The notes beneath the pieces were generated by a model. It searched no databases, was not told the DNA's origin, and was given only the letters and a program-made list of their open reading frames with translations. The translations under genes were made by a program, and so were the position numbers. Positions 1 through 64,000 of a stretch of DNA of 64,000 nt are shown here, one piece after another (within the stretch, counting starts at the first letter, position 1; every line of letters starts with the position of its first letter). Origin of the DNA: Longimicrobiales bacterium (GTDB lineage: Bacteria > Gemmatimonadota > Gemmatimonadetes > Longimicrobiales > RSA9); contig DATHUY010000147.1 of NCBI GenBank assembly GCA_035461765.1, forward strand, positions 1 through 64,000, read 5' to 3'.

Positions 1-675
1 CCGGGAGCGCGGCGGGAATACAGCGACGTGGGTATGATCCTGCTGGGCGCCGTGCTCGAAGAGGTCAGCGGCAGCCGGCTCGATGACCTGCTGACGATGC
101 GTGTCTTCCGGCCGCTGGAGCTGCGTGACACGCGCTTCAACCCGCTGACCGCCCACGGCGAATACGGCGGCTTCACACTCGCGCAGATCGCGCCGACCGA
201 AAACGACACCTACGTGCGCAAGACGCTGGTGCACGGTGTGGTGCACGACCTGAACGCGTGGGCGATGGACGGCGTGGCGGGACACGCCGGCCTCTTCTCA
301 TCGGCACGGGACATGGCAGTATACGGCCAGGCTATCCTGGACGCCGCGCACGGCCGTGACAACGCGCTGTTCGAGACGGGCACGTTCCTGTCCTGGCTAC
401 AGCAGGAGCGCGAGCGCGGACGGCCGCTCGGCTGGGACGTACCGAACGGCCAGCGCTCTTCGGCCGGCCTCTACTTCACCCGCTCCTCCTTCGGCCACAC
501 CGGCTTCACCGGCACGAGCCTGTGGGTGGACCCCGAGCGCGACGTGTTCGTCGTACTGCTCACGAACCGGCTCAATCCGTCCGCCCGCAATCAGCGCCAC
601 GTCCAGCTGCGGCGCGACGTGCACGATTTTGTGCAGCTCGCCATTGCCGACATGTCGATCGAGGCGCGCGAGTAG
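1..675 (+). CDS. Serine hydrolase, beta-lactamase class C fold (5' truncated)
   Basis: Only the C-terminal part is present; the frame is open at the window edge. YSD at about residues 8-10 matches the second (YxN-type) motif of class C beta-lactamase-like or penicillin-binding esterases. FGHTGFTG near residue 166 is the third motif, HTG in place of KTG. The Ser-x-x-Lys motif would lie upstream of the window. Family members are D-aminopeptidases, esterases or PBP-like enzymes, often exported; the substrate cannot be told from this fragment. The gene ends with TAG and glnS follows after about 90 bases on the same strand. Confidence 0.8.
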   Translation, partial: PGARREYSDVGMILLGAVLEEVSGSRLDDLLTMRVFRPLELRDTRFNPLTAHGEYGGFTLAQIAPTENDTYVRKTLVHGVVHDLNAWAMDGVAGHAGLFSSARDMAVYGQAILDAAHGRDNALFETGTFLSWLQQERERGRPLGWDVPNGQRSSAGLYFTRSSFGHTGFTGTSLWVDPERDVFVVLLTNRLNPSARNQRHVQLRRDVHDFVQLAIADMSIEARE

Positions 676-767
676 ACCGCTGCGGCACACCCCTCTGACA
701 GCCTCGCCCGCCCCGTGCGCGGATGCTACCTTCCGCCCTGTCCCGGCACGCCGAACCACACGGAACC

Positions 768-3131
768 ATGAGCATCACCACCGATACCGAGCGCACGGCT
801 GGCGGCCGTGACTTCATACGCAGCATCATCGTGGACGACCTGGAAAGCGGCCGCCACGATTCCATCGTCACGCGCTTCCCGCCGGAACCGAACGGCTTCC
901 TCCACATCGGCCACGCGAAGTCCATAGTGCTGAACTTCGGCATTGCCCGTGAGTTCCCGAATGCGCGCTGCAATCTGCGGTTCGACGACACGAACCCGGA
1001 GACGGAGGACGTGAAGTACGTCGCCTCCATCATGGAGGACGTGCGCTGGCTCGGCTTCGAGTTCGGCGAGGCGCTGTTCGCGTCCGACTACTTCGAACAG
1101 ATGTACGCGTTCGGCGAGCACCTCATCCGCAACGGCCTGGCATACGTGGACTCGTCGAGTGAAGAGGAGATTCGCGAGGCGCGCGGCACCGTGATGGAGC
1201 CGGGTCGTCCGACGAGGGACCGCGACCGCAGTCCGGACGAGAGTCTGGAGCTGTTCCGGCGCATGCGTGCGGGAGAGTTCGCGGATGGCGCGCACGTGCT
1301 GCGTGCCCGGATCGATCTGGCGTCGCCGAACATGCTGATGCGCGATCCCATCCTGTACCGGATCCGGCATGCACATCATTACCGGCAGGGCGATGAATGG
1401 TGCATCTACCCGCTGTACGACTACGCGCACCCGATCGAGGACGCGCTCGAAGGCGTGACCCACTCGCTGTGCACGCTCGAGTTCGAGAACAACCGCGAGA
1501 TCTATGACTGGATCGTCGCGAACGTGCCGCGGGGTGCGGGCGATATGGCAGTGGCGCCGGACTCACGTCCGCGCCAGATCGAGTTTGCACGGCTCGCTCT
1601 CGATTACACAGTCATGAGCAAGCGCAAGCTGCTGCAGCTCGTCAACAGCGGCGACGTCAGCGGCTGGGATGACCCGCGCATGCCGACGATCGCCGGGCTG
1701 CGGCGACGCGGCGTCACGCCCGAATCGCTCCGCGCGTTCGCCGAGCTGATCGGCGTGGCGAAGGCGAATACACGCGTTGACATCGCGAAGCTGGAATACG
1801 CGATACGCGATGATCTCAACCAGCGCGCTCCGCGCGTCATGTGCGTGCTGCGGCCGCTGCGCGTCACGATCACGAACTGGCCGGAAGACCACGTCGAGGA
1901 GCTCGACGCTCCGTTCTGGCCGCACGACGTGCCGAAGGAAGGCTCGCGGCCCGTGCCGTTCGCCCGCGAGCTGTACATCGAGCAGGACGACTTCGCGGAG
2001 GACCCGCCGAAAGGCTTCTTCCGGCTCGCACCCGGTCGCGAGGTGCGGCTGCGATACGGCTACATCATCCGCTGCGACGAAGTCGTGAAGAACGATGCAG
2101 GCGAGGTGGTGGAGCTGCGGTGCTCGTACGATCCGGATACGAAGGGCGGCAGCGCCGGCACGGACCGCAACGTGAAGGGCACGCTTCACTGGGTATCCGC
2201 GCAGCACGCCGTCTCCTGCGAGGTGCGCCTGTACGACCGTCTGTTCACCGTTGCGGACCCTGAAGCGGGGCCGGACGCCGATTTCCGCGCGCACCTGAAT
2301 CCGCATTCGCTCGTCACGATCGAGCGGGCGTTTGTCGAGCCGTCGGTCGCCGGCGCCGAAGCGGGGTCGCGCTTCCAGTTCGAGCGACTCGGCTATTTCA
2401 CGGCCGATATCGTCGACTCGAGGCCGGACGCGCTCGTCTTCAACCGCACGGTGACGTTGCGCGATGCCTGGGCAAAGGTCGCTCCCGGTGCATCCGGTCA
2501 GTCGGACGGGCGGCCGGACCGCACGAAGACCGGGAAGAAGCCGTCGGCGGCCCGGCGTGCGGATCCGGCGCCGAAGCCCGCGGGCCCGCGCGACCCGTTG
2601 CTGGAGGGGCGCCAGCGCCGCCTCACATCGGAGATGGGCGTGCCCGCGAAGCAGGCCGAGGTCCTGACGCGCGATGCCGAGATTGCCGAGTTCTTCGACG
2701 AGGCCGTATCGGCCGGCGCCACACCGGCGACGGTCGCGAAGCTGCTCGTGAACGACATGCCGCGCGAGGCGCGGGAGAACGTCGGGGCTCTGCCGGTTCG
2801 CGGCGCGGCCGTCGGCGCACTCGCCCACATGATCGACACCTCCGAGATCTCCGGAAGCGCGGCCCGGGATGTGCTCGCGGAGATGATCGAGCAGGGCGGA
2901 GATCCGGCCGCGATCGTCGAACGGCGCGGACTGCGGCAGGTGAGCGATGAGGCCGCGCTGCGCCGTACGGTCGAGGATGTGCTGCGCGAGAATGCCGGCA
3001 AGGTGGAGGAATATCGTGCCGGCAAGACGGGGCTGCTCGGCTTCTTCGTCGGCCAGGCGATGGCCAGGACGAGGGGTCAGGGCAACCCCGCCATGCTGAA
3101 GTCGCTGGTCGAGGACATGCTCAGGATGTGA
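768..3131 (+). CDS. glnS: Glutaminyl-tRNA synthetase with C-terminal YqeY-like domain
   Basis: Charges tRNA-Gln with glutamine in the cytoplasm. The class I signature HIGH is at residues 46-49 within PPEPNGFLHIGHAKS, and the second motif appears as MSKRK at 283-287. The catalytic domain is followed by the GlnRS anticodon-binding barrels up to about residue 570. A Lys/Pro/Ala-rich linker then leads to a tail of about 180 residues that resembles the GatB C-terminal/YqeY domain. Total length is 787 aa against about 550 for E. coli GlnRS; the same fusion is known in Deinococcus. An ATG 45 bases upstream is in frame, but the 768 start gives the usual short N-terminus. Its presence suggests direct Gln charging. 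Confidence 0.95.
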   Translation: MSITTDTERTAGGRDFIRSIIVDDLESGRHDSIVTRFPPEPNGFLHIGHAKSIVLNFGIAREFPNARCNLRFDDTNPETEDVKYVASIMEDVRWLGFEFGEALFASDYFEQMYAFGEHLIRNGLAYVDSSSEEEIREARGTVMEPGRPTRDRDRSPDESLELFRRMRAGEFADGAHVLRARIDLASPNMLMRDPILYRIRHAHHYRQGDEWCIYPLYDYAHPIEDALEGVTHSLCTLEFENNREIYDWIVANVPRGAGDMAVAPDSRPRQIEFARLALDYTVMSKRKLLQLVNSGDVSGWDDPRMPTIAGLRRRGVTPESLRAFAELIGVAKANTRVDIAKLEYAIRDDLNQRAPRVMCVLRPLRVTITNWPEDHVEELDAPFWPHDVPKEGSRPVPFARELYIEQDDFAEDPPKGFFRLAPGREVRLRYGYIIRCDEVVKNDAGEVVELRCSYDPDTKGGSAGTDRNVKGTLHWVSAQHAVSCEVRLYDRLFTVADPEAGPDADFRAHLNPHSLVTIERAFVEPSVAGAEAGSRFQFERLGYFTADIVDSRPDALVFNRTVTLRDAWAKVAPGASGQSDGRPDRTKTGKKPSAARRADPAPKPAGPRDPLLEGRQRRLTSEMGVPAKQAEVLTRDAEIAEFFDEAVSAGATPATVAKLLVNDMPREARENVGALPVRGAAVGALAHMIDTSEISGSAARDVLAEMIEQGGDPAAIVERRGLRQVSDEAALRRTVEDVLRENAGKVEEYRAGKTGLLGFFVGQAMARTRGQGNPAMLKSLVEDMLRM

Positions 3132-3199
3132 CGCCACGGCCGGCGCACGCTGACCGCTGCAACGCAGTGCAGCTCGAATTCCCCAGGCGGAGAGCACGG

Positions 3200-3580
3200 A
3201 TGACACCGATACAGCGAACTCTCGATGAGCCGATGATGATCTTCGACCTCGACCCGCACGTGCGCGAGCTGCGCGAGGACGAGTCGTACCGGCGCAGCGG
3301 CCGGCTCGGCCGCACCCTCGCCCGCTCCGGCCGCCTGCGGCTCGTGCTGGTGGTCCTGAACGCAGGCATCGAGGTCGGCACCCACCAGGCCGACAGCCCC
3401 ATGACCCTTCAGCTCATCAAGGGCCGACTCGGCTTCCGCGTCGATGGCCAGAGCCACGAGCTGCGCGAGGGCCAGGTGCTCTTCTTCGGCCCCGGCGACG
3501 CCCACGACATCCGCGCCCTCGATGAGAGCGCCCTGCTCCTGACCCTGTCCGCCGTCGGCGACGACGCTCGGAACGGCTGA
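3200..3580 (+). CDS. Small cupin-domain protein
   Basis: A 126-residue single-domain protein of the cupin fold. The conserved central stretch (GIEVGTHQADSPMTLQLIKG then LREGQVLFFGPGDAHDI) carries the two cupin motifs, with His residues placed as metal ligands. Such small cupins bind a metal or a small ligand and are often non-enzymatic or dioxygenase-like; the substrate is not evident. I chose the ATG at 3200 because AGGCGGAG sits just upstream at 3184-3191; an in-frame ATG at 3128 overlaps the glnS stop but has no such site. It lies downstream of glnS on the same strand. Confidence 0.75.
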   Translation: MTPIQRTLDEPMMIFDLDPHVRELREDESYRRSGRLGRTLARSGRLRLVLVVLNAGIEVGTHQADSPMTLQLIKGRLGFRVDGQSHELREGQVLFFGPGDAHDIRALDESALLLTLSAVGDDARNG

Positions 3581-3586
3581 AAGCCC

Positions 3587-3751
3587 CCGGACCCGGCTTC
3601 ACTTTACAGGAAAAGCCCCATCCAGCCATGGGAAAGGCCCGGCCGGGAGCGCCCTGGGCCTGCTCGCGGCCACGGCGGGGCCATCCCGCCCAATCGACAG
3701 GCCATCATCATGACCGACCGGGTCACAGACGCAAAGTGAAGCCGGGTCCGG
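3587..3751. repeat. Intergenic element with 19-bp perfect inverted ends
   Basis: CCGGACCCGGCTTCACTTT at 3587-3605 is repeated exactly as its reverse complement at 3733-3751, bracketing 127 bases that contain further short stems (TGACC...GGTCA, GGCGGG...CCCGCC, AGGCCC...GGGCCT). There is no convincing reading frame inside. It lies between a cupin gene and an L,D-transpeptidase gene, both on the plus strand. It could be a miniature inverted-repeat element, a large terminator, or a structured leader of the transpeptidase mRNA. Confidence 0.7.
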
Positions 3752-3839
3752 AGCCGTTTTTCGCTCTGCCCCGCCATTCCCCCGGATTGGAGCCTCTTTT
3801 GCACTGGTCCAGTCATGACCAGGCAACCGGAGACTGGAT

Positions 3840-5489
3840 ATGAAGAATAAATGGTCGGGGCTGCCACTCCTCGTCGCGCTCGCGGCGGGTGCCTGCAGCG
3901 GCGCGGAAGCGGAGACACGACCGGAGCGGTCGGCGACCGAGCGGCTCAGGGCCGCGCTCTCGCAGGCGACGGATACGGCGGCGATCTATCCCCTCATCGC
4001 CGGTGACACTGTGACTGTTTCACCGCCGGTGCTCGAGTTCTACCGCCGCCTGCGGTTCCGGCAGGCGTGGACGGAGGACAGCGACCTGGACCGCGCGCGC
4101 GCAGTGTACGACGCGATCGGGCGCGCGGTCGAGGACGGGCTCGATCCCGATTCCTATGGCCATGATATCGCCACGCGACTGTTCGCCATGCTGGACGCGG
4201 AAGGAGACAGCGCGCTGGATGAGGAAGCACGCGCGGGCTACGCGGCGGACCTCGACGTGGTTCTGAGCGAAGGCTACATGCGTTACGCCAGCGATGTCGT
4301 GCGCGGCGCGATCGATCCGGACAGTGTCGGGTCGGCCTGGCGGATTCCGCGGAGCGACCGTCCGGGCGAGCCGATCCTGCGGTCGCTGGTGCGCGGCGGC
4401 GATCCGGTGCAGATCATCGAGAGGCTGCGTCCCGCCACACCGTACTACGGCCGGATGATGAACGCTCTGGCCCGCCTCCAGAAGATAAAGGACGCTGGGG
4501 GCTGGCCGAAGCTGCCGGAAACGACTGTGGAAGAGGGCGATTCATCGCAGGTGGTGGCGGTGCTGCGTGCGCGGCTGTCCGCCAGCGATGATCCGCGCGA
4601 AGCACAGCTCGCGCAGCGCGGCGCCGCGCGTCCGTCGGTGTACGACCGGGACCTGCGCGATGCACTGCGCCATTTCCAGGAACGGCACGCGATCGACAGT
4701 GATGGCCAGGTCGGCAGCAGTACATTGCGCGAGCTGAATCACAGCATCGAGGAGCGTATTGCCGAAGTCAAGCTCAACATGGATCGCTGGCGCTGGCTGC
4801 CGCAGGACCTCGGGCGTCTGTTCGTGCTCGTGAACATTGCCGGCTTCGAGCTCGAGGTGGTGGAGAACGACCATGCGATCGAGTCGATGAACGTCGTGGT
4901 CGGCAAGCCCGGCTGGAATACGCCGGTGTTTGCCGACACGATGGAGCACGTGGTGGTGAACCCGTACTGGACACCGCCGGAGTCGATCATGGAAGAGGAG
5001 ATCCGGCCGGCGATGGCGCGCGACCCGGGCTACCTCGCGCGCAACAACTTCGAGCAGACGAGCAACGGCGGCGTACGGCAGCGGCCGGGACGCAACAACG
5101 CGCTCGGCCAGTACAAGTTTCTCTTCCCGAACGATGACAACATCTACCTGCACGACACGCCGGCGGACCATCTCTTCTCACGTGTGCGCCGCGACTTCAG
5201 CCATGGCTGCATCCGGCTGGAACGCCCTGCCGACCTGGCCCGGCTGCTCGTGTCGAAGGCGTCCTCCCACTCGGCCGCGTCGATCGACGGCATGGTGGCG
5301 ACGGGCTCAGAGAAGTGGATCCCGCTGAAGAAGCCGGTGCCCGTCTACCTCGTGTACTTCACGGTCTGGGTGAAGGAGGATGGCACGCTGCGCTTCCATC
5401 ACGACGTGTACGGTCACGACGAGGAGCTGGAATCGCAGGCGGATGAGCTGGACGAGGTGCCACCAGCGACGGTCACCGCCGCGGCGTGA
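3840..5489 (+). CDS. YcbB-type L,D-transpeptidase lipoprotein
   Basis: Forms 3-3 cross-links in peptidoglycan or attaches proteins to it, acting in the periplasm. Residues 1-25 form a signal with a lipobox-like AAGAC. A scaffold region follows, then a peptidoglycan-binding-like domain around residues 230-300 (LRDALRHFQERHAIDSDG). The YkuD catalytic domain is at about 320-500, with NPYWTPP and the SHGCIRL signature; the catalytic Cys is residue 457. Its 549 aa is close to the usual size of the LdtD/YcbB group. It starts 88 bases after the inverted-repeat element. Confidence 0.92.
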   Translation: MKNKWSGLPLLVALAAGACSGAEAETRPERSATERLRAALSQATDTAAIYPLIAGDTVTVSPPVLEFYRRLRFRQAWTEDSDLDRARAVYDAIGRAVEDGLDPDSYGHDIATRLFAMLDAEGDSALDEEARAGYAADLDVVLSEGYMRYASDVVRGAIDPDSVGSAWRIPRSDRPGEPILRSLVRGGDPVQIIERLRPATPYYGRMMNALARLQKIKDAGGWPKLPETTVEEGDSSQVVAVLRARLSASDDPREAQLAQRGAARPSVYDRDLRDALRHFQERHAIDSDGQVGSSTLRELNHSIEERIAEVKLNMDRWRWLPQDLGRLFVLVNIAGFELEVVENDHAIESMNVVVGKPGWNTPVFADTMEHVVVNPYWTPPESIMEEEIRPAMARDPGYLARNNFEQTSNGGVRQRPGRNNALGQYKFLFPNDDNIYLHDTPADHLFSRVRRDFSHGCIRLERPADLARLLVSKASSHSAASIDGMVATGSEKWIPLKKPVPVYLVYFTVWVKEDGTLRFHHDVYGHDEELESQADELDEVPPATVTAAA

Positions 5490-5560
5490 GGACGATGCCG
5501 GCGCTACGACCGCCGCCACCGCGTGAGAACTGAGGCCGGCACCCCGACTGTGTCAATCCG

Positions 5561-5593
5561 CCCGGCGCTCCTGCTGTGAGAGGACGCGCCGGG
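5561..5593. terminator. GC hairpin between convergent genes
   Basis: CCCGGCGC at 5561-5568 pairs with GCGCCGGG at 5586-5593 across a 17-base loop, between a plus-strand and a minus-strand gene end. No long T tract follows on either side, so this is a weak call. Confidence 0.4.
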
Positions 5594-5601
5594 CCTCTCG
5601 C

Positions 5602-6129
5602 TTAGGACCCCGTCGAACCAGCGGAATCCGCCGGCACGGAATCCGACGGGGCGTGATGGACGAGCAGACGGTCGATACGCCAGACGGAATCGCCGGCTCG
5701 CACCCAGCGGATGGCGAAGCGGCCGTCGATGTCATGTTCCCCGCCCTCCTCCTCGCGGACGCGCTGGCGCATCGTGCCGAACTGGTGTGCGACACCGACA
5801 CCGACATCGATGCCCTCATGATCCAGCGTCATGTCGACGATGCGGCCGTCGGCAAAACGCTCGGCGAACGCGCGGTCGATTTCGCCGCGGCCATTGATGG
5901 CGTCGGCGCCGGGCAGATAGAGCTGTGCCCCGGGGGTGAACACGGCGGCCGCACCGCGCGCGTCACCCGCGGACAGCGACTCTTCGTACTCCCGCAGCGT
6001 CAGCTCGATCTCTGCGCGCGCCACATTGACCGGATCATCGGCGTCGACACGGGGCGTCTGCTCGATCCGGCAGCCCGCCGCAGCAACGATCGCCCACATG
6101 ACTGCAGCTGTCCGAGCTCGTAACCACAC
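5602..6129 (-). CDS. SnoaL-like/DUF4440 lipoprotein
   Basis: A 175-aa protein of the NTF2/SnoaL-like fold. Residues 1-20 make a short signal ending in AAAGC, a lipobox. From about residue 38 the pattern (IELTLREYEESLSAGDARG, then FTPGAQLYLPGA, INGRGEIDRAF) is that of SnoaL-like or DUF4440 domains, which form small alpha+beta cones that bind ligands or act as isomerases. No catalytic pair can be assigned. The start is GTG at 6129, supported by AGGAGAG nine bases upstream on the minus strand. An inverted-repeat element occupies the upstream gap. Confidence 0.75.
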   Translation of the reverse strand: MWLRARTAAVMWAIVAAAGCRIEQTPRVDADDPVNVARAEIELTLREYEESLSAGDARGAAAVFTPGAQLYLPGADAINGRGEIDRAFAERFADGRIVDMTLDHEGIDVGVGVAHQFGTMRQRVREEEGGEHDIDGRFAIRWVRAGDSVWRIDRLLVHHAPSDSVPADSAGSTGS

Positions 6130-6203
6130 CAGTTCTCTCTCCTGTGACCGGAAGCGCGAAGAATCGCGCGGCCCGCGCGTCCGTGCAAGGCGACCCGATC
6201 AGC

Positions 6204-6334
6204 CGGACGCGGAACCCATTCTGCAGAATGGCCCCCTGGAGCATGGGCGCGGCCGACCTGACGGCGTCTGCCATGCGGGAAGCGGCCGGGCGGCTGTGCG
6301 GATCTGCCATTCTGCACAATGGGTTCCGCGTCCG
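6204..6334. repeat. 131-bp element with 28-bp terminal inverted repeats, copy 1
   Basis: The left arm 6204-6231 begins CGGACGCGGAACCC and ends in the 16-bp palindrome CCATTCTGCAGAATGG. The right arm 6307-6334 is its reverse complement with a single mismatch. There is no open frame with a start and ribosome site inside. It lies between two minus-strand genes. The same terminal sequence recurs at 27903-28088, so this is a dispersed family resembling a MITE or REP-type repeat. No transposase is nearby. Confidence 0.8.
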
Positions 6335-6342
6335 ACTGCGCG

Positions 6343-7032
6343 TCAGCTCCTGACGCGGCCGGGCGGCTCGAGGCGGGCCAGGGCGCGCAGATTGCCGCCC
6401 GCCCGCACCAGCAGCAGCGCCACCATCGTGAAGGCGGCGGCGAGCCCGAACACGTCGAACACGGTCGCCTGGATCCCGATGATGCTGAACGGGAGCGGCC
6501 CGATGGACAGCGCCGTCACGTTGAGTGCGATGAGGAGCAGGCGCACTTCGGTGGGTCCGAGGTTGCCGTAGCTGAAACGGAACTCCTCGAACACGTGCGT
6601 TTCGAGATACACGTTGATCGAGAGGAGCAGGTAGGCGATGACTATGGCCAGACCGACGGCGATGATCATGTAGGGTGAGAAGCCGAGCCCGAGCCCGATC
6701 GCAAGGGTTGAATAGGCGTCCGTCAGGTGATCCAGGTAGTAGCCGTAGCGCGGACGTTCGATCCTGCGATATCGCGCGAGCGTTCCGTCGAGGCTGTCAC
6801 CGAACCAGTTGACGACGAGTGCGGCATTGACGACCCAGAGCCACAGCTCATTGCGATTGGAGAGCGCGTACGCGGCGCCGATCGCCGTCGAGGCCAGCAG
6901 GCCCAGCACGGTCAGATGGTCCGGGACCACCCAGGCGGGAAGCCGCGCCGCCAGGCGCGGCAGTGCCCAGCGCTCGAAACGCTTCAGCACGAACTCCGAC
7001 GTGCGCGCGTGCTTACCCGACTCCGTTCCCAT
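6343..7032 (-). CDS. CDP-alcohol phosphatidyltransferase family protein
   Basis: An integral membrane enzyme that would transfer a phosphatidyl or phospho-alcohol group from a CDP-alcohol in phospholipid synthesis. The family signature is present around residues 78-105: DSLDGTLAR then GYYLDHLTD, with the Asp and Gly spacing of the D-G-x2-A-R-x8-G-x3-D-x3-D motif. About six hydrophobic segments can be seen, and 229 aa is typical. The acceptor (glycerophosphate, inositol, ethanolamine or other) cannot be inferred. ATG start, divergent from the small membrane protein gene at 7164. Confidence 0.88.
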   Translation of the reverse strand: MGTESGKHARTSEFVLKRFERWALPRLAARLPAWVVPDHLTVLGLLASTAIGAAYALSNRNELWLWVVNAALVVNWFGDSLDGTLARYRRIERPRYGYYLDHLTDAYSTLAIGLGLGFSPYMIIAVGLAIVIAYLLLSINVYLETHVFEEFRFSYGNLGPTEVRLLLIALNVTALSIGPLPFSIIGIQATVFDVFGLAAAFTMVALLLVRAGGNLRALARLEPPGRVRS

Positions 7033-7163
7033 GGCTACCCCTGTTCTCCCGAATGTCGTATCGGTGACACGCCGCCCTGCGGCCGCGATCCCCGGTCGCG
7101 GCCCTTCCCTTGCAATGTCCCTCCTTACAGCAGTCCGCTCAACGTGACAACATGGAGACCGTC

Positions 7164-7355
7164 ATGGCCGAGGGCGAACGTGGAGGTGGGAACGGCGGCA
7201 TCTACGCGATGCTGATCATCGTCGTGATCCTGATCCTGGGAGTGGCGCTGTACTTCTCCGGGATCATGGGCAATGGCGGCGGTGAGGACACGAACATCGA
7301 CGTCGACATCGAAGCGCCCGAGATGCCCGCGGGCGGCGGAACGGACGGCAACTGA
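7164..7355 (+). CDS. Small single-pass membrane protein
   Basis: A predicted 63-residue protein with one strong transmembrane helix (IYAMLIIVVILILGVALYF, about residues 13-31) and a short acidic, Gly-rich tail outside it (EDTNIDVDIEAPEMP). I chose ATG 7164 because GGAG at 7154-7157 is six bases upstream; an in-frame ATG at 7152 overlaps that site. It resembles widespread small, unnamed membrane proteins; no function can be assigned. A strong hairpin directly after the stop supports it as a real monocistronic gene. Confidence 0.6.
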   Translation: MAEGERGGGNGGIYAMLIIVVILILGVALYFSGIMGNGGGEDTNIDVDIEAPEMPAGGGTDGN

Positions 7356-7360
7356 AGCAA

Positions 7361-7392
7361 CGGCCCCGCCGGCATCGTGTCCGGCGGGGCCG
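7361..7392. terminator. 12-bp stem hairpin terminator
   Basis: CGGCCCCGCCGG, an 8-base loop, then CCGGCGGGGCCG: a perfect 12-bp stem starting six bases after the stop of the small membrane protein gene. It also faces the end of the convergent gene at 7427. There is no T tract. Confidence 0.65.
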
Positions 7393-7426
7393 TCATCCCC
7401 TCCGGGCGCGGCCATGCCTGCTGCGC

Positions 7427-8191
7427 TCAGACGGAAATCGGCAGGAACAGGAGAGCCACGACGGCTGCGATGGTCCTGAGCACGATCACCGGACGATCGA
7501 CCGTTATCGTCGGCGGCGCCAGCTGAATCAGCGCGAGTGCGAGATCCAGCTCGCGTGCGGCGGCCTCCTGGGCACGACGCTCCGCCTCCGCCTCTGCGGC
7601 TGCGAGAAGCGCATCATACGCGCCGAACTCGGCCGGAAAGACCGCGACATGATAATGCGGCGGAGAGCGCTCGAGCGTGGCGTCGATGAGCCCCATGGTC
7701 TCCAACTCCAGCAGCTCGGCGGACAGCCAGCCACGACAGTACGCGTCCCGGCTGACTCGCAGGTCCACGGCCATGCCGGCCGGGTGTACCGAGAGCGGCG
7801 ATGCGTTGCGCGGCTGCCGGCCGGACGGCCGCGTCAGGCTCGTGACCACGAGTTGCTCACCACACGCCGCGGCATACTTCGACGACAGCCGTTCGACGAA
7901 CGACCGAACCACCGGGCGCGCGAACGGATAGCCGGCGATCACCCGGTACGAATCGCTGCCATCCAGCGGCACCAGGTGTCCATTCTCGACATAATCCTTC
8001 ACCTGGGTCGGTGTGCGCAGGAACGAGAAGGACTCCTCCTTCGCGATCCGGTTCTGGCGCAGCATGGACGCGCGCGAGCCGCTGAGCGTCACACCTACCT
8101 CGGCGGATGCGATGACGGGGCCCGCGAGGAGGCCGGCGGCAAGGAGAAGCGGAGAAATTCGCAGCATCACGTCCGTGATCTCGGAGTTCAT
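7427..8191 (-). CDS. DUF5715 family exported protein (M15-like peptidase fold)
   Basis: A 254-aa protein with an N-terminal signal (residues 1-30) and a hydrophobic segment near the C-terminus (IVLRTIAAVVALLFLPISV). The core holds VTSLTRP, then SVHPAGMAVDLR and PHYHVAVFP. The His/Asp/His spacing resembles zinc ligands of D,D- or L,D-carboxypeptidases (M15/VanY), which matches DUF5715. A role in peptidoglycan trimming is therefore plausible but not shown. An Ala/Glu-rich coiled stretch lies at about residues 195-215. The start is ATG 8191; ATG 8167 is possible. Confidence 0.75.
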   Translation of the reverse strand: MNSEITDVMLRISPLLLAAGLLAGPVIASAEVGVTLSGSRASMLRQNRIAKEESFSFLRTPTQVKDYVENGHLVPLDGSDSYRVIAGYPFARPVVRSFVERLSSKYAAACGEQLVVTSLTRPSGRQPRNASPLSVHPAGMAVDLRVSRDAYCRGWLSAELLELETMGLIDATLERSPPHYHVAVFPAEFGAYDALLAAAEAEAERRAQEAAARELDLALALIQLAPPTITVDRPVIVLRTIAAVVALLFLPISV

Positions 8192-8278
8192 TCGTGGCCG
8201 GCGCGGCCGTCTTCACATTCGGGGTTCGGGAATGTCTACCGGAGATGCGCCGGACTGTTCCGTCCGGCGCAGTTGTGC

Positions 8279-9754
8279 CTAGTTGTCCAGCGCCGGCATC
8301 GGGCCGAATACGTCCGTGACCTCGAGGAATCGGATATCGCCGAGACCGAGGTCGCGTACCTGCTGCTCGATGACCTCGCGGTCACCGACCACGAAGATGG
8401 CTACATTCTCCGGATCGATGTACGCGCGCGCCACACGATGGACGTCACTGTCGGTGACGGCCAGCACGTTGGCTACATAGCGGTTGAAGTAGTCCGCCGG
8501 CAGCCCGTACTGCACCATCTCGGCGATGCGACCGGCGATGCCCGCGACGGACTGGAATCCGGCGGGATAGCGCATCGCGAGGAAGTTCCTGGCGCGATCG
8601 ATCTCGTCGGCGGGAATCGGTTCGTGCATGCGTCGGAGCTCACGCATGAACTCGGCGATGGCCGGCCCGGTCGACTGGGTCTGAACGGAAGCGGCTGCCG
8701 ACCATGGACCTGCCGACGGCAGCCAGGCGAAGCCGGAACGCGCGCCGTACGAGTAGCCCTTGTCCTCGCGCAGGTTCTGGTTCAGCCGCGACGTGAACGA
8801 GCCGCCCAGTATCACGTTCATCACCTCGAGCGCGAAGTAGTCGGCGGTGGAACGCGGCACACCGATGCGGCCCAGCTGCACGACCGACTGCGCCGAGCCG
8901 GGTTTGTCGACCAGGTAGATAGTGCGGCCGCTGACCTGCGTGGCGTCGGCAATGCGATCGTCGGGGACCGCGGCGCGCTCCCATGACCCGAACGCGTCTT
9001 CCAGCAGCCGTTCGGTCGCAGCGCGATCGATGTCGCCGACGACGATGGCCGTCACGTTGTTCGGCCGGTAGTACTGCCCGTGGAACGCACGCAGGTCGGT
9101 CGTCGTCATCGCGCGCAGCGACGCGACCGTGCCCGCGTCTTCCCTGCCGTACGGATGCGCCGTACCGTACAGTGTCTGGCTGAACAGGGCGCCGGCGATG
9201 GCACCCGGCTCATCATATCGGCGCACCAGCGACGTCAGTCGCTCCTCACGCAGACGATTCAGCTCCGCGTCGGGGAAATCGGGTCGCAATACTACATCGG
9301 CTGCGATCGCCAGCGCGTCGGGCAGGCGCTGTGACGGCGCGCGCAGGGACATGCTCGACGTGTGCGTACCGGCACCGACGCCGAAGCGCGCACCGAGCAT
9401 CTCGAACGCGTCGGCAATCTCCAGAGCGGAGCGTCCGGCGGCGCCCTCATCCAGCATCGCGGCAGTCATGCTCGCGACGCCGGGCGCCGCGGCATCGTCG
9501 CGTGTGGTCCCCGCCCCCACCAGCAGGTTCAGCTGCACGAGCGGAATGTCCCGTTTCTCCATGAGCAGCACGCGCATGCCGTTGTCGAGCGTGAACTCCT
9601 GCAGCGGTGGCAGCACCACCGCCGGAGCCTCGCCTACGGCCGGCCGCACGCTGCGGTCGGGTGTCTGCGCGGACGACGTCGTCGCATTCAGCAGCAGCGC
9701 GACCGCCACTCCGGCTGCCGCCAGTCCACGCCGGTTATCGATGATCGCGTTCAT
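8279..9754 (-). CDS. M16 family peptidase-like protein without HxxEH (non-catalytic partner)
   Basis: A 491-aa secreted protein with two M16 half-domains. The N-terminal signal ends near ATTSSAQ. The region where catalytic M16 enzymes have HxxEH reads VASMTAAMLDEGAAG, so the zinc-binding motif is missing. This is the usual pattern of the non-catalytic beta subunit of M16B heterodimers. It sits 57 bases downstream of the catalytic subunit gene on the same strand and has AAGGG at a proper distance before its ATG. It is expected to form a two-subunit periplasmic or surface protease with the upstream protein. Confidence 0.88.
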   Translation of the reverse strand: MNAIIDNRRGLAAAGVAVALLLNATTSSAQTPDRSVRPAVGEAPAVVLPPLQEFTLDNGMRVLLMEKRDIPLVQLNLLVGAGTTRDDAAAPGVASMTAAMLDEGAAGRSALEIADAFEMLGARFGVGAGTHTSSMSLRAPSQRLPDALAIAADVVLRPDFPDAELNRLREERLTSLVRRYDEPGAIAGALFSQTLYGTAHPYGREDAGTVASLRAMTTTDLRAFHGQYYRPNNVTAIVVGDIDRAATERLLEDAFGSWERAAVPDDRIADATQVSGRTIYLVDKPGSAQSVVQLGRIGVPRSTADYFALEVMNVILGGSFTSRLNQNLREDKGYSYGARSGFAWLPSAGPWSAAASVQTQSTGPAIAEFMRELRRMHEPIPADEIDRARNFLAMRYPAGFQSVAGIAGRIAEMVQYGLPADYFNRYVANVLAVTDSDVHRVARAYIDPENVAIFVVGDREVIEQQVRDLGLGDIRFLEVTDVFGPMPALDN

Positions 9755-9811
9755 ATCGAGCCCTTCAGTCGTTCGGTTTGGACCGCCAGCGCCTGCCGGC
9801 CGGCGGGATTC

Positions 9812-11221
9812 TCAGCCACGTGATTCCGGACTCAGCTGCAGATTCCCGGCAGGTACGATCCGGCTCTCCGGAATCGCGAGCTCCGCGCGCCCCTGCGGCA
9901 CGATGCTCAGCACCACGCGCCGGTCGGCGTCCAGGAAGCGACTCGCGGCGGCGCTCAGGTCCTGCGGGGTGAGCGAGCGGAAGCGTTGCAGATCCTGGTT
10001 GAAGTAGTCGGGTGTGCCCGTGTAGTAGAGGTACTCGTTCAGTTGATCCGCCTTCGCGGAGACCACCTCGAGCTGCTCCAGGAACGACACCTCGTACTGG
10101 TTGATGATGCGCTCCAGCTCGCGCGACTCCGGCGCCTCCGCCTTCACCTTTTCGATCTCCTCCAGAATCACGGCCTCGAGCTCCGCGAGCGTGCGGCCGG
10201 TGCGCGCGGTGGCGCTGATCTGGAATTCGCCACCGAGCTTGCCGCCGTTCTGGAAGGCGGACACGTCGTCGGCGATCTGCAGCTCGTAGACCAGTCTGCG
10301 GTACAGGCGCGAGTTCTTGCCACCCGCCAGCAGCCGTGACAGCGCGGTCATGGCTGCGTCGTCATCCCCGTAACTCGGCGCCGAGACCCACGACATGTAA
10401 AGTCGCGGAAGCTGCACGCGGTCCTCGAGCATGATCCGGCGCGTCGACTCGATCACGGGCGGAGTCGCCGTGGGTGCCGGCACGGGCTCGCCCGCCGGCA
10501 CGTCGGCGAACCACTTCTCCGCAAGCCGCCGCGCCTCCGCCAGGTCGATGTCGCCGGCAATCACGATGCTGGCATTGTTGGGCGCGTAATAGCGACGGAA
10601 GAAATTCACCACGTCCTCGTACGATGCGTTGCTCAGGTGATCCATGTATCCGATCACCGGCCACGAGTACGGATGCGACGCGGGATAGAGCGCCTCCGTC
10701 AGGAGCTGGCTCGCCAGACCGTACGGCCGGTTGTCATAGCTCTGGCGCCGCTCGTTCTTCACGACGTCGCGCTGGCCGTCGACGCTGGCGGGCGACATTG
10801 CGTCCAGCAGGTGGCCCATGCGGTCACTCTCGATATAGAGCGCCAGGTCCAGCGCGTTGCTCGAAAAAGACTGCATGTAGTTCGTGCGGTCACGCGACGT
10901 CGAGCCGTTCGGTGAGCCGCCCACTTCCTCGAACCACTCGTCGATCTTCCCTTCCGGCACGTTCTTCGACCCCTCGAACATGATGTGCTCGAAGAGGTGA
11001 GCGAAGCCGGTGCGGCCGGGCATCTCGCCACCGCTGCCGACGTGGTACCAGACGTTCGTCGCTATCGTCGGCGTGGTCGCATCGCGATGCAGGATCACCT
11101 GAAGGCCGTTCGGCAGCCGGAACTGCTCGTATTCGACACTGATGGTCTGTGCGGGTGCGCCGGCGGCGGCGGTCAGCACGAGGGCGGCCGCGAACAGCGG
11201 GGCGCGGGTGCGGATAAGCAT
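9812..11221 (-). CDS. M16 family zinc metalloprotease, catalytic subunit
   Basis: A 469-aa secreted protein. Signal peptide residues 1-25 (cleavage after GAPAQ). The zinc-binding HxxEH is HLFEH at residues 75-79, and the downstream Glu ligand lies in VVKNERRQSYDNRPYG. A second non-catalytic half follows after about residue 240. It belongs to the M16B processing-peptidase-like group, which cleaves peptides inside a closed chamber. First gene of a two-gene unit with the inactive partner. Confidence 0.92.
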   Translation of the reverse strand: MLIRTRAPLFAAALVLTAAAGAPAQTISVEYEQFRLPNGLQVILHRDATTPTIATNVWYHVGSGGEMPGRTGFAHLFEHIMFEGSKNVPEGKIDEWFEEVGGSPNGSTSRDRTNYMQSFSSNALDLALYIESDRMGHLLDAMSPASVDGQRDVVKNERRQSYDNRPYGLASQLLTEALYPASHPYSWPVIGYMDHLSNASYEDVVNFFRRYYAPNNASIVIAGDIDLAEARRLAEKWFADVPAGEPVPAPTATPPVIESTRRIMLEDRVQLPRLYMSWVSAPSYGDDDAAMTALSRLLAGGKNSRLYRRLVYELQIADDVSAFQNGGKLGGEFQISATARTGRTLAELEAVILEEIEKVKAEAPESRELERIINQYEVSFLEQLEVVSAKADQLNEYLYYTGTPDYFNQDLQRFRSLTPQDLSAAASRFLDADRRVVLSIVPQGRAELAIPESRIVPAGNLQLSPESRG

Positions 11222-11303
11222 GGGGTGCCTCGGGGTTTGTTGCTATCTGTTACCAGCGAAGGTCGCGCAACGCGGAGGCGTCTGCAAGTGGTCGGCGCTG
11301 GAC

Positions 11304-13040
11304 TCAGACCCGGCCGACCTTCGTCCTGCTGCTCGTGTCCACGGAGTATCGCTTGTGAAATGCACGCTCGTTCTCGGTGGTGCCAATGACGATGATCTCG
11401 GCATCCGGAGCGTCCGGCATCGGCATGTCGGGCGGCGGGTTCACGATCGTCTCACCACCGACCTCTACGGCCACCACGCTGCAGCCGGTCTTCTCTCTTA
11501 CCCGCGCCTCCTTGAGCGTCTTGCCCACGAGCTCCTTCGGTACCGGCCCGCGGAACACGTCCAGCCCCTCCGCGATCATGACGACATCATCCTGCTCGAG
11601 CAGGTTGAATACGGCGTTGGCCCCCATCGAGGCGTACGACATTACGAAGTCGGCGCCCGCGCGATGCAGCGTGGAGACGTTGCGTTCCAGGTTCGAGCGG
11701 CTTATCACCTGCATGTCCGGGCGCAGCCGGCGGCAGTAGATGGTGAGATATATGTTCGTCGCATCATCGCTCGTGGTTACGATGGCGGTCGGCGACTCAC
11801 GGATCCCCGCGGTCTCCAGCACCTGCAGATCCGCTGCATTGCCGACGATGGTGTTCGCGGGGTCCTTCACGCGTGTCGGTTCCTGCTCGACGATGCGATA
11901 GCTGATGCCGCGCTCGGCGAGGGAGCGCGCCGCGGCACGGCCTACGCGCCCGCCGCCGAGGATCAGAACGGGTACATCGGGCAGGTTGTAGATCGCGGTG
12001 AGCTCGGTAAACCGGGCCAGCTGCTCATCGGACCCCGCCAGCACGAGCACGGTGGTCGGTTCCAGCACCTTCTCCGGAAGCGGCATTTCGAAGCTGCCTC
12101 GCTCCCACAGGCCGACCACGGTCAGACCGGTGGCGGCCCGCAGCCAGCCGTCGGCCAGAGTCCGGCCGATCATGGGTGTCCCGCTGATGGGCGCCTCTGC
12201 GATCAGCAGGTCGCCGAACTGGCCGATCACGTTCGCACGCACATCGCCGGCGACGGTGCGCCGCGCCAGCGAGCGTCCCAGCATCTCGGTCAGCTGGAGG
12301 ACATGACTCGACCCCGCCAGCTCCAGGACGTCGATCGACTCGGTAGCGCGCGCGAACGAAACGATAGGCACCGTTTCGCTCACCTCGCGCACCGTGAACG
12401 AGATGTTCGAATTCATATAGTCGTCCGCGGTCGCGACGACGAGCGCGGCCGTGTCCGCTCGCATCCGCTCGTACGTTCGTACGTCGTCCCGCTCGCCCAC
12501 CATCACCGCCACGCCCTTGTCGAACAGATCCAGAGCCGTCGTGAGATCCGGCTCCAGCACGTAGTACGTCCGGCCGAACGACTTCAGGCGCTCGATCAGC
12601 GCGAGCGATACGGGATCGAAGTTCGTGAGGATGACGTGGTCCTTCATCCCGGCCGGCAGCTCGCGCGGCGCGCGCCGCTGGCGCTGCGCGTCCAGCCAGG
12701 GCGCATAGAAGAACTCGATGAACGTGAACGGCAGCACCACGAGCAGAAACATGACCCCGGAAACCAGTACCACCACGGAGAAGAGGCGGCCCAGATCGCT
12801 GTGGAACGTGATGTCGCCGAATCCCAGCGTCGACATCACGGTCAGCGTCCAGTAGAACCCCGTGATCCACGTATGCTCCGTACGGCCCTCGCCCTCCGTA
12901 AGCATGATCACGTGGAAGAGCACGGAATACGTCAGGATCATCGCCGCGAGCAGCAGCAGGAACTTGCTGAGCAGCCGGATGTTGCGGCGCTGCGCCCCGC
13001 TCTCCGTGATGGCTGCGAGCTGTGCCGGAAGGAACTTCAC
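11304..13040 (-). CDS. Potassium channel with two TrkA-N (RCK) domains
   Basis: A 578-aa membrane channel. Two transmembrane segments flank the pore loop, whose selectivity filter TLGFGD is at residues 71-76. After about residue 140 come two consecutive NAD-binding RCK domains (the second starts VPVLILGGGRVGRAAARSL) and a TrkA-C domain near the C-terminus. I start at GTG 13040 because the family normally begins with M-K-F-L-P-(A/S)-Q-L; the frame stays open to an ATG at 13127, adding 29 residues with no membrane or domain features. It lies downstream of nothing obvious and is divergent from the Spy-like gene. Confidence 0.88.
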   Translation of the reverse strand: MKFLPAQLAAITESGAQRRNIRLLSKFLLLLAAMILTYSVLFHVIMLTEGEGRTEHTWITGFYWTLTVMSTLGFGDITFHSDLGRLFSVVVLVSGVMFLLVVLPFTFIEFFYAPWLDAQRQRRAPRELPAGMKDHVILTNFDPVSLALIERLKSFGRTYYVLEPDLTTALDLFDKGVAVMVGERDDVRTYERMRADTAALVVATADDYMNSNISFTVREVSETVPIVSFARATESIDVLELAGSSHVLQLTEMLGRSLARRTVAGDVRANVIGQFGDLLIAEAPISGTPMIGRTLADGWLRAATGLTVVGLWERGSFEMPLPEKVLEPTTVLVLAGSDEQLARFTELTAIYNLPDVPVLILGGGRVGRAAARSLAERGISYRIVEQEPTRVKDPANTIVGNAADLQVLETAGIRESPTAIVTTSDDATNIYLTIYCRRLRPDMQVISRSNLERNVSTLHRAGADFVMSYASMGANAVFNLLEQDDVVMIAEGLDVFRGPVPKELVGKTLKEARVREKTGCSVVAVEVGGETIVNPPPDMPMPDAPDAEIIVIGTTENERAFHKRYSVDTSSRTKVGRV

Positions 13041-13286
13041 GTGATGGATTCCGCGGCGGCAGGTATCGGACTCATGGCCGCACAATACGTTTCCCGCGCT
13101 TTGAGGTCCAGCATGCCCGGCCGGCATTTCCGGACAATGGCTTCGCTGCCGGTCACCATCCCCCGCGCCGGCGGGCCGCTCCGCGTCGGCGCGCGCCCAA
13201 CGAAATGCCCGCGCCGGGTGTCCTTGTGGATGAGCGCCGGGCGATCATCGTCATGGCGCGCCACCCCACCACCGATGGAGCATCGT

Positions 13287-13775
13287 ATGAAGAATGGACG
13301 TTCACTGGCGCTTGCACTGGCCGTCTTCGTGCTGGCACCGCTTCCCCTGCTGGCGCAGGGCGGAGGACAGGGCGGCCGCGGCGGCATGGGCGGCGGCGCC
13401 ATGTCGGCCCGGCTGCTGATCGATCAGGGATCGGTCGAGTACCTTGTAACGAAGGCAGACCATCTCGGTCTGACGGCGGAGCAGAAGACCGGGCTGGAGG
13501 CGATCGGCGCAAGATGGTCCGCGACGACGAAGGAGTCACGCGAGCAGATTCGGACCAGGCTGCCTCAGCCCGGACAGGCTGCGGGCGGCAACCGCGAGGA
13601 GATGATGCAGCGGCTTCAGGAAATGCGGCCGTTCGCCGAAAAAGTGGACGAGGAAGACCGGAAGTCACTCGCGGGGGCGCTCGCGCTTCTCAACGAGGAG
13701 CAGCAGACGAAAGCGAAGGCGCTCATCGAGGAGCGCCGTCAGAACGCACGGCCGCGCCGTGGCGGCGGTGCGTGA
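13287..13775 (+). CDS. Spy/CpxP-like periplasmic protein
   Basis: A 162-aa secreted protein. A signal peptide (residues 1-24, ending LLAQ) is followed by a Gly-rich run and then an alpha-helical region containing LGLTAEQKTGLEAI, which fits the LTxxQ repeat pattern of Spy/CpxP chaperone-like proteins, and later ALLNEEQQTKAKALI. The role would be periplasmic protein quality control or metal sensing, by family analogy. The start is ATG 13287, six bases after GGAG; the ATG at 13275 overlaps that site. The open frame extends far upstream but only as a shadow of the channel gene. Confidence 0.65.
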   Translation: MKNGRSLALALAVFVLAPLPLLAQGGGQGGRGGMGGGAMSARLLIDQGSVEYLVTKADHLGLTAEQKTGLEAIGARWSATTKESREQIRTRLPQPGQAAGGNREEMMQRLQEMRPFAEKVDEEDRKSLAGALALLNEEQQTKAKALIEERRQNARPRRGGGA

Positions 13776-13817
13776 TCTGTCCGGCCCGGCTCGACGCCGG
13801 AGGCCGTGAACCGGAAG

Positions 13818-13849
13818 GGAGCGCCGTCGACGCAGGTCCGCGGCGCTCC
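13818..13849. terminator. Hairpin after the Spy-like gene
   Basis: GGAGCGCCG at 13818-13826 pairs with CGGCGCTCC at 13841-13849, a 9-bp stem about 40 bases after the stop. No T run follows. Confidence 0.5.
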
Positions 13850-13957
13850 TGTCGCATACTCCACCCCTGCCGGATCCGATCCGGCTCGCATCCCCACCGC
13901 CCCCTTCTTATTGTCCACGAAATCGTACTGCTGTCGATTCATCCTTCGAGGAGAATA

Positions 13958-15034
13958 ATGTCTCATCGCAGAATCGTCCTGCTCGCGGCCGCTGTCGGCC
14001 TCCTGTCCGCCTGCGCGCCCGCGGCGCCGGCACCCGCCGCGACGCCCGCCCCGGCCGGGGGCGGCTTCGGCATGGTCATTCACGGAGGCGCCGGCACCAT
14101 CACACGCGCCACCATGACCGACGAGATGGAGGCACAGTTCCGCGCGGTCCTCGAGCAGGCTCTGCGAACAGGACACGGCATCCTCGAGAGCGGCGGCTCC
14201 AGCCTCGACGCCGTGGAGGCAACCGTCCGCGTCATGGAGGATTCACCCATCTTCAACGCCGGCCGGGGCGCCGTATTCACCAGCGAGGGCAGGAACGAGC
14301 TCGATGCAGCCATCATGGACGGCCGCACGCTCCAGGCCGGCGCCGTCGCCGGCATCACACGGGTCAAGAGCCCCATCTCGCTGGCCCGCGCCGTCATGGA
14401 GAAGTCCCCGCACGTCATGATGATCCGCGACGGCGCCGAAGCCTTCGCCCGAGAACAGGGGCACGAGATGGTGCCCGAAAGCTACTTCTTCACGGAAAAT
14501 CGCTGGAACGCTCTGCGCCGCGCCCTGGAGGCCGAAGGCCGGCCCATGCCGGCCCGACCCGCAGGAACCCCACCGCCGCAGGGTGAGCTGCCGCTCCACG
14601 AGGATGACAGTGACCGGAAGTTCGGAACCGTCGGCGCCGTCGCCCTCGACCGCCATGGCAACCTCGCCGCCGCCACGTCCACCGGCGGCATGACCAACAA
14701 GCGCTTTGGCCGCGTCGGCGACGTTCCCATCATCGGAGCGGGCACCTACGCCAACGCGCAGTGCGCCGTGTCCGCCACCGGCCACGGTGAGTTCTTCATT
14801 CGCAACATCGTCGCCTACGACATCTGTGCCCGCATGACCTACACCGGCGTTTCCCTCGACCGCGCCGCCCACCAGGTCGTGATGGAGCGCCTCGTCGAGC
14901 AGGGCGGCGACGGCGGCGTCATCGCCATGGACGCAGCCGGCAACCACACCATGACATTCAATTCGGAGGGGATGTATCGCGGTCACATCGACGCACAGGG
15001 CCGCGTCACCGTCGCGATCTATCGGGATGACTGA
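13958..15034 (+). CDS. Isoaspartyl peptidase/L-asparaginase (type 2, Ntn hydrolase) lipoprotein
   Basis: A 358-aa Ntn-hydrolase precursor that would self-cleave before Thr224 (KFGTVGAVALD) to give alpha and beta subunits and then hydrolyse asparagine or isoaspartyl dipeptides. HGGAGTI near residue 45 and NAGRGAVFT are family signatures, and TSTGGMTNKRFGRVGD is the substrate-binding loop. The N-terminus is a lipoprotein signal (GLLSAC), so the enzyme is exported. The ATG is preceded by CGAGGAGA at the right spacing. Length is typical. Confidence 0.92.
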   Translation: MSHRRIVLLAAAVGLLSACAPAAPAPAATPAPAGGGFGMVIHGGAGTITRATMTDEMEAQFRAVLEQALRTGHGILESGGSSLDAVEATVRVMEDSPIFNAGRGAVFTSEGRNELDAAIMDGRTLQAGAVAGITRVKSPISLARAVMEKSPHVMMIRDGAEAFAREQGHEMVPESYFFTENRWNALRRALEAEGRPMPARPAGTPPPQGELPLHEDDSDRKFGTVGAVALDRHGNLAAATSTGGMTNKRFGRVGDVPIIGAGTYANAQCAVSATGHGEFFIRNIVAYDICARMTYTGVSLDRAAHQVVMERLVEQGGDGGVIAMDAAGNHTMTFNSEGMYRGHIDAQGRVTVAIYRDD

Positions 15035-15055
15035 GCGGTGCGGGATACCCGCTCA
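15032..15055. terminator. Short hairpin between convergent genes
   Basis: TGAGCGG at 15032-15038, overlapping the asparaginase stop codon, pairs with CCGCTCA at 15049-15055. It lies before the end of the convergent gene at 15088. Only 7 bp and no T tract. Confidence 0.35.
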
Positions 15056-15087
15056 AGCCCATAACGACTGATCAGAACGGGATCGAC

Positions 15088-15309
15088 TCAGGCTTCCACG
15101 TCGAACGACACGAGGCCCGGGTCGATCTCCTCCACTCCGCCATCCGCACGCCGGACCACCAGGCGGGCCAGGCCCTCGTCCCGGCACACCGCGACGGCGG
15201 CACGAACCGCCTGGCTCTCCGTCGGAAACTCGACGAGCGCCCGCAGGCCATGCCGCAGTACCCAGCCACTTCCCCCCTGTACCACCTCGTAGAGCGCCTG
15301 CTCGTGCAT
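15088..15309 (-). CDS. DUF2188-like small protein
   Basis: A 73-aa protein whose pattern (YEVVQGGSGWVLRHG, FPTESQAVRAAVAVCRDEG, LVVRRADGGVEEI) matches DUF2188: a beta-hairpin with a conserved Trp, an alpha-helix beginning with a Ser/Thr-rich cap, and a final strand. Function unknown. ATG 15309 has AGGAG seven bases upstream; a GTG immediately before it is in frame. Convergent with the asparaginase gene. Confidence 0.65.
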   Translation of the reverse strand: MHEQALYEVVQGGSGWVLRHGLRALVEFPTESQAVRAAVAVCRDEGLARLVVRRADGGVEEIDPGLVSFDVEA

Positions 15310-15557
15310 CACCCTGCTCCTGCTCAGTGTTACGCAGGGAATTTGTATTGAAAGAACGGTGCCAACTCAAACGCATGTTTCACGATGGCGCACGGGAGGG
15401 ACGGCCGACTGTCCTGAAACGCGGTCGCACCGCGCTCACGGCCGGACGCTTAACCTTCGTAAAGGTCGGTCCGACATACGTTTAGGGAATAGAGGCCGGA
15501 CGGCACGCAACTCGCCTTTCACCACCGGCGATGGGACTCTCACGAAAGGGGGTTCGC

Positions 15558-15737
15558 GTGCTTGGGGATCTTTATCTGGCGCGCTTCGGCAGCGGGTTCG
15601 CAGCCTACATGGCGCTGCAGCGGGCGCTGATCACGAGATGGGTAGCGCGAGGGGGGACGGAGCAGAGCTGGTGCGAGCGCATGGCTCCGCTGTTTCGTCG
15701 CCGGTATGGCTGGCTGGGCTGGGAGTCGGGCCGGTAG
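15558..15737 (+). CDS. Possible small basic protein
   Basis: A 59-residue frame starting at GTG 15558 with AAAGGGGG at 15545-15552, five bases upstream. An ATG at 15531 extends it by nine residues but has no ribosome site. The product has an aromatic/hydrophobic middle (DLYLARFGSGFAAYMALQRALI) and a basic C-terminal tail (FRRRYGWLGW). I do not recognise it. It ends just before the convergent TPR gene. It could be a chance frame. Confidence 0.35.
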   Translation: MLGDLYLARFGSGFAAYMALQRALITRWVARGGTEQSWCERMAPLFRRRYGWLGWESGR

Positions 15738-15759
15738 GCAGGGCCGTGATGAGTTGCGA

Positions 15760-16635
15760 TCACGCGGGCTGGAGCGAATCGAGGCGCAGCTGGAGGGTGT
15801 CGGCTTCGAGGGCTGCACCGATCTCGATGGCGACGCGAAGGCCGGCCTGAAAAAAGTTGCGGGCGCTGTCGGCCTGCTGCTGGACGACGGCGATGTCGCC
15901 CATGAGGCGCAGGCATTCGAGACGGCGCCACTGGTTGCTGGTATTGCCGAAGTAGCCGAGTGCGGCGCTGGCCAGGTCCTGGGCGCGGTCGATGTCGCCG
16001 CGTCGCAGGTAGGACTCGGCGAGGTTGATTCGGACGATGCCGAGGAGGTCGAGGTCCATGAGCTCTCGGGCAAGCCCTTCGGCACGGTCCAGGACAGGAT
16101 GGGCGACGGCATCGGCCCGCCGGTCCAGTGCGGCTCGACCGTAGTTGTTGAGCGCGAACACCACACCGCGCCTGTAGCCGCCCGCCTGAAAACACTGGAA
16201 AGACTCGACGAAGCAGTCCTCGGCGTGGTTGAACTCGCCCCGTATGGCGGCGATCGAGCCGAGGTTCTGGAGGGCGATGCCACGGATGCGGAGGTCGTCG
16301 GAAATCGTGAGCATCTCATCATAGAGACCCCGGGCACGGTCCAGGTCGCCCTGACTCTGATAAACGGCCGCCTCTGCATTCAGGGCCTCGGCCAGAAGGA
16401 TGTCGAAGCCGAGGGCGCGGGCCTGCGCTGCGCTTTCGCGCGCGCAAGTCAGGGATTCCTCCCATTCGCAATGCGTACGGAGTACGTCCGCCTGGCGGCG
16501 CAGGGCCTCGATACGGGGACGCGGATCATCCACGTCCATCGCCGCCGCCTGGCGATACGAATCCAGCGCGCGGTCGAGGACTCCGCCCGTTTCGTAACGC
16601 AGGCCCTCCTCGATCAGTTCTCTCGGCGTCGGCAT
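15760..16635 (-). CDS. Tetratricopeptide-repeat protein
   Basis: A predicted 291-aa soluble protein made almost entirely of TPR-like helical pairs, visible as repeated A/G/Y patterns (LDRALDSYRQAAAMDVDDP, LNAEAAVYQSQGDLDRARGLYDEM, IALQNLGSIAAIRGEFNHAEDCF, INLAESYLRRGDIDRAQDLASAAL). No signal peptide and no enzymatic or DNA-binding domain can be seen; it probably serves as a protein-interaction scaffold. It resembles the TPR part of transcriptional regulators such as the large gene at 48122. The ATG at 16635 is the best start for domain length; ATG 16686 would overlap the divergent lipoprotein start. Confidence 0.7.
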   Translation of the reverse strand: MPTPRELIEEGLRYETGGVLDRALDSYRQAAAMDVDDPRPRIEALRRQADVLRTHCEWEESLTCARESAAQARALGFDILLAEALNAEAAVYQSQGDLDRARGLYDEMLTISDDLRIRGIALQNLGSIAAIRGEFNHAEDCFVESFQCFQAGGYRRGVVFALNNYGRAALDRRADAVAHPVLDRAEGLARELMDLDLLGIVRINLAESYLRRGDIDRAQDLASAALGYFGNTSNQWRRLECLRLMGDIAVVQQQADSARNFFQAGLRVAIEIGAALEADTLQLRLDSLQPA

Positions 16636-16684
16636 AGGTGTTGCTTCTGATCCAGAATAACCGGACAAATGAGGAGCGTGATCC

Positions 16685-17200
16685 ATGAGACGTTCAAGGT
16701 GTGTGCCGCTGGCTCTTGTCGTTGCCGCGAGCGGATTCCTGGCGGCGTGCGACCGGGATCCGGCCGCCGATCCGACGGGCCAGACGGAATACGTGCAGGT
16801 GGATTCACGCGGACTCCTCTCGGCGTGCGCAGTGGCGCCGTCCGCGAAGGCCAGTGCCGTGATCGGAGCTGCGGGCGGATCGGTCAGCGCCGGTGGCGTG
16901 ACGTTCACCGTACCGGAGGGCGCCGTCCCCGGACCGACCGAGTTCCGGGTGCACGTACCGTCTTCGCAGTACGCGGAAGTGAACATCCAGGCGAACGGGC
17001 AGGAGCACTATCAGTTCCAATCCCCCGTAGTCGTTTCAATGGACTACAGCCGCTGCACAGCATCGGGGCCGCTCGCCGTCTGGCACATCGACCCCGTCAC
17101 GAAGGCATTGCTGGAGAACATGGGCGGCGTAAACGACGCCCAGAACCGGCGGATGATCTTCTCGACCATGCACCTGTCCGGGTACGCCATCGCCAACTAG
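16685..17200 (+). CDS. Secreted lipoprotein with ZU5-like domain
   Basis: A 171-aa protein. Residues 1-22 form a signal with lipobox FLAAC. Residues about 55-110 (VIGAAGGSVSAGGVTFTVPEGAVPGPTEF) are the start of a ZU5-like beta-sandwich, where AGG and VPxGA are hallmarks. The C-terminal part continues the sandwich and ends near MHLSGYAIAN. Such proteins in these bacteria are surface or periplasmic lipoproteins of unknown role. GAGGAG lies eight bases upstream of the ATG. A clear terminator follows. Confidence 0.75.
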   Translation: MRRSRCVPLALVVAASGFLAACDRDPAADPTGQTEYVQVDSRGLLSACAVAPSAKASAVIGAAGGSVSAGGVTFTVPEGAVPGPTEFRVHVPSSQYAEVNIQANGQEHYQFQSPVVVSMDYSRCTASGPLAVWHIDPVTKALLENMGGVNDAQNRRMIFSTMHLSGYAIAN

Positions 17201-17223
17201 ACGTGCGTGAGAGTAGGGGAATC

Positions 17224-17254
17224 AGAGCGGGGGCGGAAGCGCCCTCGCTCTTTT
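17224..17254 (+). terminator. Rho-independent terminator
   Basis: AGAGCGGGGGCG, a short loop GAAG, then CGCCCTCGCTCT running into TTTT: an intrinsic terminator about 25 bases after the stop of the ZU5-like lipoprotein gene. Confidence 0.75.
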
Positions 17255-17329
17255 CCTATGTCGGCCTGAACGCCCCGGCGTTCCGGCAAGCGCCGGACCG
17301 CCCGGGTTCCGATTGACTGCGAGACGGTT

Positions 17330-17788
17330 TCAGCTGCCGGGATTCTCGTATCCCGTGCGAACGAAGGGCTTCACATCGTCCCAGCTGCGGAACCGTTCGG
17401 AAGCGTCATCCCGCCAGCCATGCCGGAGATCCGCCTCGACATCTTCGAATCCGCGGCCTTCGTAGTCGGGGTTGCGCCGCGCGATCCTGCCCAGGTAGTA
17501 GAACGAGCGCGCATCGTCGTAATCCGCTGTATCGGAGTATTGCTTCTCGTGCAGACTGCGATAGTGCGCGTCCGTCTCATCATTGAAATCGTCCGTCGCC
17601 TCGCCGACGCCATGCCCCGCCCACCAGCCACCGAGGGCCCCGGCCAGACCGCCGATGATGATGCCGGCAGGTCCGAGCATCGCTCCCAGCCCCGCACCGG
17701 CAGCCGCGCCGGTCATTCCTCCGAGCCCTTCCGATACACGCACCGGATCTTCGTCGTCGGCGGGCCCTCGATCGATCTGCTTCGCCAC
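17330..17788 (-). CDS. Glycine-zipper protein of unknown function
   Basis: A 152-aa protein. Residues about 22-60 form a Gly/Ala-rich membrane-like hairpin (GLGAMLGPAGIIIGGLAGALGGWWAGHG), typical of glycine-zipper segments. The acidic, aromatic C-terminal part (YYLGRIARRNPDYEGRGFEDVEADLRHGW) resembles a widespread hypothetical stress-related family in soil bacteria. The start is GTG 17788: AGGAGG at 17794-17799 is five bases upstream, while an ATG at 17793 abuts that site and is in another frame. Function unknown. Confidence 0.65.
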   Translation of the reverse strand: MAKQIDRGPADDEDPVRVSEGLGGMTGAAAGAGLGAMLGPAGIIIGGLAGALGGWWAGHGVGEATDDFNDETDAHYRSLHEKQYSDTADYDDARSFYYLGRIARRNPDYEGRGFEDVEADLRHGWRDDASERFRSWDDVKPFVRTGYENPGS

Positions 17789-17914
17789 TGCATCCTCCTC
17801 TTCATGGTTGTGGTCCTGCTGGACTCATGGGAGCAAGGAGTGCGCCGGGGGACGGCAGACCGGGCACGTTGCGTGCAACCCACGGGAGCGTCTCGCAACT
17901 GTACGGAGGATGGA

Positions 17915-18154
17915 ATGGCACAGTGTGAATTCTGCGGCAACAACTACGACAAGTCGTTCGAGGTGCGGATGCAGGGCTCGACACACACGTTCGACAGCTT
18001 CGAGTGTGCGATCGCCACTCTCGCACCGACGTGCGATACGTGCGGTGTGCGCATCATCGGGCACGGCATGGAGGCGAGCGGTCGCTTCTTCTGCTGCGAG
18101 CACTGCGCGGAGAAGGCCGGTGTTGAAGGGCTGAACGACCGCGTTCGCAGCTAA
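17915..18154 (+). CDS. Small Cys-rich zinc-binding protein
   Basis: A 79-aa protein with four Cys pairs or Cys/His clusters: CEFCG near residue 4, FECA near 29, CDTCG near 40, and CCEHCAEKAG near 60. The arrangement looks like a treble-clef, YHS/TRASH-type metal-binding module and matches a widespread small hypothetical family. It may bind zinc or another metal, or act as a protein-interaction adaptor. GGAGG is five bases before the ATG. Confidence 0.7.
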   Translation: MAQCEFCGNNYDKSFEVRMQGSTHTFDSFECAIATLAPTCDTCGVRIIGHGMEASGRFFCCEHCAEKAGVEGLNDRVRS

Positions 18155-18254
18155 CGCGGGGAAGGTTCGCAGCTGACGCGCGAAGCAGGAAAACGAGTCG
18201 GCGGCATCGCGTTCAGGGATGCGCTCAACGCAGCACGACGCCGGCTCGCTGAGC

Positions 18255-18276
18255 GCCGGCCGCATCGGCGGCCGGC
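18255..18276. terminator. Hairpin between convergent genes
   Basis: GCCGGCCG at 18255-18262 pairs with CGGCCGGC at 18269-18276 across a 6-base loop, just before the end of the minus-strand transpeptidase gene. It would serve both strands. No T tract. Confidence 0.5.
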
Positions 18277-18282
18277 GTCCAT

Positions 18283-19131
18283 TCAGAAGATGTAGACGGG
18301 CGTGCCTACGGGCACCTGCTCGAAGAGCTGAGCCACATCCGCATTGTACATGCGGACGCAGCCATGACTCACGGCGTCGCCGATCGTGGTCTCCTGATTC
18401 GTGCCGTGGATCAGGTAGCCGTCGCCCAGCTCCAGCTTGTGTGTGCCCAGGATCTCGGGGATCTCACGCTGCCGCGTGCCGAACGGCGGGATATAGACCT
18501 TGCCATCGAAGATGATCTCCGTGCCGGGCGTGAACGGCCAGAAATTGCCGAACTGATTGACTCGCCCTACCTCGCTGCCCCGCACCTCCAGGCGGGTGCT
18601 GTCACCCAGCGCGACACGCTGTCCCTTGCGCAGACGAACGACATCCAGGTCCTTCTCCACAGCGACCTCGAAGTAGTGCCAGTCCGGTGGCACCCACAGC
18701 GGGTCGGTCGCCTTCGCCTGCACGCGCCGCCTGCCCACGGGAGTCGTGAAGTCGTACTCCCTGCCTTCGTACGTGAAGCCTTCCTCCATGCCGACGGCGA
18801 CCGGTGCCCGGAAGACGACAATGGTATCGCGCATCAGCCACAGCGAACGCGTCTCCGTGCTCACCATCACACGCAGGCCTCCGGCGAGCATGGCCGATCG
18901 CCACACTTCGGTGCCCTTCATCGTGGATGGCTGGACCAGCTCGGGCGACTGAGGCACGGCTTCGCGCGCACGCGCCATGGCCTGCTCGAGCCGTTCCTTT
19001 TCCCGGACCTCGGGAGGTCTGCGGTCGATCACCTCGGCGAGTGGCCCACTCGCACACGCACCCGTGCTCATCGCGAGGATCGCCGCCCACAGGAGGCGAC
19101 CCGTTCCTGCTGCACTCATGCTGCTCGTCAT
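18283..19131 (-). CDS. L,D-transpeptidase (YkuD domain)
   Basis: A 282-aa exported enzyme acting on peptidoglycan. The signal region (residues 1-30) ends in a possible lipobox (STGACAS). The YkuD domain covers about residues 130-280 and includes IHGTNQETTIGDAVSHGCVRMYN with the catalytic Cys at residue 258 and the upstream His. It lacks the scaffold and peptidoglycan-binding parts of the YcbB-type enzyme at 3840, so it belongs to a different subgroup, closer to the ErfK/YbiS class. The open frame extends to 19191 but the signal fits a start at 19131 or 19119. Confidence 0.88.
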   Translation of the reverse strand: MTSSMSAAGTGRLLWAAILAMSTGACASGPLAEVIDRRPPEVREKERLEQAMARAREAVPQSPELVQPSTMKGTEVWRSAMLAGGLRVMVSTETRSLWLMRDTIVVFRAPVAVGMEEGFTYEGREYDFTTPVGRRRVQAKATDPLWVPPDWHYFEVAVEKDLDVVRLRKGQRVALGDSTRLEVRGSEVGRVNQFGNFWPFTPGTEIIFDGKVYIPPFGTRQREIPEILGTHKLELGDGYLIHGTNQETTIGDAVSHGCVRMYNADVAQLFEQVPVGTPVYIF

Positions 19132-19417
19132 TTCCAGGTTGAACGTCAACAGTGGTCCACTGCCGTGGTGCATGTACCACGCCGCGGCCATTCGGGTCCA
19201 TCGGCCCGCTCAGCGGGAGACCGCCGGATCTCTGTCCACGCAGGGTGACGCCCGCTGACCCATGGACAGGCCGCAAGCTGTTGTGAACTGGCGAAGTTAC
19301 GCCGTTTTTTGCCGGCATGCGTTGTGACATTGAGAATGGCACCCCCGGCCGCGAGGCTGATCAGGTGCAGGTCGTTCGGACACACCGGCGGCGCGGGTCG
19401 AGCAGGAGGCGAATCGT

Positions 19418-20167
19418 ATGAGAGCAGGATGGCTGGTGGCCCTCGCGGCCGGAGCAGCGATCGGGATGGCGGCGCCGACGGACGTGGCGGCGCAGGGGAA
19501 TTCGAACCGCGCGCGTCAGCAGCAGGAGCTGCAGCGTCAGCGGCAGCAGGCGCGCGAGCAGGCCCGTCGTGAGGCGGAGCGGAAGCAGCAGACGGAACGC
19601 GAGCGACTGCGTCGTCAGCAGCAGCAGGAAGCGAACCGGGCCGGTCTCGTCCTGCGCCGCAACGATGACTACGAACGTGCCCGGCGCGAGCGCGAGCGTC
19701 GCGAGCGCCGCAATGATCCGTGGGACATCATCCTCGGGCGTGACGGCGACCGCCGCGACCGCGATGACCGCTATGACCCACGCGATGGCCGCTATGACAG
19801 CCGCGGACCCGCGTTCTGCCGCAGCGGTGAGGGTCACCCGGTGAAGGGGCGCCAGTGGTGCCGCGACAAGGGCTTCGGTCTCGGCCGCGACCGCTCACGC
19901 GACATCTGGGGCGACATCATCTATCGCGATCGTCGCTACGATCATCGCCGGCTGAGCCGCTCCACGCTCGGTGACATCCTCGGCTCGGTCGTGCTCGACC
20001 GCTTCGACTCGTACGGCCGTACGTATTACGGCAACGGCACGCTGAATGGCCGCTGGCTGGATGACCGTGCGTCCGTGCTCCAGCTCTTCATGGGCTCGGT
20101 GCCGATCGCGCGGCTCATTGACTCGAACCGCGACGGTCGCGTGGACAACGTTTCACTGCTGCGCTGA
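19418..20167 (+). CDS. Secreted Arg/Gln-rich protein
   Basis: A 249-aa protein with a clear signal peptide (residues 1-26, ending DVAAQ). A long charged helical stretch rich in Arg, Gln and Glu follows (about 28-95, likely coiled coil), then an Arg/Asp repeat-like region (GDRRDRDDRYDPRDGRYDSRG). The C-terminal part has two Cys (FCRSGEGHPVKGRQWCRDKG) and ends with a conserved-looking domain, LIDSNRDGRVDNVSLLR. It may bind nucleic acid or metal outside the cell, but I do not recognise the family. AGGAGG precedes the ATG. Confidence 0.7.
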   Translation: MRAGWLVALAAGAAIGMAAPTDVAAQGNSNRARQQQELQRQRQQAREQARREAERKQQTERERLRRQQQQEANRAGLVLRRNDDYERARRERERRERRNDPWDIILGRDGDRRDRDDRYDPRDGRYDSRGPAFCRSGEGHPVKGRQWCRDKGFGLGRDRSRDIWGDIIYRDRRYDHRRLSRSTLGDILGSVVLDRFDSYGRTYYGNGTLNGRWLDDRASVLQLFMGSVPIARLIDSNRDGRVDNVSLLR

Positions 20168-20174
20168 CGCGGTC

Positions 20175-20207
20175 GGGGCGCGGAGCGGTCCTCCCCGCTC
20201 CCGCCCC
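20175..20207. terminator. Long GC hairpin after the Arg-rich protein gene
   Basis: GGGGCG with inner GGAGCGG pairs with CCGCTCC and then CGCCCC, giving about 13 bp of stem around a 5-base loop, eight bases after the stop codon. No T tract. Confidence 0.55.
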
Positions 20208-20278
20208 ACTTCCGCGTCGCCTCCCCACATGTCAGCCGCACACTTCCGCTGATCGCGCCTCGTCGGTATCATCGTCGC

Positions 20279-20965
20279 ATGAAAATCCTGGTGATCGACG
20301 ACGATCCGCTCATCATCGAGTTCGTACGACGCGGGCTCATGGAGGATGGCTACGTGCTGGACGCCGCCGTCACAGCGAGCGAAGGACTTCTCTGCGCGCG
20401 CATCGGCAGCTACGATGCGATCATTCTGGATATCGGACTGCCCGACGCATCGGGCCTCGACGTGGCGCGCGAGATGCGCCGCGAGAGCGACGCCACCCCG
20501 ATCCTCCTCCTGACCGCACGCACCGGAACCGACAATCTAGTCGACGGCCTCGACGCCGGCGCCGACGACTATCTGACGAAGCCGTTCGACATCCGCGAGC
20601 TGCGCGCACGACTCCGTGCACTGACCCGGCGCGGCGGATCCACTCGCGCCGAGACCGTGCGCATGGGCGCACTGACGCTCGATCGACTCGACCACGAAGT
20701 GCGCATCGGCGACACGCCCCTCCGCCTCACACCCAAGGAGTACCTCCTCCTCGAGTATTTCATCCTGCGGCCCGGCACCGTCATCACGCGTACGGAGCTG
20801 CTCGAAAAGGTGTGGGAGATGAACTTCGACCCGCAGTCCAACATCGTGGACGTGCACGTCGCACGGCTGCGCAGCAAGCTCAGGGATTCGCCGGGTGTGC
20901 CGCAGCTGGAGACCGTCCGTGGATTCGGATTCCGTCTGAGCGACGCCGCCGCCGGCCTCGACTGA
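20279..20965 (+). CDS. OmpR/PhoB-family response regulator
   Basis: A 228-aa two-domain regulator. The receiver domain (1-120) has the acidic pocket DDD at 7-9, phospho-acceptor Asp51 (ILDIGLP), Thr of LLLTAR and Lys of YLTKPFD. The winged-helix DNA-binding domain follows (LTPKEYLLLEYFILRPG... VDVHVARLRSKL). It is closest in shape to the PhoP/QseB branch. No histidine kinase gene is adjacent, so it is an orphan here and its signal and targets are unknown. Confidence 0.93.
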   Translation: MKILVIDDDPLIIEFVRRGLMEDGYVLDAAVTASEGLLCARIGSYDAIILDIGLPDASGLDVAREMRRESDATPILLLTARTGTDNLVDGLDAGADDYLTKPFDIRELRARLRALTRRGGSTRAETVRMGALTLDRLDHEVRIGDTPLRLTPKEYLLLEYFILRPGTVITRTELLEKVWEMNFDPQSNIVDVHVARLRSKLRDSPGVPQLETVRGFGFRLSDAAAGLD

Positions 20966-21019
20966 GGCCATCAGGAATCGACTTCGGCCGGCGCGACTCG
21001 ACGTCGACGACCGAAGACG

Positions 21020-21418
21020 TCATGAGTTCGACGCGATCACCCGCGTCACAGTCAGATGCCCGGCGGCATCGATGTGCAGAGAGGCACCCGCTTCGATCCT
21101 CCTGCCCGGCGCTTCCACCACTCCGACCCCGCGCCGCTCCTGGCGCAGGATACTGCCCTCACCAGCTCGAACAGGGATCGTCTCTTCCGTCACACCACCC
21201 GTCCTCACCCACGTGCTGCGCAGCAGACGCGTATCCGTGCCTTCCTTCACTGCCGTCTCCACGCGCAGCCCGGTACCCGCACTCCGCACGTTCAGCTCGA
21301 TGGCTTCTACCTCCGCCCGCTCCAGCACCACTGCGCTCACGCCAACGCTCTGCTGCGCGGACGCCGCGCCGGCGAACCCGGCGCCGAGCACAATCGCGAT
21401 CGATATTTCCCGGACCAT
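21020..21418 (-). CDS. Small secreted protein at the end of the fimbrial cluster
   Basis: A predicted 132-aa protein with a signal peptide (residues 1-22, ending ASAQ) and a beta-rich remainder (LRVETAVKEGTDTRLLRSTWVRTGG, LHIDAAGHLTVTRVI). I do not recognise a family. ATG 21418 is preceded by GGAG eight bases upstream; the open frame runs to 21481. It is on the same strand as the usher gene, 262 bases downstream. That gap carries several palindromes, so it probably has its own promoter. A role as an accessory or minor fimbrial protein is only suggested by position. Confidence 0.6.
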   Translation of the reverse strand: MVREISIAIVLGAGFAGAASAQQSVGVSAVVLERAEVEAIELNVRSAGTGLRVETAVKEGTDTRLLRSTWVRTGGVTEETIPVRAGEGSILRQERRGVGVVEAPGRRIEAGASLHIDAAGHLTVTRVIASNS

Positions 21419-21497
21419 CGCGTCATCTCCGTGGAGTGAGAGCCGCGATGTGGAAGGCGAGCATCGTGCCGCCGTCGTCATGACACCCTAAGCCATT

Positions 21498-21656
21498 GTG
21501 ATGACATCACTTAGAAACCCACTCCCAATTCGGCCCCGCTGTCCGGATTCCGGACGCCGGCTGGCAGGCCCTGGGGCGCGCGTGTCGGGATACACAGGAA
21601 AACCGGTGCATTCCGGTGAGGTGTCCGTATATCGGACAGCGCCCGAAGGTCGGACA
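21498..21656. promoter_or_regulatory. Cluster of operator-like palindromes
   Basis: Two copies of TGTCCG-N5-CGGAC(G/A) lie at 21540-21556 and 21622-21638, 82 bases apart, with an extra half site CGGACA at 21651-21656. GTGATGACATCAC, a 6-1-6 palindrome, is at 21498-21510. They fill the gap between the usher gene and the small secreted protein gene, both on the minus strand. They could be binding sites controlling the small gene, or hairpins ending the fimbrial transcript. Confidence 0.5.
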
Positions 21657-21680
21657 GCTGATGGCGTGAGCCGCCTGGCG

Positions 21681-24260
21681 TCAGCGGCGCTGGAGGTGGA
21701 TGGGCGGGATCTCGACGACCATCTCATCACCGGATCCGGTGATCGTGAACTCCGTAGCGGCGGGGATTGCCGAAGCGCCGATGGCATCGAGTGAAGCGGG
21801 TGAAACGGTGATGCGGTAGCGGCCCGGGCGAACGCGGCTCACGTAGAACATTCCGTCGGAGAACGTGACGGCGGTGAGTGCGACGCCGGAATCCACGTTG
21901 GTGATGTCGAGTGAGATACCGGCAACGGTAGGTACCTCCGTTGCGGCGGTGAGCATTCCGATCAGCTCGCTCGTATTGACGAGCTGGACATCGACGCGGC
22001 GCGCCATGTTCGGTGCAGGGCGGATAATGATATCGGAGCGGCTTGTGGTCAGGCTGGGATCGGGAGTGCGAGTGGAATCGATGGCGAGCTGGATAGGACG
22101 GTACGGCTGCATCCCCCAGATGCGGAAGCGGCCAGCGTCGTCGGAAACCGCGCGGAATCCGCCCGCGACGAGATGCGCGCCGGGGACGACATCGTCACCG
22201 TCGGAGAACACGTCATCACCGTTGCGGTCAATGAAGACGGTGCCGCGGAGCCCGGAGTAGCCGGTGCGCGCGGACGGATTCAGGGTGACGGATCCGTCGT
22301 GAGCGAACGACGTGCTGCCGCTCACACTGAATGAGCTGGACGCTACACCTGCGGCGCTGGAGACGGCGCGCAGAGCGGACTGTACGGAGCCGGTCCTGGC
22401 GCTGTAGCCGATCGACAGTGTCGGTCTCGAGCTGCCGCGGCTCCACTGCGCGCCTGCGGTGATCACGGCGTTGGCCCGTGGCTGCACCGAGACGCCAGCC
22501 TCAAGGATGCGGACTCCGATCTCACCGATGCCGATGCCGGCGTTGATGAGCGGACGGAGGGTCCGGGACCGGAAAGTGAACGGTGTGTAGACGGCCGCCC
22601 GGCCGGAGAGCAGATGTGTGCGCGCCGGGGTGTTGTCATGGTCATAGCGCGCTTCGAGGAAGCCTCGGCTGAAGCTGGCCATGGACGAGACACGCCAGCG
22701 CTCGAACTCGCCGAGCTCACCGGCGGCCGCGGCGCCGAAGCGCAGCTGCGAAAAGCGGGACTCACGTCGTTCGATGCGTTCATCCCAGTGGGCTTCCAGA
22801 TCCCAGCGCATGTCGCGTTCACGGACCAGGGATATGGGTCCGAACCCCGAGCGGGAGATGCTGCTCCGGACGCTCGCGCGCGATCCATCGCGGGGAAACA
22901 CGGAGACGTCGGCCGAGTAGAGCGAGAATGGCATATATGTGAGCTCTGCGGTCGCGCGGAGGCCGGACGACAGGCTGTAGACGAAGTAGGGCCGCAGGCT
23001 CGAGCCCGTGGTGTCGCGTATCATCTCGAACCCGCCGCCCACAGTGACGAGCGATGTGGCGCCATAGCGCACGTCGGCGTGCGCGAACTCGTCACATGCG
23101 GCGGCGCACGCCCCTGCGGCCACAGAGTATTCGACCGCATCGCGACGCAGCAGAGACACGGGAGTCTGGTAGAGCAGCGTCGTCACCACTTCCTCGCCGG
23201 CGGGTCCGTACATCCGGACCTGGACGGGCGTCGTGCCGCTGCGGAGCGGCACCGCAACCGGATCGACCGATGCGATGTCGGAATAGCCGAGCAGCTGATT
23301 GCCCTGAAACACTTCGTATTCCCAGCCCGCCGGCAGGTCCGGCTGCACGAGCACGGCGCTGAGCTCGTGACTGCGAAGGAAGGGTCGGTTGCTGATCTCG
23401 ACGCCGCGCAGGAAGCGGGCGAAGAGACCGTTCGTGACGATGTCCCCCGCACTCACCTGAGCGATGTAGCGACCCTGCGGAAACACGCGGTGATATCGTA
23501 GTGTCGCATCGCGTACGTGGTCCGCGGCATCACTGCCGATCTCGAAGACGGCACCAGCACGCAGATCGCCCCCGAGTAGTGCGACGCCGGCATCACTGCG
23601 TACGGTGGTGAGTCGCGTGGGGTCGAGCCCATTGGTCGCGATCTGCCAGTCGACGATGCCGGCACCACTCAGGGGCGCGTATGCCGCGGCCTGCAGCTCC
23701 TGATTCTCCTCCAGCTGACGCTGCCGCGCGAGCAGCACCGCGCGCCGCTGCTCCGCGATGATCCGCTGCTGCGCAGGGAATGCGACTTCGCGTGCGATCG
23801 CGACGCTCAGCGTCGCGTAATCGACGCGCACGGTCGCCTCGAGGAGCGCGGCAACGCGCTCGGCGCGCAGATAGACGAGCGGACCATGCAGTGTGATTTC
23901 GGCGGGAGCGAGCTGAACGGACGACTCGCCGACGGTGAGTGTGTTCGTTGCGGTATCGAGCTGCGCTGCGCCGCCGGACAGACGCGGAATGGTGAGGACC
24001 GGGCCCGACCAGGCTGCGGCCAGGCCGAGATACCAGCTGACGTGCTCGAGCGGGAGCAGCATGCTGCCCGCAGAGTCGACAAGGACGATCAGGGTCAGCG
24101 GCGGCAGTCTCTCCGCGACCAGCTCGACAATGCCCTCCTCGTACGGGCCCGTTTGTGCGAATGCGGCGGATGTCAGGCCGGAAATGGCGAGGCAAAGCAG
24201 AAGCGCCGACCGGAGGAACAGCACCGGTCGGCGCAGGACGCCGCGTCGACCGACGATCAC
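21681..24260 (-). CDS. Fimbrial usher-like outer-membrane protein (atypical)
   Basis: An about 859-aa outer-membrane protein that should receive chaperone-subunit complexes and extrude a fimbria. A signal peptide (ending AAFAQ) is followed by an N-terminal module of about 120 residues (DSAGSMLLPLEHVSWYLG, LVYLRAERVAALLEA) that resembles a copper-amine-oxidase-N-like or stalk domain rather than the usual usher NTD. The middle has usher features: GDIVTNGLFARFLRGVEISN, then a plug-like domain (FQGNQLLGYSDIASVDPVAVPL). The C-terminus has GTVFIDRNGDDVFSDGDD, a SdrD_B-like repeat. The start is uncertain: TTG 24278 or GTG 24260. It overlaps or abuts the upstream pilin gene. Confidence 0.7.
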   Translation of the reverse strand: MIVGRRGVLRRPVLFLRSALLLCLAISGLTSAAFAQTGPYEEGIVELVAERLPPLTLIVLVDSAGSMLLPLEHVSWYLGLAAAWSGPVLTIPRLSGGAAQLDTATNTLTVGESSVQLAPAEITLHGPLVYLRAERVAALLEATVRVDYATLSVAIAREVAFPAQQRIIAEQRRAVLLARQRQLEENQELQAAAYAPLSGAGIVDWQIATNGLDPTRLTTVRSDAGVALLGGDLRAGAVFEIGSDAADHVRDATLRYHRVFPQGRYIAQVSAGDIVTNGLFARFLRGVEISNRPFLRSHELSAVLVQPDLPAGWEYEVFQGNQLLGYSDIASVDPVAVPLRSGTTPVQVRMYGPAGEEVVTTLLYQTPVSLLRRDAVEYSVAAGACAAACDEFAHADVRYGATSLVTVGGGFEMIRDTTGSSLRPYFVYSLSSGLRATAELTYMPFSLYSADVSVFPRDGSRASVRSSISRSGFGPISLVRERDMRWDLEAHWDERIERRESRFSQLRFGAAAAGELGEFERWRVSSMASFSRGFLEARYDHDNTPARTHLLSGRAAVYTPFTFRSRTLRPLINAGIGIGEIGVRILEAGVSVQPRANAVITAGAQWSRGSSRPTLSIGYSARTGSVQSALRAVSSAAGVASSSFSVSGSTSFAHDGSVTLNPSARTGYSGLRGTVFIDRNGDDVFSDGDDVVPGAHLVAGGFRAVSDDAGRFRIWGMQPYRPIQLAIDSTRTPDPSLTTSRSDIIIRPAPNMARRVDVQLVNTSELIGMLTAATEVPTVAGISLDITNVDSGVALTAVTFSDGMFYVSRVRPGRYRITVSPASLDAIGASAIPAATEFTITGSGDEMVVEIPPIHLQRR

Positions 24261-24261
24261 G

Positions 24262-24846
24262 TCAGTAGACCTGAACAATCGTCAGTGTCACGGTGCCGGT
24301 GTAGACACCGGCACGCGCTGTTGACGGCACGGAGAGACGGCCGCCCACGTAAACGCCGAGCTCGGTGGCAGGAGGAAAGAACCGGTTCGGATGACAGGTC
24401 AGATTGGGTCGCGTCTGCTGACAGACGCGCACCGATGCGCCAGCCGGATCGAAACCGGTGAGTACGCAGCCGGATCCGCCCGACGTCACACACCAGCCGC
24501 CGTACTGCGCGCCGGTCGACGTCAACGTCAGCGGCGGGAGTGAGCCGCTCGTGAGCGTCGCCGGCATGGTCAGGCTGAAGTCGAGACCGGCTACTCCCGC
24601 CACGTCGTAACGGAACTCGCCGGCCTGGATCGAGCCGCTCTGCGGTGCGGCAGCCGCGACCACGTCGACATCGACGGTCTGGCCGACGAGCGGTGTAATC
24701 GCGCCGAAGGTGAGATTGCGCACGCCCGCCCCGGTCGGCGAGCGGACCGGAACGGATGCGGCGACGTTCACCTGCTGCGCGTCCAGAGGACTGGCCGTGA
24801 CCAGCAGCGCGACGGCGAGCAGCATCGTCCGGTGACGCACAATCAC
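24262..24846 (-). CDS. DUF4402-like pilin/tip protein
   Basis: A 194-aa secreted protein. The signal ends near SPLDAQ. RNLTFGAITPLVGQTVDV is the conserved start of DUF4402 domains, which are immunoglobulin-like fimbrial subunits that need a chaperone. The domain is larger than its two paralogues in the cluster and has extra Cys pairs (GWCVTSGGSGCVL, VRVCQQTRPNLTC). That would suit a tip or adhesin-like subunit. The GTG start overlaps the chaperone stop by four bases (GTGA), indicating translational coupling; an ATG at 24825 is an alternative. Confidence 0.75.
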   Translation of the reverse strand: MIVRHRTMLLAVALLVTASPLDAQQVNVAASVPVRSPTGAGVRNLTFGAITPLVGQTVDVDVVAAAAPQSGSIQAGEFRYDVAGVAGLDFSLTMPATLTSGSLPPLTLTSTGAQYGGWCVTSGGSGCVLTGFDPAGASVRVCQQTRPNLTCHPNRFFPPATELGVYVGGRLSVPSTARAGVYTGTVTLTIVQVY

Positions 24847-25703
24847 CTCACGTCGATCATGCCGCTGACTGCCGGCGCCGTGATGATATTTGCCTGGCCC
24901 AGCTCCGGCCGCTCCGTTGACAGCCGGTAGCGCACGCGCGCGGCGTTCTCCATGCCGGGCACGGTGAACCGGCGTCGCAGCGTGCGATAGACGGAGACCA
25001 CGTCCTGCTCTTCGTGCAGCACGTTGCCCGCTGCGTCCAGTACCTCGATGCCGATGTGCCCCAGGTACGCCGCCTCGCCCTGGCGGGCCATGTCCAGCGT
25101 GACCTGGAGTCCGTCCGCAATGCGTTCCGCTCGTGTATCCGTGAGCTGGATGCCCGTCGTCAGAGCGCCCTTCCGATAGTTCAGCGAAGCCACGATGATG
25201 GTGCGCATGCTGATCGCCACACGGACATCGGGCTGCACCTGCTGCTCCACGGGCGGACGACCGCCCGTGGCGGTCACCAGAACTCGCGACCAGTACTCAC
25301 CATCCTCGATCCCGGCCGGCGGCTGGGCAAGGATGCGCACGACCTGCTGCTGTCCCGGCTGGAGCACCAGGCGGCGCGGAAACGCGCGCAGCCACGGCAC
25401 CGCCGACGGCTCGCCCTCGGGCGCTGCAGCGGAGAGCGGTACCGTCACATTGCCGACACTGTCCGACTGCGGGTAGCCGAACGCGAACGAGATCTCGATC
25501 TCTTCGGGCAGCGGATTGGGATTGTAGAGCGTGACCGTGCCCGTCCGGTTCGTATGACTCAGGAACACGGACATCGGGCTCACGGACACGGCCCGCAGTG
25601 CCGCCGCCCCGGCGCCGAGCAGCGCGACGATGGCGGCTGCCGCGATGATCGCGCTCCGCCGCGCCGCGGCGAAATTCATTCCGATATTCATACTGCCGCT
25701 CAT
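24843..25703 (-). CDS. PapD-like periplasmic pilus chaperone
   Basis: A 286-aa protein with a signal or membrane anchor (about residues 12-35) and two Ig-like domains. The first has SVSPMSVFLSHTNRTGTVTLYNPNPLPEEI and PWLRAFPRRLVLQPGQQQVVRI, the classic G1-F1 region of fimbrial chaperones. It would hold subunits in a folding-competent state and pass them to the usher. ATG 25703 has AAGGG at good spacing. It follows the second pilin gene by 10 bases and overlaps the third. Confidence 0.82.
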   Translation of the reverse strand: MSGSMNIGMNFAAARRSAIIAAAAIVALLGAGAAALRAVSVSPMSVFLSHTNRTGTVTLYNPNPLPEEIEISFAFGYPQSDSVGNVTVPLSAAAPEGEPSAVPWLRAFPRRLVLQPGQQQVVRILAQPPAGIEDGEYWSRVLVTATGGRPPVEQQVQPDVRVAISMRTIIVASLNYRKGALTTGIQLTDTRAERIADGLQVTLDMARQGEAAYLGHIGIEVLDAAGNVLHEEQDVVSVYRTLRRRFTVPGMENAARVRYRLSTERPELGQANIITAPAVSGMIDVR

Positions 25704-25713
25704 CCGTTTCCCT

Positions 25714-26187
25714 TCACGTTCCTGTCTGGACGACCATGACCACGATCGTCGCCGAATAGAACCCTGCCATCTGCGCCGCCGCCGGCATGGCCTGCCCACC
25801 GAGGTTCAGCTGCGCCTCACGCTCCGCGGGATTGATCCGGAACGACGTCGTCGTCGACGGATCGAACGAAGTCACTTTGCGGCGGATCGTCAGCAGCCCG
25901 GCGTCGGCGCCGAACACCAGCGGGATGGTGTGCCCCGCGGGCGAAGTCAGCTGCGCCGGCAGCTGGAATGACACCTGATACGTTCCACGGCCGTCTATCC
26001 TCAGCTGCGCGCTGCGGATCAGATCCGTCGGAGCCACGACCGTCGCTACTCCAGGGGTAATCTGACCGAAGTCCAGGTTCCGCTCCGACGCCACGAGCAC
26101 CTGCGCCGCTGCGGTGCCTGCTCCCGCGACGGAGACCACGAGCACCGCAAGCGCCGCCAGGGCCGCACGCATGATTCGTGGTCTCAT
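25714..26187 (-). CDS. DUF4402 fimbrial subunit-like protein
   Basis: A 157-aa secreted protein. The signal is residues 1-26 (ending GTAAAQ). RNLDFGQITPGVATVV opens the DUF4402 domain and GFYSATIVVMV is the typical closing strand. It is probably a structural fimbrial subunit. ATG 26187 and ATG 26199 are both possible: AAAAGG lies 12 bases before the first and directly against the second. The short gap upstream is unusually A/T-rich for this window and might hold an internal promoter. Confidence 0.72.
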   Translation of the reverse strand: MRPRIMRAALAALAVLVVSVAGAGTAAAQVLVASERNLDFGQITPGVATVVAPTDLIRSAQLRIDGRGTYQVSFQLPAQLTSPAGHTIPLVFGADAGLLTIRRKVTSFDPSTTTSFRINPAEREAQLNLGGQAMPAAAQMAGFYSATIVVMVVQTGT

Positions 26188-26270
26188 CGCGTGTATCATC
26201 CTTTTAATATTGCACCAGCCACCGGCCGACGCACCCACGTCAGTGCGCCGACCGGCGGCCGAACGACGCA

Positions 26271-26753
26271 TCAGCGCGCCGTCAGCACGATATCGAACGA
26301 GGCCGTGTAGGTACCGGCCGCCGCATTCGCCACGTCGGCCGCGAGGATCGTCCCGCCGAATCCGAGGGTAGCGACGGTCTGCGCGGCGCCGACGTCGATG
26401 TCGAACGAGGCAGCGCTGCAGGCAGAAGCCGCCGACCACACGGCGCCCAGCTCCCAGGCGCAGTTCAGTACGACCGGCAGATCCGTCAGGCCTGCGCTGC
26501 TGAGCGCGGTCGGCACGTTGGAAAAGCTGACCGTCAGGTCATGGTTGTACGTCAGCGTCCGAGTGACCGTGCCCGCCGTCGCATCGATCGTGTTGTCAAC
26601 GGTCGCGCTCAGCGTACCGAAGTCCACGTCGCCGCTCCCTGTGACTGCCGACGCCGGGTTGACCGTCGCCGTTGCGACCACCGTCTGCGCACTGGCCATC
26701 GCCGGCAGAACCAGGATCGCCACCGCGGCCGTCAGTATCATCTTCTTCAGCAT
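26271..26753 (-). CDS. Major pilin-like protein (DUF4402/spore-coat-U type)
   Basis: A 160-aa secreted protein with signal residues 1-22 (ending AMASAQ). The body is Ala/Thr/Ser-rich and beta-stranded, with GSGDVDFGTLSATVDNTIDA at the start, one Cys pair (LNCAWELGAVWSAASAC), and the closing strand AAGTYTASFDIVL. This fits a chaperone-usher pilin that forms the main shaft. First gene of the cluster; GGAGG lies four bases before the ATG. Length is typical for such subunits. Confidence 0.75.
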   Translation of the reverse strand: MLKKMILTAAVAILVLPAMASAQTVVATATVNPASAVTGSGDVDFGTLSATVDNTIDATAGTVTRTLTYNHDLTVSFSNVPTALSSAGLTDLPVVLNCAWELGAVWSAASACSAASFDIDVGAAQTVATLGFGGTILAADVANAAAGTYTASFDIVLTAR

Positions 26754-27080
26754 GCTGCCTCCGTTGAGATTGGGACTCTCCCGAGCCCTCTTGTGAACTG
26801 CGCCCCATATCGGGCCGTGTATGCGGCGCATCTGCCGCGGTGATTCTGGAATGAAATCTAGGAGGCGCTGCATGACGGAATCGTGAACGCCCGGTTACAG
26901 CACGTTCATGTTCGCCAGCCTCGACAAGTGTTGCGGCAGAGCGGTTTTAGCGGGACGTGGCCCGATCGCGCGGACGTTCAAGAACGCACGCGGTCACGCC
27001 GATGAGCAAAAAGTTGCGGGGTTTTGTGAAAACGGTGCGGTTACGACGGGCCTTGGCCGGGGCGCTGCGCACCCCGGCGG
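26754..27080. other. 327-bp gap upstream of the fimbrial operon
   Basis: It holds the leader of the fimbrial operon and the region downstream of the gene at 27081. A few A/T-rich stretches occur near 26940 and 27005-27025, where a promoter would be expected. I see no clear -35/-10 pair, no tRNA, and no credible gene. Near 27056-27080 there are short GC stems (CCGGGG...CCCCGG, CGGCGG...CCGCCG) by the end of the neighbouring gene that may act as a terminator. Confidence 0.4.
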
Positions 27081-27881
27081 TCAGCCGCCGAGCAGTGCGC
27101 GGATCTCGGGAGGCGGGTTGAAGGCGGAGTCGGGCACCTCGTTGAGCGTCACACGACGGAGCGTGACCACCTGATCCACACCGTCGACCTGCGTGGTGAT
27201 TCGCGTCGGCAGCCGTGCAGCGCCGAACATCTGGTAATCCTCATAAAGGATGAGCGCTTCGGTCGGACCCGTGCTCGACTCATGCGTGCGCACGGATCCG
27301 ATCAGCAGACCGGACTCGACGCTGTAGCAGTCGCTCGTCTCGCGCCCGGTCTTCCAGATCGTGTGCACCTTGAAGCAGTCATGGCCACCCAGCGTGGTGC
27401 GCTCGATGGTGGTCATGGAATCGATGAGCTCCGCGGTCCGAAGATGCGAATCGAAGTGGGCATCGTCCTCCGCCTGCCTCGCCTCGGGGCCGGCCAGAAT
27501 ACGCGGCCCTTCCACGGGATCCACGGACCAGCCGTTCTCACCGTTGTAGCCCGTCCGCACCTCGCCGTAGCCCGGTACGGACGCGACCATGACCGTGCGA
27601 TTCGGCCGCCCCTGCCAGATCTCCAGCGTGCCCGTGATCCCCGCCACCGGGATGGACACCTCGCCGACGGAGTGGAGCGACCGAATGTTCGCAAAGGTCG
27701 CAGCGCCCATCGCTTCATGGTAGCGGGCGACGATCTGCTCCGCGCCAGGCAGCGCAGCCGGTGCGGGCGCAGGGACCTGCGCCGCGGCGGGTCTCGGTGC
27801 GTGCGAGACGGCCGCGAAGACGGCGAGAGCCGCTGTCAGCGATCGGCCCGCGGACCTGAGTCTGAGCTGTGGTAATGTCAT
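27081..27881 (-). CDS. Exported protein, outer-membrane lipoprotein-sorting (LolA-like) fold
   Basis: A 266-aa protein. Signal residues 1-35 (ending RPAAAQV). The remainder (EQIVARYHEAMGAATFANIRSLHSVGEVSIPVAGITGTLEIWQGRPNRTVMVASVPGYG and later DCYSVESGLLIG) follows the beta-sheet pattern of LolA/LolB-like and DUF620 proteins, which bind lipids or act as periplasmic carriers. No lipobox is visible. ATG 27881 has GGAGG four bases upstream. It is separated from the LytTR regulator by a repeat element. Confidence 0.68.
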   Translation of the reverse strand: MTLPQLRLRSAGRSLTAALAVFAAVSHAPRPAAAQVPAPAPAALPGAEQIVARYHEAMGAATFANIRSLHSVGEVSIPVAGITGTLEIWQGRPNRTVMVASVPGYGEVRTGYNGENGWSVDPVEGPRILAGPEARQAEDDAHFDSHLRTAELIDSMTTIERTTLGGHDCFKVHTIWKTGRETSDCYSVESGLLIGSVRTHESSTGPTEALILYEDYQMFGAARLPTRITTQVDGVDQVVTLRRVTLNEVPDSAFNPPPEIRALLGG

Positions 27882-27902
27882 CGGACCTCCGAAACACCCA
27901 TC

Positions 27903-28088
27903 CGGACGCGGCACCCGTTCTGCAAAATGACCGATCCGGCCATATTCTCGCTGAATGCCCGGACCGGGCGCAACGGCCGGCGCCGCGCCATGCCGCGCGA
28001 AGCCGCCCCGCAGCCGGTCAGGAGCCGCCACTGGAAGGGCGCGGCCAATGGCGGATTGTGGCGAGGTGCAAAAGGGGTTCCGCGTCCG
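27903..28088. repeat. 186-bp element with terminal inverted repeats, copy 2
   Basis: The left end at 27903 begins CGGACGCGGCACCC and continues TTCTGCA after one base. The right end at 28067-28088 is the reverse complement over 22 bases with three mismatches. Both ends match the element at 6204-6334. The interior is GC-rich with stems (CCCGGACCGGG, CGGCCGGCGCCG) and no credible gene. It lies between two minus-strand genes, as copy 1 does. Confidence 0.75.
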
Positions 28089-28134
28089 ACGACGTCGTTA
28101 CCCGACGACGTCGTTACCCGACGACGTCGTTACC
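28087..28134. repeat. Three perfect 16-bp tandem repeats, each with a palindrome
   Basis: CGACGACGTCGTTACC is repeated three times without change at 28087-28102, 28103-28118 and 28119-28134. Each unit contains ACGACGTCGT, a perfect 10-bp palindrome. The array begins at the outer edge of the inverted-repeat element, and the last unit overlaps the stop codon of the LytTR regulator gene. It could be an operator array or a recent slippage product. Confidence 0.85.
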
Positions 28135-28900
28135 GCGAGCTCTGAAGCAGTTCCTGCAGCCGTTCCCGGTACCCGCGGCTCGACGTGAGTCGCGTGCCGT
28201 CGTCCAGCACGACGACGTAGTCGCCCTGGAACAGTGGTTCCAGCTCCCTGATTTTGTCCACGCGGACGATCGTCGAGCGGTGGATGCGGACGAAGTCCGT
28301 GGGGTCCAGCTTGGCCTCGAGCGCCGTCATGGTCTCGCGCAGCAGGTACTCGCGGCCGCCCGCGTGCAGCCGCACGTAGTTGGAGGCGGCTTCGACCCAG
28401 TCTATCTCTGCAACGCGCAGGATGAGGATGCGGCCGCCCGACCGCACGACCAGTCGCTCCAGGTACTGGCTTCGACTCCGCAGCTCGCCGAGCAGCAGCT
28501 CGAGCCGGTCGTCCATCGTGGACTGGCGGCGACCGTTCACCTGCATACGCGCGCGCTCCACTGCGCTGCGGAAGCGCTCCGTATCGTACGGCTTGAGGAT
28601 GTAGTCGATGGCGTGGGCATCGAATGCCCGCAACGCAAACTCATCGTACGCGGTCGTGAAGACGGTCACCGGCATGTGCGGCGCGCCCACTGCGTCCAGC
28701 ACCGCGAAGCCATCGAGCCCGGGCATCTGCACGTCGAGGAACAGCAGGTCGGGGCGCAGTGTCTCGATCTGCGTGACTGCTTCCTCTCCCGTTCCGGCCT
28801 CTCCGACAATCTCGATGTCGGACTCTGCTTCCAGATGCAGCCGCACGCCCTCGCGCGCGAGCGGCTCATCGTCGACGATGATCGCGCGAATAGCTTTCAT
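28130..28900 (-). CDS. LytTR-family response regulator
   Basis: A 256-aa cytoplasmic regulator. The receiver domain (1-120) has DDE at 10-12, phospho-acceptor Asp56 (LFLDVQMPG), Thr of FTTAYDE and Lys of ILKPYD. The LytTR DNA-binding domain covers about residues 148-250 (VRSGGRILILRVAEIDWVEAASNYVRLH, FVRIHRSTIVRVDKI). GAGGAG precedes the ATG. The partner sensor kinase gene is 47 bases upstream on the same strand, so the two form a classic AlgR/LytR-like pair. Confidence 0.94.
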   Translation of the reverse strand: MKAIRAIIVDDEPLAREGVRLHLEAESDIEIVGEAGTGEEAVTQIETLRPDLLFLDVQMPGLDGFAVLDAVGAPHMPVTVFTTAYDEFALRAFDAHAIDYILKPYDTERFRSAVERARMQVNGRRQSTMDDRLELLLGELRSRSQYLERLVVRSGGRILILRVAEIDWVEAASNYVRLHAGGREYLLRETMTALEAKLDPTDFVRIHRSTIVRVDKIRELEPLFQGDYVVVLDDGTRLTSSRGYRERLQELLQSSR

Positions 28901-28947
28901 GATCTCCTCAATGCTGGTGCAGAACGCGTTCGACGAACGCGCACGTT

Positions 28948-30096
28948 TCAGACTGCGGCCGTCTGGAGATCTGCTTCCAGCGGCTCACCTTCGTACTGAC
29001 GCAGTGGCAGCCGTACGGTTGCACACGCGCCTCCCTCGGCCCTGTCGGAAAGGGTCAGTTGTTGCCGGCTGCCGTAGAGCTGCTCGAGCCGCGCACGCGT
29101 GTTGGCGAGGCCCACTCCGTTGCCGTCGCTCGCTGCGGTGGCGTCCACACCGGGTCCCGTATCGAGGACGCGCAGCTCGAGCCATTTGCCATCCATGGCG
29201 TCCGCTTCCACCCGGACCACGCCGGGGCCCGCGCGGCGTGAGATACCGTGCCGGATCGCGTTTTCGACGAGCGGCTGAAGCACCAGGGACGGCACTTCCG
29301 CGTCGAGCACGGCCGGATCGATATCGCGTTCGACCGTCAGCCTGTCGCGAAAGCGGACGTTCTCGATCTCGAGATAGCAGTCCAGGATGGCCAGTTCGTC
29401 GCGCAATGACAGTACGTGCTGCCGGTTATCAAGTGACAGCCGCAGGAGGTCGCTCAGCAGCATCAGCATCCGCACTACACCCTCCCGCTCCCCCTTCATC
29501 GCCATCACCGAAATGGCGTTCAGCGTGTTGAACAGGAAGTGGGGATTCAGCTGCATCCGCAGAGAGTCCAGCTTCGCGCGCGACAGGCTTGCCTCGAGGC
29601 GCGACGTGCGCAGCGCCAGCCGCGCCGCCTGTCCCTCCCGCTCACGGTAGCGACGACCGTAGTCGTAGGCGTTGTACGCACCCACCACCGCGAAATAGGT
29701 CAGGAGCTCCAGCACGAAGAACGTTGTCAGCAGTCGCGAAAGGCTCTCGCTCAGGCTCCAGGGGGGCTGAGGACCGCGCGACAGCACGTAGTCGCCCAGC
29801 CAGCTGGAAGCGGCGACGTGGAGGAATGCGAACAGGACTGCCGCCAGGAGGTGCAGCGGCAGCGTCCGGTGCCACCGGACGGGCTCCAGCGGAAAGCGAC
29901 GCGACAGCCACACGATGGCGGGCACGAGAAGCAGCAGAACGTACCACGACGGCAATGTGGAACGCAGTGCGTCGAGCCAGCTGATCGGCCGGTCCATCGC
30001 GGCCATGCCGGCGTAGAGCTGGGCCGCCTCGATCAGGCCGATCAGGGTCGCGGCACCGAACCACGCCAGCAATATTTTCTTTTTCCGCCGGATCAT
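28948..30096 (-). CDS. LytS/AlgZ-type sensor histidine kinase
   Basis: A 382-aa membrane kinase. The N-terminal half has four hydrophobic segments (about residues 8-30, 48-66, 80-100, 120-142) with no recognisable sensor domain. The kinase core begins at about 175: LRMQLNPHFLFNTLN with phospho-acceptor His186, the signature of the His_kinase (LytS) family. The ATPase part has PLVENAIRHGI (N box) and DTGPGVD/GVGLANTRARL (G boxes). It would phosphorylate the LytTR regulator encoded just downstream. A small palindrome, GTAAG-AC-CTTAC, lies 37-48 bases before its start and could be an operator. Confidence 0.93.
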   Translation of the reverse strand: MIRRKKKILLAWFGAATLIGLIEAAQLYAGMAAMDRPISWLDALRSTLPSWYVLLLLVPAIVWLSRRFPLEPVRWHRTLPLHLLAAVLFAFLHVAASSWLGDYVLSRGPQPPWSLSESLSRLLTTFFVLELLTYFAVVGAYNAYDYGRRYREREGQAARLALRTSRLEASLSRAKLDSLRMQLNPHFLFNTLNAISVMAMKGEREGVVRMLMLLSDLLRLSLDNRQHVLSLRDELAILDCYLEIENVRFRDRLTVERDIDPAVLDAEVPSLVLQPLVENAIRHGISRRAGPGVVRVEADAMDGKWLELRVLDTGPGVDATAASDGNGVGLANTRARLEQLYGSRQQLTLSDRAEGGACATVRLPLRQYEGEPLEADLQTAAV

Positions 30097-30325
30097 GCGC
30101 GCGCGGCCGCCTCATTTTGAATTCGTGAGATTGTAAGACCTTACCGGAAAGGAATCTGCACGACAACAGCGCGGGGAGGAATCGCGCCCGTGGCGGGACG
30201 GCCGGCCACCCCCGCAGGGCGAGTCAGCGACGGCTGCCTGTCGCCCGCACGCAGGGCTCTCGCCGGGCGACTTCCCTTCTTGTTGCCTGCCCGGAGCGCG
30301 ACTCAGGCCGGCGCGTTCTCTCTCT

Positions 30326-31648
30326 TCAGCCGACCCAGTCCGCGATTGTCACCACCACGTCTTCCGCCACGTATCCCGGAGCGATGTACTCGGCCGGCGA
30401 CGCAGGACCGGTGCCGGTGACGAAGAGATGATTCAACCCGGGGAACGCCTTCAGCAGGGTCCCGGCGCGGTCCCGGGTGGCTTCGCGCCAGATGGCGAAG
30501 TCGTCCATCGTGACCTGATAGTCGCGCTCACCCTGCAGCACCAGGACGGGGATGGCCAGTGCCACCGCTTCGGCCACCGCATCGCGCGCTTCCAGATCGC
30601 GGAAATACGATGCCGGCGCGCCCAGGATCACGGCCGTGTCGGGCGCTTCACCCGACGTCAGCAGGCGAACCTCCGCGAGTGCGGCCGCCAGCTGCGCCTG
30701 CGCTTCCGGCGCCGCATTCAGCGGCAGCCCGGCCAGGTACTCCAGCTGCGCCTCCATGATCTCACCGATCGGGCGCGCAGGCGCGGCCAGCATGATCACG
30801 CCCGCCACCCTCCCGTCGCGGCGGGCGATCTCCGGCGCAAGCTGAGCACCCAGCGAGTGGCCCGCGATATACACGCGCTCCGGGTCTACCGACGGATTCG
30901 ACCGCACCAGCTCGAGCGCCGCCAGGGCATCCTCGATCACCTCGTCGTCGACGGTTATCGCACCCGTCATCCTGGCGCCGTGCGTCTTCGTCCGCTTCTC
31001 GTAGCGGAGAACGACAACGCCGTGCGTGGCCAGGCCCCACGCGAGGTCGCGAAACACCTTCGTTCCGCCCACCGTCTCGTCGCGGTCGTGCGGACCCGAG
31101 CCATGCACCAGCACCATTGCCGCGTGCCGGTCGCCTTCCACCGGCACGGAGATCGTCCCCGGCAGCAGCCACGGCTCCTCACCCACCCGTACCTCTGCCT
31201 CGCGGAACTTCGCCGCATCCGCGTACGGCGGGCCGGGTGTCGGCTCGGCCTCCGCCTCGGGCACCGCCCCAACCCAGAAACCCACCACCTCCGGCGCCGG
31301 TGAGAGCACTACCCGCAGCAGTACCGTATCGCGCTCGAAGTCACCGTAAAGCTCGACGGACTGCATCGTGTCGATCGCGGTCACACCACGCACCCGCTTC
31401 ACCACGCCATCGCCCAGAGCGGTCCCGACCTGCCCCCATACCGTCTGCAGCTGCGTCGCACCCAGCCGGTCACGCAGCGATGGAGCCACCATCGCCTCCG
31501 CGCCCGCCCAGTCCCCCTCCTGCAGCAGCCCCACGAAGCGCTGCGCGCTCGCCACCGCCGCGCTGTCTGTCAGCTGAGCTGAGCCCTGCCCCGGCATCGC
31601 GCCCAGCCCGAGCACCAGCATCGCCACCATCGCACACCGCCTGTCCAT
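30326..31648 (-). CDS. Secreted alpha/beta hydrolase with N-terminal DUF3887-like domain
   Basis: A 440-aa exported protein. Signal residues 1-25 (ending QGSAQ). Residues about 28-130 are a DUF3887-like NTF2-fold region (RFVGLLQEGDWAGAEAMVAPSLR). The hydrolase domain follows, with the oxyanion loop LVHGSGPHDRDE, the nucleophile Ser in AGHSLGA, the Asp region (VLQGERDYQV) and the final His in LNHLF. It may be an acyl esterase or peptidase; substrate unknown. An ArsR-type operator lies 24-46 bases upstream, nearly identical to the one before arsR-sdpI, so it is probably repressed by that regulator. Confidence 0.85.
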   Translation of the reverse strand: MDRRCAMVAMLVLGLGAMPGQGSAQLTDSAAVASAQRFVGLLQEGDWAGAEAMVAPSLRDRLGATQLQTVWGQVGTALGDGVVKRVRGVTAIDTMQSVELYGDFERDTVLLRVVLSPAPEVVGFWVGAVPEAEAEPTPGPPYADAAKFREAEVRVGEEPWLLPGTISVPVEGDRHAAMVLVHGSGPHDRDETVGGTKVFRDLAWGLATHGVVVLRYEKRTKTHGARMTGAITVDDEVIEDALAALELVRSNPSVDPERVYIAGHSLGAQLAPEIARRDGRVAGVIMLAAPARPIGEIMEAQLEYLAGLPLNAAPEAQAQLAAALAEVRLLTSGEAPDTAVILGAPASYFRDLEARDAVAEAVALAIPVLVLQGERDYQVTMDDFAIWREATRDRAGTLLKAFPGLNHLFVTGTGPASPAEYIAPGYVAEDVVVTIADWVG

Positions 31649-31671
31649 GGCTCCTCCCGGACCCCTGCCAA

Positions 31672-31694
31672 CATTTAGATTGTTGTCTAAATAT
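31672..31694. promoter_or_regulatory. ArsR/SdpR-type operator upstream of the hydrolase gene
   Basis: ATTTAGA at 31673-31679, six bases TTGTTG, then TCTAAAT at 31686-31692, in an A/T-rich island within a high-GC window. The 23-bp block 31672-31694 matches 35247-35269 with one mismatch. On the minus strand it overlaps a possible -10 sequence (TATATT) for the hydrolase gene starting at 31648. Confidence 0.82.
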
Positions 31695-31771
31695 AGTCTC
31701 GCACCCGCGCAGCCGTCCAGACCAGGCTGGTCACGCGGCTGGCGCGCCCCGGCGCGGCTGGAGTACAGACG

Positions 31772-33148
31772 TCAGGCGATGTGGCTGACGGAGTCCGTGA
31801 GGCGTTCGAGGCCGGTGCGCAGCAGCGCAGGGATGGTACACTCGAGCTCCCAGGTAAAGCCGGTGGCGGGCAGGAGCTCTGCGTGGACTGTGGCTGCGCG
31901 CTGAAAGGGTGCGAGACGCCGGGCGATGTCGAATGCGCGGACGAGATGATCGTGGGGTGCGAGGTCGTCCCAGGGCGCGAGATAGCTGTCGCGGATTCTG
32001 CGCTGAGCGACACGGGAGACGGAAGGCAGCAGTTGCACGGCGTCGTCGAGCAGGGCGGCGATGGCGAAGAAGGGATGGGATATGGCGCTGTCGGACCAGT
32101 CGAGATAGACGGGCGCGGTGACGGTACTGAGGATGTTACCGGCGCGCAGGTCGCCATAGTCGAGGCAGTCGGGCAGGTCGAAGCTGGCGAGCTCCTCGCA
32201 GAGGGTGAGGAGCGTGGTCACCAGTCCGGCCGTTCGTTCTATGTCCCGCCGCGGCAGGCCGCAGGGATGTCCGAGCATCATGACGGACGTGTCGGCGCAC
32301 AGCGGCGGCAGCCGGCGGGCCAGAACATCGAGCTGGCGGGAGGGGCAGCCGATGGCGCGCAACTCGGGGCACGCGTGCACGGTGTCGAGCTGTATCTCCG
32401 CCATGCGCCGGGCCGCACGATACCAGACTTCCTCTTCACGCTCCTCGCTGAGCGGCATGGCGCCGTTGCCGGCCTCGCGCTGGAGCAGCCAGCCGCGGCC
32501 GGCGTCGATGGCGAGCACTTCCGGCACGTTCTGCGGATATGTGCGGGCGAGCCACTGCATCAGGGCAGGCTCGTGCGCGAACATGAACGGAGCGGCGCGG
32601 AAGTAGAACGTGTCGGTATGGCCTCGAATGCGCATCACGAATGCGCGTTCGGAACCGCGCAGCTGCTCCGGAGTGCGCGTGGCCATGACGCCTGCTTCGC
32701 TGAGGCGGGCGACAGCCCACGCGAGCGCCTCGATGTACCAGCCTCTGTGCGACCAGGGTGCTCCTGTGACCGGGCGCTCACCGGTCTGCCGGTTGTACCA
32801 GGCGTGGGCGACTTCGCGGACTTCCGGATCGGGGACATGCAGGAGACCGAGCTCGGCCGATCCCACCCATGTCGCCGCGGGAATCATGTCGTGTGGTGCG
32901 GAGTGATTCTCGAGCTCGTAGAGGCGGTCGATCTCTCCCGTGCGGGGGTCCGTGCGGCTGTGCACGCAGCGCAGGACCGTCGTTTCCATGCCATATCGCG
33001 CCGCCACTGCGCGGTTGACCTGGTTCGTCTCCTGCCACGTATATGACGCCGATTCCTCCCAGAACGGAAGCCGCCATTCGCCATGCGCGTTCATCATCAG
33101 CAGGCGCGGCTCGAGCGGGTGCGGCAGCAGCACGCTGTAACGCGTCAT
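31772..33148 (-). CDS. Aminoglycoside-phosphotransferase (APH)-like protein
   Basis: A 458-aa protein. The first 170 residues have no recognised domain. From about residue 190 the protein follows the APH/choline-kinase fold: an N-lobe-like region (DTFYFRAAPFMFAHEPALMQWLARTYP), the catalytic loop as LDYGDLRAGNIL (Brenner-type motif with Tyr in place of His) and YLDWSDSAISHPFFAIAALL as the metal-binding segment. It probably phosphorylates a small molecule. Its ATG overlaps the Rieske oxygenase stop by four bases (ATGA), so the two products are made together and may act on one substrate. Confidence 0.7.
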   Translation of the reverse strand: MTRYSVLLPHPLEPRLLMMNAHGEWRLPFWEESASYTWQETNQVNRAVAARYGMETTVLRCVHSRTDPRTGEIDRLYELENHSAPHDMIPAATWVGSAELGLLHVPDPEVREVAHAWYNRQTGERPVTGAPWSHRGWYIEALAWAVARLSEAGVMATRTPEQLRGSERAFVMRIRGHTDTFYFRAAPFMFAHEPALMQWLARTYPQNVPEVLAIDAGRGWLLQREAGNGAMPLSEEREEEVWYRAARRMAEIQLDTVHACPELRAIGCPSRQLDVLARRLPPLCADTSVMMLGHPCGLPRRDIERTAGLVTTLLTLCEELASFDLPDCLDYGDLRAGNILSTVTAPVYLDWSDSAISHPFFAIAALLDDAVQLLPSVSRVAQRRIRDSYLAPWDDLAPHDHLVRAFDIARRLAPFQRAATVHAELLPATGFTWELECTIPALLRTGLERLTDSVSHIA

Positions 33149-34239
33149 CCCGCTGCGTTCAGCACGCGTGCAAGCAGGCCGTGCAGATGGTGTGTCCCGG
33201 TTTCGCGGCGGGGCGAGTAGCGGCCGCGGTCGTAGAGGCGCGAGCGCACACCGCGCTGCACCGACTCCACCACTTCCTCATCCTCCATCTCGACGCGATG
33301 CAGGTCTCCACCCGCACCGACGCCCCTGAGGGATGCGTCGTGCACATATGTCAGGAACGACACGCGCGTACGCTCCGGTCCGAGTGGCTGCACGATGTTC
33401 ACTGACAGGCCCCAGGGATAGAAGTTCAGCATGAGGTTCGGAAACAGCCAGAAGTACCAGCCGGCGATCCGCGTGCCCGCATCCGGGTGACCGGCGGGCA
33501 GGTCGAACGCGGGCTCATCCCCCCTGGCCGGGCCGATCTGCACGCTGCACCATTCGTACAGCTCCGTGCGATACGTGTCGTAATCGAGCTTGTCCGACAG
33601 ACTCCTGCCGTGCACGTAGGGGATGTGGAATTCTTCGAGATAGTTCTCCGTGTATAACGCCCAGTGGCAGTTCATCAGGTAGTCGCGTGATGAATCCGCG
33701 TCGAACTCGAAGCCGTCGAGCGGCAGCCACCCGACCCGGGCAATGACCGGCGCGATCCACTCATCAAACGACATCAGCGGATCCAGCGACGTGAACAGCA
33801 GCGGTCCGAATGCGTGCAGCGGCAGGCGCGGCAGGTCGTCGGCCGCGGACGGGAAGCCGTGCACACCATCGAACTCCGGCATATGCTGGAAACGGCCGTC
33901 CAGGCCGAACCGCCGGCCGTGATACCGGCAGCGCAGCGTGTTCACATGACCCTCGCCCTCCACGACGAGGGCGCCGCGGTGCGTGCACACGTTGGACAGG
34001 CAGTGAGCTTCGTCCGCCTGATCGCGCGTGAGCACCAGAGGCTCGTCCAGGCAGCCCGGCAGCAGCGTGAACGGCACCACGCGTCCCGGCGCTTTCAGCC
34101 TGCCAGCATCACCGGCGTACTGCCAGCTCCGTGCGAAGATATGCTCGCGCTGCTGCGCGTATGCCGCCGCATCGTGATACAGCTCCGATGGCGGCGTGCT
34201 CGCACGCCTGATATCGGCATCGATCTCGAACGGATTCAT
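33145..34239 (-). CDS. Rieske non-heme iron oxygenase, alpha subunit
   Basis: A 364-aa oxygenase. The Rieske [2Fe-2S] motif is Cys85-x-His87 and Cys104-x2-His107 (CTHRG ... CRYHG). The mononuclear iron site is ENYLEEFHIPYVH, with Asn199, His205 and His210 as ligands or neighbours; the last Asp/Glu ligand would lie near residue 330. This layout is seen in choline- or carnitine-type monooxygenases and in aromatic-ring hydroxylases. No reductase or ferredoxin gene is close. The open frame extends upstream, but ATG 34239 gives the standard N-terminus. Translationally coupled to the APH-like gene. Confidence 0.9.
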   Translation of the reverse strand: MNPFEIDADIRRASTPPSELYHDAAAYAQQREHIFARSWQYAGDAGRLKAPGRVVPFTLLPGCLDEPLVLTRDQADEAHCLSNVCTHRGALVVEGEGHVNTLRCRYHGRRFGLDGRFQHMPEFDGVHGFPSAADDLPRLPLHAFGPLLFTSLDPLMSFDEWIAPVIARVGWLPLDGFEFDADSSRDYLMNCHWALYTENYLEEFHIPYVHGRSLSDKLDYDTYRTELYEWCSVQIGPARGDEPAFDLPAGHPDAGTRIAGWYFWLFPNLMLNFYPWGLSVNIVQPLGPERTRVSFLTYVHDASLRGVGAGGDLHRVEMEDEEVVESVQRGVRSRLYDRGRYSPRRETGTHHLHGLLARVLNAAG

Positions 34240-34301
34240 GACGCTCTCGCAGGTCGAGGCTGGCGGATGGCTCCACAATCTGTGCCGCAGACCCGCCACG
34301 T

Positions 34302-34946
34302 TCAAGTGCGCAGATCCCGCTCCCTGCGGTACAGCACGTAGGAGTATGCCGCCGGAATCAGTGCCGCAGACATCATCGCCACCATCGAAACGCCAAACGC
34401 CAGCTTCGTCGGCAGCAGCGCGGCCGCAACCGCGATCAGTCCACCGATCACGAACGTGAAGCCCGCCAGACGATGCGTCGCCCGCCACACTGTTTCGCTC
34501 TCCAGCGTCCAGGGCGTGCGTATGCCCATCCACCAGTTCGACCGCAGCCGCGGCAGATAGTTGCCCAACGCCGCGAACAGCAGCCCCACCAGAACCAGGA
34601 TCGCCCGCGTCATGTCAATCGCCCAGCCGAGCGCGATCCCCAGCGTCAGCACGTGCATCGCCCCCATGAACAAGACGATCACGTTCAGAATCAGCCAGAA
34701 CGTCGGGTCGAAACGATCGTAGTTCCTGCGCCGCGGATCCACCCGCCGCAGCACCGGCAGCAGCAGCCACACCGCCGCTGCCATGACCGGCGCAAGCAGC
34801 GAACCCCACAGCCGGCCCGACCAGCCATCCACTTCACCGCTCAGGTTCCAGTGCGTCGGAATCCTCTCCGGCAGCTCAGCATACACCAGCGCCGTAAAGA
34901 CCAGCATGCCGCCGATCACCAACGGTCCGATCCACCTCTTCGTCAT
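34302..34946 (-). CDS. sdpI: SdpI family integral membrane protein
   Basis: A 214-aa protein with six hydrophobic segments. The N-terminal DUF1648 part has YAELPERIPTHWNLSGEVDGW. The C-terminal SdpI part has GNYLPRLRSNWWMGIRTPWTLESETVWRATHRLAG, which is diagnostic. In Bacillus, SdpI gives immunity to the SDP toxin and also helps signal toxin presence by binding the SdpR repressor. No toxin gene can be seen here, so a general role in envelope stress is more likely. The start overlaps the arsR stop by four bases (ATGA), giving a coupled operon. Confidence 0.9.
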   Translation of the reverse strand: MTKRWIGPLVIGGMLVFTALVYAELPERIPTHWNLSGEVDGWSGRLWGSLLAPVMAAAVWLLLPVLRRVDPRRRNYDRFDPTFWLILNVIVLFMGAMHVLTLGIALGWAIDMTRAILVLVGLLFAALGNYLPRLRSNWWMGIRTPWTLESETVWRATHRLAGFTFVIGGLIAVAAALLPTKLAFGVSMVAMMSAALIPAAYSYVLYRRERDLRT

Positions 34947-35233
34947 CCTTCGCCCCCATCTCCGTTGCCGACCTCTCCGACATCCAGCAGCGTCATCATC
35001 TGACTCACGAACTCCTGGAAGACCGTGCTGTCCAGTGAATACACGATCGTGCGGCCCTCCCGCTGCGCCTGCACCAGCCCCGCCTCCTTCAACACACTCA
35101 GATGATGCGACACCGATGCACCCGTGATCGGAAACCGCGATGCAATCTCACCGGCGGTCAGGTCGCCCTTCCGCAGCGCCCGCAATATCTCGCGGCGAGT
35201 CGGATCACCCAGCGCACGTAATGTCTCGTCCAT
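34943..35233 (-). CDS. ArsR/SdpR-family transcriptional repressor
   Basis: A 96-aa winged-helix repressor: LGDPTRREILRALRKGDLTAGEIASRF, then the recognition helix GASVSHHLSVLKEAGLV and the wing EGRTIVYSL. There are no metal-binding Cys residues, so metal sensing is unlikely. This matches the autorepressor SdpR group, which is normally paired with SdpI as here. A palindromic operator lies 14-36 bases upstream of ATG 35233, so it very likely regulates itself, and a second copy of the operator precedes the alpha/beta hydrolase gene. Confidence 0.93.
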   Translation of the reverse strand: MDETLRALGDPTRREILRALRKGDLTAGEIASRFPITGASVSHHLSVLKEAGLVQAQREGRTIVYSLDSTVFQEFVSQMMTLLDVGEVGNGDGGEG

Positions 35234-35246
35234 CCGCAACCGCTTT

Positions 35247-35269
35247 CATTTAGATAGTTGTCTAAATAT
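35247..35269. promoter_or_regulatory. ArsR/SdpR-type operator upstream of arsR-sdpI
   Basis: ATTTAGA at 35248-35254, TAGTTG, then TCTAAAT at 35261-35267. It is the second copy of the operator at 31672-31694, with one mismatch in 23 bases (in the spacer). It lies just upstream of the repressor gene, consistent with autoregulation. Confidence 0.85.
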
Positions 35270-35407
35270 CAGGTGGGCTCCCGGTACGGTCAAGCGCGCG
35301 TGCGCGGTCGAGGCGCGGCGGGTGCTTCATCAGGGGTGGCGCGGCCGCGTGCCAGCGGCGAATATAGGATCCTGCATGCAATCCCCGGAACGAGCGGAGT
35401 CAGCGCG

Positions 35408-37147
35408 ATGAGACAGGCAGGAGAACGTCTGCGGATACTGGTGGTGGGACTGCTGGCTGCGGGCTGTGCGGCGGGAACGCCGGAGTCGGAGACGGCGGAT
35501 CTCGTGTTGCGGAACGGTCACGTGGTAACGGTCGACTCGGCGCGGCCGGAAGCGGAGGCCGTGGCGGTGCGTGGTCACTCGATCCTGGCGGTGGGCAGCG
35601 ATGAGGAGATGGAGAGCTACATCGGGGCCGACACGGAGGTGATCGACCTGGCGGGTCGGCTGGCGATTCCGGGCTTCATCGAGGGTCACGGCCATTTCCC
35701 GGGCGTGGGAGAGATGCTGCTGAATCTCGATCTGATGAACGTGCGCAACTGGGACGAGATCGTGGCGATGGTCGGCGCGGCAGCGCGCGATGCGAAGCAG
35801 GATGCGTGGATCGTCGGGCGAGGCTGGCACCAGGAGAAGTGGGACCGTGTGCCGGAGGTGACTGTGGACGGAGTGCCGGTGCATGCGTCGCTGGACGGGG
35901 TGTCACCGAACAACCCGGTGTATCTGACGCACGCGAGCGGTCACGCGGCATTCGTGAACGGCAGGGCGCTGGAGCTGGCGGGAATCACGCGTGACACGCC
36001 GAACCCGCCCGGTGGCGAGATCGTGAAGGATGCTTCGGGTGAGCCGACGGGTCTGCTGCGCGAGACGGCGCAGGGGCTGGCGAGCCGGGCGCGCGCGCGC
36101 TCCGAGGCGGAGCGGCCGCGCGAGGATGTGATCGCGGAGCGGCGCCGCGTGATGGAGCTGGCGGCGCAGGAGGCGCTGTCGAAGGGCGTGACGAGCTTCC
36201 ATGATGCCGGCACAGGCTTCGCCACGATCGACCTGATGAAGGAGCTGGAGGCTGAAGGCGCCCTGCCCGTCCGACTCTATGTGATGATCCGGGCTCCGAA
36301 CGACGAGCTCGAGCGACGCCTGCCGGATTACCTGATGCCGGCGGACACGAACGATTTCCTGGTCGTGCGTGCGATCAAGGTCAGCATCGACGGCGCGCTC
36401 GGCTCGCACGGCGCGTGGCTGCTCGAGCCGTACGAGGACATGCCGACCAGCACCGGCCTCGCGCTGGTGGAGCCGGAATCGGTCGCGCGTACGGCGGAGC
36501 TGGCGATCGCGAACGGCTTCCAGCTGGCCGTTCATGCGATCGGCGACCGCGCGAACCGTGAGGTCCTCGACATCTACGAGCGTACGTTCGCCGCCAATCC
36601 CGACATGACGGATCCGCGCTGGCGCATCGAGCATGCGCAGCATCTGCATCCCGATGACATCCGCCGGTTCGGCGAGCTCGGTGTGGTGCCGGCCATGCAG
36701 GGTGTACACGCGACGTCCGACGCACCCTGGATCCCGAAGCGGCTCGGCGAGCAGCGGGCGCGCGAGGGCGCGTACATGTGGCAGGAGCTCATGAAGAGCG
36801 GCGCCGTCATCGCGAACGGCACCGACGCTCCCGTCGAGGACGTGAACCCGATCGTCAGCTTCTACTCATCCGTATCGCGGCGGACGAACACGGGCGACGT
36901 CTTCTATCCCGCCCAGCGCATGACGCGCGAGGAAGCGCTCCGCAGCTACACGCTCAACAATGCGTACGCCGCGTTCGAAGAGGACGTGAAGGGCTCGCTG
37001 ACGCCCGGCAAGCTGGCCGACATCGTCGTCCTGTCGAAGGACATCATGCGCGTGCCGGAGGAGGAGATCCCGACCGCCCAGGTGGATCTGACGATCGTCG
37101 GCGGCGAGGTGCGTTATCGGCGCGCGGAAAGCGTCACGCAGCGATAG
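35408..37147 (+). CDS. YtcJ-like amidohydrolase lipoprotein
   Basis: A 579-aa metal-dependent hydrolase of the amidohydrolase-3 group. The signal ends in a lipobox (LLAAGCAAG). The metal site begins GFIEGHGH (HxH), continues with VSIDGALGSHGAWL and LAVHAIGDRANR, and ends with HAQ and NGTDAPVEDVNP. Family members cleave exocyclic amide or carbamate bonds; the substrate is unknown. ATG 35408 is preceded by CGGAG. It is divergent from arsR across a 174-bp gap that also holds the ArsR operator. Confidence 0.88.
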   Translation: MRQAGERLRILVVGLLAAGCAAGTPESETADLVLRNGHVVTVDSARPEAEAVAVRGHSILAVGSDEEMESYIGADTEVIDLAGRLAIPGFIEGHGHFPGVGEMLLNLDLMNVRNWDEIVAMVGAAARDAKQDAWIVGRGWHQEKWDRVPEVTVDGVPVHASLDGVSPNNPVYLTHASGHAAFVNGRALELAGITRDTPNPPGGEIVKDASGEPTGLLRETAQGLASRARARSEAERPREDVIAERRRVMELAAQEALSKGVTSFHDAGTGFATIDLMKELEAEGALPVRLYVMIRAPNDELERRLPDYLMPADTNDFLVVRAIKVSIDGALGSHGAWLLEPYEDMPTSTGLALVEPESVARTAELAIANGFQLAVHAIGDRANREVLDIYERTFAANPDMTDPRWRIEHAQHLHPDDIRRFGELGVVPAMQGVHATSDAPWIPKRLGEQRAREGAYMWQELMKSGAVIANGTDAPVEDVNPIVSFYSSVSRRTNTGDVFYPAQRMTREEALRSYTLNNAYAAFEEDVKGSLTPGKLADIVVLSKDIMRVPEEEIPTAQVDLTIVGGEVRYRRAESVTQR

Positions 37148-37195
37148 GCCGCCGAGATTGATTCGCGGCCGATCGACCATCGGTTGCCGGGCCGC

Positions 37196-37382
37196 CACGG
37201 CGCGCACAATCCTCCATTTGCCTGGGCCGCACCGCACTGAATGGAGGATTCGGCGCGCTACGCGCGCCGAACTTTCCATCGCAGCTTCGCGGCCGGCCTC
37301 CTGTGGTCAGTTCGCAGCGCATAGCGCTGCGAATCCTCCATCTTGAGGGTGATACCGTGCCGAATGGTCGATTCGCGGCGCC
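37196..37382. repeat. Duplicated structured intergenic unit, copy A
   Basis: Starts CACGGCGCGCACAATC and ends GAATGGTCGATTCGCGGCG. It contains AATCCTCCAT paired with ATGGAGGATT, the hairpin TTCGGCGCGC...GCGCGCCGAA, and the hairpin TTCGCAGCG-CATAG-CGCTGCGAA. A second copy lies about 250 bases downstream. The whole gap 37148-37788 (641 bp) between two plus-strand genes contains no credible gene. Confidence 0.8.
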
Positions 37383-37445
37383 ACCGCCCTCGCGGCAATG
37401 CGATCGAGAGCGGCGGCCGCCCGCCGACAGTAGTCCACGGCCGCT

Positions 37446-37631
37446 CACGGCGCGCACAATCGTCCAATTGCCGGCACCGCACCGTCGGGATGGAGGGTTC
37501 GCCGCGCTATGCGTGCCGAATTCTCCATCGCAGCTTCGAGGCCCACCGTCCGTGGTCAGTTCGCAGCGCATAGCGCTGCGAATCCTCCATCTGGGCCTGA
37601 TGTGTGGCGCGAATGGTCGATTGGCGGCGCC
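37446..37631. repeat. Duplicated structured intergenic unit, copy B
   Basis: A diverged direct repeat of copy A. The hairpin TTCGCAGCG-CATAG-CGCTGCGAA and the following AATCCTCCATC are kept exactly, while the first stem (AATCGTCCAA ... ATGGAGGGTT) is partly lost. Unit spacing is 249-250 bases. The remaining 157 bases to the dipeptidase start at 37789 show no other repeat. Confidence 0.78.
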
Positions 37632-37788
37632 CCGGCCGCGCGGCCTGGGTAATTCAATGTGCGAACCGACCATTGAGCCGCAACGCCTGTGAGCCGCCCG
37701 CCTCCCGCCGCGCTCCCGTTTGCTTCCCGCGCCGCGGCCGGCCACATTTGGCCCGACCCTCTGCAACCTTCGACCCGCCTCGAATGCG

Positions 37789-39024
37789 ATGACCATGCGT
37801 AAGACGATGATTCTCCCGCTGCTGCCGCTGATCCTGGCAGCAGCCTGCTCGACGGCCGGCGGCCAGTCGGGTTCCGGCGATGCGACGGACGCAGCGGTGC
37901 GCGTACGTTCGATTCTGTCGACGACGCCGCTCGTCGATGGGCACAATGACCTTCCCTGGGCGGTGCGGCAGTACGAGGCCGCGCCACACGATGTGGTGGC
38001 GTACGACCTGCGCACGCGGACGCCGGGGCATACGGACATCGAGCGCCTGCGCCGCGGCCGGGTGGGCGCACAGTTCTGGTCGGTCTACATCCCGCACAAC
38101 GCAATCGAGGAAGGTGCGGCGAAGACGCAGCTGGAGCAGATCGATATCGCGCATCAGATAATCCAGCGCTATCCCGACGTGTTCGAGCTCGCGCTGACGA
38201 CCGCCGATGCTGAAAGGATCTTCCGCTCCGGGCGGATTGCATCGATGCTCGGCATGGAAGGCGGCCATGCGATCGAGAACTCGCTCGGAGCACTGCGCGC
38301 GTTCTACGACCTCGGCGTCCGCTACATGACGCTGACGCACTCCGCGAACATCGACTGGGCGGACTCGTGCTGTGCCCTGCGCGAGCACGGTGGCCTGACC
38401 GAGTTCGGCCGTGAGGTGGTGCGGGAGATGAACCGGCTGGGAATGCTGGTCGACCTGTCGCACGTATCGGGCGAATCGATGCACGATGCACTCGACGTGA
38501 CGGAGGCCCCGGTCATCTTCTCCCACTCATCGGCGCGCGCTCTCACGGAGCATCCCCGCAACGTGCCGGATGATGTGCTGCAGCGCCTTCGTGAGAACGG
38601 GGGCGTGGTGATGGTGACATTCGTACCGTCGTTCATCAGCAGGGAGGTCATGCAGTGGTCGCAGCTGCCGCCGACGCAGCGCAGTGCGACGCCGGAACCG
38701 AAAGCGACGATCGACGACGTGATCCGCCACATCGAGCACGTGCGCGATGTCGCCGGTATCGACCATGTCGGTATTGGTGCGGACTATGACGGTATCGATT
38801 CGACGCCGGTCGGCCTCGAGGACGTCTCGTCGTATCCGGTGCTGCTTGCGGAGCTGGCGCGCCGCGGCTGGAGCGATGCGGACCTGCGGAAGCTCGTCGG
38901 CGAGAACGCGATGCGTGTGTGGCGCGAAACGGAGCGTGTCGCGGCGCGCCTGCGTCAGCAGCGTCCGGCCTCTACCGCCACGATCGAAGGCCTCGACGGC
39001 CTGACCGCGCCGCCGTCGAGGTAA
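37789..39024 (+). CDS. Membrane dipeptidase (peptidase M19) lipoprotein
   Basis: A 411-aa zinc dipeptidase of the renal dipeptidase family, exported as a lipoprotein (signal ending ILAAAC). Metal ligands and signatures: VDGHNDLPW (HxD), the bridging Glu in SMLGMEGGHAIE, LTHSANIDWADS, VDLSHVSGESM, IFSHSSARAL and IGADYDGI. Such enzymes split dipeptides, including those with D-amino acids. Starts at 37789 and 37795 are both possible; neither has a strong ribosome site. Confidence 0.93.
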   Translation: MTMRKTMILPLLPLILAAACSTAGGQSGSGDATDAAVRVRSILSTTPLVDGHNDLPWAVRQYEAAPHDVVAYDLRTRTPGHTDIERLRRGRVGAQFWSVYIPHNAIEEGAAKTQLEQIDIAHQIIQRYPDVFELALTTADAERIFRSGRIASMLGMEGGHAIENSLGALRAFYDLGVRYMTLTHSANIDWADSCCALREHGGLTEFGREVVREMNRLGMLVDLSHVSGESMHDALDVTEAPVIFSHSSARALTEHPRNVPDDVLQRLRENGGVVMVTFVPSFISREVMQWSQLPPTQRSATPEPKATIDDVIRHIEHVRDVAGIDHVGIGADYDGIDSTPVGLEDVSSYPVLLAELARRGWSDADLRKLVGENAMRVWRETERVAARLRQQRPASTATIEGLDGLTAPPSR

Positions 39025-39091
39025 CGCGCCCGACGCGTCACTTCGGCACCACACAGCGCCACGCGACCTGACAGCGCGTACCGTACAAAGC

Positions 39092-39126
39092 GAAGGGAGG
39101 AGACGCCGAGCGGCGCTCCTCCCTTC
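39092..39126. terminator. Bidirectional terminator between convergent genes
   Basis: GAAGGGAGGAG at 39092-39102 pairs with CTCCTCCCTTC at 39116-39126, a perfect 11-bp stem with an inner CGCC/GGCG stem. It lies between the dipeptidase end and the convergent large propeller gene. TTC follows on the plus strand. Confidence 0.72.
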
Positions 39127-39164
39127 TTCACATCATGCTGCGCCGCTATTGACGCAGGAGCGCG

Positions 39165-42100
39165 TCAGTCGCGCACAACCGCCAGCGTCGTCCTCAGCTC
39201 GCGGCCGCCGATCGTCGCCGTCACGGTATAGGTCCCAGGCTCGACCAGCTCGCCCTGATTGCCGCCGCCGCCGCCGAAGCCGCGGCCACCGAGCTGCGCT
39301 CCCGGCACTCCCGGCACTCCCGCTGCCCGGAACGCGTCGATCACCTCCCGCATGCCGCCGAATCCGCCGCGTCCGCCGCCGCCGCCACCGACCGTCCCCT
39401 CGCCCGGTCGATCCTCCCACGGCCGCTGGGCCGCGCCCGCGGTCGAAGGCACGCCACCACCACCGCCGCCGCCACCACCGCCAGGCCCCTGCTGCTCGGG
39501 CGGCTCACCCTTCAGCAGCGCCGCGACGCGCCGCACGGTGGCCGAGTCCTGACCCGCCGTGATGAGGGAGTCGGCGACGATGTCAGCCCGATTCATCGTC
39601 ATGATGCTGTCCCGTCGCTCGGATGGCGACAGCGTCCGCTCGACCGGTGCAGGCTCGCCACGCATGTTCCACCGCGCCGTCTGCACGCCCGCTCGCCCGG
39701 GGCCGGACAGCGTCTGCACGACGTTGCCCTGCGCATCGGCGATCGTGATGCTGACCGGCGTCTCCGATGCCGTGGGATTGAAATACACGATCTCGGCGCC
39801 GTACGGCCGATTGTCGCCGCGGAACCAGGAGTGGCCGGTCGACTCGCCGCCGACCGATCGGCTGCCGTACTGCAGGCCTGCCGCGGGCTGGAACAGGACC
39901 GGCTCCGCCGCGGCGATGACGTCGGGTGTCAGGCCCTGAAGCTGCGCGAGATCAACGATCCACAGGGAGCGGCCGTGGGTGCCGACGATGAGCTCGCGGT
40001 CGCGCGGGTGGATCTTCAGATCGTGTACGGGCACGGTCGGGAACCCGTTCTCCCACTTGCGCCAGCTCTGACCCTGATCGAGTGACAGGTAGAGACCGAC
40101 GTCCGTGCCGAGATACAGCAGGTTCGGGTTCACCGGGTCCTCGCGCACGACGTGCACGAAGTCGGGCGCATCACCGCCCGGCAGGTTCGACGCAATGGAA
40201 CGGAACGTGTTGCCGCCATCACGCGTGATGAACACGTACGGCCGGAAGTCGCCGTTGCGATGGTTGTCGAACGTCACATAGAACCGGTTCGCATCGCGCT
40301 CGGACATCTCGATGCGCGAGACATAGGCCGTGTCGGGAACGAGTCCCCGGAACTTCGCGGTGATATCCGTCCAGTTGGCACCGTCGTCGCGCGTGATCCA
40401 GACATTGCCATCGTCGGTGCCGGCGGCGAGGAAGCCGCGTGTGACCGGTGACTCCGCGAGCGACACGATCGTCCCGTACGTCTCGGCGCCCGTAGCATCG
40501 CGCGTGATCCCGCCCGTCGTTACGGTGCTGATCCGCAGCTTGGTGGTGTCGCGCTTGCTCAGGTCCGGCGAGATCGCCGTCAGGTTCTCACCGCGCTCGG
40601 TGGACTTCAGCACACGATTGGCGCCGGCATAGAACACGTCGGGATTGTGAGGTGAGAGCAGGAACGGTGTGTTCCAGTTGTAGCGGAACGTGTCGTCGAT
40701 CGAGTCACGCACCTGACTGGCGCGGAACGCATCGATGCGCTGCTGCACCTGCGGCGACACCGCGACGGACGGATCGGGCTGGAGGGTGGCGATCGAGTCC
40801 TCCCACATACGGTGTCGCTCCTGGAACGACGGCTTGCGCAGCGATGAACGCTCGCCCGTGCAGACGTTGGAGCGACCCATGTTGCCGCCCTGCGACTCCG
40901 AGTACACGGTGCACGGATCGCGCGGATCCTGCGCCGTTACGAAGCCGTCCCCGCCGCTGATCGTGAACCACATGGCGTTGGTGAGCGTGCCATTCTCGCG
41001 CCGGCTGGGGCCGCACCAGGTGTTGTTGTCCTGGAGTCCGCCGCATACGTTGTACGGCACCGCCATATCATAGCTGATGTTGTAGAACTGCCCGAGCGCA
41101 ATGCTGTTCGGGAACCAGAAGCTCCCGCCGCGATCGAAGCTGATGGCAATGCCGCCATCGTTGCCGACGATCATGCGGTTCGGATCATTCGGGTCGAGCC
41201 ACATCGCATGGTGATCGACGTGAATGCCGACTGTCGTCGTGCCCACGGTCTTGCCGCCGTCGGCCGAGTAGTTGACCGGTGTCGATGACCAGTAGACGCG
41301 GTCGGGGTCCGCAGGATCGACGCGCACCTGCGAGTAATAGAACGGCCGGACATTCTGCGGTTGCATCCACGTCCACGTGGCGCCGCCATCCTCGGAGCGG
41401 TACAGGCCGCAGCCGCCGGCCTTTGCCGCCCGGCAGCCGCCCTCCTCGCCGTCCGGCGCTTCCGCCTCGACGAGCGCATACATGATGTTCGGATTGCTCC
41501 GTGCGATGTCGATGCCGATACGGCCCTTCATCGTCTCGGGGAATCCACCGCCCTTCACCTCCGTCCAGGACTCACCGCCATCGGTGCTCTTCCACAGCGC
41601 GCTGCCTGGGCCGCCGCTCTGGAGGAAGTACGGGCCGCGGATGCGCTCCCAGCTGGCAGCGAACAGTGTGTTCGGATCGTGCGGGTGGATGACCATATCC
41701 ACGAAGCCCGCACGGTCGCTCACGAACTTGACCAGGCGCCAGGTGCGGCCGCCATCCGTCGTCTTGTAAATGCCGCGCTCGGGATTCGTGCGCCACGTGG
41801 CGCCGGGCGCGGCGACCCACACCGTGTTGGGATCAGTCGGATGGACGATGATGCGCGCGATGTGCTCGGTCTTTTCGAGCCCCATGTGCGTCCAGGTGAG
41901 CCCGCCATCCGTTGACTTGTAGATGCCGTGGCCGGGCGAGATGGAGTTGCGGGAGTCCTCTTCCCCCGTCCCTGCCCAGATCTGCAGCGTGTCGCTCGGC
42001 GCGATCGCGAGATCACCCATCGCGGCGACGCGCTCGTTCTGGAACAGTGGCCGGAACGTGACACCGTTATTCGTCGTCTTCCACACCCCGCCGGCGGCGG

Positions 42101-42326
42101 CTGCGAGGAAGAACGTGCGCGAGGGACTCGGTATGGCTTCGACGTCCGTCACGCGTCCCATCATGTTCGCGGGTCCGATCGACCTCCACTTCGCCGCTTC
42201 GATGACGGCGTCCACTATACCGTTCGCGGGCTCTGCCGCCGGTCCGCGGGCAGGTCGCTGAGCGTGGATGGGGACGGCGAGTGCAACGGCGAGGGCCGTG
42301 ATGAGCCCGGTGCAAAGGCTTCTCAT
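39165..42326 (-). CDS. Large secreted BNR/sortilin-like beta-propeller protein
   Basis: A 1053-aa exported protein. Signal residues 1-23 (ending PIHAQ). It has many BNR-type repeats with S/T-x-D-x-G-x-T-W (STDGGLTWTHMG, TTDGGRTWRLV, SEDGGATWTW, SRDDGANWTDI-like), giving two propellers as in VPS10/sortilin-like and photosystem-assembly-like proteins. It is often annotated as a glycosyl hydrolase, but no catalytic residues can be named. A Gly/Pro-rich linker lies near residues 945-990 (runs of Gly), followed by a C-terminal beta-sandwich (LVEPGTYTVTATIGGREL). ATG 42326 gives a proper signal peptide. Confidence 0.85.
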   Translation of the reverse strand: MRSLCTGLITALAVALAVPIHAQRPARGPAAEPANGIVDAVIEAAKWRSIGPANMMGRVTDVEAIPSPSRTFFLAAAAGGVWKTTNNGVTFRPLFQNERVAAMGDLAIAPSDTLQIWAGTGEEDSRNSISPGHGIYKSTDGGLTWTHMGLEKTEHIARIIVHPTDPNTVWVAAPGATWRTNPERGIYKTTDGGRTWRLVKFVSDRAGFVDMVIHPHDPNTLFAASWERIRGPYFLQSGGPGSALWKSTDGGESWTEVKGGGFPETMKGRIGIDIARSNPNIMYALVEAEAPDGEEGGCRAAKAGGCGLYRSEDGGATWTWMQPQNVRPFYYSQVRVDPADPDRVYWSSTPVNYSADGGKTVGTTTVGIHVDHHAMWLDPNDPNRMIVGNDGGIAISFDRGGSFWFPNSIALGQFYNISYDMAVPYNVCGGLQDNNTWCGPSRRENGTLTNAMWFTISGGDGFVTAQDPRDPCTVYSESQGGNMGRSNVCTGERSSLRKPSFQERHRMWEDSIATLQPDPSVAVSPQVQQRIDAFRASQVRDSIDDTFRYNWNTPFLLSPHNPDVFYAGANRVLKSTERGENLTAISPDLSKRDTTKLRISTVTTGGITRDATGAETYGTIVSLAESPVTRGFLAAGTDDGNVWITRDDGANWTDITAKFRGLVPDTAYVSRIEMSERDANRFYVTFDNHRNGDFRPYVFITRDGGNTFRSIASNLPGGDAPDFVHVVREDPVNPNLLYLGTDVGLYLSLDQGQSWRKWENGFPTVPVHDLKIHPRDRELIVGTHGRSLWIVDLAQLQGLTPDVIAAAEPVLFQPAAGLQYGSRSVGGESTGHSWFRGDNRPYGAEIVYFNPTASETPVSITIADAQGNVVQTLSGPGRAGVQTARWNMRGEPAPVERTLSPSERRDSIMTMNRADIVADSLITAGQDSATVRRVAALLKGEPPEQQGPGGGGGGGGGGVPSTAGAAQRPWEDRPGEGTVGGGGGGRGGFGGMREVIDAFRAAGVPGVPGAQLGGRGFGGGGGNQGELVEPGTYTVTATIGGRELRTTLAVVRD

Positions 42327-42414
42327 CTCGTCACTGTGTCTGAAGGCATGGGTCCCGCGCCGGGGCCGGCGCGGGGGTAGCATTTCCGGATAGACGCCGG
42401 AACGTGAGGAGAAG

Positions 42415-44013
42415 TTAGAAGCGCGAGCCGCGGATCGCCACATCGGCGCGGGCCCATGCCTCCCGGAACCGCTGCATCACGACTCCAGCCTCGGCATGGC
42501 GCCCCTGTTCCTCCAGCGCGCGTGCCAGGCCGTACAGCGACCAGCCGTTCTCCGGGTGCGTTTCGAGCTCACCGCGATACGCGGCCTCCGCCTCGGCGGG
42601 CCGGCCGCCATCGAGCAGGATTGCCCCCAGCACCTGCCGCAGCGGCAGGATCCAGTCCTCCGGCTCGTCGTATGCCAGCGAGTCCGTCTCGATGGTGCGC
42701 GCGGCCTGAAGCGTAGCAACGGCGGCATCCGTCCTTCCGTCGGCAGCATCGATCTCCGCGGACAGTATGGCGCGTGCGAGTCCGAGGAGGTGCCGCTGCC
42801 CGCCCGCCGTGTTCGCCCGCAGCGCGTCGATGCCGCCGAGCCCCATGCGCGCACTTGTGAGCTGTTTCGCACGCACCTGTGCCAGACCCTGGGCGTACAG
42901 CAGCATGGCCTGCTGCATTGGGGCCGTGCCGGGCACGGTCATCTCCAGCAGCTCCTCCCACCGGCCGAAGCGCGCCAGCACCAGGGGCAGGTGGTACGCA
43001 GCGCCGGGTGCGAGGCGCGCAAGATCGCGCGCGGCCTGAAGCGCCACGGCACTCTGACCATCGTAGGACGCTGCAAACAGCAGCATGTGCAGGTTGTGCG
43101 ACGGGTAGATCGCCGTCGCGCCACCGTGCTCTGCCTGCTGGTCCGCGATCCACGCGAGCTGGTTCGAGCGGACGCCATCGCCGTAGCGGCCGATCCGCAT
43201 GTAGGTATGCGACGGCATGTGTCGCATGTGACTCGCGCCCGGCATGCCGTCGACCAGCTCGTCCGCGCACCGCTCCGCCCGCTCGGGCTCGAGCGATGCC
43301 TCGGTCGCGTGAATGTAGAGGTGGCACGCGCCCGGGTGTCGCAGGTCGCGCGCGAGCACGCCCTCCAGCGTGTGGAGCAGGCGCTCGATGCCCGGCTGCG
43401 GCTCGCCGCCCTTCGTCCAGTAGTCCCAGCGGCGGAGCAGCATGAGCGACTCGGCATAGAGCGTCGCGACGTCGAGATCATCGGGGAAGCGCGCGGCGAC
43501 ATCGCGCATCGCATCGGCATACGCCGAGTCCAGTCGTGCGCGCGAGTCCTCCGTGGGCACCTGACTGTAGCGTGCCGACATGGCATCGATCAGCGCGCGC
43601 TCGACCGCGTTGTCACGGACATGGCGCTGCGCGCGCCGGATGTGGTCGTACGCACGGACACCGCTGATGGAGTCCATGTCGCCGTTGACGTAAGGTCCGA
43701 GCGACCACGCAAGACCCCAGTGGCACATCGCGCAGGTGGAGTCCTGACGGATCGCCGCCTCGAACGAGCGCTGTGCCTGCGGCATGCCGAAACCCCACGC
43801 CAGCCGCAGACCCTGGTCGAAGTAAGCCTGCGCGCCCGCGATGGCCGTGCCGACCGCGCGGGAATGGGGACCGAGGTTGTCGAACAGCGCGATCGCGGTA
43901 TCCGGCTCCAACGCCGCGGTGGCGTGCGCGTCATGCTGGGCGTGCGCAGGCGCGGCTGCGACGAGAAGGCCGCCGATCAGCAGCGCGGTGCGTAGTCCGT
44001 TCATCGTAACCAT
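42415..44013 (-). CDS. Exported TPR protein with a CxxCH motif
   Basis: A 532-aa protein with a signal peptide (ending APAHAQ). It contains TPR-like helical pairs at the N-terminus (AQAYFDQGLRLAWGFGMPQAQRSFEAAIRQD) and C-terminus (AEAEAAYRGELETHPENGWSLYGLARALEEQG). CAMCH at residues 94-98 fits the CxxCH heme c attachment motif, but no second heme ligand or cytochrome fold is visible. Further His-rich parts occur (HMRHMPSHTYMRIGRYG). Related TPR proteins are common in soil bacteria with unknown role. Start ATG 44013 or 44004. Its 5' end overlaps no other gene; the YczE-like gene is 79 bases upstream. Confidence 0.78.
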   Translation of the reverse strand: MVTMNGLRTALLIGGLLVAAAPAHAQHDAHATAALEPDTAIALFDNLGPHSRAVGTAIAGAQAYFDQGLRLAWGFGMPQAQRSFEAAIRQDSTCAMCHWGLAWSLGPYVNGDMDSISGVRAYDHIRRAQRHVRDNAVERALIDAMSARYSQVPTEDSRARLDSAYADAMRDVAARFPDDLDVATLYAESLMLLRRWDYWTKGGEPQPGIERLLHTLEGVLARDLRHPGACHLYIHATEASLEPERAERCADELVDGMPGASHMRHMPSHTYMRIGRYGDGVRSNQLAWIADQQAEHGGATAIYPSHNLHMLLFAASYDGQSAVALQAARDLARLAPGAAYHLPLVLARFGRWEELLEMTVPGTAPMQQAMLLYAQGLAQVRAKQLTSARMGLGGIDALRANTAGGQRHLLGLARAILSAEIDAADGRTDAAVATLQAARTIETDSLAYDEPEDWILPLRQVLGAILLDGGRPAEAEAAYRGELETHPENGWSLYGLARALEEQGRHAEAGVVMQRFREAWARADVAIRGSRF

Positions 44014-44092
44014 GGTGCTGGAAGGGACGGGGCGAGCCGCCGGGTGGCGTCGAGTCGGAATGTGCAACCCGCGCGACCCCGGGTCAACGTCG

Positions 44093-44779
44093 TCACGCAG
44101 CGCGGCGCAGCCTCCGAATGAGCGAGCGACGCGCAGGCACGTGCGCCTCCGCCGGGACGGCATCGAAGAGGCGAAGGCCCCATTGCACGGAATGGCCGAT
44201 CGTGAGCGTCACGATGATCGTACCGATACCGACCGTTCCACCCATCAGCCAGCCGAGCACGAGCACGGACATCTCGATCAGCGTACGGATCCGGCGCACT
44301 GACCAGCCGGTCCGCAACGTGAGCGCCATCATCAGACCGTCGCGCGGGCCGTGCCCGTACCCTGCCCCGATATAGAGGCCGGAGGCCAGCCCGACTAGCG
44401 GGATCGCACCCGCAAAGTACATGACCGCGACCGGCACGGACGGCGCATCGGGAATCACAGGCAGAAGCAGGTCTGTGAACACGCCGATCAGCAGCATGTT
44501 CAGGATCGTGGCCACGCCGGGCCGCACGCGCAGGGCGAGGTTCGCACCAATGATGACCAGCCCGGCGAGGATGCTGGCGGTCCCGACTGTCATCCCCGTC
44601 TGGAGGTGAACGCCGTAGTGGAAGGCGTCCCAGGGTCCGAGTCCGAGGTGGCTGCGGATGAAGAGAGCGATACCGAGCCCCCAGCCGAACAGTCCGGCAA
44701 CGAGCTGCAGCAGACGAAGAGCGACAGCGCCGCGCGTGGCACGCGGCGGGATTTCACAGGTCAGGTGGTCGTCCGTCAT
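44093..44779 (-). CDS. YczE/YitT-like integral membrane protein
   Basis: A 228-aa membrane protein with five or six hydrophobic segments. The N-terminal pattern (GLFGWGLGIALFIRSHLGLGPWDAFHYGVHLQTGMTVGTASILAG) and the repeat-like second half (GLASGLYIGAGYGHGPRDGLMMAL) match the YczE/YyaS/YitT family. Members are of unknown biochemical function; YczE in Bacillus affects antibiotic synthesis. Divergent from the S9 peptidase gene. Confidence 0.85.
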   Translation of the reverse strand: MTDDHLTCEIPPRATRGAVALRLLQLVAGLFGWGLGIALFIRSHLGLGPWDAFHYGVHLQTGMTVGTASILAGLVIIGANLALRVRPGVATILNMLLIGVFTDLLLPVIPDAPSVPVAVMYFAGAIPLVGLASGLYIGAGYGHGPRDGLMMALTLRTGWSVRRIRTLIEMSVLVLGWLMGGTVGIGTIIVTLTIGHSVQWGLRLFDAVPAEAHVPARRSLIRRLRRAA

Positions 44780-44975
44780 CTATGGGTTTTCCGTCACATG
44801 GAGTCGATGGCAAGCATTGTACTACCCCACGCGGCGGCGGTGGAGCCCCCGCGCGCGCATCCCGCGTTCAAGTCCTGCGGCTGTCACGGGATACGCCACT
44901 GCGGCTTGCTGCCGTTCCGCCCCCCGACCTATCTTCACGGGTCCCCCCGTAACCGTCCGACCAGGAGAATCCGTG

Positions 44976-46061
44976 ATGCCAGCGGCGCCGGGATCCATGC
45001 CCGTCTCGTGCAGCGCTTTGCTGCTCGTTCTGTTAGCCCAGACCGCGGCCGCACAGGCGCCGCCCGCTCCAGCGGCGTTCGACTCTGCGCGCGCCGCGGA
45101 GCTGTACGTCAGCAACCGTCCGGACGACCACCCGGCCTCGAACTACGAGCGTGCGATTCTCAACAAGGCGCGTACCGACAGCATCTTCGAGGCGCGCAGC
45201 CGCGGCGTGCTGGACTACAGCAAGGTGACGTATCGCAGCAGTGTGGGCGACATGGACATCCCCGCCTACATCTTCCAGCCACTCGAGCGGCGCGGTGCGC
45301 GCGGACATGCCGCGCTCGTGTGGGTGCACGGAGGCGTGCATGGCAACTGGGACCAGAACTACTGGCCGTTCATCCACGATGCTGTCGAGCGCGGCTACGT
45401 GGTCATCGCACCCGAGTACCGGGGCAGCACCGGGTATGGCGAGGCGCATCATCGCGCGATCGATTACGGCGGCTACGAGGTGGACGACGTGATGACCGCG
45501 CACGCCTGGCTGCGCGACAACCTGCCGCACGTCGATCCCGACCGTGTCGGCATCATGGGCTGGAGCCACGGCGGATACATATCGCTGCTGTCCGTGTTCA
45601 GGGAGGAGCATCCGTTCCGCGCGGCGGCCGCGATCGTACCCGTGACGAATCTGATCTTCCGTCTGAGCTACAAGGGTCCGCGCTACCAGCGCAGCTTCTC
45701 GACGCAGGAGCGCGTGCAGGGCCTGCCGTTCGAGAAACGCGAGATCTATGTGGAGCGCTCGCCGTACTATCACGTGCACAAGCTGGAAGTGCCGCTGCTC
45801 GTGCACGTCGCGACGAACGACACGGACGTGAATTTCGAGGAATCGTCGATGCTGATCTGGTCGCTGCGCGCACAGAAGCCGGACCTGGCGGAGACGAAGA
45901 TCTACGTGGACCCGACGCCGGGCCCGTCGAGCGGCGGTCACACGTTCAGCCGGCGCGTCAACCGCGAGACGCTCGAGCGCGACGACTCGCCCGAGCAGAT
46001 AGATTCGTGGAACAGGGTGTGGACGTTCCTGGAGGAGAAACTGCAGCCGTACCGGCACTGA
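44976..46061 (+). CDS. S9 family prolyl oligopeptidase-like peptidase
   Basis: A 361-aa exported serine hydrolase: catalytic Ser197 in GWSHGG, Asp in NDTDVNF and His in SSGGHTF. Signal residues 1-28 (ending TAAAQ). The large N-terminal propeller seen in full-length S9 enzymes is absent, so it consists essentially of the hydrolase domain, similar to dienelactone-hydrolase-like exopeptidases. AGGAG lies eight bases before ATG 44976. The next gene follows after four bases, so they are co-transcribed. Confidence 0.85.
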   Translation: MPAAPGSMPVSCSALLLVLLAQTAAAQAPPAPAAFDSARAAELYVSNRPDDHPASNYERAILNKARTDSIFEARSRGVLDYSKVTYRSSVGDMDIPAYIFQPLERRGARGHAALVWVHGGVHGNWDQNYWPFIHDAVERGYVVIAPEYRGSTGYGEAHHRAIDYGGYEVDDVMTAHAWLRDNLPHVDPDRVGIMGWSHGGYISLLSVFREEHPFRAAAAIVPVTNLIFRLSYKGPRYQRSFSTQERVQGLPFEKREIYVERSPYYHVHKLEVPLLVHVATNDTDVNFEESSMLIWSLRAQKPDLAETKIYVDPTPGPSSGGHTFSRRVNRETLERDDSPEQIDSWNRVWTFLEEKLQPYRH

Positions 46062-46065
46062 TTGC

Positions 46066-46593
46066 ATGCGCGCGGTGCATCTGATTACCGGGGTGGTACT
46101 GGTCGCCACGCTCGGCCTGAGCCTGTATGTGTATCCGGAGCTGCCGGAGCGTATCCCGCTGCATTTCGCTGCGGACGGCACGCCGGACCGTTGGGGTGCC
46201 AGGTCGCTGCTGAAGTGGCTGCTGCTGCCGCTCATCGGGGCGGCCACGATCGGCCTGCTCTATGGCGTGGCGTGGTTCCTTCCCGGCCGACCGCACCTCC
46301 TGAACATGCCCGACAAGAAGAAGCTGCTGGAGCTGCCGCGCCCGCTACAGGATCGTGTGCTGGCGGCTGCCGTCGCCATGATGTACTACACGGCGCTCGC
46401 GCTCGCCGTGATGTTCGCGAGCATTCAGTACGGCGCGTGGGTGTCGGCGACGACGGGCACGTCCAGCAGCGCCACGGTCGTGGGCATCATCTTCGCGCTG
46501 GTCGTGATGCCCTTCGTGACGATCGGCTTCCTCGTCGTGATCCAGCGACGACTGGACGAGGCCTGGCGCGAATACCGGACGCGATCTTCATGA
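46066..46593 (+). CDS. DUF1648-domain membrane protein
   Basis: A 175-aa protein with four hydrophobic segments. YPELPERIPLHFAADGTPDRWG is the DUF1648 signature shared with the N-terminal half of SdpI (compare the gene at 34302). The C-terminal SdpI part is missing. Family proteins are of unknown function; some are part of toxin immunity. It lies four bases after the S9 peptidase stop. Confidence 0.8.
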   Translation: MRAVHLITGVVLVATLGLSLYVYPELPERIPLHFAADGTPDRWGARSLLKWLLLPLIGAATIGLLYGVAWFLPGRPHLLNMPDKKKLLELPRPLQDRVLAAAVAMMYYTALALAVMFASIQYGAWVSATTGTSSSATVVGIIFALVVMPFVTIGFLVVIQRRLDEAWREYRTRSS

Positions 46594-46614
46594 CGGAATC
46601 GACATGATGCGATA

Positions 46615-46643
46615 CGGCGCCGGTCAATATTGAGCCGGCGCCG
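46615..46643. terminator. Bidirectional terminator
   Basis: CGGCGCCGG at 46615-46623 pairs with CCGGCGCCG at 46635-46643; the A/T-rich loop contains TCAATATTGA. It lies between the ends of two convergent genes. Confidence 0.65.
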
Positions 46644-46649
46644 CCACCT

Positions 46650-47486
46650 TTACATCGCAAATGTGTCGCAGCGGTCCGGGTCGCCGGATTCGAAGCCGTT
46701 ACGGAACCACTGGGAGCGCTGAGCCGACGTGCCGTGCGTGAACGATTCCGGCGAGACGCGGCCCTGGGTCTCACGCTGGAGCCTGTCGTCACCGATCGCA
46801 GCCGCGGCGCCGAGCGCCTCATCGATATCGCCCGGCTCGAGCACCTGCCGCTCACGCTGTGCGTGGTGGGCCCATACACCCGCCAGACAGTCCGCCTGCA
46901 GCTCCATGCGCACCTGAATCGCATTCGACTCTGTCTGTGACGAGCGCGCCTGCGCCGCGCGTACTTCATCGGAGATCCCGAGCAGTGTCTGCACGTGATG
47001 GCCGACCTCGTGGGCGACGACGTACGCGCGCGCGAAATCGCCGGAGGCGCCGAAGCGCTCGCTCAACTCGCGGAAGAATGACAGGTCGAGATAGAGCTGC
47101 TGATCGACCGGGCAGTAGAACGGTCCGACCGCCGACTGCGCCATGCCGCACGCGGACTGAACCACACCGTCGAAGATCACGAGCTCCGGCTCCCGGTACG
47201 TTGTGCCGCGCTCGGCGAAGATCGCGCTCCAGGTGTCCTCCGTGTCGGCCAGAACGACCGAAATGAAGTCCGCCTCATCATCGACGCCCTGGAACTGGTC
47301 CGGACTGCCGGGCGCCGACTCATCCGCGGGTGCGACACCGGTCGTGGGGATGCTGTCCGGATCCACGCCCAGGAGCAGCGCCACGATCGTGATCACGACG
47401 GCACCGATGCCGCCGCCGACCATCATGCCGCCGCGTCCGCGCCTGTCCTGCACATTGCCACTGCGACGTCCACCCTGCCACCGCAT
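46650..47486 (-). CDS. ypfJ: Neutral zinc metallopeptidase, YpfJ family
   Basis: A 278-aa protein with one N-terminal transmembrane helix (about residues 20-42) and an exported catalytic domain: HEVGHH near residue 160, and a downstream Glu ligand region (MELQADCLAGVWAH). Motifs such as YCPVDQQLYLDLSFF and ESFTHGTSAQRSQWF are diagnostic. The physiological substrate is unknown. It is the last gene of a minus-strand run after msrA, 68 bases away. Confidence 0.92.
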   Translation of the reverse strand: MRWQGGRRSGNVQDRRGRGGMMVGGGIGAVVITIVALLLGVDPDSIPTTGVAPADESAPGSPDQFQGVDDEADFISVVLADTEDTWSAIFAERGTTYREPELVIFDGVVQSACGMAQSAVGPFYCPVDQQLYLDLSFFRELSERFGASGDFARAYVVAHEVGHHVQTLLGISDEVRAAQARSSQTESNAIQVRMELQADCLAGVWAHHAQRERQVLEPGDIDEALGAAAAIGDDRLQRETQGRVSPESFTHGTSAQRSQWFRNGFESGDPDRCDTFAM

Positions 47487-47554
47487 ATCGCGTCTCCTGG
47501 TTGATTGCCGGAGCCGTCATTTGCAGGAACCGCACCGTCCCGGCGGAAGCGGCG

Positions 47555-48112
47555 TCAGGGGCGCAATTTGTCGAGGTGGTGCTGGCGCAGCTTGGCGATC
47601 TTGGGGGCGATCACGACGCGGCAGTATGCCTGGTCCGGGTTGTTGCGGTAATAGTCGCGGTGGTACGACTCGGCGGGCCAGAACTCGCCGGCGGCGGCGA
47701 CTTCGGTGACGATCCCGGACCACACGCCGTCGGCTTCGAGGGCCGCTATCTTCCTCTCGGCCGTTTCCTTCTGCTCCGGCGAGAGATAATAGATCGCGGA
47801 ACGGTACTGCGTGCCGACATCCGCGCCCTGGCGGTTCTGGGTGGTGGGGTCGTGGATTGTGAAGAAGACGTCGAGCAGATCACCGAACGTGATGATCCGC
47901 GGATCGAAGTCGACGCGTACCACCTCGGCATGCCCGGTCGTGCCCGCGCACACCTGCTGGTACGTGGGTCGCTCGACGTTGCCGCCGGCATAGCCGGACT
48001 CCACGCGCTGCACGCCACGCAGGTCCGCGAACACCGCCTCCAGGCACCAGAAGCAGCCGCCGCCCAGAATGGCGCTTTCCGTGTCCGCCGGTATGTCATC
48101 GTGTCGGTTCAT
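47555..48112 (-). CDS. msrA: Peptide methionine (S)-S-oxide reductase
   Basis: Reduces methionine-S-sulfoxide in proteins. GGCFWC at residues 18-23 holds catalytic Cys20; the family continues with GYAGG, YRSAIYY and EFWPAESYHRDYY. Length 185 aa is typical, with no signal peptide, so it is cytoplasmic. It starts nine bases after the stop of the large AfsR-like regulator, and both are probably in one transcript. Confidence 0.95.
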   Translation of the reverse strand: MNRHDDIPADTESAILGGGCFWCLEAVFADLRGVQRVESGYAGGNVERPTYQQVCAGTTGHAEVVRVDFDPRIITFGDLLDVFFTIHDPTTQNRQGADVGTQYRSAIYYLSPEQKETAERKIAALEADGVWSGIVTEVAAAGEFWPAESYHRDYYRNNPDQAYCRVVIAPKIAKLRQHHLDKLRP

Positions 48113-48121
48113 CCTGCCCGA

Positions 48122-51121
48122 TCATGCCTTGTGTGAGAGTCGTTCGACGAGCTCACGCGTCTCGACGGACGGGGTGATGCCGAGCTCCTCGCGGAACAGC
48201 GCCGCCATGACGCCGTAGTGGCGGACCGCATCGGCCGGCCGGCCATTATCGGCCAGCGCCTGGATCAGCAGCCGGTGCGCGCGCTCATCGAGCGTGTCAC
48301 GCGCGAGCAGCGCTCGACACGTCGCTGCCGCCGCGTCGTGTCGACCGGCGGCCTGGTGGCACGCTGCGAGATCGACCGCCGCATCCGCGAACTGCCGGTG
48401 CAGCCGGTCGCGCGGCTCCAGCGTCCAGTCACCGAAACCGGCGTCATCCAGGAAATGGCCGCGGTACACGTCGATCGCCGATTGCAGCAGCTGAACCCGG
48501 CGCGCCACGTCGTCGGGTGACGTGCTCGCGCGGAGCGCTTGCGCCTCGTCCATGCACCGCTCGAAGTGGGTGACGTCGTACGCGACGTCGTGTGCGGCCT
48601 CGAAACGGTACCTGCCCTCGTGAAACGCCACCCATTCCGGGGCGCCCAGGGCGCGCCGGAGGTGATGCACGGTCACGTGGAAGCTGCTCCGCAGCTGAGC
48701 GGGTGACGCGTCCGGCCACAGGTCCAGCCCGATCTGCTCCTTCGTCGCGCCCGCCCCATGACACAGGAGATAGAACAGGAGCTCGCGCGGGCGGGCGTAC
48801 GTCCAGTCCTCGTTCGTGAGCCCGCGGCCGTCGCGGTGCACCTCGACCGCACCAAACCCGCGGATCAGCAGGTCGCACTCCCGCCCGGGCCACTCGATGC
48901 GCGGGGCCGGCGCGGCCACTGGCACCACGCCGCCCTGCCTGGCCGGCGTCGCGACGGACGCCTGCTGCGGTGTCGCATCCGCGCCCGCCTGCATGCCTGC
49001 AGGCTGCGCACTCAGCGCGAAGTCGATCGCGCTGTCGAAGTCGAGCGTCACGCCCTCGTTCCAGGCGGCCTCGAACCCGGTGTCGCCGAGTCCATGGCGT
49101 GCCTCTTCGAGGGCGCGGCTCCACTCGCGCACTTCGAACGGCATCAGGCGCGCACCCACCTCGCAGCGCAGTGACTCCGAACCGGCCAGCAGACGCGTCG
49201 CGGTCTCCAGATCACTCTGCGCGACCGCGATGTACCCGAGCACCTGGAGCGAACGCGACGCGAACCAGCGATCGCCGGAGCAGTGGACGAAACCAAGTGC
49301 ATCGCGGGCATAGGCCTGCGCGCGCTCCAGGTCGCCGCGCCGCCACGAGATCACCGCGATGCTGTTGTGCGTGAGTGAGCGGCCCCAGTCATCCGCGGGA
49401 TCACTCCACAGGCCGTCCGCCTCCATGTGGGCCTGCTCCGCCTCATCGAGCGATCCGCCCGCCTGATGGACGTAGCCGTACGCCGCCGTGAGCGCGAACG
49501 CGACGTCCCAGGGCGCGCTCCCCTGCCGTGCCAGCGCCAGGCCTTCCTGCGCCAGCGCCATGGCTTCGTCGCGGTCGCCCAGGTCGAACAGGGGCGGCGC
49601 CAGTGCGCACAGCGCCATCCCCAGGGGTCCGGGATCGGTCTGCTCGCGACGCAGCTCGATACACCGCTCCAGCCACAGACGCGACTGCAGGAAGACACCG
49701 CTGACCCAGGCGAGGACGCCGGCGCCGTACAGCGTGCCGGCGTAGCGCACCGGATCGACGCCATCGGACAGTGCGATCGCCGCGCTGAGCCGCTGCAGCC
49801 CCTCGTCCCAGTAGACGCGCTGCACCCAGTACCACCACAGCCGGCTCACGAAACGGTGGTGCAGATCGGCGCAGTCCGGCGTGACGCGTGTCCAGTCGAG
49901 GGCGGCGCGGATATTGTCGTGCTCCGCATCCAGGATTGGCATCACCCGTGGGCGCGCTGCAGAGCGCAGCTTTGGACCGTACAGGTCGACGATGCGCGCA
50001 TAATGCTCAGCGTGACGCTGAAGTGTGGCGTGCGCGTCTCCCTCGGCGTCCAGCAGCTCCGTCGCGTACTGATCCACCGTGTCGAGCATGCGATAGCGCG
50101 CTTCGCCATCGCGCTCCGTGACCGTCACCAGTGATTTGTCGACCAGGCTGGCGAGCAGATCGAGTACTTCGGTTTCCGGCAGCCGCGCGTCAGCGCACAC
50201 CGCCTCGGCCGCATCGAGCGTGAACGTGCCGGCGAACACGGACAGCCGGCGGAACAACGTGCGCTCTGTCTCACTCAGGAGGCCGTAGCTCCAGTCGATG
50301 GCAGCACGCAGGGTGCGTTGCCGCTTGGGCAGCGTCCGCGCACCCGTCGTCAGCAGGTTCATCGAGTCCGCCAGCCGGTCAGCGATCTGCCGCGGTGCGA
50401 GCACGTTCATGCGTGCGGCCGCCAACTCGATGGCGAGCGGAATGCCATCCACGCGCACACAGATGTCGGCAATCGCTGCAGCAGTCGCGGCATCGATCGT
50501 GAACGCCGGCATCACGGCAGCCGCTCGCTCCAGGAACAACCGGACTGATTCCGAACCGAGCAGCACATCCAGCTCGCGCGTACGGCGCGGCGGCAGGCCG
50601 AGCGGCGGCACCGGCCACACCCGCTCCCCCGCCACGGCGATACGCTCGCGCGATGTGGCGAGGATATGGACGTGCGGGGCATGGCGCAGCAGCTCCGTCA
50701 CGAACTCCGCAGTCGCGGCAATGACATGCTCGCAGTTGTCCAGCACGAGGAGCACTCGCCGCGTCGACAGATACTCCGTCACCGCCTCCCCGGCGCTGCG
50801 GCCCTGCTGCTGCCTGAGACCGAACGCCGCGGCCACCGTCTGCGGCACGAGAGCAGGATCCGTTACGGGCGCCAGCTCGATCCACGTGACGCCGTCGTCG
50901 TACGCATCCGCTACACTGCGCGCCACTTCGATCGACAGACGGGTCTTGCCGCTCCCACCCGGCCCCGTCAGCGTGATGAGACGGTGCGAGCGTATCGCCG
51001 TGCCGACCTCGCCCAACGCCCGCTCACGACCGATGAATGTCGTCAGCGGCGCCGGCAGAGCCGGGCTGCGGTCACGCAGCACGCGCAGGGGGGGAATCTC
51101 GACGGCGGTATTGCGGTTCAA
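48122..51121 (-). CDS. AfsR-like regulator with NB-ARC ATPase first and BTAD/wHTH last
   Basis: A 999-aa STAND-type regulator. Residues 53-60 are the P-loop (GPGGSGKT), followed by LLVLDNCEHV (Walker B) and the NB-ARC helical part (GIPLAIELAAARM). TPR-like repeats occupy about 390-700. After a low-complexity linker (700-740) comes a SARP-type winged helix (FGAVEVHRDGRGL, ATKEQIGLDLWPDASPAQLRSSFHVTVHHLRRALG) and a BTAD domain to the end. In AfsR of Streptomyces the SARP part comes first. The start is TTG 51121, weakly supported; GTG 51082 is an alternative. It is followed by msrA after nine bases. Confidence 0.85.
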   Translation of the reverse strand: MNRNTAVEIPPLRVLRDRSPALPAPLTTFIGRERALGEVGTAIRSHRLITLTGPGGSGKTRLSIEVARSVADAYDDGVTWIELAPVTDPALVPQTVAAAFGLRQQQGRSAGEAVTEYLSTRRVLLVLDNCEHVIAATAEFVTELLRHAPHVHILATSRERIAVAGERVWPVPPLGLPPRRTRELDVLLGSESVRLFLERAAAVMPAFTIDAATAAAIADICVRVDGIPLAIELAAARMNVLAPRQIADRLADSMNLLTTGARTLPKRQRTLRAAIDWSYGLLSETERTLFRRLSVFAGTFTLDAAEAVCADARLPETEVLDLLASLVDKSLVTVTERDGEARYRMLDTVDQYATELLDAEGDAHATLQRHAEHYARIVDLYGPKLRSAARPRVMPILDAEHDNIRAALDWTRVTPDCADLHHRFVSRLWWYWVQRVYWDEGLQRLSAAIALSDGVDPVRYAGTLYGAGVLAWVSGVFLQSRLWLERCIELRREQTDPGPLGMALCALAPPLFDLGDRDEAMALAQEGLALARQGSAPWDVAFALTAAYGYVHQAGGSLDEAEQAHMEADGLWSDPADDWGRSLTHNSIAVISWRRGDLERAQAYARDALGFVHCSGDRWFASRSLQVLGYIAVAQSDLETATRLLAGSESLRCEVGARLMPFEVREWSRALEEARHGLGDTGFEAAWNEGVTLDFDSAIDFALSAQPAGMQAGADATPQQASVATPARQGGVVPVAAPAPRIEWPGRECDLLIRGFGAVEVHRDGRGLTNEDWTYARPRELLFYLLCHGAGATKEQIGLDLWPDASPAQLRSSFHVTVHHLRRALGAPEWVAFHEGRYRFEAAHDVAYDVTHFERCMDEAQALRASTSPDDVARRVQLLQSAIDVYRGHFLDDAGFGDWTLEPRDRLHRQFADAAVDLAACHQAAGRHDAAAATCRALLARDTLDERAHRLLIQALADNGRPADAVRHYGVMAALFREELGITPSVETRELVERLSHKA

Positions 51122-51210
51122 GGCACGGATGCCGCACGGCGGCGGCGGCTGGAGTGGGTACCCGTCGGAATGTCGTCAGGAAGGGGTGCGTCAGTCAAGC
51201 CGCTGCGACG

Positions 51211-51828
51211 TCAGGTGAACGAGCGCAGTACGTAGTCGATTCGATCCTCGTCCAGCTGCATGACGGCACCCAGGCGCCGCACCATGTCCGACTCGGCTTC
51301 GTGTACGCGACCATCCGCGCCACTGACGAGTGCCGCGCCGCGCAGCACCTGCTCCTTGCCGCGGTCGTTCAGATATCCAACCACCTCGGCCAGGTAGCGC
51401 GCGGCACTCGTCGGGTGCTGCGCGACATCGGCGGCCTCGGCGGTAACCGCGTCCCAGGACAGGTGGGAGCCGGTGACCGCGGCGTACACGCGCTGCACGA
51501 CCGAGATCTCGGCATCGTGGATATGGCCGTCACTCACGACGAGGAGAGCGAGGACCCTGAGCAACGCGCGCTCGTATTCCGCGTGGATGCGGTGGTCTTC
51601 GTCACCGTGCTCGAACGCGAGAGCGGAGGGGCGGAAGGTCGACAGGCAGGAGCCGCATTCGATGTACTCCCCGTACGAGCCGGCCGGCAGCTGAATGGCA
51701 AACAGGCGCACGACGCGTCCCACGACCACGCGGGTGTAGGGATGCTGCCCCCGGCAGGACGGGCACCGGAACGTACCGCGCGCTGTCCGTCTCGGGGCCG
51801 GTCCGGTCGGGAACAGGAGTGTGGGCAT
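51211..51828 (-). CDS. TerB-like protein with N-terminal zinc ribbon
   Basis: A 205-aa cytoplasmic protein. The first part has two Cys pairs (FRCPSCRGQHPY, YIECGSCLSTF) forming a zinc ribbon. Residues about 85-200 show the TerB/DnaJ-associated helical pattern with acidic metal-binding turns (VVSDGHIHDAEISVV, SGADGRVHEAESDMV), typical of TerB-like domains named for tellurite resistance. The role is unknown. Divergent from the Mur-ligase-like gene; 89 bases upstream of the AfsR-like start. Confidence 0.75.
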   Translation of the reverse strand: MPTLLFPTGPAPRRTARGTFRCPSCRGQHPYTRVVVGRVVRLFAIQLPAGSYGEYIECGSCLSTFRPSALAFEHGDEDHRIHAEYERALLRVLALLVVSDGHIHDAEISVVQRVYAAVTGSHLSWDAVTAEAADVAQHPTSAARYLAEVVGYLNDRGKEQVLRGAALVSGADGRVHEAESDMVRRLGAVMQLDEDRIDYVLRSFT

Positions 51829-52021
51829 GGGCGACCTGGTTCGGGGGTTCAGGCGTAACCCGAAGATCGTAGCCTGAGGTGGTGAGCGCCAGATGTCGAG
51901 CGTGGCCGCCGCCCGGGATCCGTATGCATCGGCGACAACCGCGTCGTGGAGGAGCGGCGGAACGCATCTTCCGTCGCCCGGGGGCGAACCCTGGTGGAGA
52001 ACTCAGCCGAAACGAGAGTTA

Positions 52022-53533
52022 ATGAAGGGACTCACGCTCGCGCAACTGTGCCGCGGCCTGCCGGAGGCCGTCCTGCCGGCCGCGGCGGCCGAAACCCCGA
52101 TCGGCCACGTCCGGGACGACTCCCGCCTGGTGGAGCGTGGTGATCTGTTCGTGGCGGTGCGTGGCGCGGCGGCGGATGGAACAGGGCACATCACCGAGGC
52201 CGTGGCGCGCGGCGCGGCGGCGGTCGTTCTCGAGGAGGGTGCCGCCAATGCCGCGGGGCCGCGTGAGGCTGCCGGCGCAGTCCCGGTCGTACGCGTGCCG
52301 GACGCGCGTATCGCGCTGGCGGCGCTCGCGGCCGCATCGTTCGGCTTCCCTGCCCGGCGACTCCAGGTCGTCGGCATCACCGGTACCGTGGGCAAGACAT
52401 CCGTGCTCGCGATGCTGTCGCGCATCCTCTCGGAGGCGGGGATCAGTGCGGGATCGATCGGCTCACTCGGAATCGTATATGACGGCGCGTCGGCTGCGAC
52501 GCGCAACACGACCCCGGGCGCGCTCGAGGTGCAGGCGGCGCTGCGCGGGATGGCGGACGCCGGTGTCCGCATCGCGGCGATGGAGGTAACGAGTCACGCG
52601 CTAGTGCAGGAGCGCGTCGCCGGCGTGTCGTGCGACCTGGGCATCTTCACGAACCTGACAATGCTCGAGCACCTGGAGTACCACGGCTCGTTCCGTGAAT
52701 ACGCTGCCGCCAAGCTTCGCTTCCTGGAGCTGCTGAAGCCGCAGGCGCCGCTGTGCTACGCGGCCGGTGACCGCGCCGTGCGCCAGGCCGCGCGCCGTCA
52801 CAGCGGGCCGCGGGTCTCGTGCGGGGGCGGCGGCGCGTGGGTGGGCGTCCGGCGCGACTCGCTGGGCCTCGAGGGGACGCGCATCACACTGAATGTGCGA
52901 CGGCCGCTGCCGCGCCTCGATGGCTCGACGCTGCCGTCATGCACCGTGCCGCTCAGCCTCCAGACGCTCGGCCGTCCGAACACCATGAATGCCACACTGG
53001 CCGCGACCGCGGGTCTGATCGCCGGCGCACCTCCCGAGGTCGTGCAGCGCGCGCTGTCGCGCATTCCGCCACCCAGGCGCAGACTGGAGGTGATACGCCG
53101 CCACGGCCCGATCGTGATCGATGATACCGTGGGTCATCCCGACAGCATCACTGGCGTTTTCGAGATGGCGGAGCGGATCCCGCACCGTCAGCTGCGGGTC
53201 GTGTTCTGCATTCGCGGCCGGCGTGGCCCGGAAATCAACAGGCGCGATGCCGAAGCGCTCGCCATCTGGGCACGTCGCGTCCCGATCGACCTTTTCGTCA
53301 TCACATCGGCAGCGGACACGGCGGACGAACGGAACGACGTCTCGGCGGAGGAGCGGCGCGCATTTCTGGACGTCCTGAAAGGCGCGTCAGTACCGCACAC
53401 GCATCATGCGCGTCTGGACGACGCCGTTGCGGCCATGGCGGAGGGCGCGGGCGAGGACGACCTGGTTCTGCTGCTGGGAGCGCAGGGCATGGACGCGGGG
53501 GCATCCATCATTCAGCGCATGCTCAGCCGCTGA
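52022..53533 (+). CDS. MurE-like Mur ligase family protein (divergent)
   Basis: A 503-aa ATP-dependent amide ligase. The N-terminal domain (1-95) has DDSRLVERGDLFVAVRG as in MurE/MurF. The P-loop is GITGTVGKTS with Lys125. The central domain keeps TSHALVQERVAG, FTNLT and AAAKLRF, where the carbamylated Lys is expected. The C-terminal domain differs: IDDTVGHPDS replaces the DYAHTPD motif, TSAADTADERND sits where DNPR occurs, and GAQGMD replaces GKGHE. So it is unlikely to be the housekeeping MurE and may join a different amino acid or use another substrate. It overlaps the convergent gene by 11 bases. Confidence 0.8.
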   Translation: MKGLTLAQLCRGLPEAVLPAAAAETPIGHVRDDSRLVERGDLFVAVRGAAADGTGHITEAVARGAAAVVLEEGAANAAGPREAAGAVPVVRVPDARIALAALAAASFGFPARRLQVVGITGTVGKTSVLAMLSRILSEAGISAGSIGSLGIVYDGASAATRNTTPGALEVQAALRGMADAGVRIAAMEVTSHALVQERVAGVSCDLGIFTNLTMLEHLEYHGSFREYAAAKLRFLELLKPQAPLCYAAGDRAVRQAARRHSGPRVSCGGGGAWVGVRRDSLGLEGTRITLNVRRPLPRLDGSTLPSCTVPLSLQTLGRPNTMNATLAATAGLIAGAPPEVVQRALSRIPPPRRRLEVIRRHGPIVIDDTVGHPDSITGVFEMAERIPHRQLRVVFCIRGRRGPEINRRDAEALAIWARRVPIDLFVITSAADTADERNDVSAEERRAFLDVLKGASVPHTHHARLDDAVAAMAEGAGEDDLVLLLGAQGMDAGASIIQRMLSR

Positions 53534-54764
53534 GCGTATACACCCGCACGTACTGCACGTCGTATTCGTCCGTGATGACGCCCGCCACCGTATCGCCATC
53601 GACGTACATCGGGCGGAAGCGCGGTGGCAGATCGACGGCGCCGCGCCGCGTACCATCCTCTGCGAAGATCGTCCAGCGCTCCGGCCGCCCGTCGGGGCCG
53701 GGCATGACGTAGTCCTTCACCCACACGCCGCCGGCCTGGTCGGCGATCAGATCCGCATACAGCGGTACCGATGGCGCGCGCTCCGACTCCTCGATGCTCT
53801 TTCTCGCCGAAGCCTCATCGAATTCCTCGCCGCGCTCCGCCGCAAACTGCGCGCGTCGCTCCAGCGCCGCATCACCCCATGCCCGGAACAGCTCACCGGT
53901 TACCGGCTGCTCCGGCACGTGTGCGCTGCGGATGATTCCGCGCAGAGCGCCAGCGGCATCATACTGGTGAACTTCGTAGGTGTCGCTCGAGCCGATATAG
54001 AAACCATCACGCCCCGCAGCAGCGTGCGCCGTCCGGCCGAACGCGACCTGCGAGATCATCACCGACATGATGTTCCCGGCACTCTCCTGGACCCGGATGC
54101 TTCCTTCCATGCCGAGGTAACGCGGCAGTTCCCGCACACTGTCCGCGCTCATGACGCTGTACCCGACCGTATCGCGATGGAACGTAGCGGAGCCGGCCGG
54201 GAAGCTGCGACTGCTACGGGCAAGCAGGGTGCCTTCCTCCGTCGCGGCCTCTACACCCGTCATCACCTGGCCGGTCGCGCTTTCGGGCGTGAAGTCCCGG
54301 ACGTGGGCGCCGTCGGGTCCGAGCAGGGTCACCCGACGGTTTCGCAGATCCCAGATCATGATCGTGTCGCCAGCCAGGCGACGCATGTAGCCGATATACT
54401 CGAATTCACCGGGTCCCCCGCCGCGCCGGCCGCTGCTGCGCAGGTGACGACCGGCCTCGTCATAATAACGGACCTCGCTGCTGCCGTTGTTTGCGATGAC
54501 GATCGTGCCGTCGGAAAGCCGCGTCACGTGCTGCACGTCGTGCAACATGTACTCCGGTGCACCTTCCATCTCACCGATCTCGATCACCGGCTCGGAATTC
54601 AGGGTCAGCAGCTGAGGATCGGTCGCACCGTTCTCCACGATGCGGATGCCGGCGCTGTCGCGGACGACCGTGTCATCCGCGGCGCCGCCGGCATCGCCCG
54701 CGCAGCCGGCCAGCACTGCGACCCCTGCGGCGATCAAGCACAGTTGTGTCACGCGTTCATGCAT
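53523..54764 (-). CDS. 6-bladed beta-propeller lipoprotein
   Basis: A 413-aa exported lipoprotein (signal ending VLAGCAG). Repeats such as VTRLSDGTIVIANNGSSEVRYYDEAGRHLRSSGRRGGGPGEFEYI match the NHL/6-bladed propeller proteins frequent in Gemmatimonadota and Bacteroidota. RRGGGPGEF is the hallmark turn. No enzymatic motif. Its 3' end overlaps the convergent Mur-like gene by 11 bases, so no terminator separates them. Confidence 0.78.
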   Translation of the reverse strand: MHERVTQLCLIAAGVAVLAGCAGDAGGAADDTVVRDSAGIRIVENGATDPQLLTLNSEPVIEIGEMEGAPEYMLHDVQHVTRLSDGTIVIANNGSSEVRYYDEAGRHLRSSGRRGGGPGEFEYIGYMRRLAGDTIMIWDLRNRRVTLLGPDGAHVRDFTPESATGQVMTGVEAATEEGTLLARSSRSFPAGSATFHRDTVGYSVMSADSVRELPRYLGMEGSIRVQESAGNIMSVMISQVAFGRTAHAAAGRDGFYIGSSDTYEVHQYDAAGALRGIIRSAHVPEQPVTGELFRAWGDAALERRAQFAAERGEEFDEASARKSIEESERAPSVPLYADLIADQAGGVWVKDYVMPGPDGRPERWTIFAEDGTRRGAVDLPPRFRPMYVDGDTVAGVITDEYDVQYVRVYTLSG

Positions 54765-54776
54765 CCCGGATTGCTC

Positions 54777-55589
54777 TCACTGTGAGCGGATCAGGTGTGA
54801 GTACTCGTTACCATGTGGTGCGATCAGTGCCCGCTCGTTGACGAGGAACCGCTCACGTGCGGCAGCAAGCGGCAGGTCCGTGTCAATGAGGCCGCGTTCG
54901 TGTGCGATCTCATCCGAGTAGCCCGGCAGCAGTATGCGGCGGCCGTACGGAATCGGTTCGTGGGCGATGCGGTTCACGTGATCGAGCAGGTTGGTCGTGC
55001 AGTTGTTGCGCAGCGTCCCGTAGAACTCCGGTCGCGCATAAAGCTCATTTGCGCGCATCAGCATGTCTGTGAACAGCGCGCGGGCCTGGCTGCGCGTAGC
55101 GCGCATTGGATAAACATACACGTCATCGCCGCGCAGGACGCGCTGGTGGATGAGATCGGACTCGTCCCCGATGGCGTACATGATCTCGTACCGCTTCATC
55201 ATGCCGCGCACGATCGAGTACTGCTCCGTCTGCTCGCGGCGCGCTTCTATCGATATTGCCACATGCCGGCCGTCGTCGAAGCCGAACGACACGAATGCGT
55301 GGGCCGGGCCGCGCCGGTCGCGCGAGAACGGTGTGAGCACGTACCAGACGCTCGCGACGCCATCCAGGTCGTACGATCGCGTCTCCCACCGCGGTCGCAC
55401 GTGAGTGCCGGGGCCCCATCGGAACGCGCGGACGTTCTCGATCGTAACGGTGCTCGCGCCGAACGCCGCGCGTGGTATGAGCCGCTGTTCGGCGAGCCAT
55501 TCGCGCGCATTGGATGGTTCGATGGCCGTCCAGCCGATCGTCGCACCCAGGAGAGCGACGCCGATCAGCCCCATTGCGTTATTGCGCAT
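54777..55589 (-). CDS. DUF4105 domain protein
   Basis: A 270-aa protein with an N-terminal transmembrane or signal helix (NNAMGLIGVALLGATIGWTAI). The DUF4105 core is visible: HAFVSFGFDDGRHVAISIEARRE and the Cys-containing NNCTTNLLDHVNR, with YGRRILLPGYSDEIAHERGLI. Related to the N-terminal part of some outer-membrane lipoprotein N-acyltransferase (Lnb)-like enzymes, in which Cys and His are catalytic, so acyl transfer or cysteine peptidase chemistry is possible. Starts 55589 or 55574. It is 12 bases upstream of the propeller gene on the same strand, so probably an operon. Confidence 0.78.
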   Translation of the reverse strand: MRNNAMGLIGVALLGATIGWTAIEPSNAREWLAEQRLIPRAAFGASTVTIENVRAFRWGPGTHVRPRWETRSYDLDGVASVWYVLTPFSRDRRGPAHAFVSFGFDDGRHVAISIEARREQTEQYSIVRGMMKRYEIMYAIGDESDLIHQRVLRGDDVYVYPMRATRSQARALFTDMLMRANELYARPEFYGTLRNNCTTNLLDHVNRIAHEPIPYGRRILLPGYSDEIAHERGLIDTDLPLAAARERFLVNERALIAPHGNEYSHLIRSQ

Positions 55590-55657
55590 GTCGCGTGTGC
55601 TGTCGAGGAAAACTGCCGCGAGGAAGATCGCGCGGCACGGCGGGGAAGGCAACAGAA

Positions 55658-55684
55658 AAGGCCGGACGCATCGCGCGCGGCCTT
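55658..55684 (-). terminator. Intrinsic terminator (minus strand)
   Basis: On the minus strand AAGGCCG, a 13-base loop, CGGCCTT then TTCTGTT: stem plus T-rich tail, 18 bases after the stop of the gene at 55703. Confidence 0.7.
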
Positions 55685-55702
55685 GTCCGGGAGTGCGGCC
55701 TG

Positions 55703-56143
55703 TCAGGCCTGGTGTGCGTTACCGGCTGCCAGCTGCTCTTCCTCGGGCAGCTTCTTCTTGGGCGAGTAGCGGAACCCCAGGTCCTCGTCCGTGAGTCCAG
55801 CCAGACGCAGCATCCGGTCGACCGAGTGGTGCATCTCCTCGTGGACCTGAGCGATGTCGTCCATGGCCGAGCCCGACCCGCGCTGCGCGTTCACGGCAGC
55901 GCGATTGAGCCGGCGCACGAGCGTGATGAAGAAGTCCGTCTCCTTGCGCAGCGGCCGGTAGTTGCGGTCGTTGGGAAACAGCGACTGCGTGACGCGCCAG
56001 ATTCCGGCCTCGATGAGGACGAGTCCGAGTGCGACCACGAGCATCCGGTCGTACATGCCCTCGATGCTCATCACCGCGTACGCGATGAGCAGTGTACCAC
56101 CGATGGTGAGGGCGAGATGGAACGATCCACGTATCCTGCGCAT
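55703..56143 (-). CDS. Two-helix membrane protein of unknown function
   Basis: A 146-aa protein with two adjacent hydrophobic helices (about residues 8-27 and 34-52) and a charged cytoplasmic tail (LRKETDFFITLVRRLNRAAVNAQ, SPKKKLPEEEQLAAG). I do not recognise a family. ATG 56143 is supported by GGAGGG upstream; the frame stays open to 56707 with no ribosome site. Followed by a clear terminator. Confidence 0.65.
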   Translation of the reverse strand: MRRIRGSFHLALTIGGTLLIAYAVMSIEGMYDRMLVVALGLVLIEAGIWRVTQSLFPNDRNYRPLRKETDFFITLVRRLNRAAVNAQRGSGSAMDDIAQVHEEMHHSVDRMLRLAGLTDEDLGFRYSPKKKLPEEEQLAAGNAHQA

Positions 56144-56570
56144 GCAGCTCCCTCCGGCATGGTCGGTGCCGCGCCTGGCGCCAGCGCACCGGGTCCGGAT
56201 TTTTCCGCGCCACCGCTGGACGTCAACGCGCGCCGCAGCCGCAGCGCGCCGGCCGGCGCTCGACACAAACTGCAGACACCCGAGTATTTTGTTCATGCAC
56301 GCTGCCTGCGCGACGCACCCGCTGCGGGCACTCCGCGCGCGGTCACGCGCCGCATGGCATTTCGGGAGCGGGCGTTCAAATTGCGAGCTGCCGCGGGGAA
56401 TCAGGTGATGAACGTATGCCGTGCGGCGCCGCGCAATTCCGCGGTGCGCACGCCGGGCGCGCGACTTGCCCCAGCGGGCGCAGAGAGTACTGCGCGGTCG
56501 CGCTGGTACACCGTCGACGTCCGTCAGGCAGCTGGCGCCGTCACACTTCCAGGATACGGAGAGGATCGCA
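56144..56570. other. 427-bp divergent promoter region
   Basis: Between the start of the membrane protein (minus) and of the outer-membrane barrel gene (plus). Both promoters should lie here. A/T-richer patches occur near 56200 and around 56285-56300 (GTATTTTGTTCATG) and 56365-56380. No clear -35/-10 pair, operator, RNA gene or repeat could be supported. Confidence 0.4.
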
Positions 56571-57233
56571 ATGTTGCGTAAGGTTCTGATTGCCGCGTGC
56601 GTGGCAGTCCTGCTGCCGACCGCCGTGTCGGCCCAGTCGATCGGTGTCGGTGTGGCCGCGCGTGCAGGGTCGCTCGGCTTCGGCGGCGAGCTCGCCGTGA
56701 ACGTCACCCGTTACGTGGGCGTGCGCGCGGGTATCGGCGTCCTGCCGCTCAGCTACACGGGCGACGTTGAGGACATCAACTACCACATCGACTCGACGTC
56801 GCCCATCTCGAACATCGGGATCGACTTCTACCCCGGCTTCTTCGACCTCCGCCTGGGCGGCGGCATGATGTTCATCCGGAACCCGACGACGTTCGATGCG
56901 CGATACTCGGGTACAATCAACATCAATGGTCAGGCGTACACGGATGCCGAGGTCGGCGAGCTGACAGGCGACCTGGACCATGGCGACTCCGCGCCGTATG
57001 TGGTGCTCGGACTGGGGCGCCAGACGAACAGGGGTATCGGCATCTTCCTCGACCTCGGCGCCGGGTTCCTGGAGGAGCAGCGCTTCACATACACGGCGAC
57101 GGGTGCCGCAGCCAGTGATCCGACCTTCAATGCCAACCTGGAGGCCGAGGCACGCGAGGTCGAGGACAACGTCAACAAGTATGTGAAGGTCTATCCGATC
57201 CTGTCGGCGGGCATCCGCTACGGCATCAGGTAG
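56571..57233 (+). CDS. Outer-membrane beta-barrel protein
   Basis: A 220-aa protein. Signal residues 1-22 (ending TAVSAQ). The mature part has alternating strands and turns (VGVAARAGSLGFGGELAVNVTRYVGVRAGIGVLPLSY, FFDLRLGGGMMFI, YPILSAGIRYGIR), ending in an aromatic/basic last strand, so it is an eight-stranded OMP-like barrel. Function unknown. GGAGAGG precedes the ATG by six bases. Its stop overlaps the convergent DNA ligase by eight bases. Confidence 0.78.
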   Translation: MLRKVLIAACVAVLLPTAVSAQSIGVGVAARAGSLGFGGELAVNVTRYVGVRAGIGVLPLSYTGDVEDINYHIDSTSPISNIGIDFYPGFFDLRLGGGMMFIRNPTTFDARYSGTININGQAYTDAEVGELTGDLDHGDSAPYVVLGLGRQTNRGIGIFLDLGAGFLEEQRFTYTATGAAASDPTFNANLEAEAREVEDNVNKYVKVYPILSAGIRYGIR

Positions 57234-58761
57234 TCGACATGTGGACGGCGCGCACGCGGTCGATCGTGTCCGCGTGCGCGGCCGTCTTGTCATCGCGGTA
57301 GCGCTTCACCCGCGCGAACCGCAGAGCGACGCCGCCCGGATAGCGCGGACTCGCCTGCACCCCCTCGAACGCGATCTCCACCACCAGCTCCGGCCGCACG
57401 TGCACGACGTGTCCTTCACGTCCGAGCTCGCGCGCGAGCAGTTCCCGGGTCTGCCACTCGAGCAGCGCATCGGTGAGCCCCTTGAACGTCTTGCCGAGCA
57501 TGACGAAGCCGCCATTCGCGGGGTCGCGCGCGCCCAGGTGCAGATTGCTGAGCCACCCCTGGCGCCGGCCACTGCCCCACTCCGCGGCCAGCACGACCAG
57601 ATCCAGAGTGTCGGCCTCCTTCACCTTCAGCCACGCACCGCCGCGCCGGCCGGCGTCGTATACCGCCTCGAGCGACTTGGCGACGACGCCCTCGTGGCCG
57701 GCGGCCTTCGCGCGCCGCATGAACGCTTCCGCCTCCGCGATGTCGCTGGTGAAGATGCGGGGAATGATCAGTGACGGCGGAATCACATCCTGCATCGCGT
57801 CGAAGCGCGCGGCAGCCGCCGCGTCGAGGAGCGGCTGGCCATCGATCTGGAGGACATCGAAGAAGAACGTGGAGAGCGGCGTATCGGCGCGGAGGCGGTC
57901 CACATCGACGCGACTGCCGAAGCGCGACATTGTGACCTGGAACGGCGCGGGCGAGCCGTCATCACGCAGGGCGATGGCCTCACCATCGAGCACGATGTCG
58001 GAGACGGGCAGCGACCGCACTGACTCGACCAGCTCCGGCACGGCCGGCGTGATGTCGTTCAGGCGGCGAGTGTACACGCGGACCTCGTCGCCGCGGCGGT
58101 GCACCTGCACGCGGGCTCCATCAAGCTTGTAATCGAGTGCCGCACTCTCCAGCCGCGACATGGCGTCGGCCACGTCGTCCGCCGGCTTCGCCAGCATCGG
58201 CTGCATGGGCCGGAACAGCTGGATGGCGAACGCGGCCAGCTCGGGCGCACCGCCGCGCAGCGCTGCACGCGTGACCTCGGGAAGGCTGCCGGCTATCTGC
58301 GCCGCACGCCGCACGGCCGTGGCGGGCAGGTCCGCCGCGCGCGCGACCGCGTCCGCCATCACTCCCTCCAGGGCACCCTGCCGCAGCTCTCCGTAGATGA
58401 GTCGCGCCAGGAAATCCCGCTCCTCCTCCGTCGCGCGCGCGAACATGTCGCGCAGGGCCGCCACGCGCGCGGCGGTAGAGCCTGCGCCGGTGATACGGGC
58501 GATGTGGTCGAATACGGCATTCACATCGTGTACGCTGAGCTGCGGTGCAGCCGCGGGCTCCGCGTCGAGCGCCGCACGCACTGCGGCGGGACCCAGTCCG
58601 ATGCGCCCCTGGGGCAGGTCGCCGATGAGCCAGCTGACGGCGACCGCGCCCTCGTCGGGGTCCGCGCCGCGGACCAGGTCCGCCAGGCGCGCGATCTTGC
58701 CGTTACGCGCCGACACGGCACCCGTGTCGCGGGATGCGCGGACGACATCGGACAGGTTCAT
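57226..58761 (-). CDS. ATP-dependent DNA ligase
   Basis: Seals nicks in DNA. A 511-aa protein with an N-terminal DNA-binding domain, an adenylation domain with motif I YKLDGAR (Lys212), downstream DGEAI (motif III), GVVAKSLEA (motif IV) and WLKVK (motif V), and a C-terminal OB fold. The layout is that of archaeal/LigB-type ligases; the essential bacterial NAD ligase would be elsewhere. Repair is the likely role. Its ATG overlaps the stop of the permease gene by four bases (ATGA). Confidence 0.93.
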   Translation of the reverse strand: MNLSDVVRASRDTGAVSARNGKIARLADLVRGADPDEGAVAVSWLIGDLPQGRIGLGPAAVRAALDAEPAAAPQLSVHDVNAVFDHIARITGAGSTAARVAALRDMFARATEEERDFLARLIYGELRQGALEGVMADAVARAADLPATAVRRAAQIAGSLPEVTRAALRGGAPELAAFAIQLFRPMQPMLAKPADDVADAMSRLESAALDYKLDGARVQVHRRGDEVRVYTRRLNDITPAVPELVESVRSLPVSDIVLDGEAIALRDDGSPAPFQVTMSRFGSRVDVDRLRADTPLSTFFFDVLQIDGQPLLDAAAAARFDAMQDVIPPSLIIPRIFTSDIAEAEAFMRRAKAAGHEGVVAKSLEAVYDAGRRGGAWLKVKEADTLDLVVLAAEWGSGRRQGWLSNLHLGARDPANGGFVMLGKTFKGLTDALLEWQTRELLARELGREGHVVHVRPELVVEIAFEGVQASPRYPGGVALRFARVKRYRDDKTAAHADTIDRVRAVHMSTT

Positions 58762-61175
58762 TCGGTATTCAGCACACTGGCCGGTGGAGTCCGTGCTGCG
58801 CGCCAGGCGGGCAGCATGCTCGCCACCAGTGACACGGCCAGCAGTACCAGGCTGCCTGAGGCGAACGTGGCGGGGTCGAACGGCTCCACGCCGAACAGCA
58901 GGGACTGCATGAGACGCCCGAGCAGGAGCGCTGCGACCATCCCGATGACGATGCCGCCGCCCGCGAGCTGGAGCGCACCACCGACAATGAGCTGCAGGAC
59001 ATCGCCGCGGCTCGCGCCGACGGCCATGCGCACGCCGATCTCTCGACGTCGCTGGGCGACGCCGTAGGAGATGACGCCGAAGATGCCGATCGCCGCGAGG
59101 AGCAGCGCGATCGCGCTGAACGCGGTGAGCAGCCGCGTCATGAAGCGATCGGTCGCCACGGACGCGGCGACCACGTCGGTCATCGGCCGCAGCTCCGATA
59201 TGGCGAGGCCGGGATCAATGTCGTGGATCGCGTCGCGCACGCCGCTCGACACGGACAGCGGATTCACGGCCGTGCGCACGGTCACGGCCATGCCCGCCAT
59301 CGGAATCTGTGCGAGCGGGAAATAGATCTCCGGGTCGGCCTGGGCCCGGAGCTGACCGTGCCTCACGTCACCGGCAACACCCACGACTGTCGCCTCCACG
59401 CGAGCATCATTGCGCGTCCAGCCCATGATGATGCGCCGGCCGATCGGGTCCTCGCCCGGGAAGTGACGCGCCACTGCAGACTCGCTCAGGATGGCGACCG
59501 GCATGCCGCCGGCACGGTCGGTGTCAGTGAACGAGCGACCGCGGATGAGCGGCACATCCATCGCCCGGAAGTAGCCAGGCGTCGTAACGCGCACATCCAG
59601 CACCGACTCCTCCCCTGGCGCCGGCGGCTCCCGTCCCTCGACCTCGAAGGCGATTCGCATGGCCGCGCCGCCGAGCGGCAAGTGCTGAATCGCGCCGACC
59701 TCCGTCACACCGGGCACTGCGGCGAGCCGTTCCATGGCATCGTCCCAGAACGCAACGCGCCGCTCGTCGCTGTCATAGCGCACGGGTGGCAGACCGACGC
59801 GGAACGTCAGTGCGTTCTCCGCGTTGAACCCGGGGTTCACGCTGCGGAGCTCGCCAAAGCTGCGGATGAGGAGACCGGCGCCAATGACGAGCGCGAACGC
59901 GAGACCGGTCTCGGCGATGACGAGCCCGGCCCTGGTGCGGCCGCCTGCGCGACCGGCCAGGCCGCGTCCGCCCTCGCGCAGCGACGCCGCGAGCGCGGAG
60001 CGCCGCACCTGGAGCGCCGGCGCGAGGCCGAACGCGACCGCGGCGATCATCGAGATGGCCAGCGTGAAGAGCACGACGGTGAAGTCGAGGTGCATGCCCG
60101 GCATGCGCGGGAGCTCGGGCGGCAGCAGCGCGATCATGGCATCGGCGGCCCACAGGCCGAGCAGCAGACCGGCCGCGCCCCCGGCCATGCCCAGCACGAG
60201 GCTCTCCGTCATGAGCTGGCGCACGAGCCGGCCGGCACTCGCACCCAGAGACATTCGCACAGCGAAATCCGACGAGCGCGACGCCGCCTGCGCCAGCAGC
60301 AGGTTCGCGAGGTTTGCGCACACGATCAGCAGCATGAGCCCGACGGCTCCCAGCAGGATCAGCAGCGGCGTACGTGCGTCGCCGACATGATATTCCTGCA
60401 ACGGCATGACCGCACCCGTATAGTTCGGGTGGTTCATGTCCGCAGCCGCCTTCGCGAGCTCCACGATGCGCGCCACATCCTCTGAGGCCTGTGCAGTCGT
60501 CACGCCGTCCTTCAGGCGTGCAACTACACTCAATCCAAGCGCCAGCGCATTGCGTGGAGCGATGAAGCCCTCCGTGAACACCTGGGGCAACCAGAACCGC
60601 CATTCCTCCGGGAAGCTCGCATGGGCAGGCATCACACCGACCACCTCGTGCGGACGACCGTCCACCTCGACGGTCCGGCCGACAATGTCATCCGCGGCGC
60701 CGTACCGCTCGCGCCATACACCCTCGCTCAGCAGCACCACGCCGTCACTGCCGGGCTGGTTCTCCTCCGCCCGGAACAGCCGGCCGCGCAAGGGCGCGAC
60801 ACCGACGACATCGAAGTAGTTCGCGCTGATCCGCGCGCCGGAGATCTGCTCCGGCTCACCGGTGCCCGAGATCGTTGCGCTCGCGTCGGTGAACATGGCA
60901 ACGCCCTCGAAGGACCGGCCCTGATCGCGCAGGAGCAGGAACACGGGAGCCGAGAAGATCGGGAGGGGCTCGCCACGCATCACGGCGTGCGGCATCACCA
61001 GCTCATCGGCATCGCTGTACGGCAGCGGCTGGAGCAGAACGCCGTTGACCAGCGTGAAGATGGCACTGTTCGCACCGATACCGATGGCAAGCGTCAGCAG
61101 GGCTACGACGGAAAAAAGCGGATCGCGCACCAGCCGACGTGCGGCGATCTTCAGATCATTCAGCAGGTCTTCCAT
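58758..61175 (-). CDS. ADOP-type ABC transporter permease (MacB/FtsX family)
   Basis: An 805-aa membrane protein with two MacB_PCD-FtsX halves. The N-terminal anchor LKIAARRLVRDPLFSVVALLTLAIGIGANSAIF is the hallmark of the ADOP group (duplicated orphan permeases, common in Acidobacteria and Gemmatimonadota). Periplasmic MacB-like domains follow, then FtsX bundles near 280-420 and 680-800. No ATPase gene is adjacent. The substrate is unknown, with drug or lipoprotein efflux as family options. Translationally coupled to the downstream DNA ligase. Confidence 0.92.
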   Translation of the reverse strand: MEDLLNDLKIAARRLVRDPLFSVVALLTLAIGIGANSAIFTLVNGVLLQPLPYSDADELVMPHAVMRGEPLPIFSAPVFLLLRDQGRSFEGVAMFTDASATISGTGEPEQISGARISANYFDVVGVAPLRGRLFRAEENQPGSDGVVLLSEGVWRERYGAADDIVGRTVEVDGRPHEVVGVMPAHASFPEEWRFWLPQVFTEGFIAPRNALALGLSVVARLKDGVTTAQASEDVARIVELAKAAADMNHPNYTGAVMPLQEYHVGDARTPLLILLGAVGLMLLIVCANLANLLLAQAASRSSDFAVRMSLGASAGRLVRQLMTESLVLGMAGGAAGLLLGLWAADAMIALLPPELPRMPGMHLDFTVVLFTLAISMIAAVAFGLAPALQVRRSALAASLREGGRGLAGRAGGRTRAGLVIAETGLAFALVIGAGLLIRSFGELRSVNPGFNAENALTFRVGLPPVRYDSDERRVAFWDDAMERLAAVPGVTEVGAIQHLPLGGAAMRIAFEVEGREPPAPGEESVLDVRVTTPGYFRAMDVPLIRGRSFTDTDRAGGMPVAILSESAVARHFPGEDPIGRRIIMGWTRNDARVEATVVGVAGDVRHGQLRAQADPEIYFPLAQIPMAGMAVTVRTAVNPLSVSSGVRDAIHDIDPGLAISELRPMTDVVAASVATDRFMTRLLTAFSAIALLLAAIGIFGVISYGVAQRRREIGVRMAVGASRGDVLQLIVGGALQLAGGGIVIGMVAALLLGRLMQSLLFGVEPFDPATFASGSLVLLAVSLVASMLPAWRAARTPPASVLNTE

Positions 61176-61347
61176 GTCGGTTCCATGGGATAGTGTCGGA
61201 CGGCCGCTGATTGCGGCTGGATCTGGAGTGTTTCAGGGAACAACGGTGCCGCAACCGGCGTCGCTGTAAGTCCTTGTCATGATTGAGGCGCGAACCTGCG
61301 CGGCCGGAGCGGTGCGTTCGGGATTGGGACGCCCGGTCGCGAATCCG

Positions 61348-62100
61348 CTACGTCCGCGCGGCCGCCGACCGTCGCAGTACGAGCTGTTCGCCCGTCCACG
61401 GCACGTCGAACGGCCGGCGGTGTTCGAGCGTGAAACCGTGACCTTCGATGCGGCGCCGGATGTCCTCGACGCTCGACCATGACGAGCTCTCGTAGAAGCC
61501 GGCATCACTGGCCTGGTCCTCGCCCCCGTTGAGCTCCGCGATCAGAAGTCCATCCGGCGTGAGCACGCGATGGATCTCGGCCAGCACGCGATCGAGGTCG
61601 AACGCGTGGTCGAGCGAGTTCGTATATGCGACCTGCACGGTGCCGTCCCGGAACTGCAGCGCGTGGAAGTCGCCGACCATCACATAGCGATTGTCACGGC
61701 CGGGGTTCAGGTCGATCCCGACGGCAAACGCGCCACGATCGATGAATGCTCGCACTTCCGTGCCCTGGCGCGCCGCGATGCACAGCACCGACCGGCCTGC
61801 CAGGTCGAACGGCAACTCGCCCAGCCGCGCCGACAGCGCGTCGTAGAACCGCTCATCGTGACGGCGCACGAACTTGCCGCGCGCCGCATCGAACTTCGTC
61901 CGCTGATGCGCCAGGTAAGTGTCGTAGTCAGGATAGACCCTGCGCGAGAAGCCATCCTCGGTCTGCTCCCACTGCCGGCCGATGCGCAACCGGAGCAGCG
62001 TCTTGCGCAGCTGTGCGCCGAGCCGCCGGAACGCACGGCCAGGCCCGACATCGGCCACGACAGGGCCCTGCTTCGGCTGGTCCGCGGGCTCGATCGCCAC
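61348..62100 (-). CDS. SAM-dependent methyltransferase
   Basis: A 250-aa class I methyltransferase (type 11-like). The SAM site is SVLCIAARQGTEVRAFIDRG, with GIDLNPG as motif II and AYTNSLDHAFDLDRVLAEIHRVLTPDGLLIAE as motifs IV-V. The first 100 residues are a basic N-terminal region. The start is GTG 62100. Last gene of a compact four-gene unit; the substrate is unknown. Confidence 0.85.
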   Translation of the reverse strand: MAIEPADQPKQGPVVADVGPGRAFRRLGAQLRKTLLRLRIGRQWEQTEDGFSRRVYPDYDTYLAHQRTKFDAARGKFVRRHDERFYDALSARLGELPFDLAGRSVLCIAARQGTEVRAFIDRGAFAVGIDLNPGRDNRYVMVGDFHALQFRDGTVQVAYTNSLDHAFDLDRVLAEIHRVLTPDGLLIAELNGGEDQASDAGFYESSSWSSVEDIRRRIEGHGFTLEHRRPFDVPWTGEQLVLRRSAAART

Positions 62101-62110
62101 CGTGTTCCGA

Positions 62111-62410
62111 TCAGCTGCCGTGTGAGTAGAGCGCGTCGATCCGCCCGGCCAGCTCGAAATCGCGTTCGGAGAGGCCGCCCACGTCGTGGCTGGACAGATA
62201 AATGTCCACGGTACGGTAGGTGTTACTCCAGTCCGGATGATGGTTCATGCGCTCCGCAACGAGTGCGACGGACGCCATGAAGCCGAACGCACCCACGAAG
62301 TCAGTGAACTCCAACTGGCGGTGCAGCCGCCCGTCATCCAGCGTCCAGCCGGGCAGCCGCTCGAGCCGGCTGCGCACATCCGTGTCATCCAGTTTGTCGC
62401 GTCTCGTCAT
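62111..62410 (-). CDS. phhB: Pterin-4a-carbinolamine dehydratase
   Basis: A 99-aa enzyme that recycles 4a-hydroxytetrahydrobiopterin; as DCoH-like protein it may also be a moonlighting partner. The signature is complete: [22 protein letters not shown] followed by [20 protein letters not shown] precedes ATG 62410, which overlaps the thioesterase stop (ATGA). No phenylalanine hydroxylase gene is seen here. Confidence 0.93.
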
Positions 62411-62853
62411 TCTGCCTCCCGGTCGCTGCCCACCTGTTCCAATTCGCCGATCCGTGCACGCACTGCCGCCGGCAGGGCCGCCTTGCCCGCGCTCGCGTAG
62501 TCGTACGCGACAATGACGCCACTGCCCTCCGCCGCCACGCCGCCAGCGGCGTCGCTCACGATGCGGTACTCCATCGTGAACCGGTCCTCCGCTACATCCG
62601 TTGTGCGCGCGCCGACGTGCACGACGTCGGGATACTCGAGCGGACGCCGGAACCGGCATTGTGTGGAGGCGAGAATCGGACCGACGCCGGCGTCGCCGCC
62701 GCGGAACGCGATCGCGTCCAGGTAGGCAATGCGCGCGCTCTCGAACCAGCGGAAATACACGATGTTGTTCACGTGGCCGAACGCGTCCATCTCGCCCCAG
62801 GCGACCGGTATTGTAATGACGACCGGAAAGCCCGCGAGCTCGGCAGGCTGCAT
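62407..62853 (-). CDS. Acyl-CoA thioesterase, YbgC/4HBT family
   Basis: A 148-aa hot-dog fold thioesterase. [30 protein letters not shown] is the YbgC/4-hydroxybenzoyl-CoA thioesterase signature, with catalytic Asp in [10 protein letters not shown]. It hydrolyses acyl-CoA in the cytoplasm; chain specificity unknown. Its ATG overlaps the upstream lipoprotein stop by one base (TGATG). Confidence 0.9.
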
Positions 62854-63197
62854 CAACCGGGTACGATCCCGAGTGCCTGCCCGGTCGAGCAGTCGATCCT
62901 CAGCAGCTCGCCCGGGCGCACACCATATCTGCCCCCGGTCACCTCGTAGTCGCCCTGCTGCGTGGCGCCGACCGCGCCCGACCGCACGAGGCGCAGACGC
63001 GTCTGGTCGCGCGGATCGATAAGTGGGCTGGTGCAGCTGTCCTCCGGTGGCGGCCCGCCGTCTTCCGTGACGAACTGGGCGGGGGCATCCTGGGCCATGC
63101 GCAGATTGGCTGGATTCGGCGTGAAAGTGCTGGTCGACACGCACGCCGCAGCAAGGAACGGCAGCAGGACGACCGGTGTGAAATGTCTGCAACGCAT
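62853..63197 (-). CDS. Small lipoprotein of unknown function
   Basis: A 114-aa exported lipoprotein (signal ending FLAAAC). The mature part is short and beta-rich ([47 protein letters not shown]) with two Cys residues that could form a disulfide. No known family recognised. First gene of the four-gene operon; GGAGG lies upstream of ATG 63197. Divergent from the phosphodiesterase gene. Confidence 0.7.
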
Positions 63198-63306
63198 GTA
63201 ACCTCCGCAGGTTGTGCGGCAGGATAGGTCGCCCGGCCGCACAGCGTCAATAGCTGCGGCACCGCTCGTGCACTGGCGGGCTCGGACCCTTTGAGGTGGA
63301 ACATTG

Positions 63307-64000
63307 ATGAAGAAGCTCGTCTGGATCGGCGCGGTCATCCTGGTGGTGGTGGCGGGAGTGGTGGTGTTCGCTCTCATCAAGGGAATCCGGCCCGGCGACG
63401 CCGCGGAGCTGCTCGCGGCCGGCGGCACGAAGCCGCTGCGCGATCCCATGCGCGTCGCACGCGGAACGACACGCGTCCTCGTGTTCGCACTGGACGGTGT
63501 GGGTGTCGACGAGCTGCACTCCGCAGCGCGCAGCGGTCGCGCCCCGCACCTGGCTGCCGCGCTCGGCCGGGAGGAGGGTGACGGCCTCTATGCGACGGGA
63601 TACTCCGTGCCCGGGGTGCTCACCGTGCTGCCGTCCACGACGCTCGCCGCGTGGGCCTCCGTGTTCACAGGCGAGCCTCCCGCGTACACCGGCGTGCCCG
63701 GCAACGAGTTCTTCGTCCGTGAACAGCGCCGTTTCTACGCGCCGGCTCCCGTCACCGTGCCCGAGGCGACGCACGTGCTTGCGACCTACGCCGACGATCT
63801 GATCGGCGGTGTGCTGGCCGTTCCCACTCTCTACGAGCGAGCGGACGTGCGCGCATACGTCGCGCTGTCGCACATCCACCGTGGTGCGGACCTGCTTGTC
63901 GTTCCCGACGCAGCGGCGATCAGTGAGATCGCGCTCGGCCTGGTCGCGGGTATCGTCGAGGACGATGACGAGCCCGGCAGCGACAAGTACAGCGAGCTGG
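63307..64000 (+). CDS. Type I phosphodiesterase/nucleotide pyrophosphatase-like protein (3' truncated)
   Basis: The first 231 residues of a membrane-anchored protein; the frame is open at the window end. One N-terminal transmembrane helix (VWIGAVILVVVAGVVVFALI) is followed by the alkaline-phosphatase-fold start: VLVFALDGVGVDEL (metal-binding Asp) and LPSTTLAAWASVFTG with the nucleophile Thr, then GVPGNEFFV. It would act outside the cell on phosphodiesters or phospholipid headgroups. ATG 63307 has GAGGTGG upstream. Confidence 0.85.
   Translation, partial: MKKLVWIGAVILVVVAGVVVFALIKGIRPGDAAELLAAGGTKPLRDPMRVARGTTRVLVFALDGVGVDELHSAARSGRAPHLAAALGREEGDGLYATGYSVPGVLTVLPSTTLAAWASVFTGEPPAYTGVPGNEFFVREQRRFYAPAPVTVPEATHVLATYADDLIGGVLAVPTLYERADVRAYVALSHIHRGADLLVVPDAAAISEIALGLVAGIVEDDDEPGSDKYSEL

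Follow-up and report, generated by a model that had tools for sequence, protein, structure and literature searches.

A chaperone–usher operon with a divergent outer-membrane usher in a Longimicrobiales bacterium

Results and Discussion

A Six-Gene Minus-Strand Cluster

We read the open reading frames of the window, by which we mean the whole 64,000-nucleotide stretch of Longimicrobiales DNA that was analyzed, and found six consecutive minus-strand ORFs at 21020–26753, in agreement with a preliminary description that had placed a six-gene cluster there. Along the minus strand the order is subunit–subunit–chaperone–subunit–usher, followed downstream by a small secreted ORF, and the stops and starts around the chaperone, s3, and the usher nearly touch or overlap. 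The sixth gene encodes a separate small secreted protein, whose kinship and relation to the fibre proposed below are uncertain. The genes, together with the two usher regions that had been called atypical, are as follows:

26271–26753, minus strand: subunit s1, 160 aa, with a signal peptide; spore-coat-U/DUF4402-like (SCPU E = 0.0089; subunit HMM E = 1e-34)
25714–26199, minus strand: subunit s2 (DUF4402 E = 1.2e-5; subunit HMM E = 1e-42); start uncertain, at 26199, 26187, or 26172
24843–25703, minus strand: PapD-like periplasmic chaperone, 286 aa (weak PapD_N match, E = 0.13, in a single-sequence Pfam search)
24262–24840, minus strand: subunit s3 (DUF4402 E = 5.7e-8); start at GTG 24840 or ATG 24825
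21681–24260, minus strand: divergent outer-membrane usher, 859 aa, with a GTG start adjacent to the 3′ end of s3
23745–24164, minus strand: N-terminal region of the usher, residues 33–172, the "copper-amine-oxidase-N-like" stretch
21690–22280, minus strand: C-terminal domains CTD1 and CTD2 of the usher, residues 661–857, SdrD_B-like and CarboxypepD_reg-like
21020–21418, minus strand: small secreted protein (orf6), 132 aa, ~260 bp downstream of the usher, with a donor-strand-like N terminus

The cluster had been said to hold three subunits of the DUF4402/spore-coat-U type, a PapD-like chaperone, and an usher-like protein of about 860 aa, and each of these assignments is upheld. Two of the subunits match DUF4402 and the third matches spore-coat-U weakly; the large protein, 859 aa from GTG 24260 to 21681, is homologous to ushers by profile–profile alignment; and the chaperone is firm only through its relatives. 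In profile–profile comparison it reaches 99.7% against its counterparts in the Pseudomonadota cassettes and 96.7% against archaic chaperones, and two of these Pseudomonadota counterparts exceed the PapD_N cut-off.

Profile Alignments Place the Large Protein among the Ushers

Single-sequence searches of Pfam, NCBIfam, and the PDB gave no usher match for the window protein, whose sole Pfam match was CarboxypepD_reg, and searches of the operon proteins against NCBIfam and PDB sequences returned nothing relevant. The usher family PF00577 had no match in this protein or in the window's genome, and it passed its gathering score in none of the seven family-bearing genomes scanned; a few relatives carry weak, sub-cut-off matches (best E = 0.0015), and no NCBIfam model reaches its cut-off on this usher family.

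To compare whole families, we used a profile of 39 ushers, 32 from Gemmatimonadota (the window's included) and 7 from Pseudomonadota plasmids. The reference ushers were five classical (FimD, HtrE, YehB, ElfC, and YraJ of E. coli K-12), eight archaic (including one from Gemmatimonadota, genome G032), and four alternative (EcpC and relatives, taken from E. coli K-12 and from environmental or non-toxin plasmid records). One Caballeronia usher, present as only a short open frame, was left out. Aligned with hhalign against the archaic ushers, the 39-usher profile yields a probability of 99.7, an E-value of 1.8e-26, and a score of 232 over 693 columns; the classical ushers give 97.2% (score 102), the alternative ushers 87% at best (scores 26–61), and reversed decoys at most 6%. 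As a yardstick, accepted pairs of classes score 420 (classical–archaic), 99 (classical–alternative), and 102 (archaic–alternative).

Because the alignment with archaic ushers lies far above the reversed decoys, we regard it as decisive for assigning the 859-aa protein as an usher. Its predicted domains follow the usual usher order, NTD–barrel–plug–barrel–CTD1–CTD2: mapping to FimD places the NTD at residues 33–172, the barrel at 202–291 and 372–660, the plug at 292–371, CTD1 at 661–763, and CTD2 at 764–857. The domains are collinear with those of FimD at about 13% identity; the plug and CTD1 are the best-aligned parts, and the barrel portion aligns shorter than in FimD (~379 vs. 443 residues). 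A conserved plug signature, GD..T.G...R..RGV..TNAPF.RP ... LPPGWE.E.Y..G.L ... YG.NPV....YGP.GE, is apparent in the alignments. A full-length AlphaFold2 model, with two sequences as input, had a pLDDT of 31 and was unusable. The usher of the nearest named relative, the metagenome-assembled genome SH-MAG3, is 68% identical to that of the window.

Public annotation, like the single-sequence family matches to CarboxypepD_reg and SdrD_B and nothing else, would suit a protein of the outer membrane or cell surface that carries carboxypeptidase-regulatory/SdrD repeats, is not related to ushers, and lies near a chaperone by chance. We consider this extremely improbable in view of the long profile alignment to ushers, plug included, and of the chaperone and subunit genes that constantly accompany it, both in the 33 loci and on plasmids.

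The Terminal Regions of the Usher

The preliminary description had a copper-amine-oxidase-N module replacing the usher NTD, and this claim is not borne out as worded: PF07833 has no match in the window usher, and in relatives it is found in 2 of 13 close ones (best E = 9.4e-4) and, when a wider group of 29 was scanned, in one (E = 0.02). A model of residues 33–172 (pLDDT 66.7, pTM 0.62) contains a strand–helix–strand–strand pattern twice, which may explain why copper amine oxidase N-domains had come to mind. The fold search that had been proposed was run, for the N-terminal part, on this model and gave no PDB match with an E-value below 1e-3; the copper amine oxidase N fold was absent from the top PDB matches, and the FimD NTD stood at rank 19 (E = 1.4, TM 0.28–0.30), a weak match that is only suggestive. 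A profile comparison confined to the NTD reached a nonsignificant 16.5% with the known NTD. By alignment, the stretch holds the NTD position, either as a diverged NTD or as a replacement.

At the other end of the protein, the SdrD_B-like EF-hand-type repeat had been correctly seen as a motif (it is present in 28 of 29 members, and a CarboxypepD_reg-like stretch in all 29) but not as an atypical module. CTD1 and CTD2 are small beta-sandwich domains in all ushers. The part carrying the SdrD_B-like DRNGDDVFSDGD loop falls on the CTD1 of normal ushers, and the CarboxypepD_reg match on their CTD2. A profile search of the PDB with the usher retrieved nothing but fragments of NOMO and SdrD, matched by the CTDs. 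A C-terminal domain of similar kind occurs in the alternative (alpha) pathway of CS1/CFA-I and the E. coli common pilus, where the CooC_C domain of EcpC also matches CarboxypepD_reg weakly (E = 1.2e-4). As aligned, the SdrD_B-like and CarboxypepD_reg-like stretches are CTD1 and CTD2 and not additions, and the terminal domains of the usher have not visibly been swapped for foreign modules.

Subunits and a Candidate Tip

Signal peptides are present on the subunits, whose last strand is of the AG.Y.G..TLTV.Y type, like that of other chaperone–usher (CU) pilins. Both s2 and s3 belong to DUF4402, and s1 scores 16.8 bits against SCPU, below the cut-off of 22.4; in profile–profile comparison the subunits reach 93% against archaic subunits and 98.7% against those of the Pseudomonadota cassettes. 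All are small and single-domain, and no two-domain adhesin was found in the operon.

A subunit with extra cysteines had been proposed as the tip protein. The extra cysteines are there, with four in s3 as compared with two in mature s1 and none in s2, but the tip assignment is doubtful. In the window, 22 residues precede the FG motif in s1 and 23 in s3, vs. about 11 in s2, the last being a direct reading that was left out of the count because its automatic cleavage call was poor. Across the cassettes compared, for which signal-peptide cleavage sites were set by a simple ad hoc rule, the median is 14 residues in s2 vs. 26 in s1 and 27 in s3 (Mann–Whitney 7e-6 and 7e-4, respectively). The short N terminus is common to the positional counterparts of s2 elsewhere, two loci (L032 and L084) being exceptions to the s2/s3 pattern, and the stretch before the first FG motif in s1 and s3 has alternating hydrophobics, e.g., QTNNASITATATVLTPINV. 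Since the tip of a CU fibre is the subunit that lacks a donor strand, s2, with its short N terminus, is a candidate donor-strand-less tip or cap subunit; s1 is a probable shaft subunit with a donor strand, and the Cys-rich s3, whose N terminus has donor-strand length, is probably not the tip.

Occurrence in Gemmatimonadota and on Pseudomonadota Plasmids

The usher profile scores above the 150-bit threshold in 56 of 298 Gemmatimonadota genomes, or about a fifth. Most of the 204 matches in this search came from short CarboxypepD/SdrD segments of other proteins and were disregarded, and one candidate usher, L034 (G023:C302), was rejected as a TonB receptor. Of the 33 loci examined, 32 have a PapD-like chaperone next to the usher, and the remaining one is truncated by the end of its contig. 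Likewise, in 32 of the 33 the usher is accompanied by one to four members of a single subunit family; usually two subunits precede the chaperone, and often one stands between chaperone and usher. DUF4402 is found in 52 of the 298 genomes, 49 of which have a strong usher match, and seven usher genomes lack it (Fisher p = 1e-44 for co-occurrence, with kinship not corrected for). PF00577 is found in only two: as an archaic usher in G032 and as a sub-cut-off match within a member of the usher family in G072. The G032 protein (L085, 5967–8324), the only over-cut-off PF00577 usher among the 298, resembles ordinary archaic ushers, and Gemmatimonadota thus contain both lineages.

Spread outside the phylum was judged from plasmid records, in which the same cassette occurs on seven Pseudomonadota plasmids, from Sphingopyxis indica, Novosphingobium THN1 and ES2-1, Polaromonas JS666 and E5S, and two Pseudoalteromonas. 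These belong to the same family (usher profile–profile 100%, score 623; chaperones and subunits as given above) and differ in that the usher gene comes immediately after the chaperone gene, without an intervening subunit. Their annotation reads DUF4402–chaperone–"carboxypeptidase regulatory-like," and none that is annotated is named an usher. One Pseudoalteromonas usher (L096, 5161–8349) has a C-terminal SPOR domain (E = 6.7e-5), and the other Pseudoalteromonas cassette (L094) is flanked by SPOR-domain genes at 1409–1894 and 6711–7349, hinting at a possible placement on peptidoglycan or at the division site. Among loci L095, L106, L092, L093, and L107, the plasmid-borne Polaromonas cassettes have IS6 transposases nearby, and those of Sphingomonadaceae are on plasmids typed conjugative; because of the latter, the cassette can be taken to move between bacteria.

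Relation to the Known CU Classes

We carried out the usher phylogeny that the preliminary description had proposed as a check. In a full-length tree of 56 ushers (LG+C20), the Gemmatimonadota and Pseudomonadota members lie on one side with an SH-aLRT of 99, and a further tree, built on a different alignment of the plug and CTDs only, has the same split (SH-aLRT 96); classical, archaic, and alternative ushers stand together on the other side of both. Letter composition differs among the tree groups. An AU test with eight archaic ushers did not reject a grouping with them (p = 0.284). All three components, usher, chaperone, and subunits, score best against the archaic class in profile–profile comparison (186–232, 74–88, and 37–48, respectively). 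From the two-tree split, the AU test, and these scores, we infer that the usher represents a deep separate lineage nearest to the archaic one and possibly branching beside it.

The archaic (sigma) pathway, exemplified by Csu and CupE, shares with this system the logic of subunit, chaperone, and usher and the domain order of the usher, and the system could be a fast-evolving offshoot of that pathway, or its sister, with no class of its own. The best scores of all three components fit such an origin, as do the nonsignificant AU test and the weak match of s1 to SCPU, the archaic subunit family. However, these ushers form their own branch in both trees, opposite the archaic and classical ushers, which stay together; PF00577 and PGAP recognize archaic ushers but not these, which NCBIfam also misses; and the subunits are DUF4402 rather than SCPU, s1 lying below the SCPU cut-off. 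Unlike the archaic operons fetched, those of this family often have a subunit between chaperone and usher and have no large subunit after the usher, and unlike archaic ushers, their ushers have a longer NTD and a CTD1 with a DxNGNGxxDxGE-type loop. On this balance we find an archaic offshoot or sister somewhat unlikely.

The other two classes are further away. Alternative ushers, for all the likeness of their C-terminal domain, give the lowest profile scores and a separate branch, and PF16967 (TcfC) and PF15976 (CooC_C) were found in none of the 29 members scanned, both being present in the EcpC control. Classical ushers have collinear domains, as seen with FimD, but differ in their low identity, in PF00577 remaining below cut-off here, and in their chaperone and subunit families.

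The claim of an unusual, poorly described usher class thus finds support in the missing PF00577 match, the separate branch, and the literature we searched, mostly without subscription papers, in which no published description of this usher family was found; an earlier notice is possible. Archaic CU systems are known from Proteobacteria, Cyanobacteria, and Deinococcus-Thermus (PMC4654587), and the remark that CU systems are mostly described in Proteobacteria was somewhat narrow. Whether the family amounts to a fourth deep CU class, found in Gemmatimonadota and three Pseudomonadota classes and marked by DUF4402 pilins, an elaborated NTD of two strand–helix–strand–strand units, fibres of single-domain subunits only, and a donor-strand-less tip encoded beside the chaperone, seems to us an evenly balanced proposition.

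A Proposed Assembly Pathway

The gene content and order, their conservation, the homology of all three components (usher, chaperone, and subunits), the grouping of the ushers apart from the known classes, and the pattern of N-terminal lengths are direct observations. Alongside them, we think it quite probable that the locus is a complete CU operon for a thin fibre on the cell surface, built of single-domain Ig-like DUF4402/SCPU subunits and assembled through an usher of a deep lineage common to Gemmatimonadota and some alpha-, beta-, and gamma-proteobacteria. In the pathway that we propose, subunits bearing the signal peptides seen here would be exported by Sec, and the PapD-like chaperone would complete each by donor-strand complementation. 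Chaperone–subunit complexes would then dock on the outer-membrane usher, which would replace the strand lent by the chaperone with the next subunit's N-terminal extension and extrude the fibre. Subunit s2, whose gene immediately precedes that of the chaperone, lacks the extension and would sit at the tip, and s1 and s3, which have it, would be polymerized behind; the fibre may have a role in adhesion.

A true usher system might also export a non-pilus product, such as a capsule-like fibrillar coat or a short surface adhesin, in place of a long fimbria. CU systems that build non-fimbrial structures are known (PMC4390875), and the small, single-domain subunits and the lack of a two-domain adhesin in the operon would be compatible with such a product; on the other hand, two to three different subunits with donor-strand-type N termini suggest an ordered polymer, and we judge a non-pilus product unlikely. 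On the fibre reading, a largely uncultured phylum would gain a concrete surface-fibre machine, and the usher offers a new deep branch for asking how ushers and donor-strand exchange evolved. Annotation by PF00577 and NCBIfam misses the lineage altogether: a PF00577 usher is seen in almost no Gemmatimonadota genome, vs. about one in five with the usher described here. The lineage also explains many genes named "DUF4402 domain-containing protein" and "carboxypeptidase regulatory-like domain-containing protein."

Genes and Sequence Features around the Operon

Small secreted ORFs lie 3′ of several ushers: at 21020–21418 in the window, 9603–9992 in L024, 8904–9323 in L028, and 2241–2666 in L029. 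They share a donor-strand-like N terminus (AQ...SATVxxR...), are well below subunit length, and show only weak similarity; perhaps they act as a terminator or anchor. In the window, the gap between usher and orf6 (21530–21680) contains an exact palindrome, TGTCCGtatatCGGACA, at 21622–21638 and a second, TGTCCGgattcCGGACG, at 21540–21556 with one mismatch, 0.47 palindrome matches per window being expected by chance; the two are a possible operator for the small downstream gene.

Upstream of the operon and on the same strand, a LytTR response regulator and a LytS-like histidine kinase are encoded at 28130–30096, with one gene of unknown family (27081–28031) between this pair and the operon. On the opposite strand, an OmpR-type response regulator (20279–20965) adjoins orf6.
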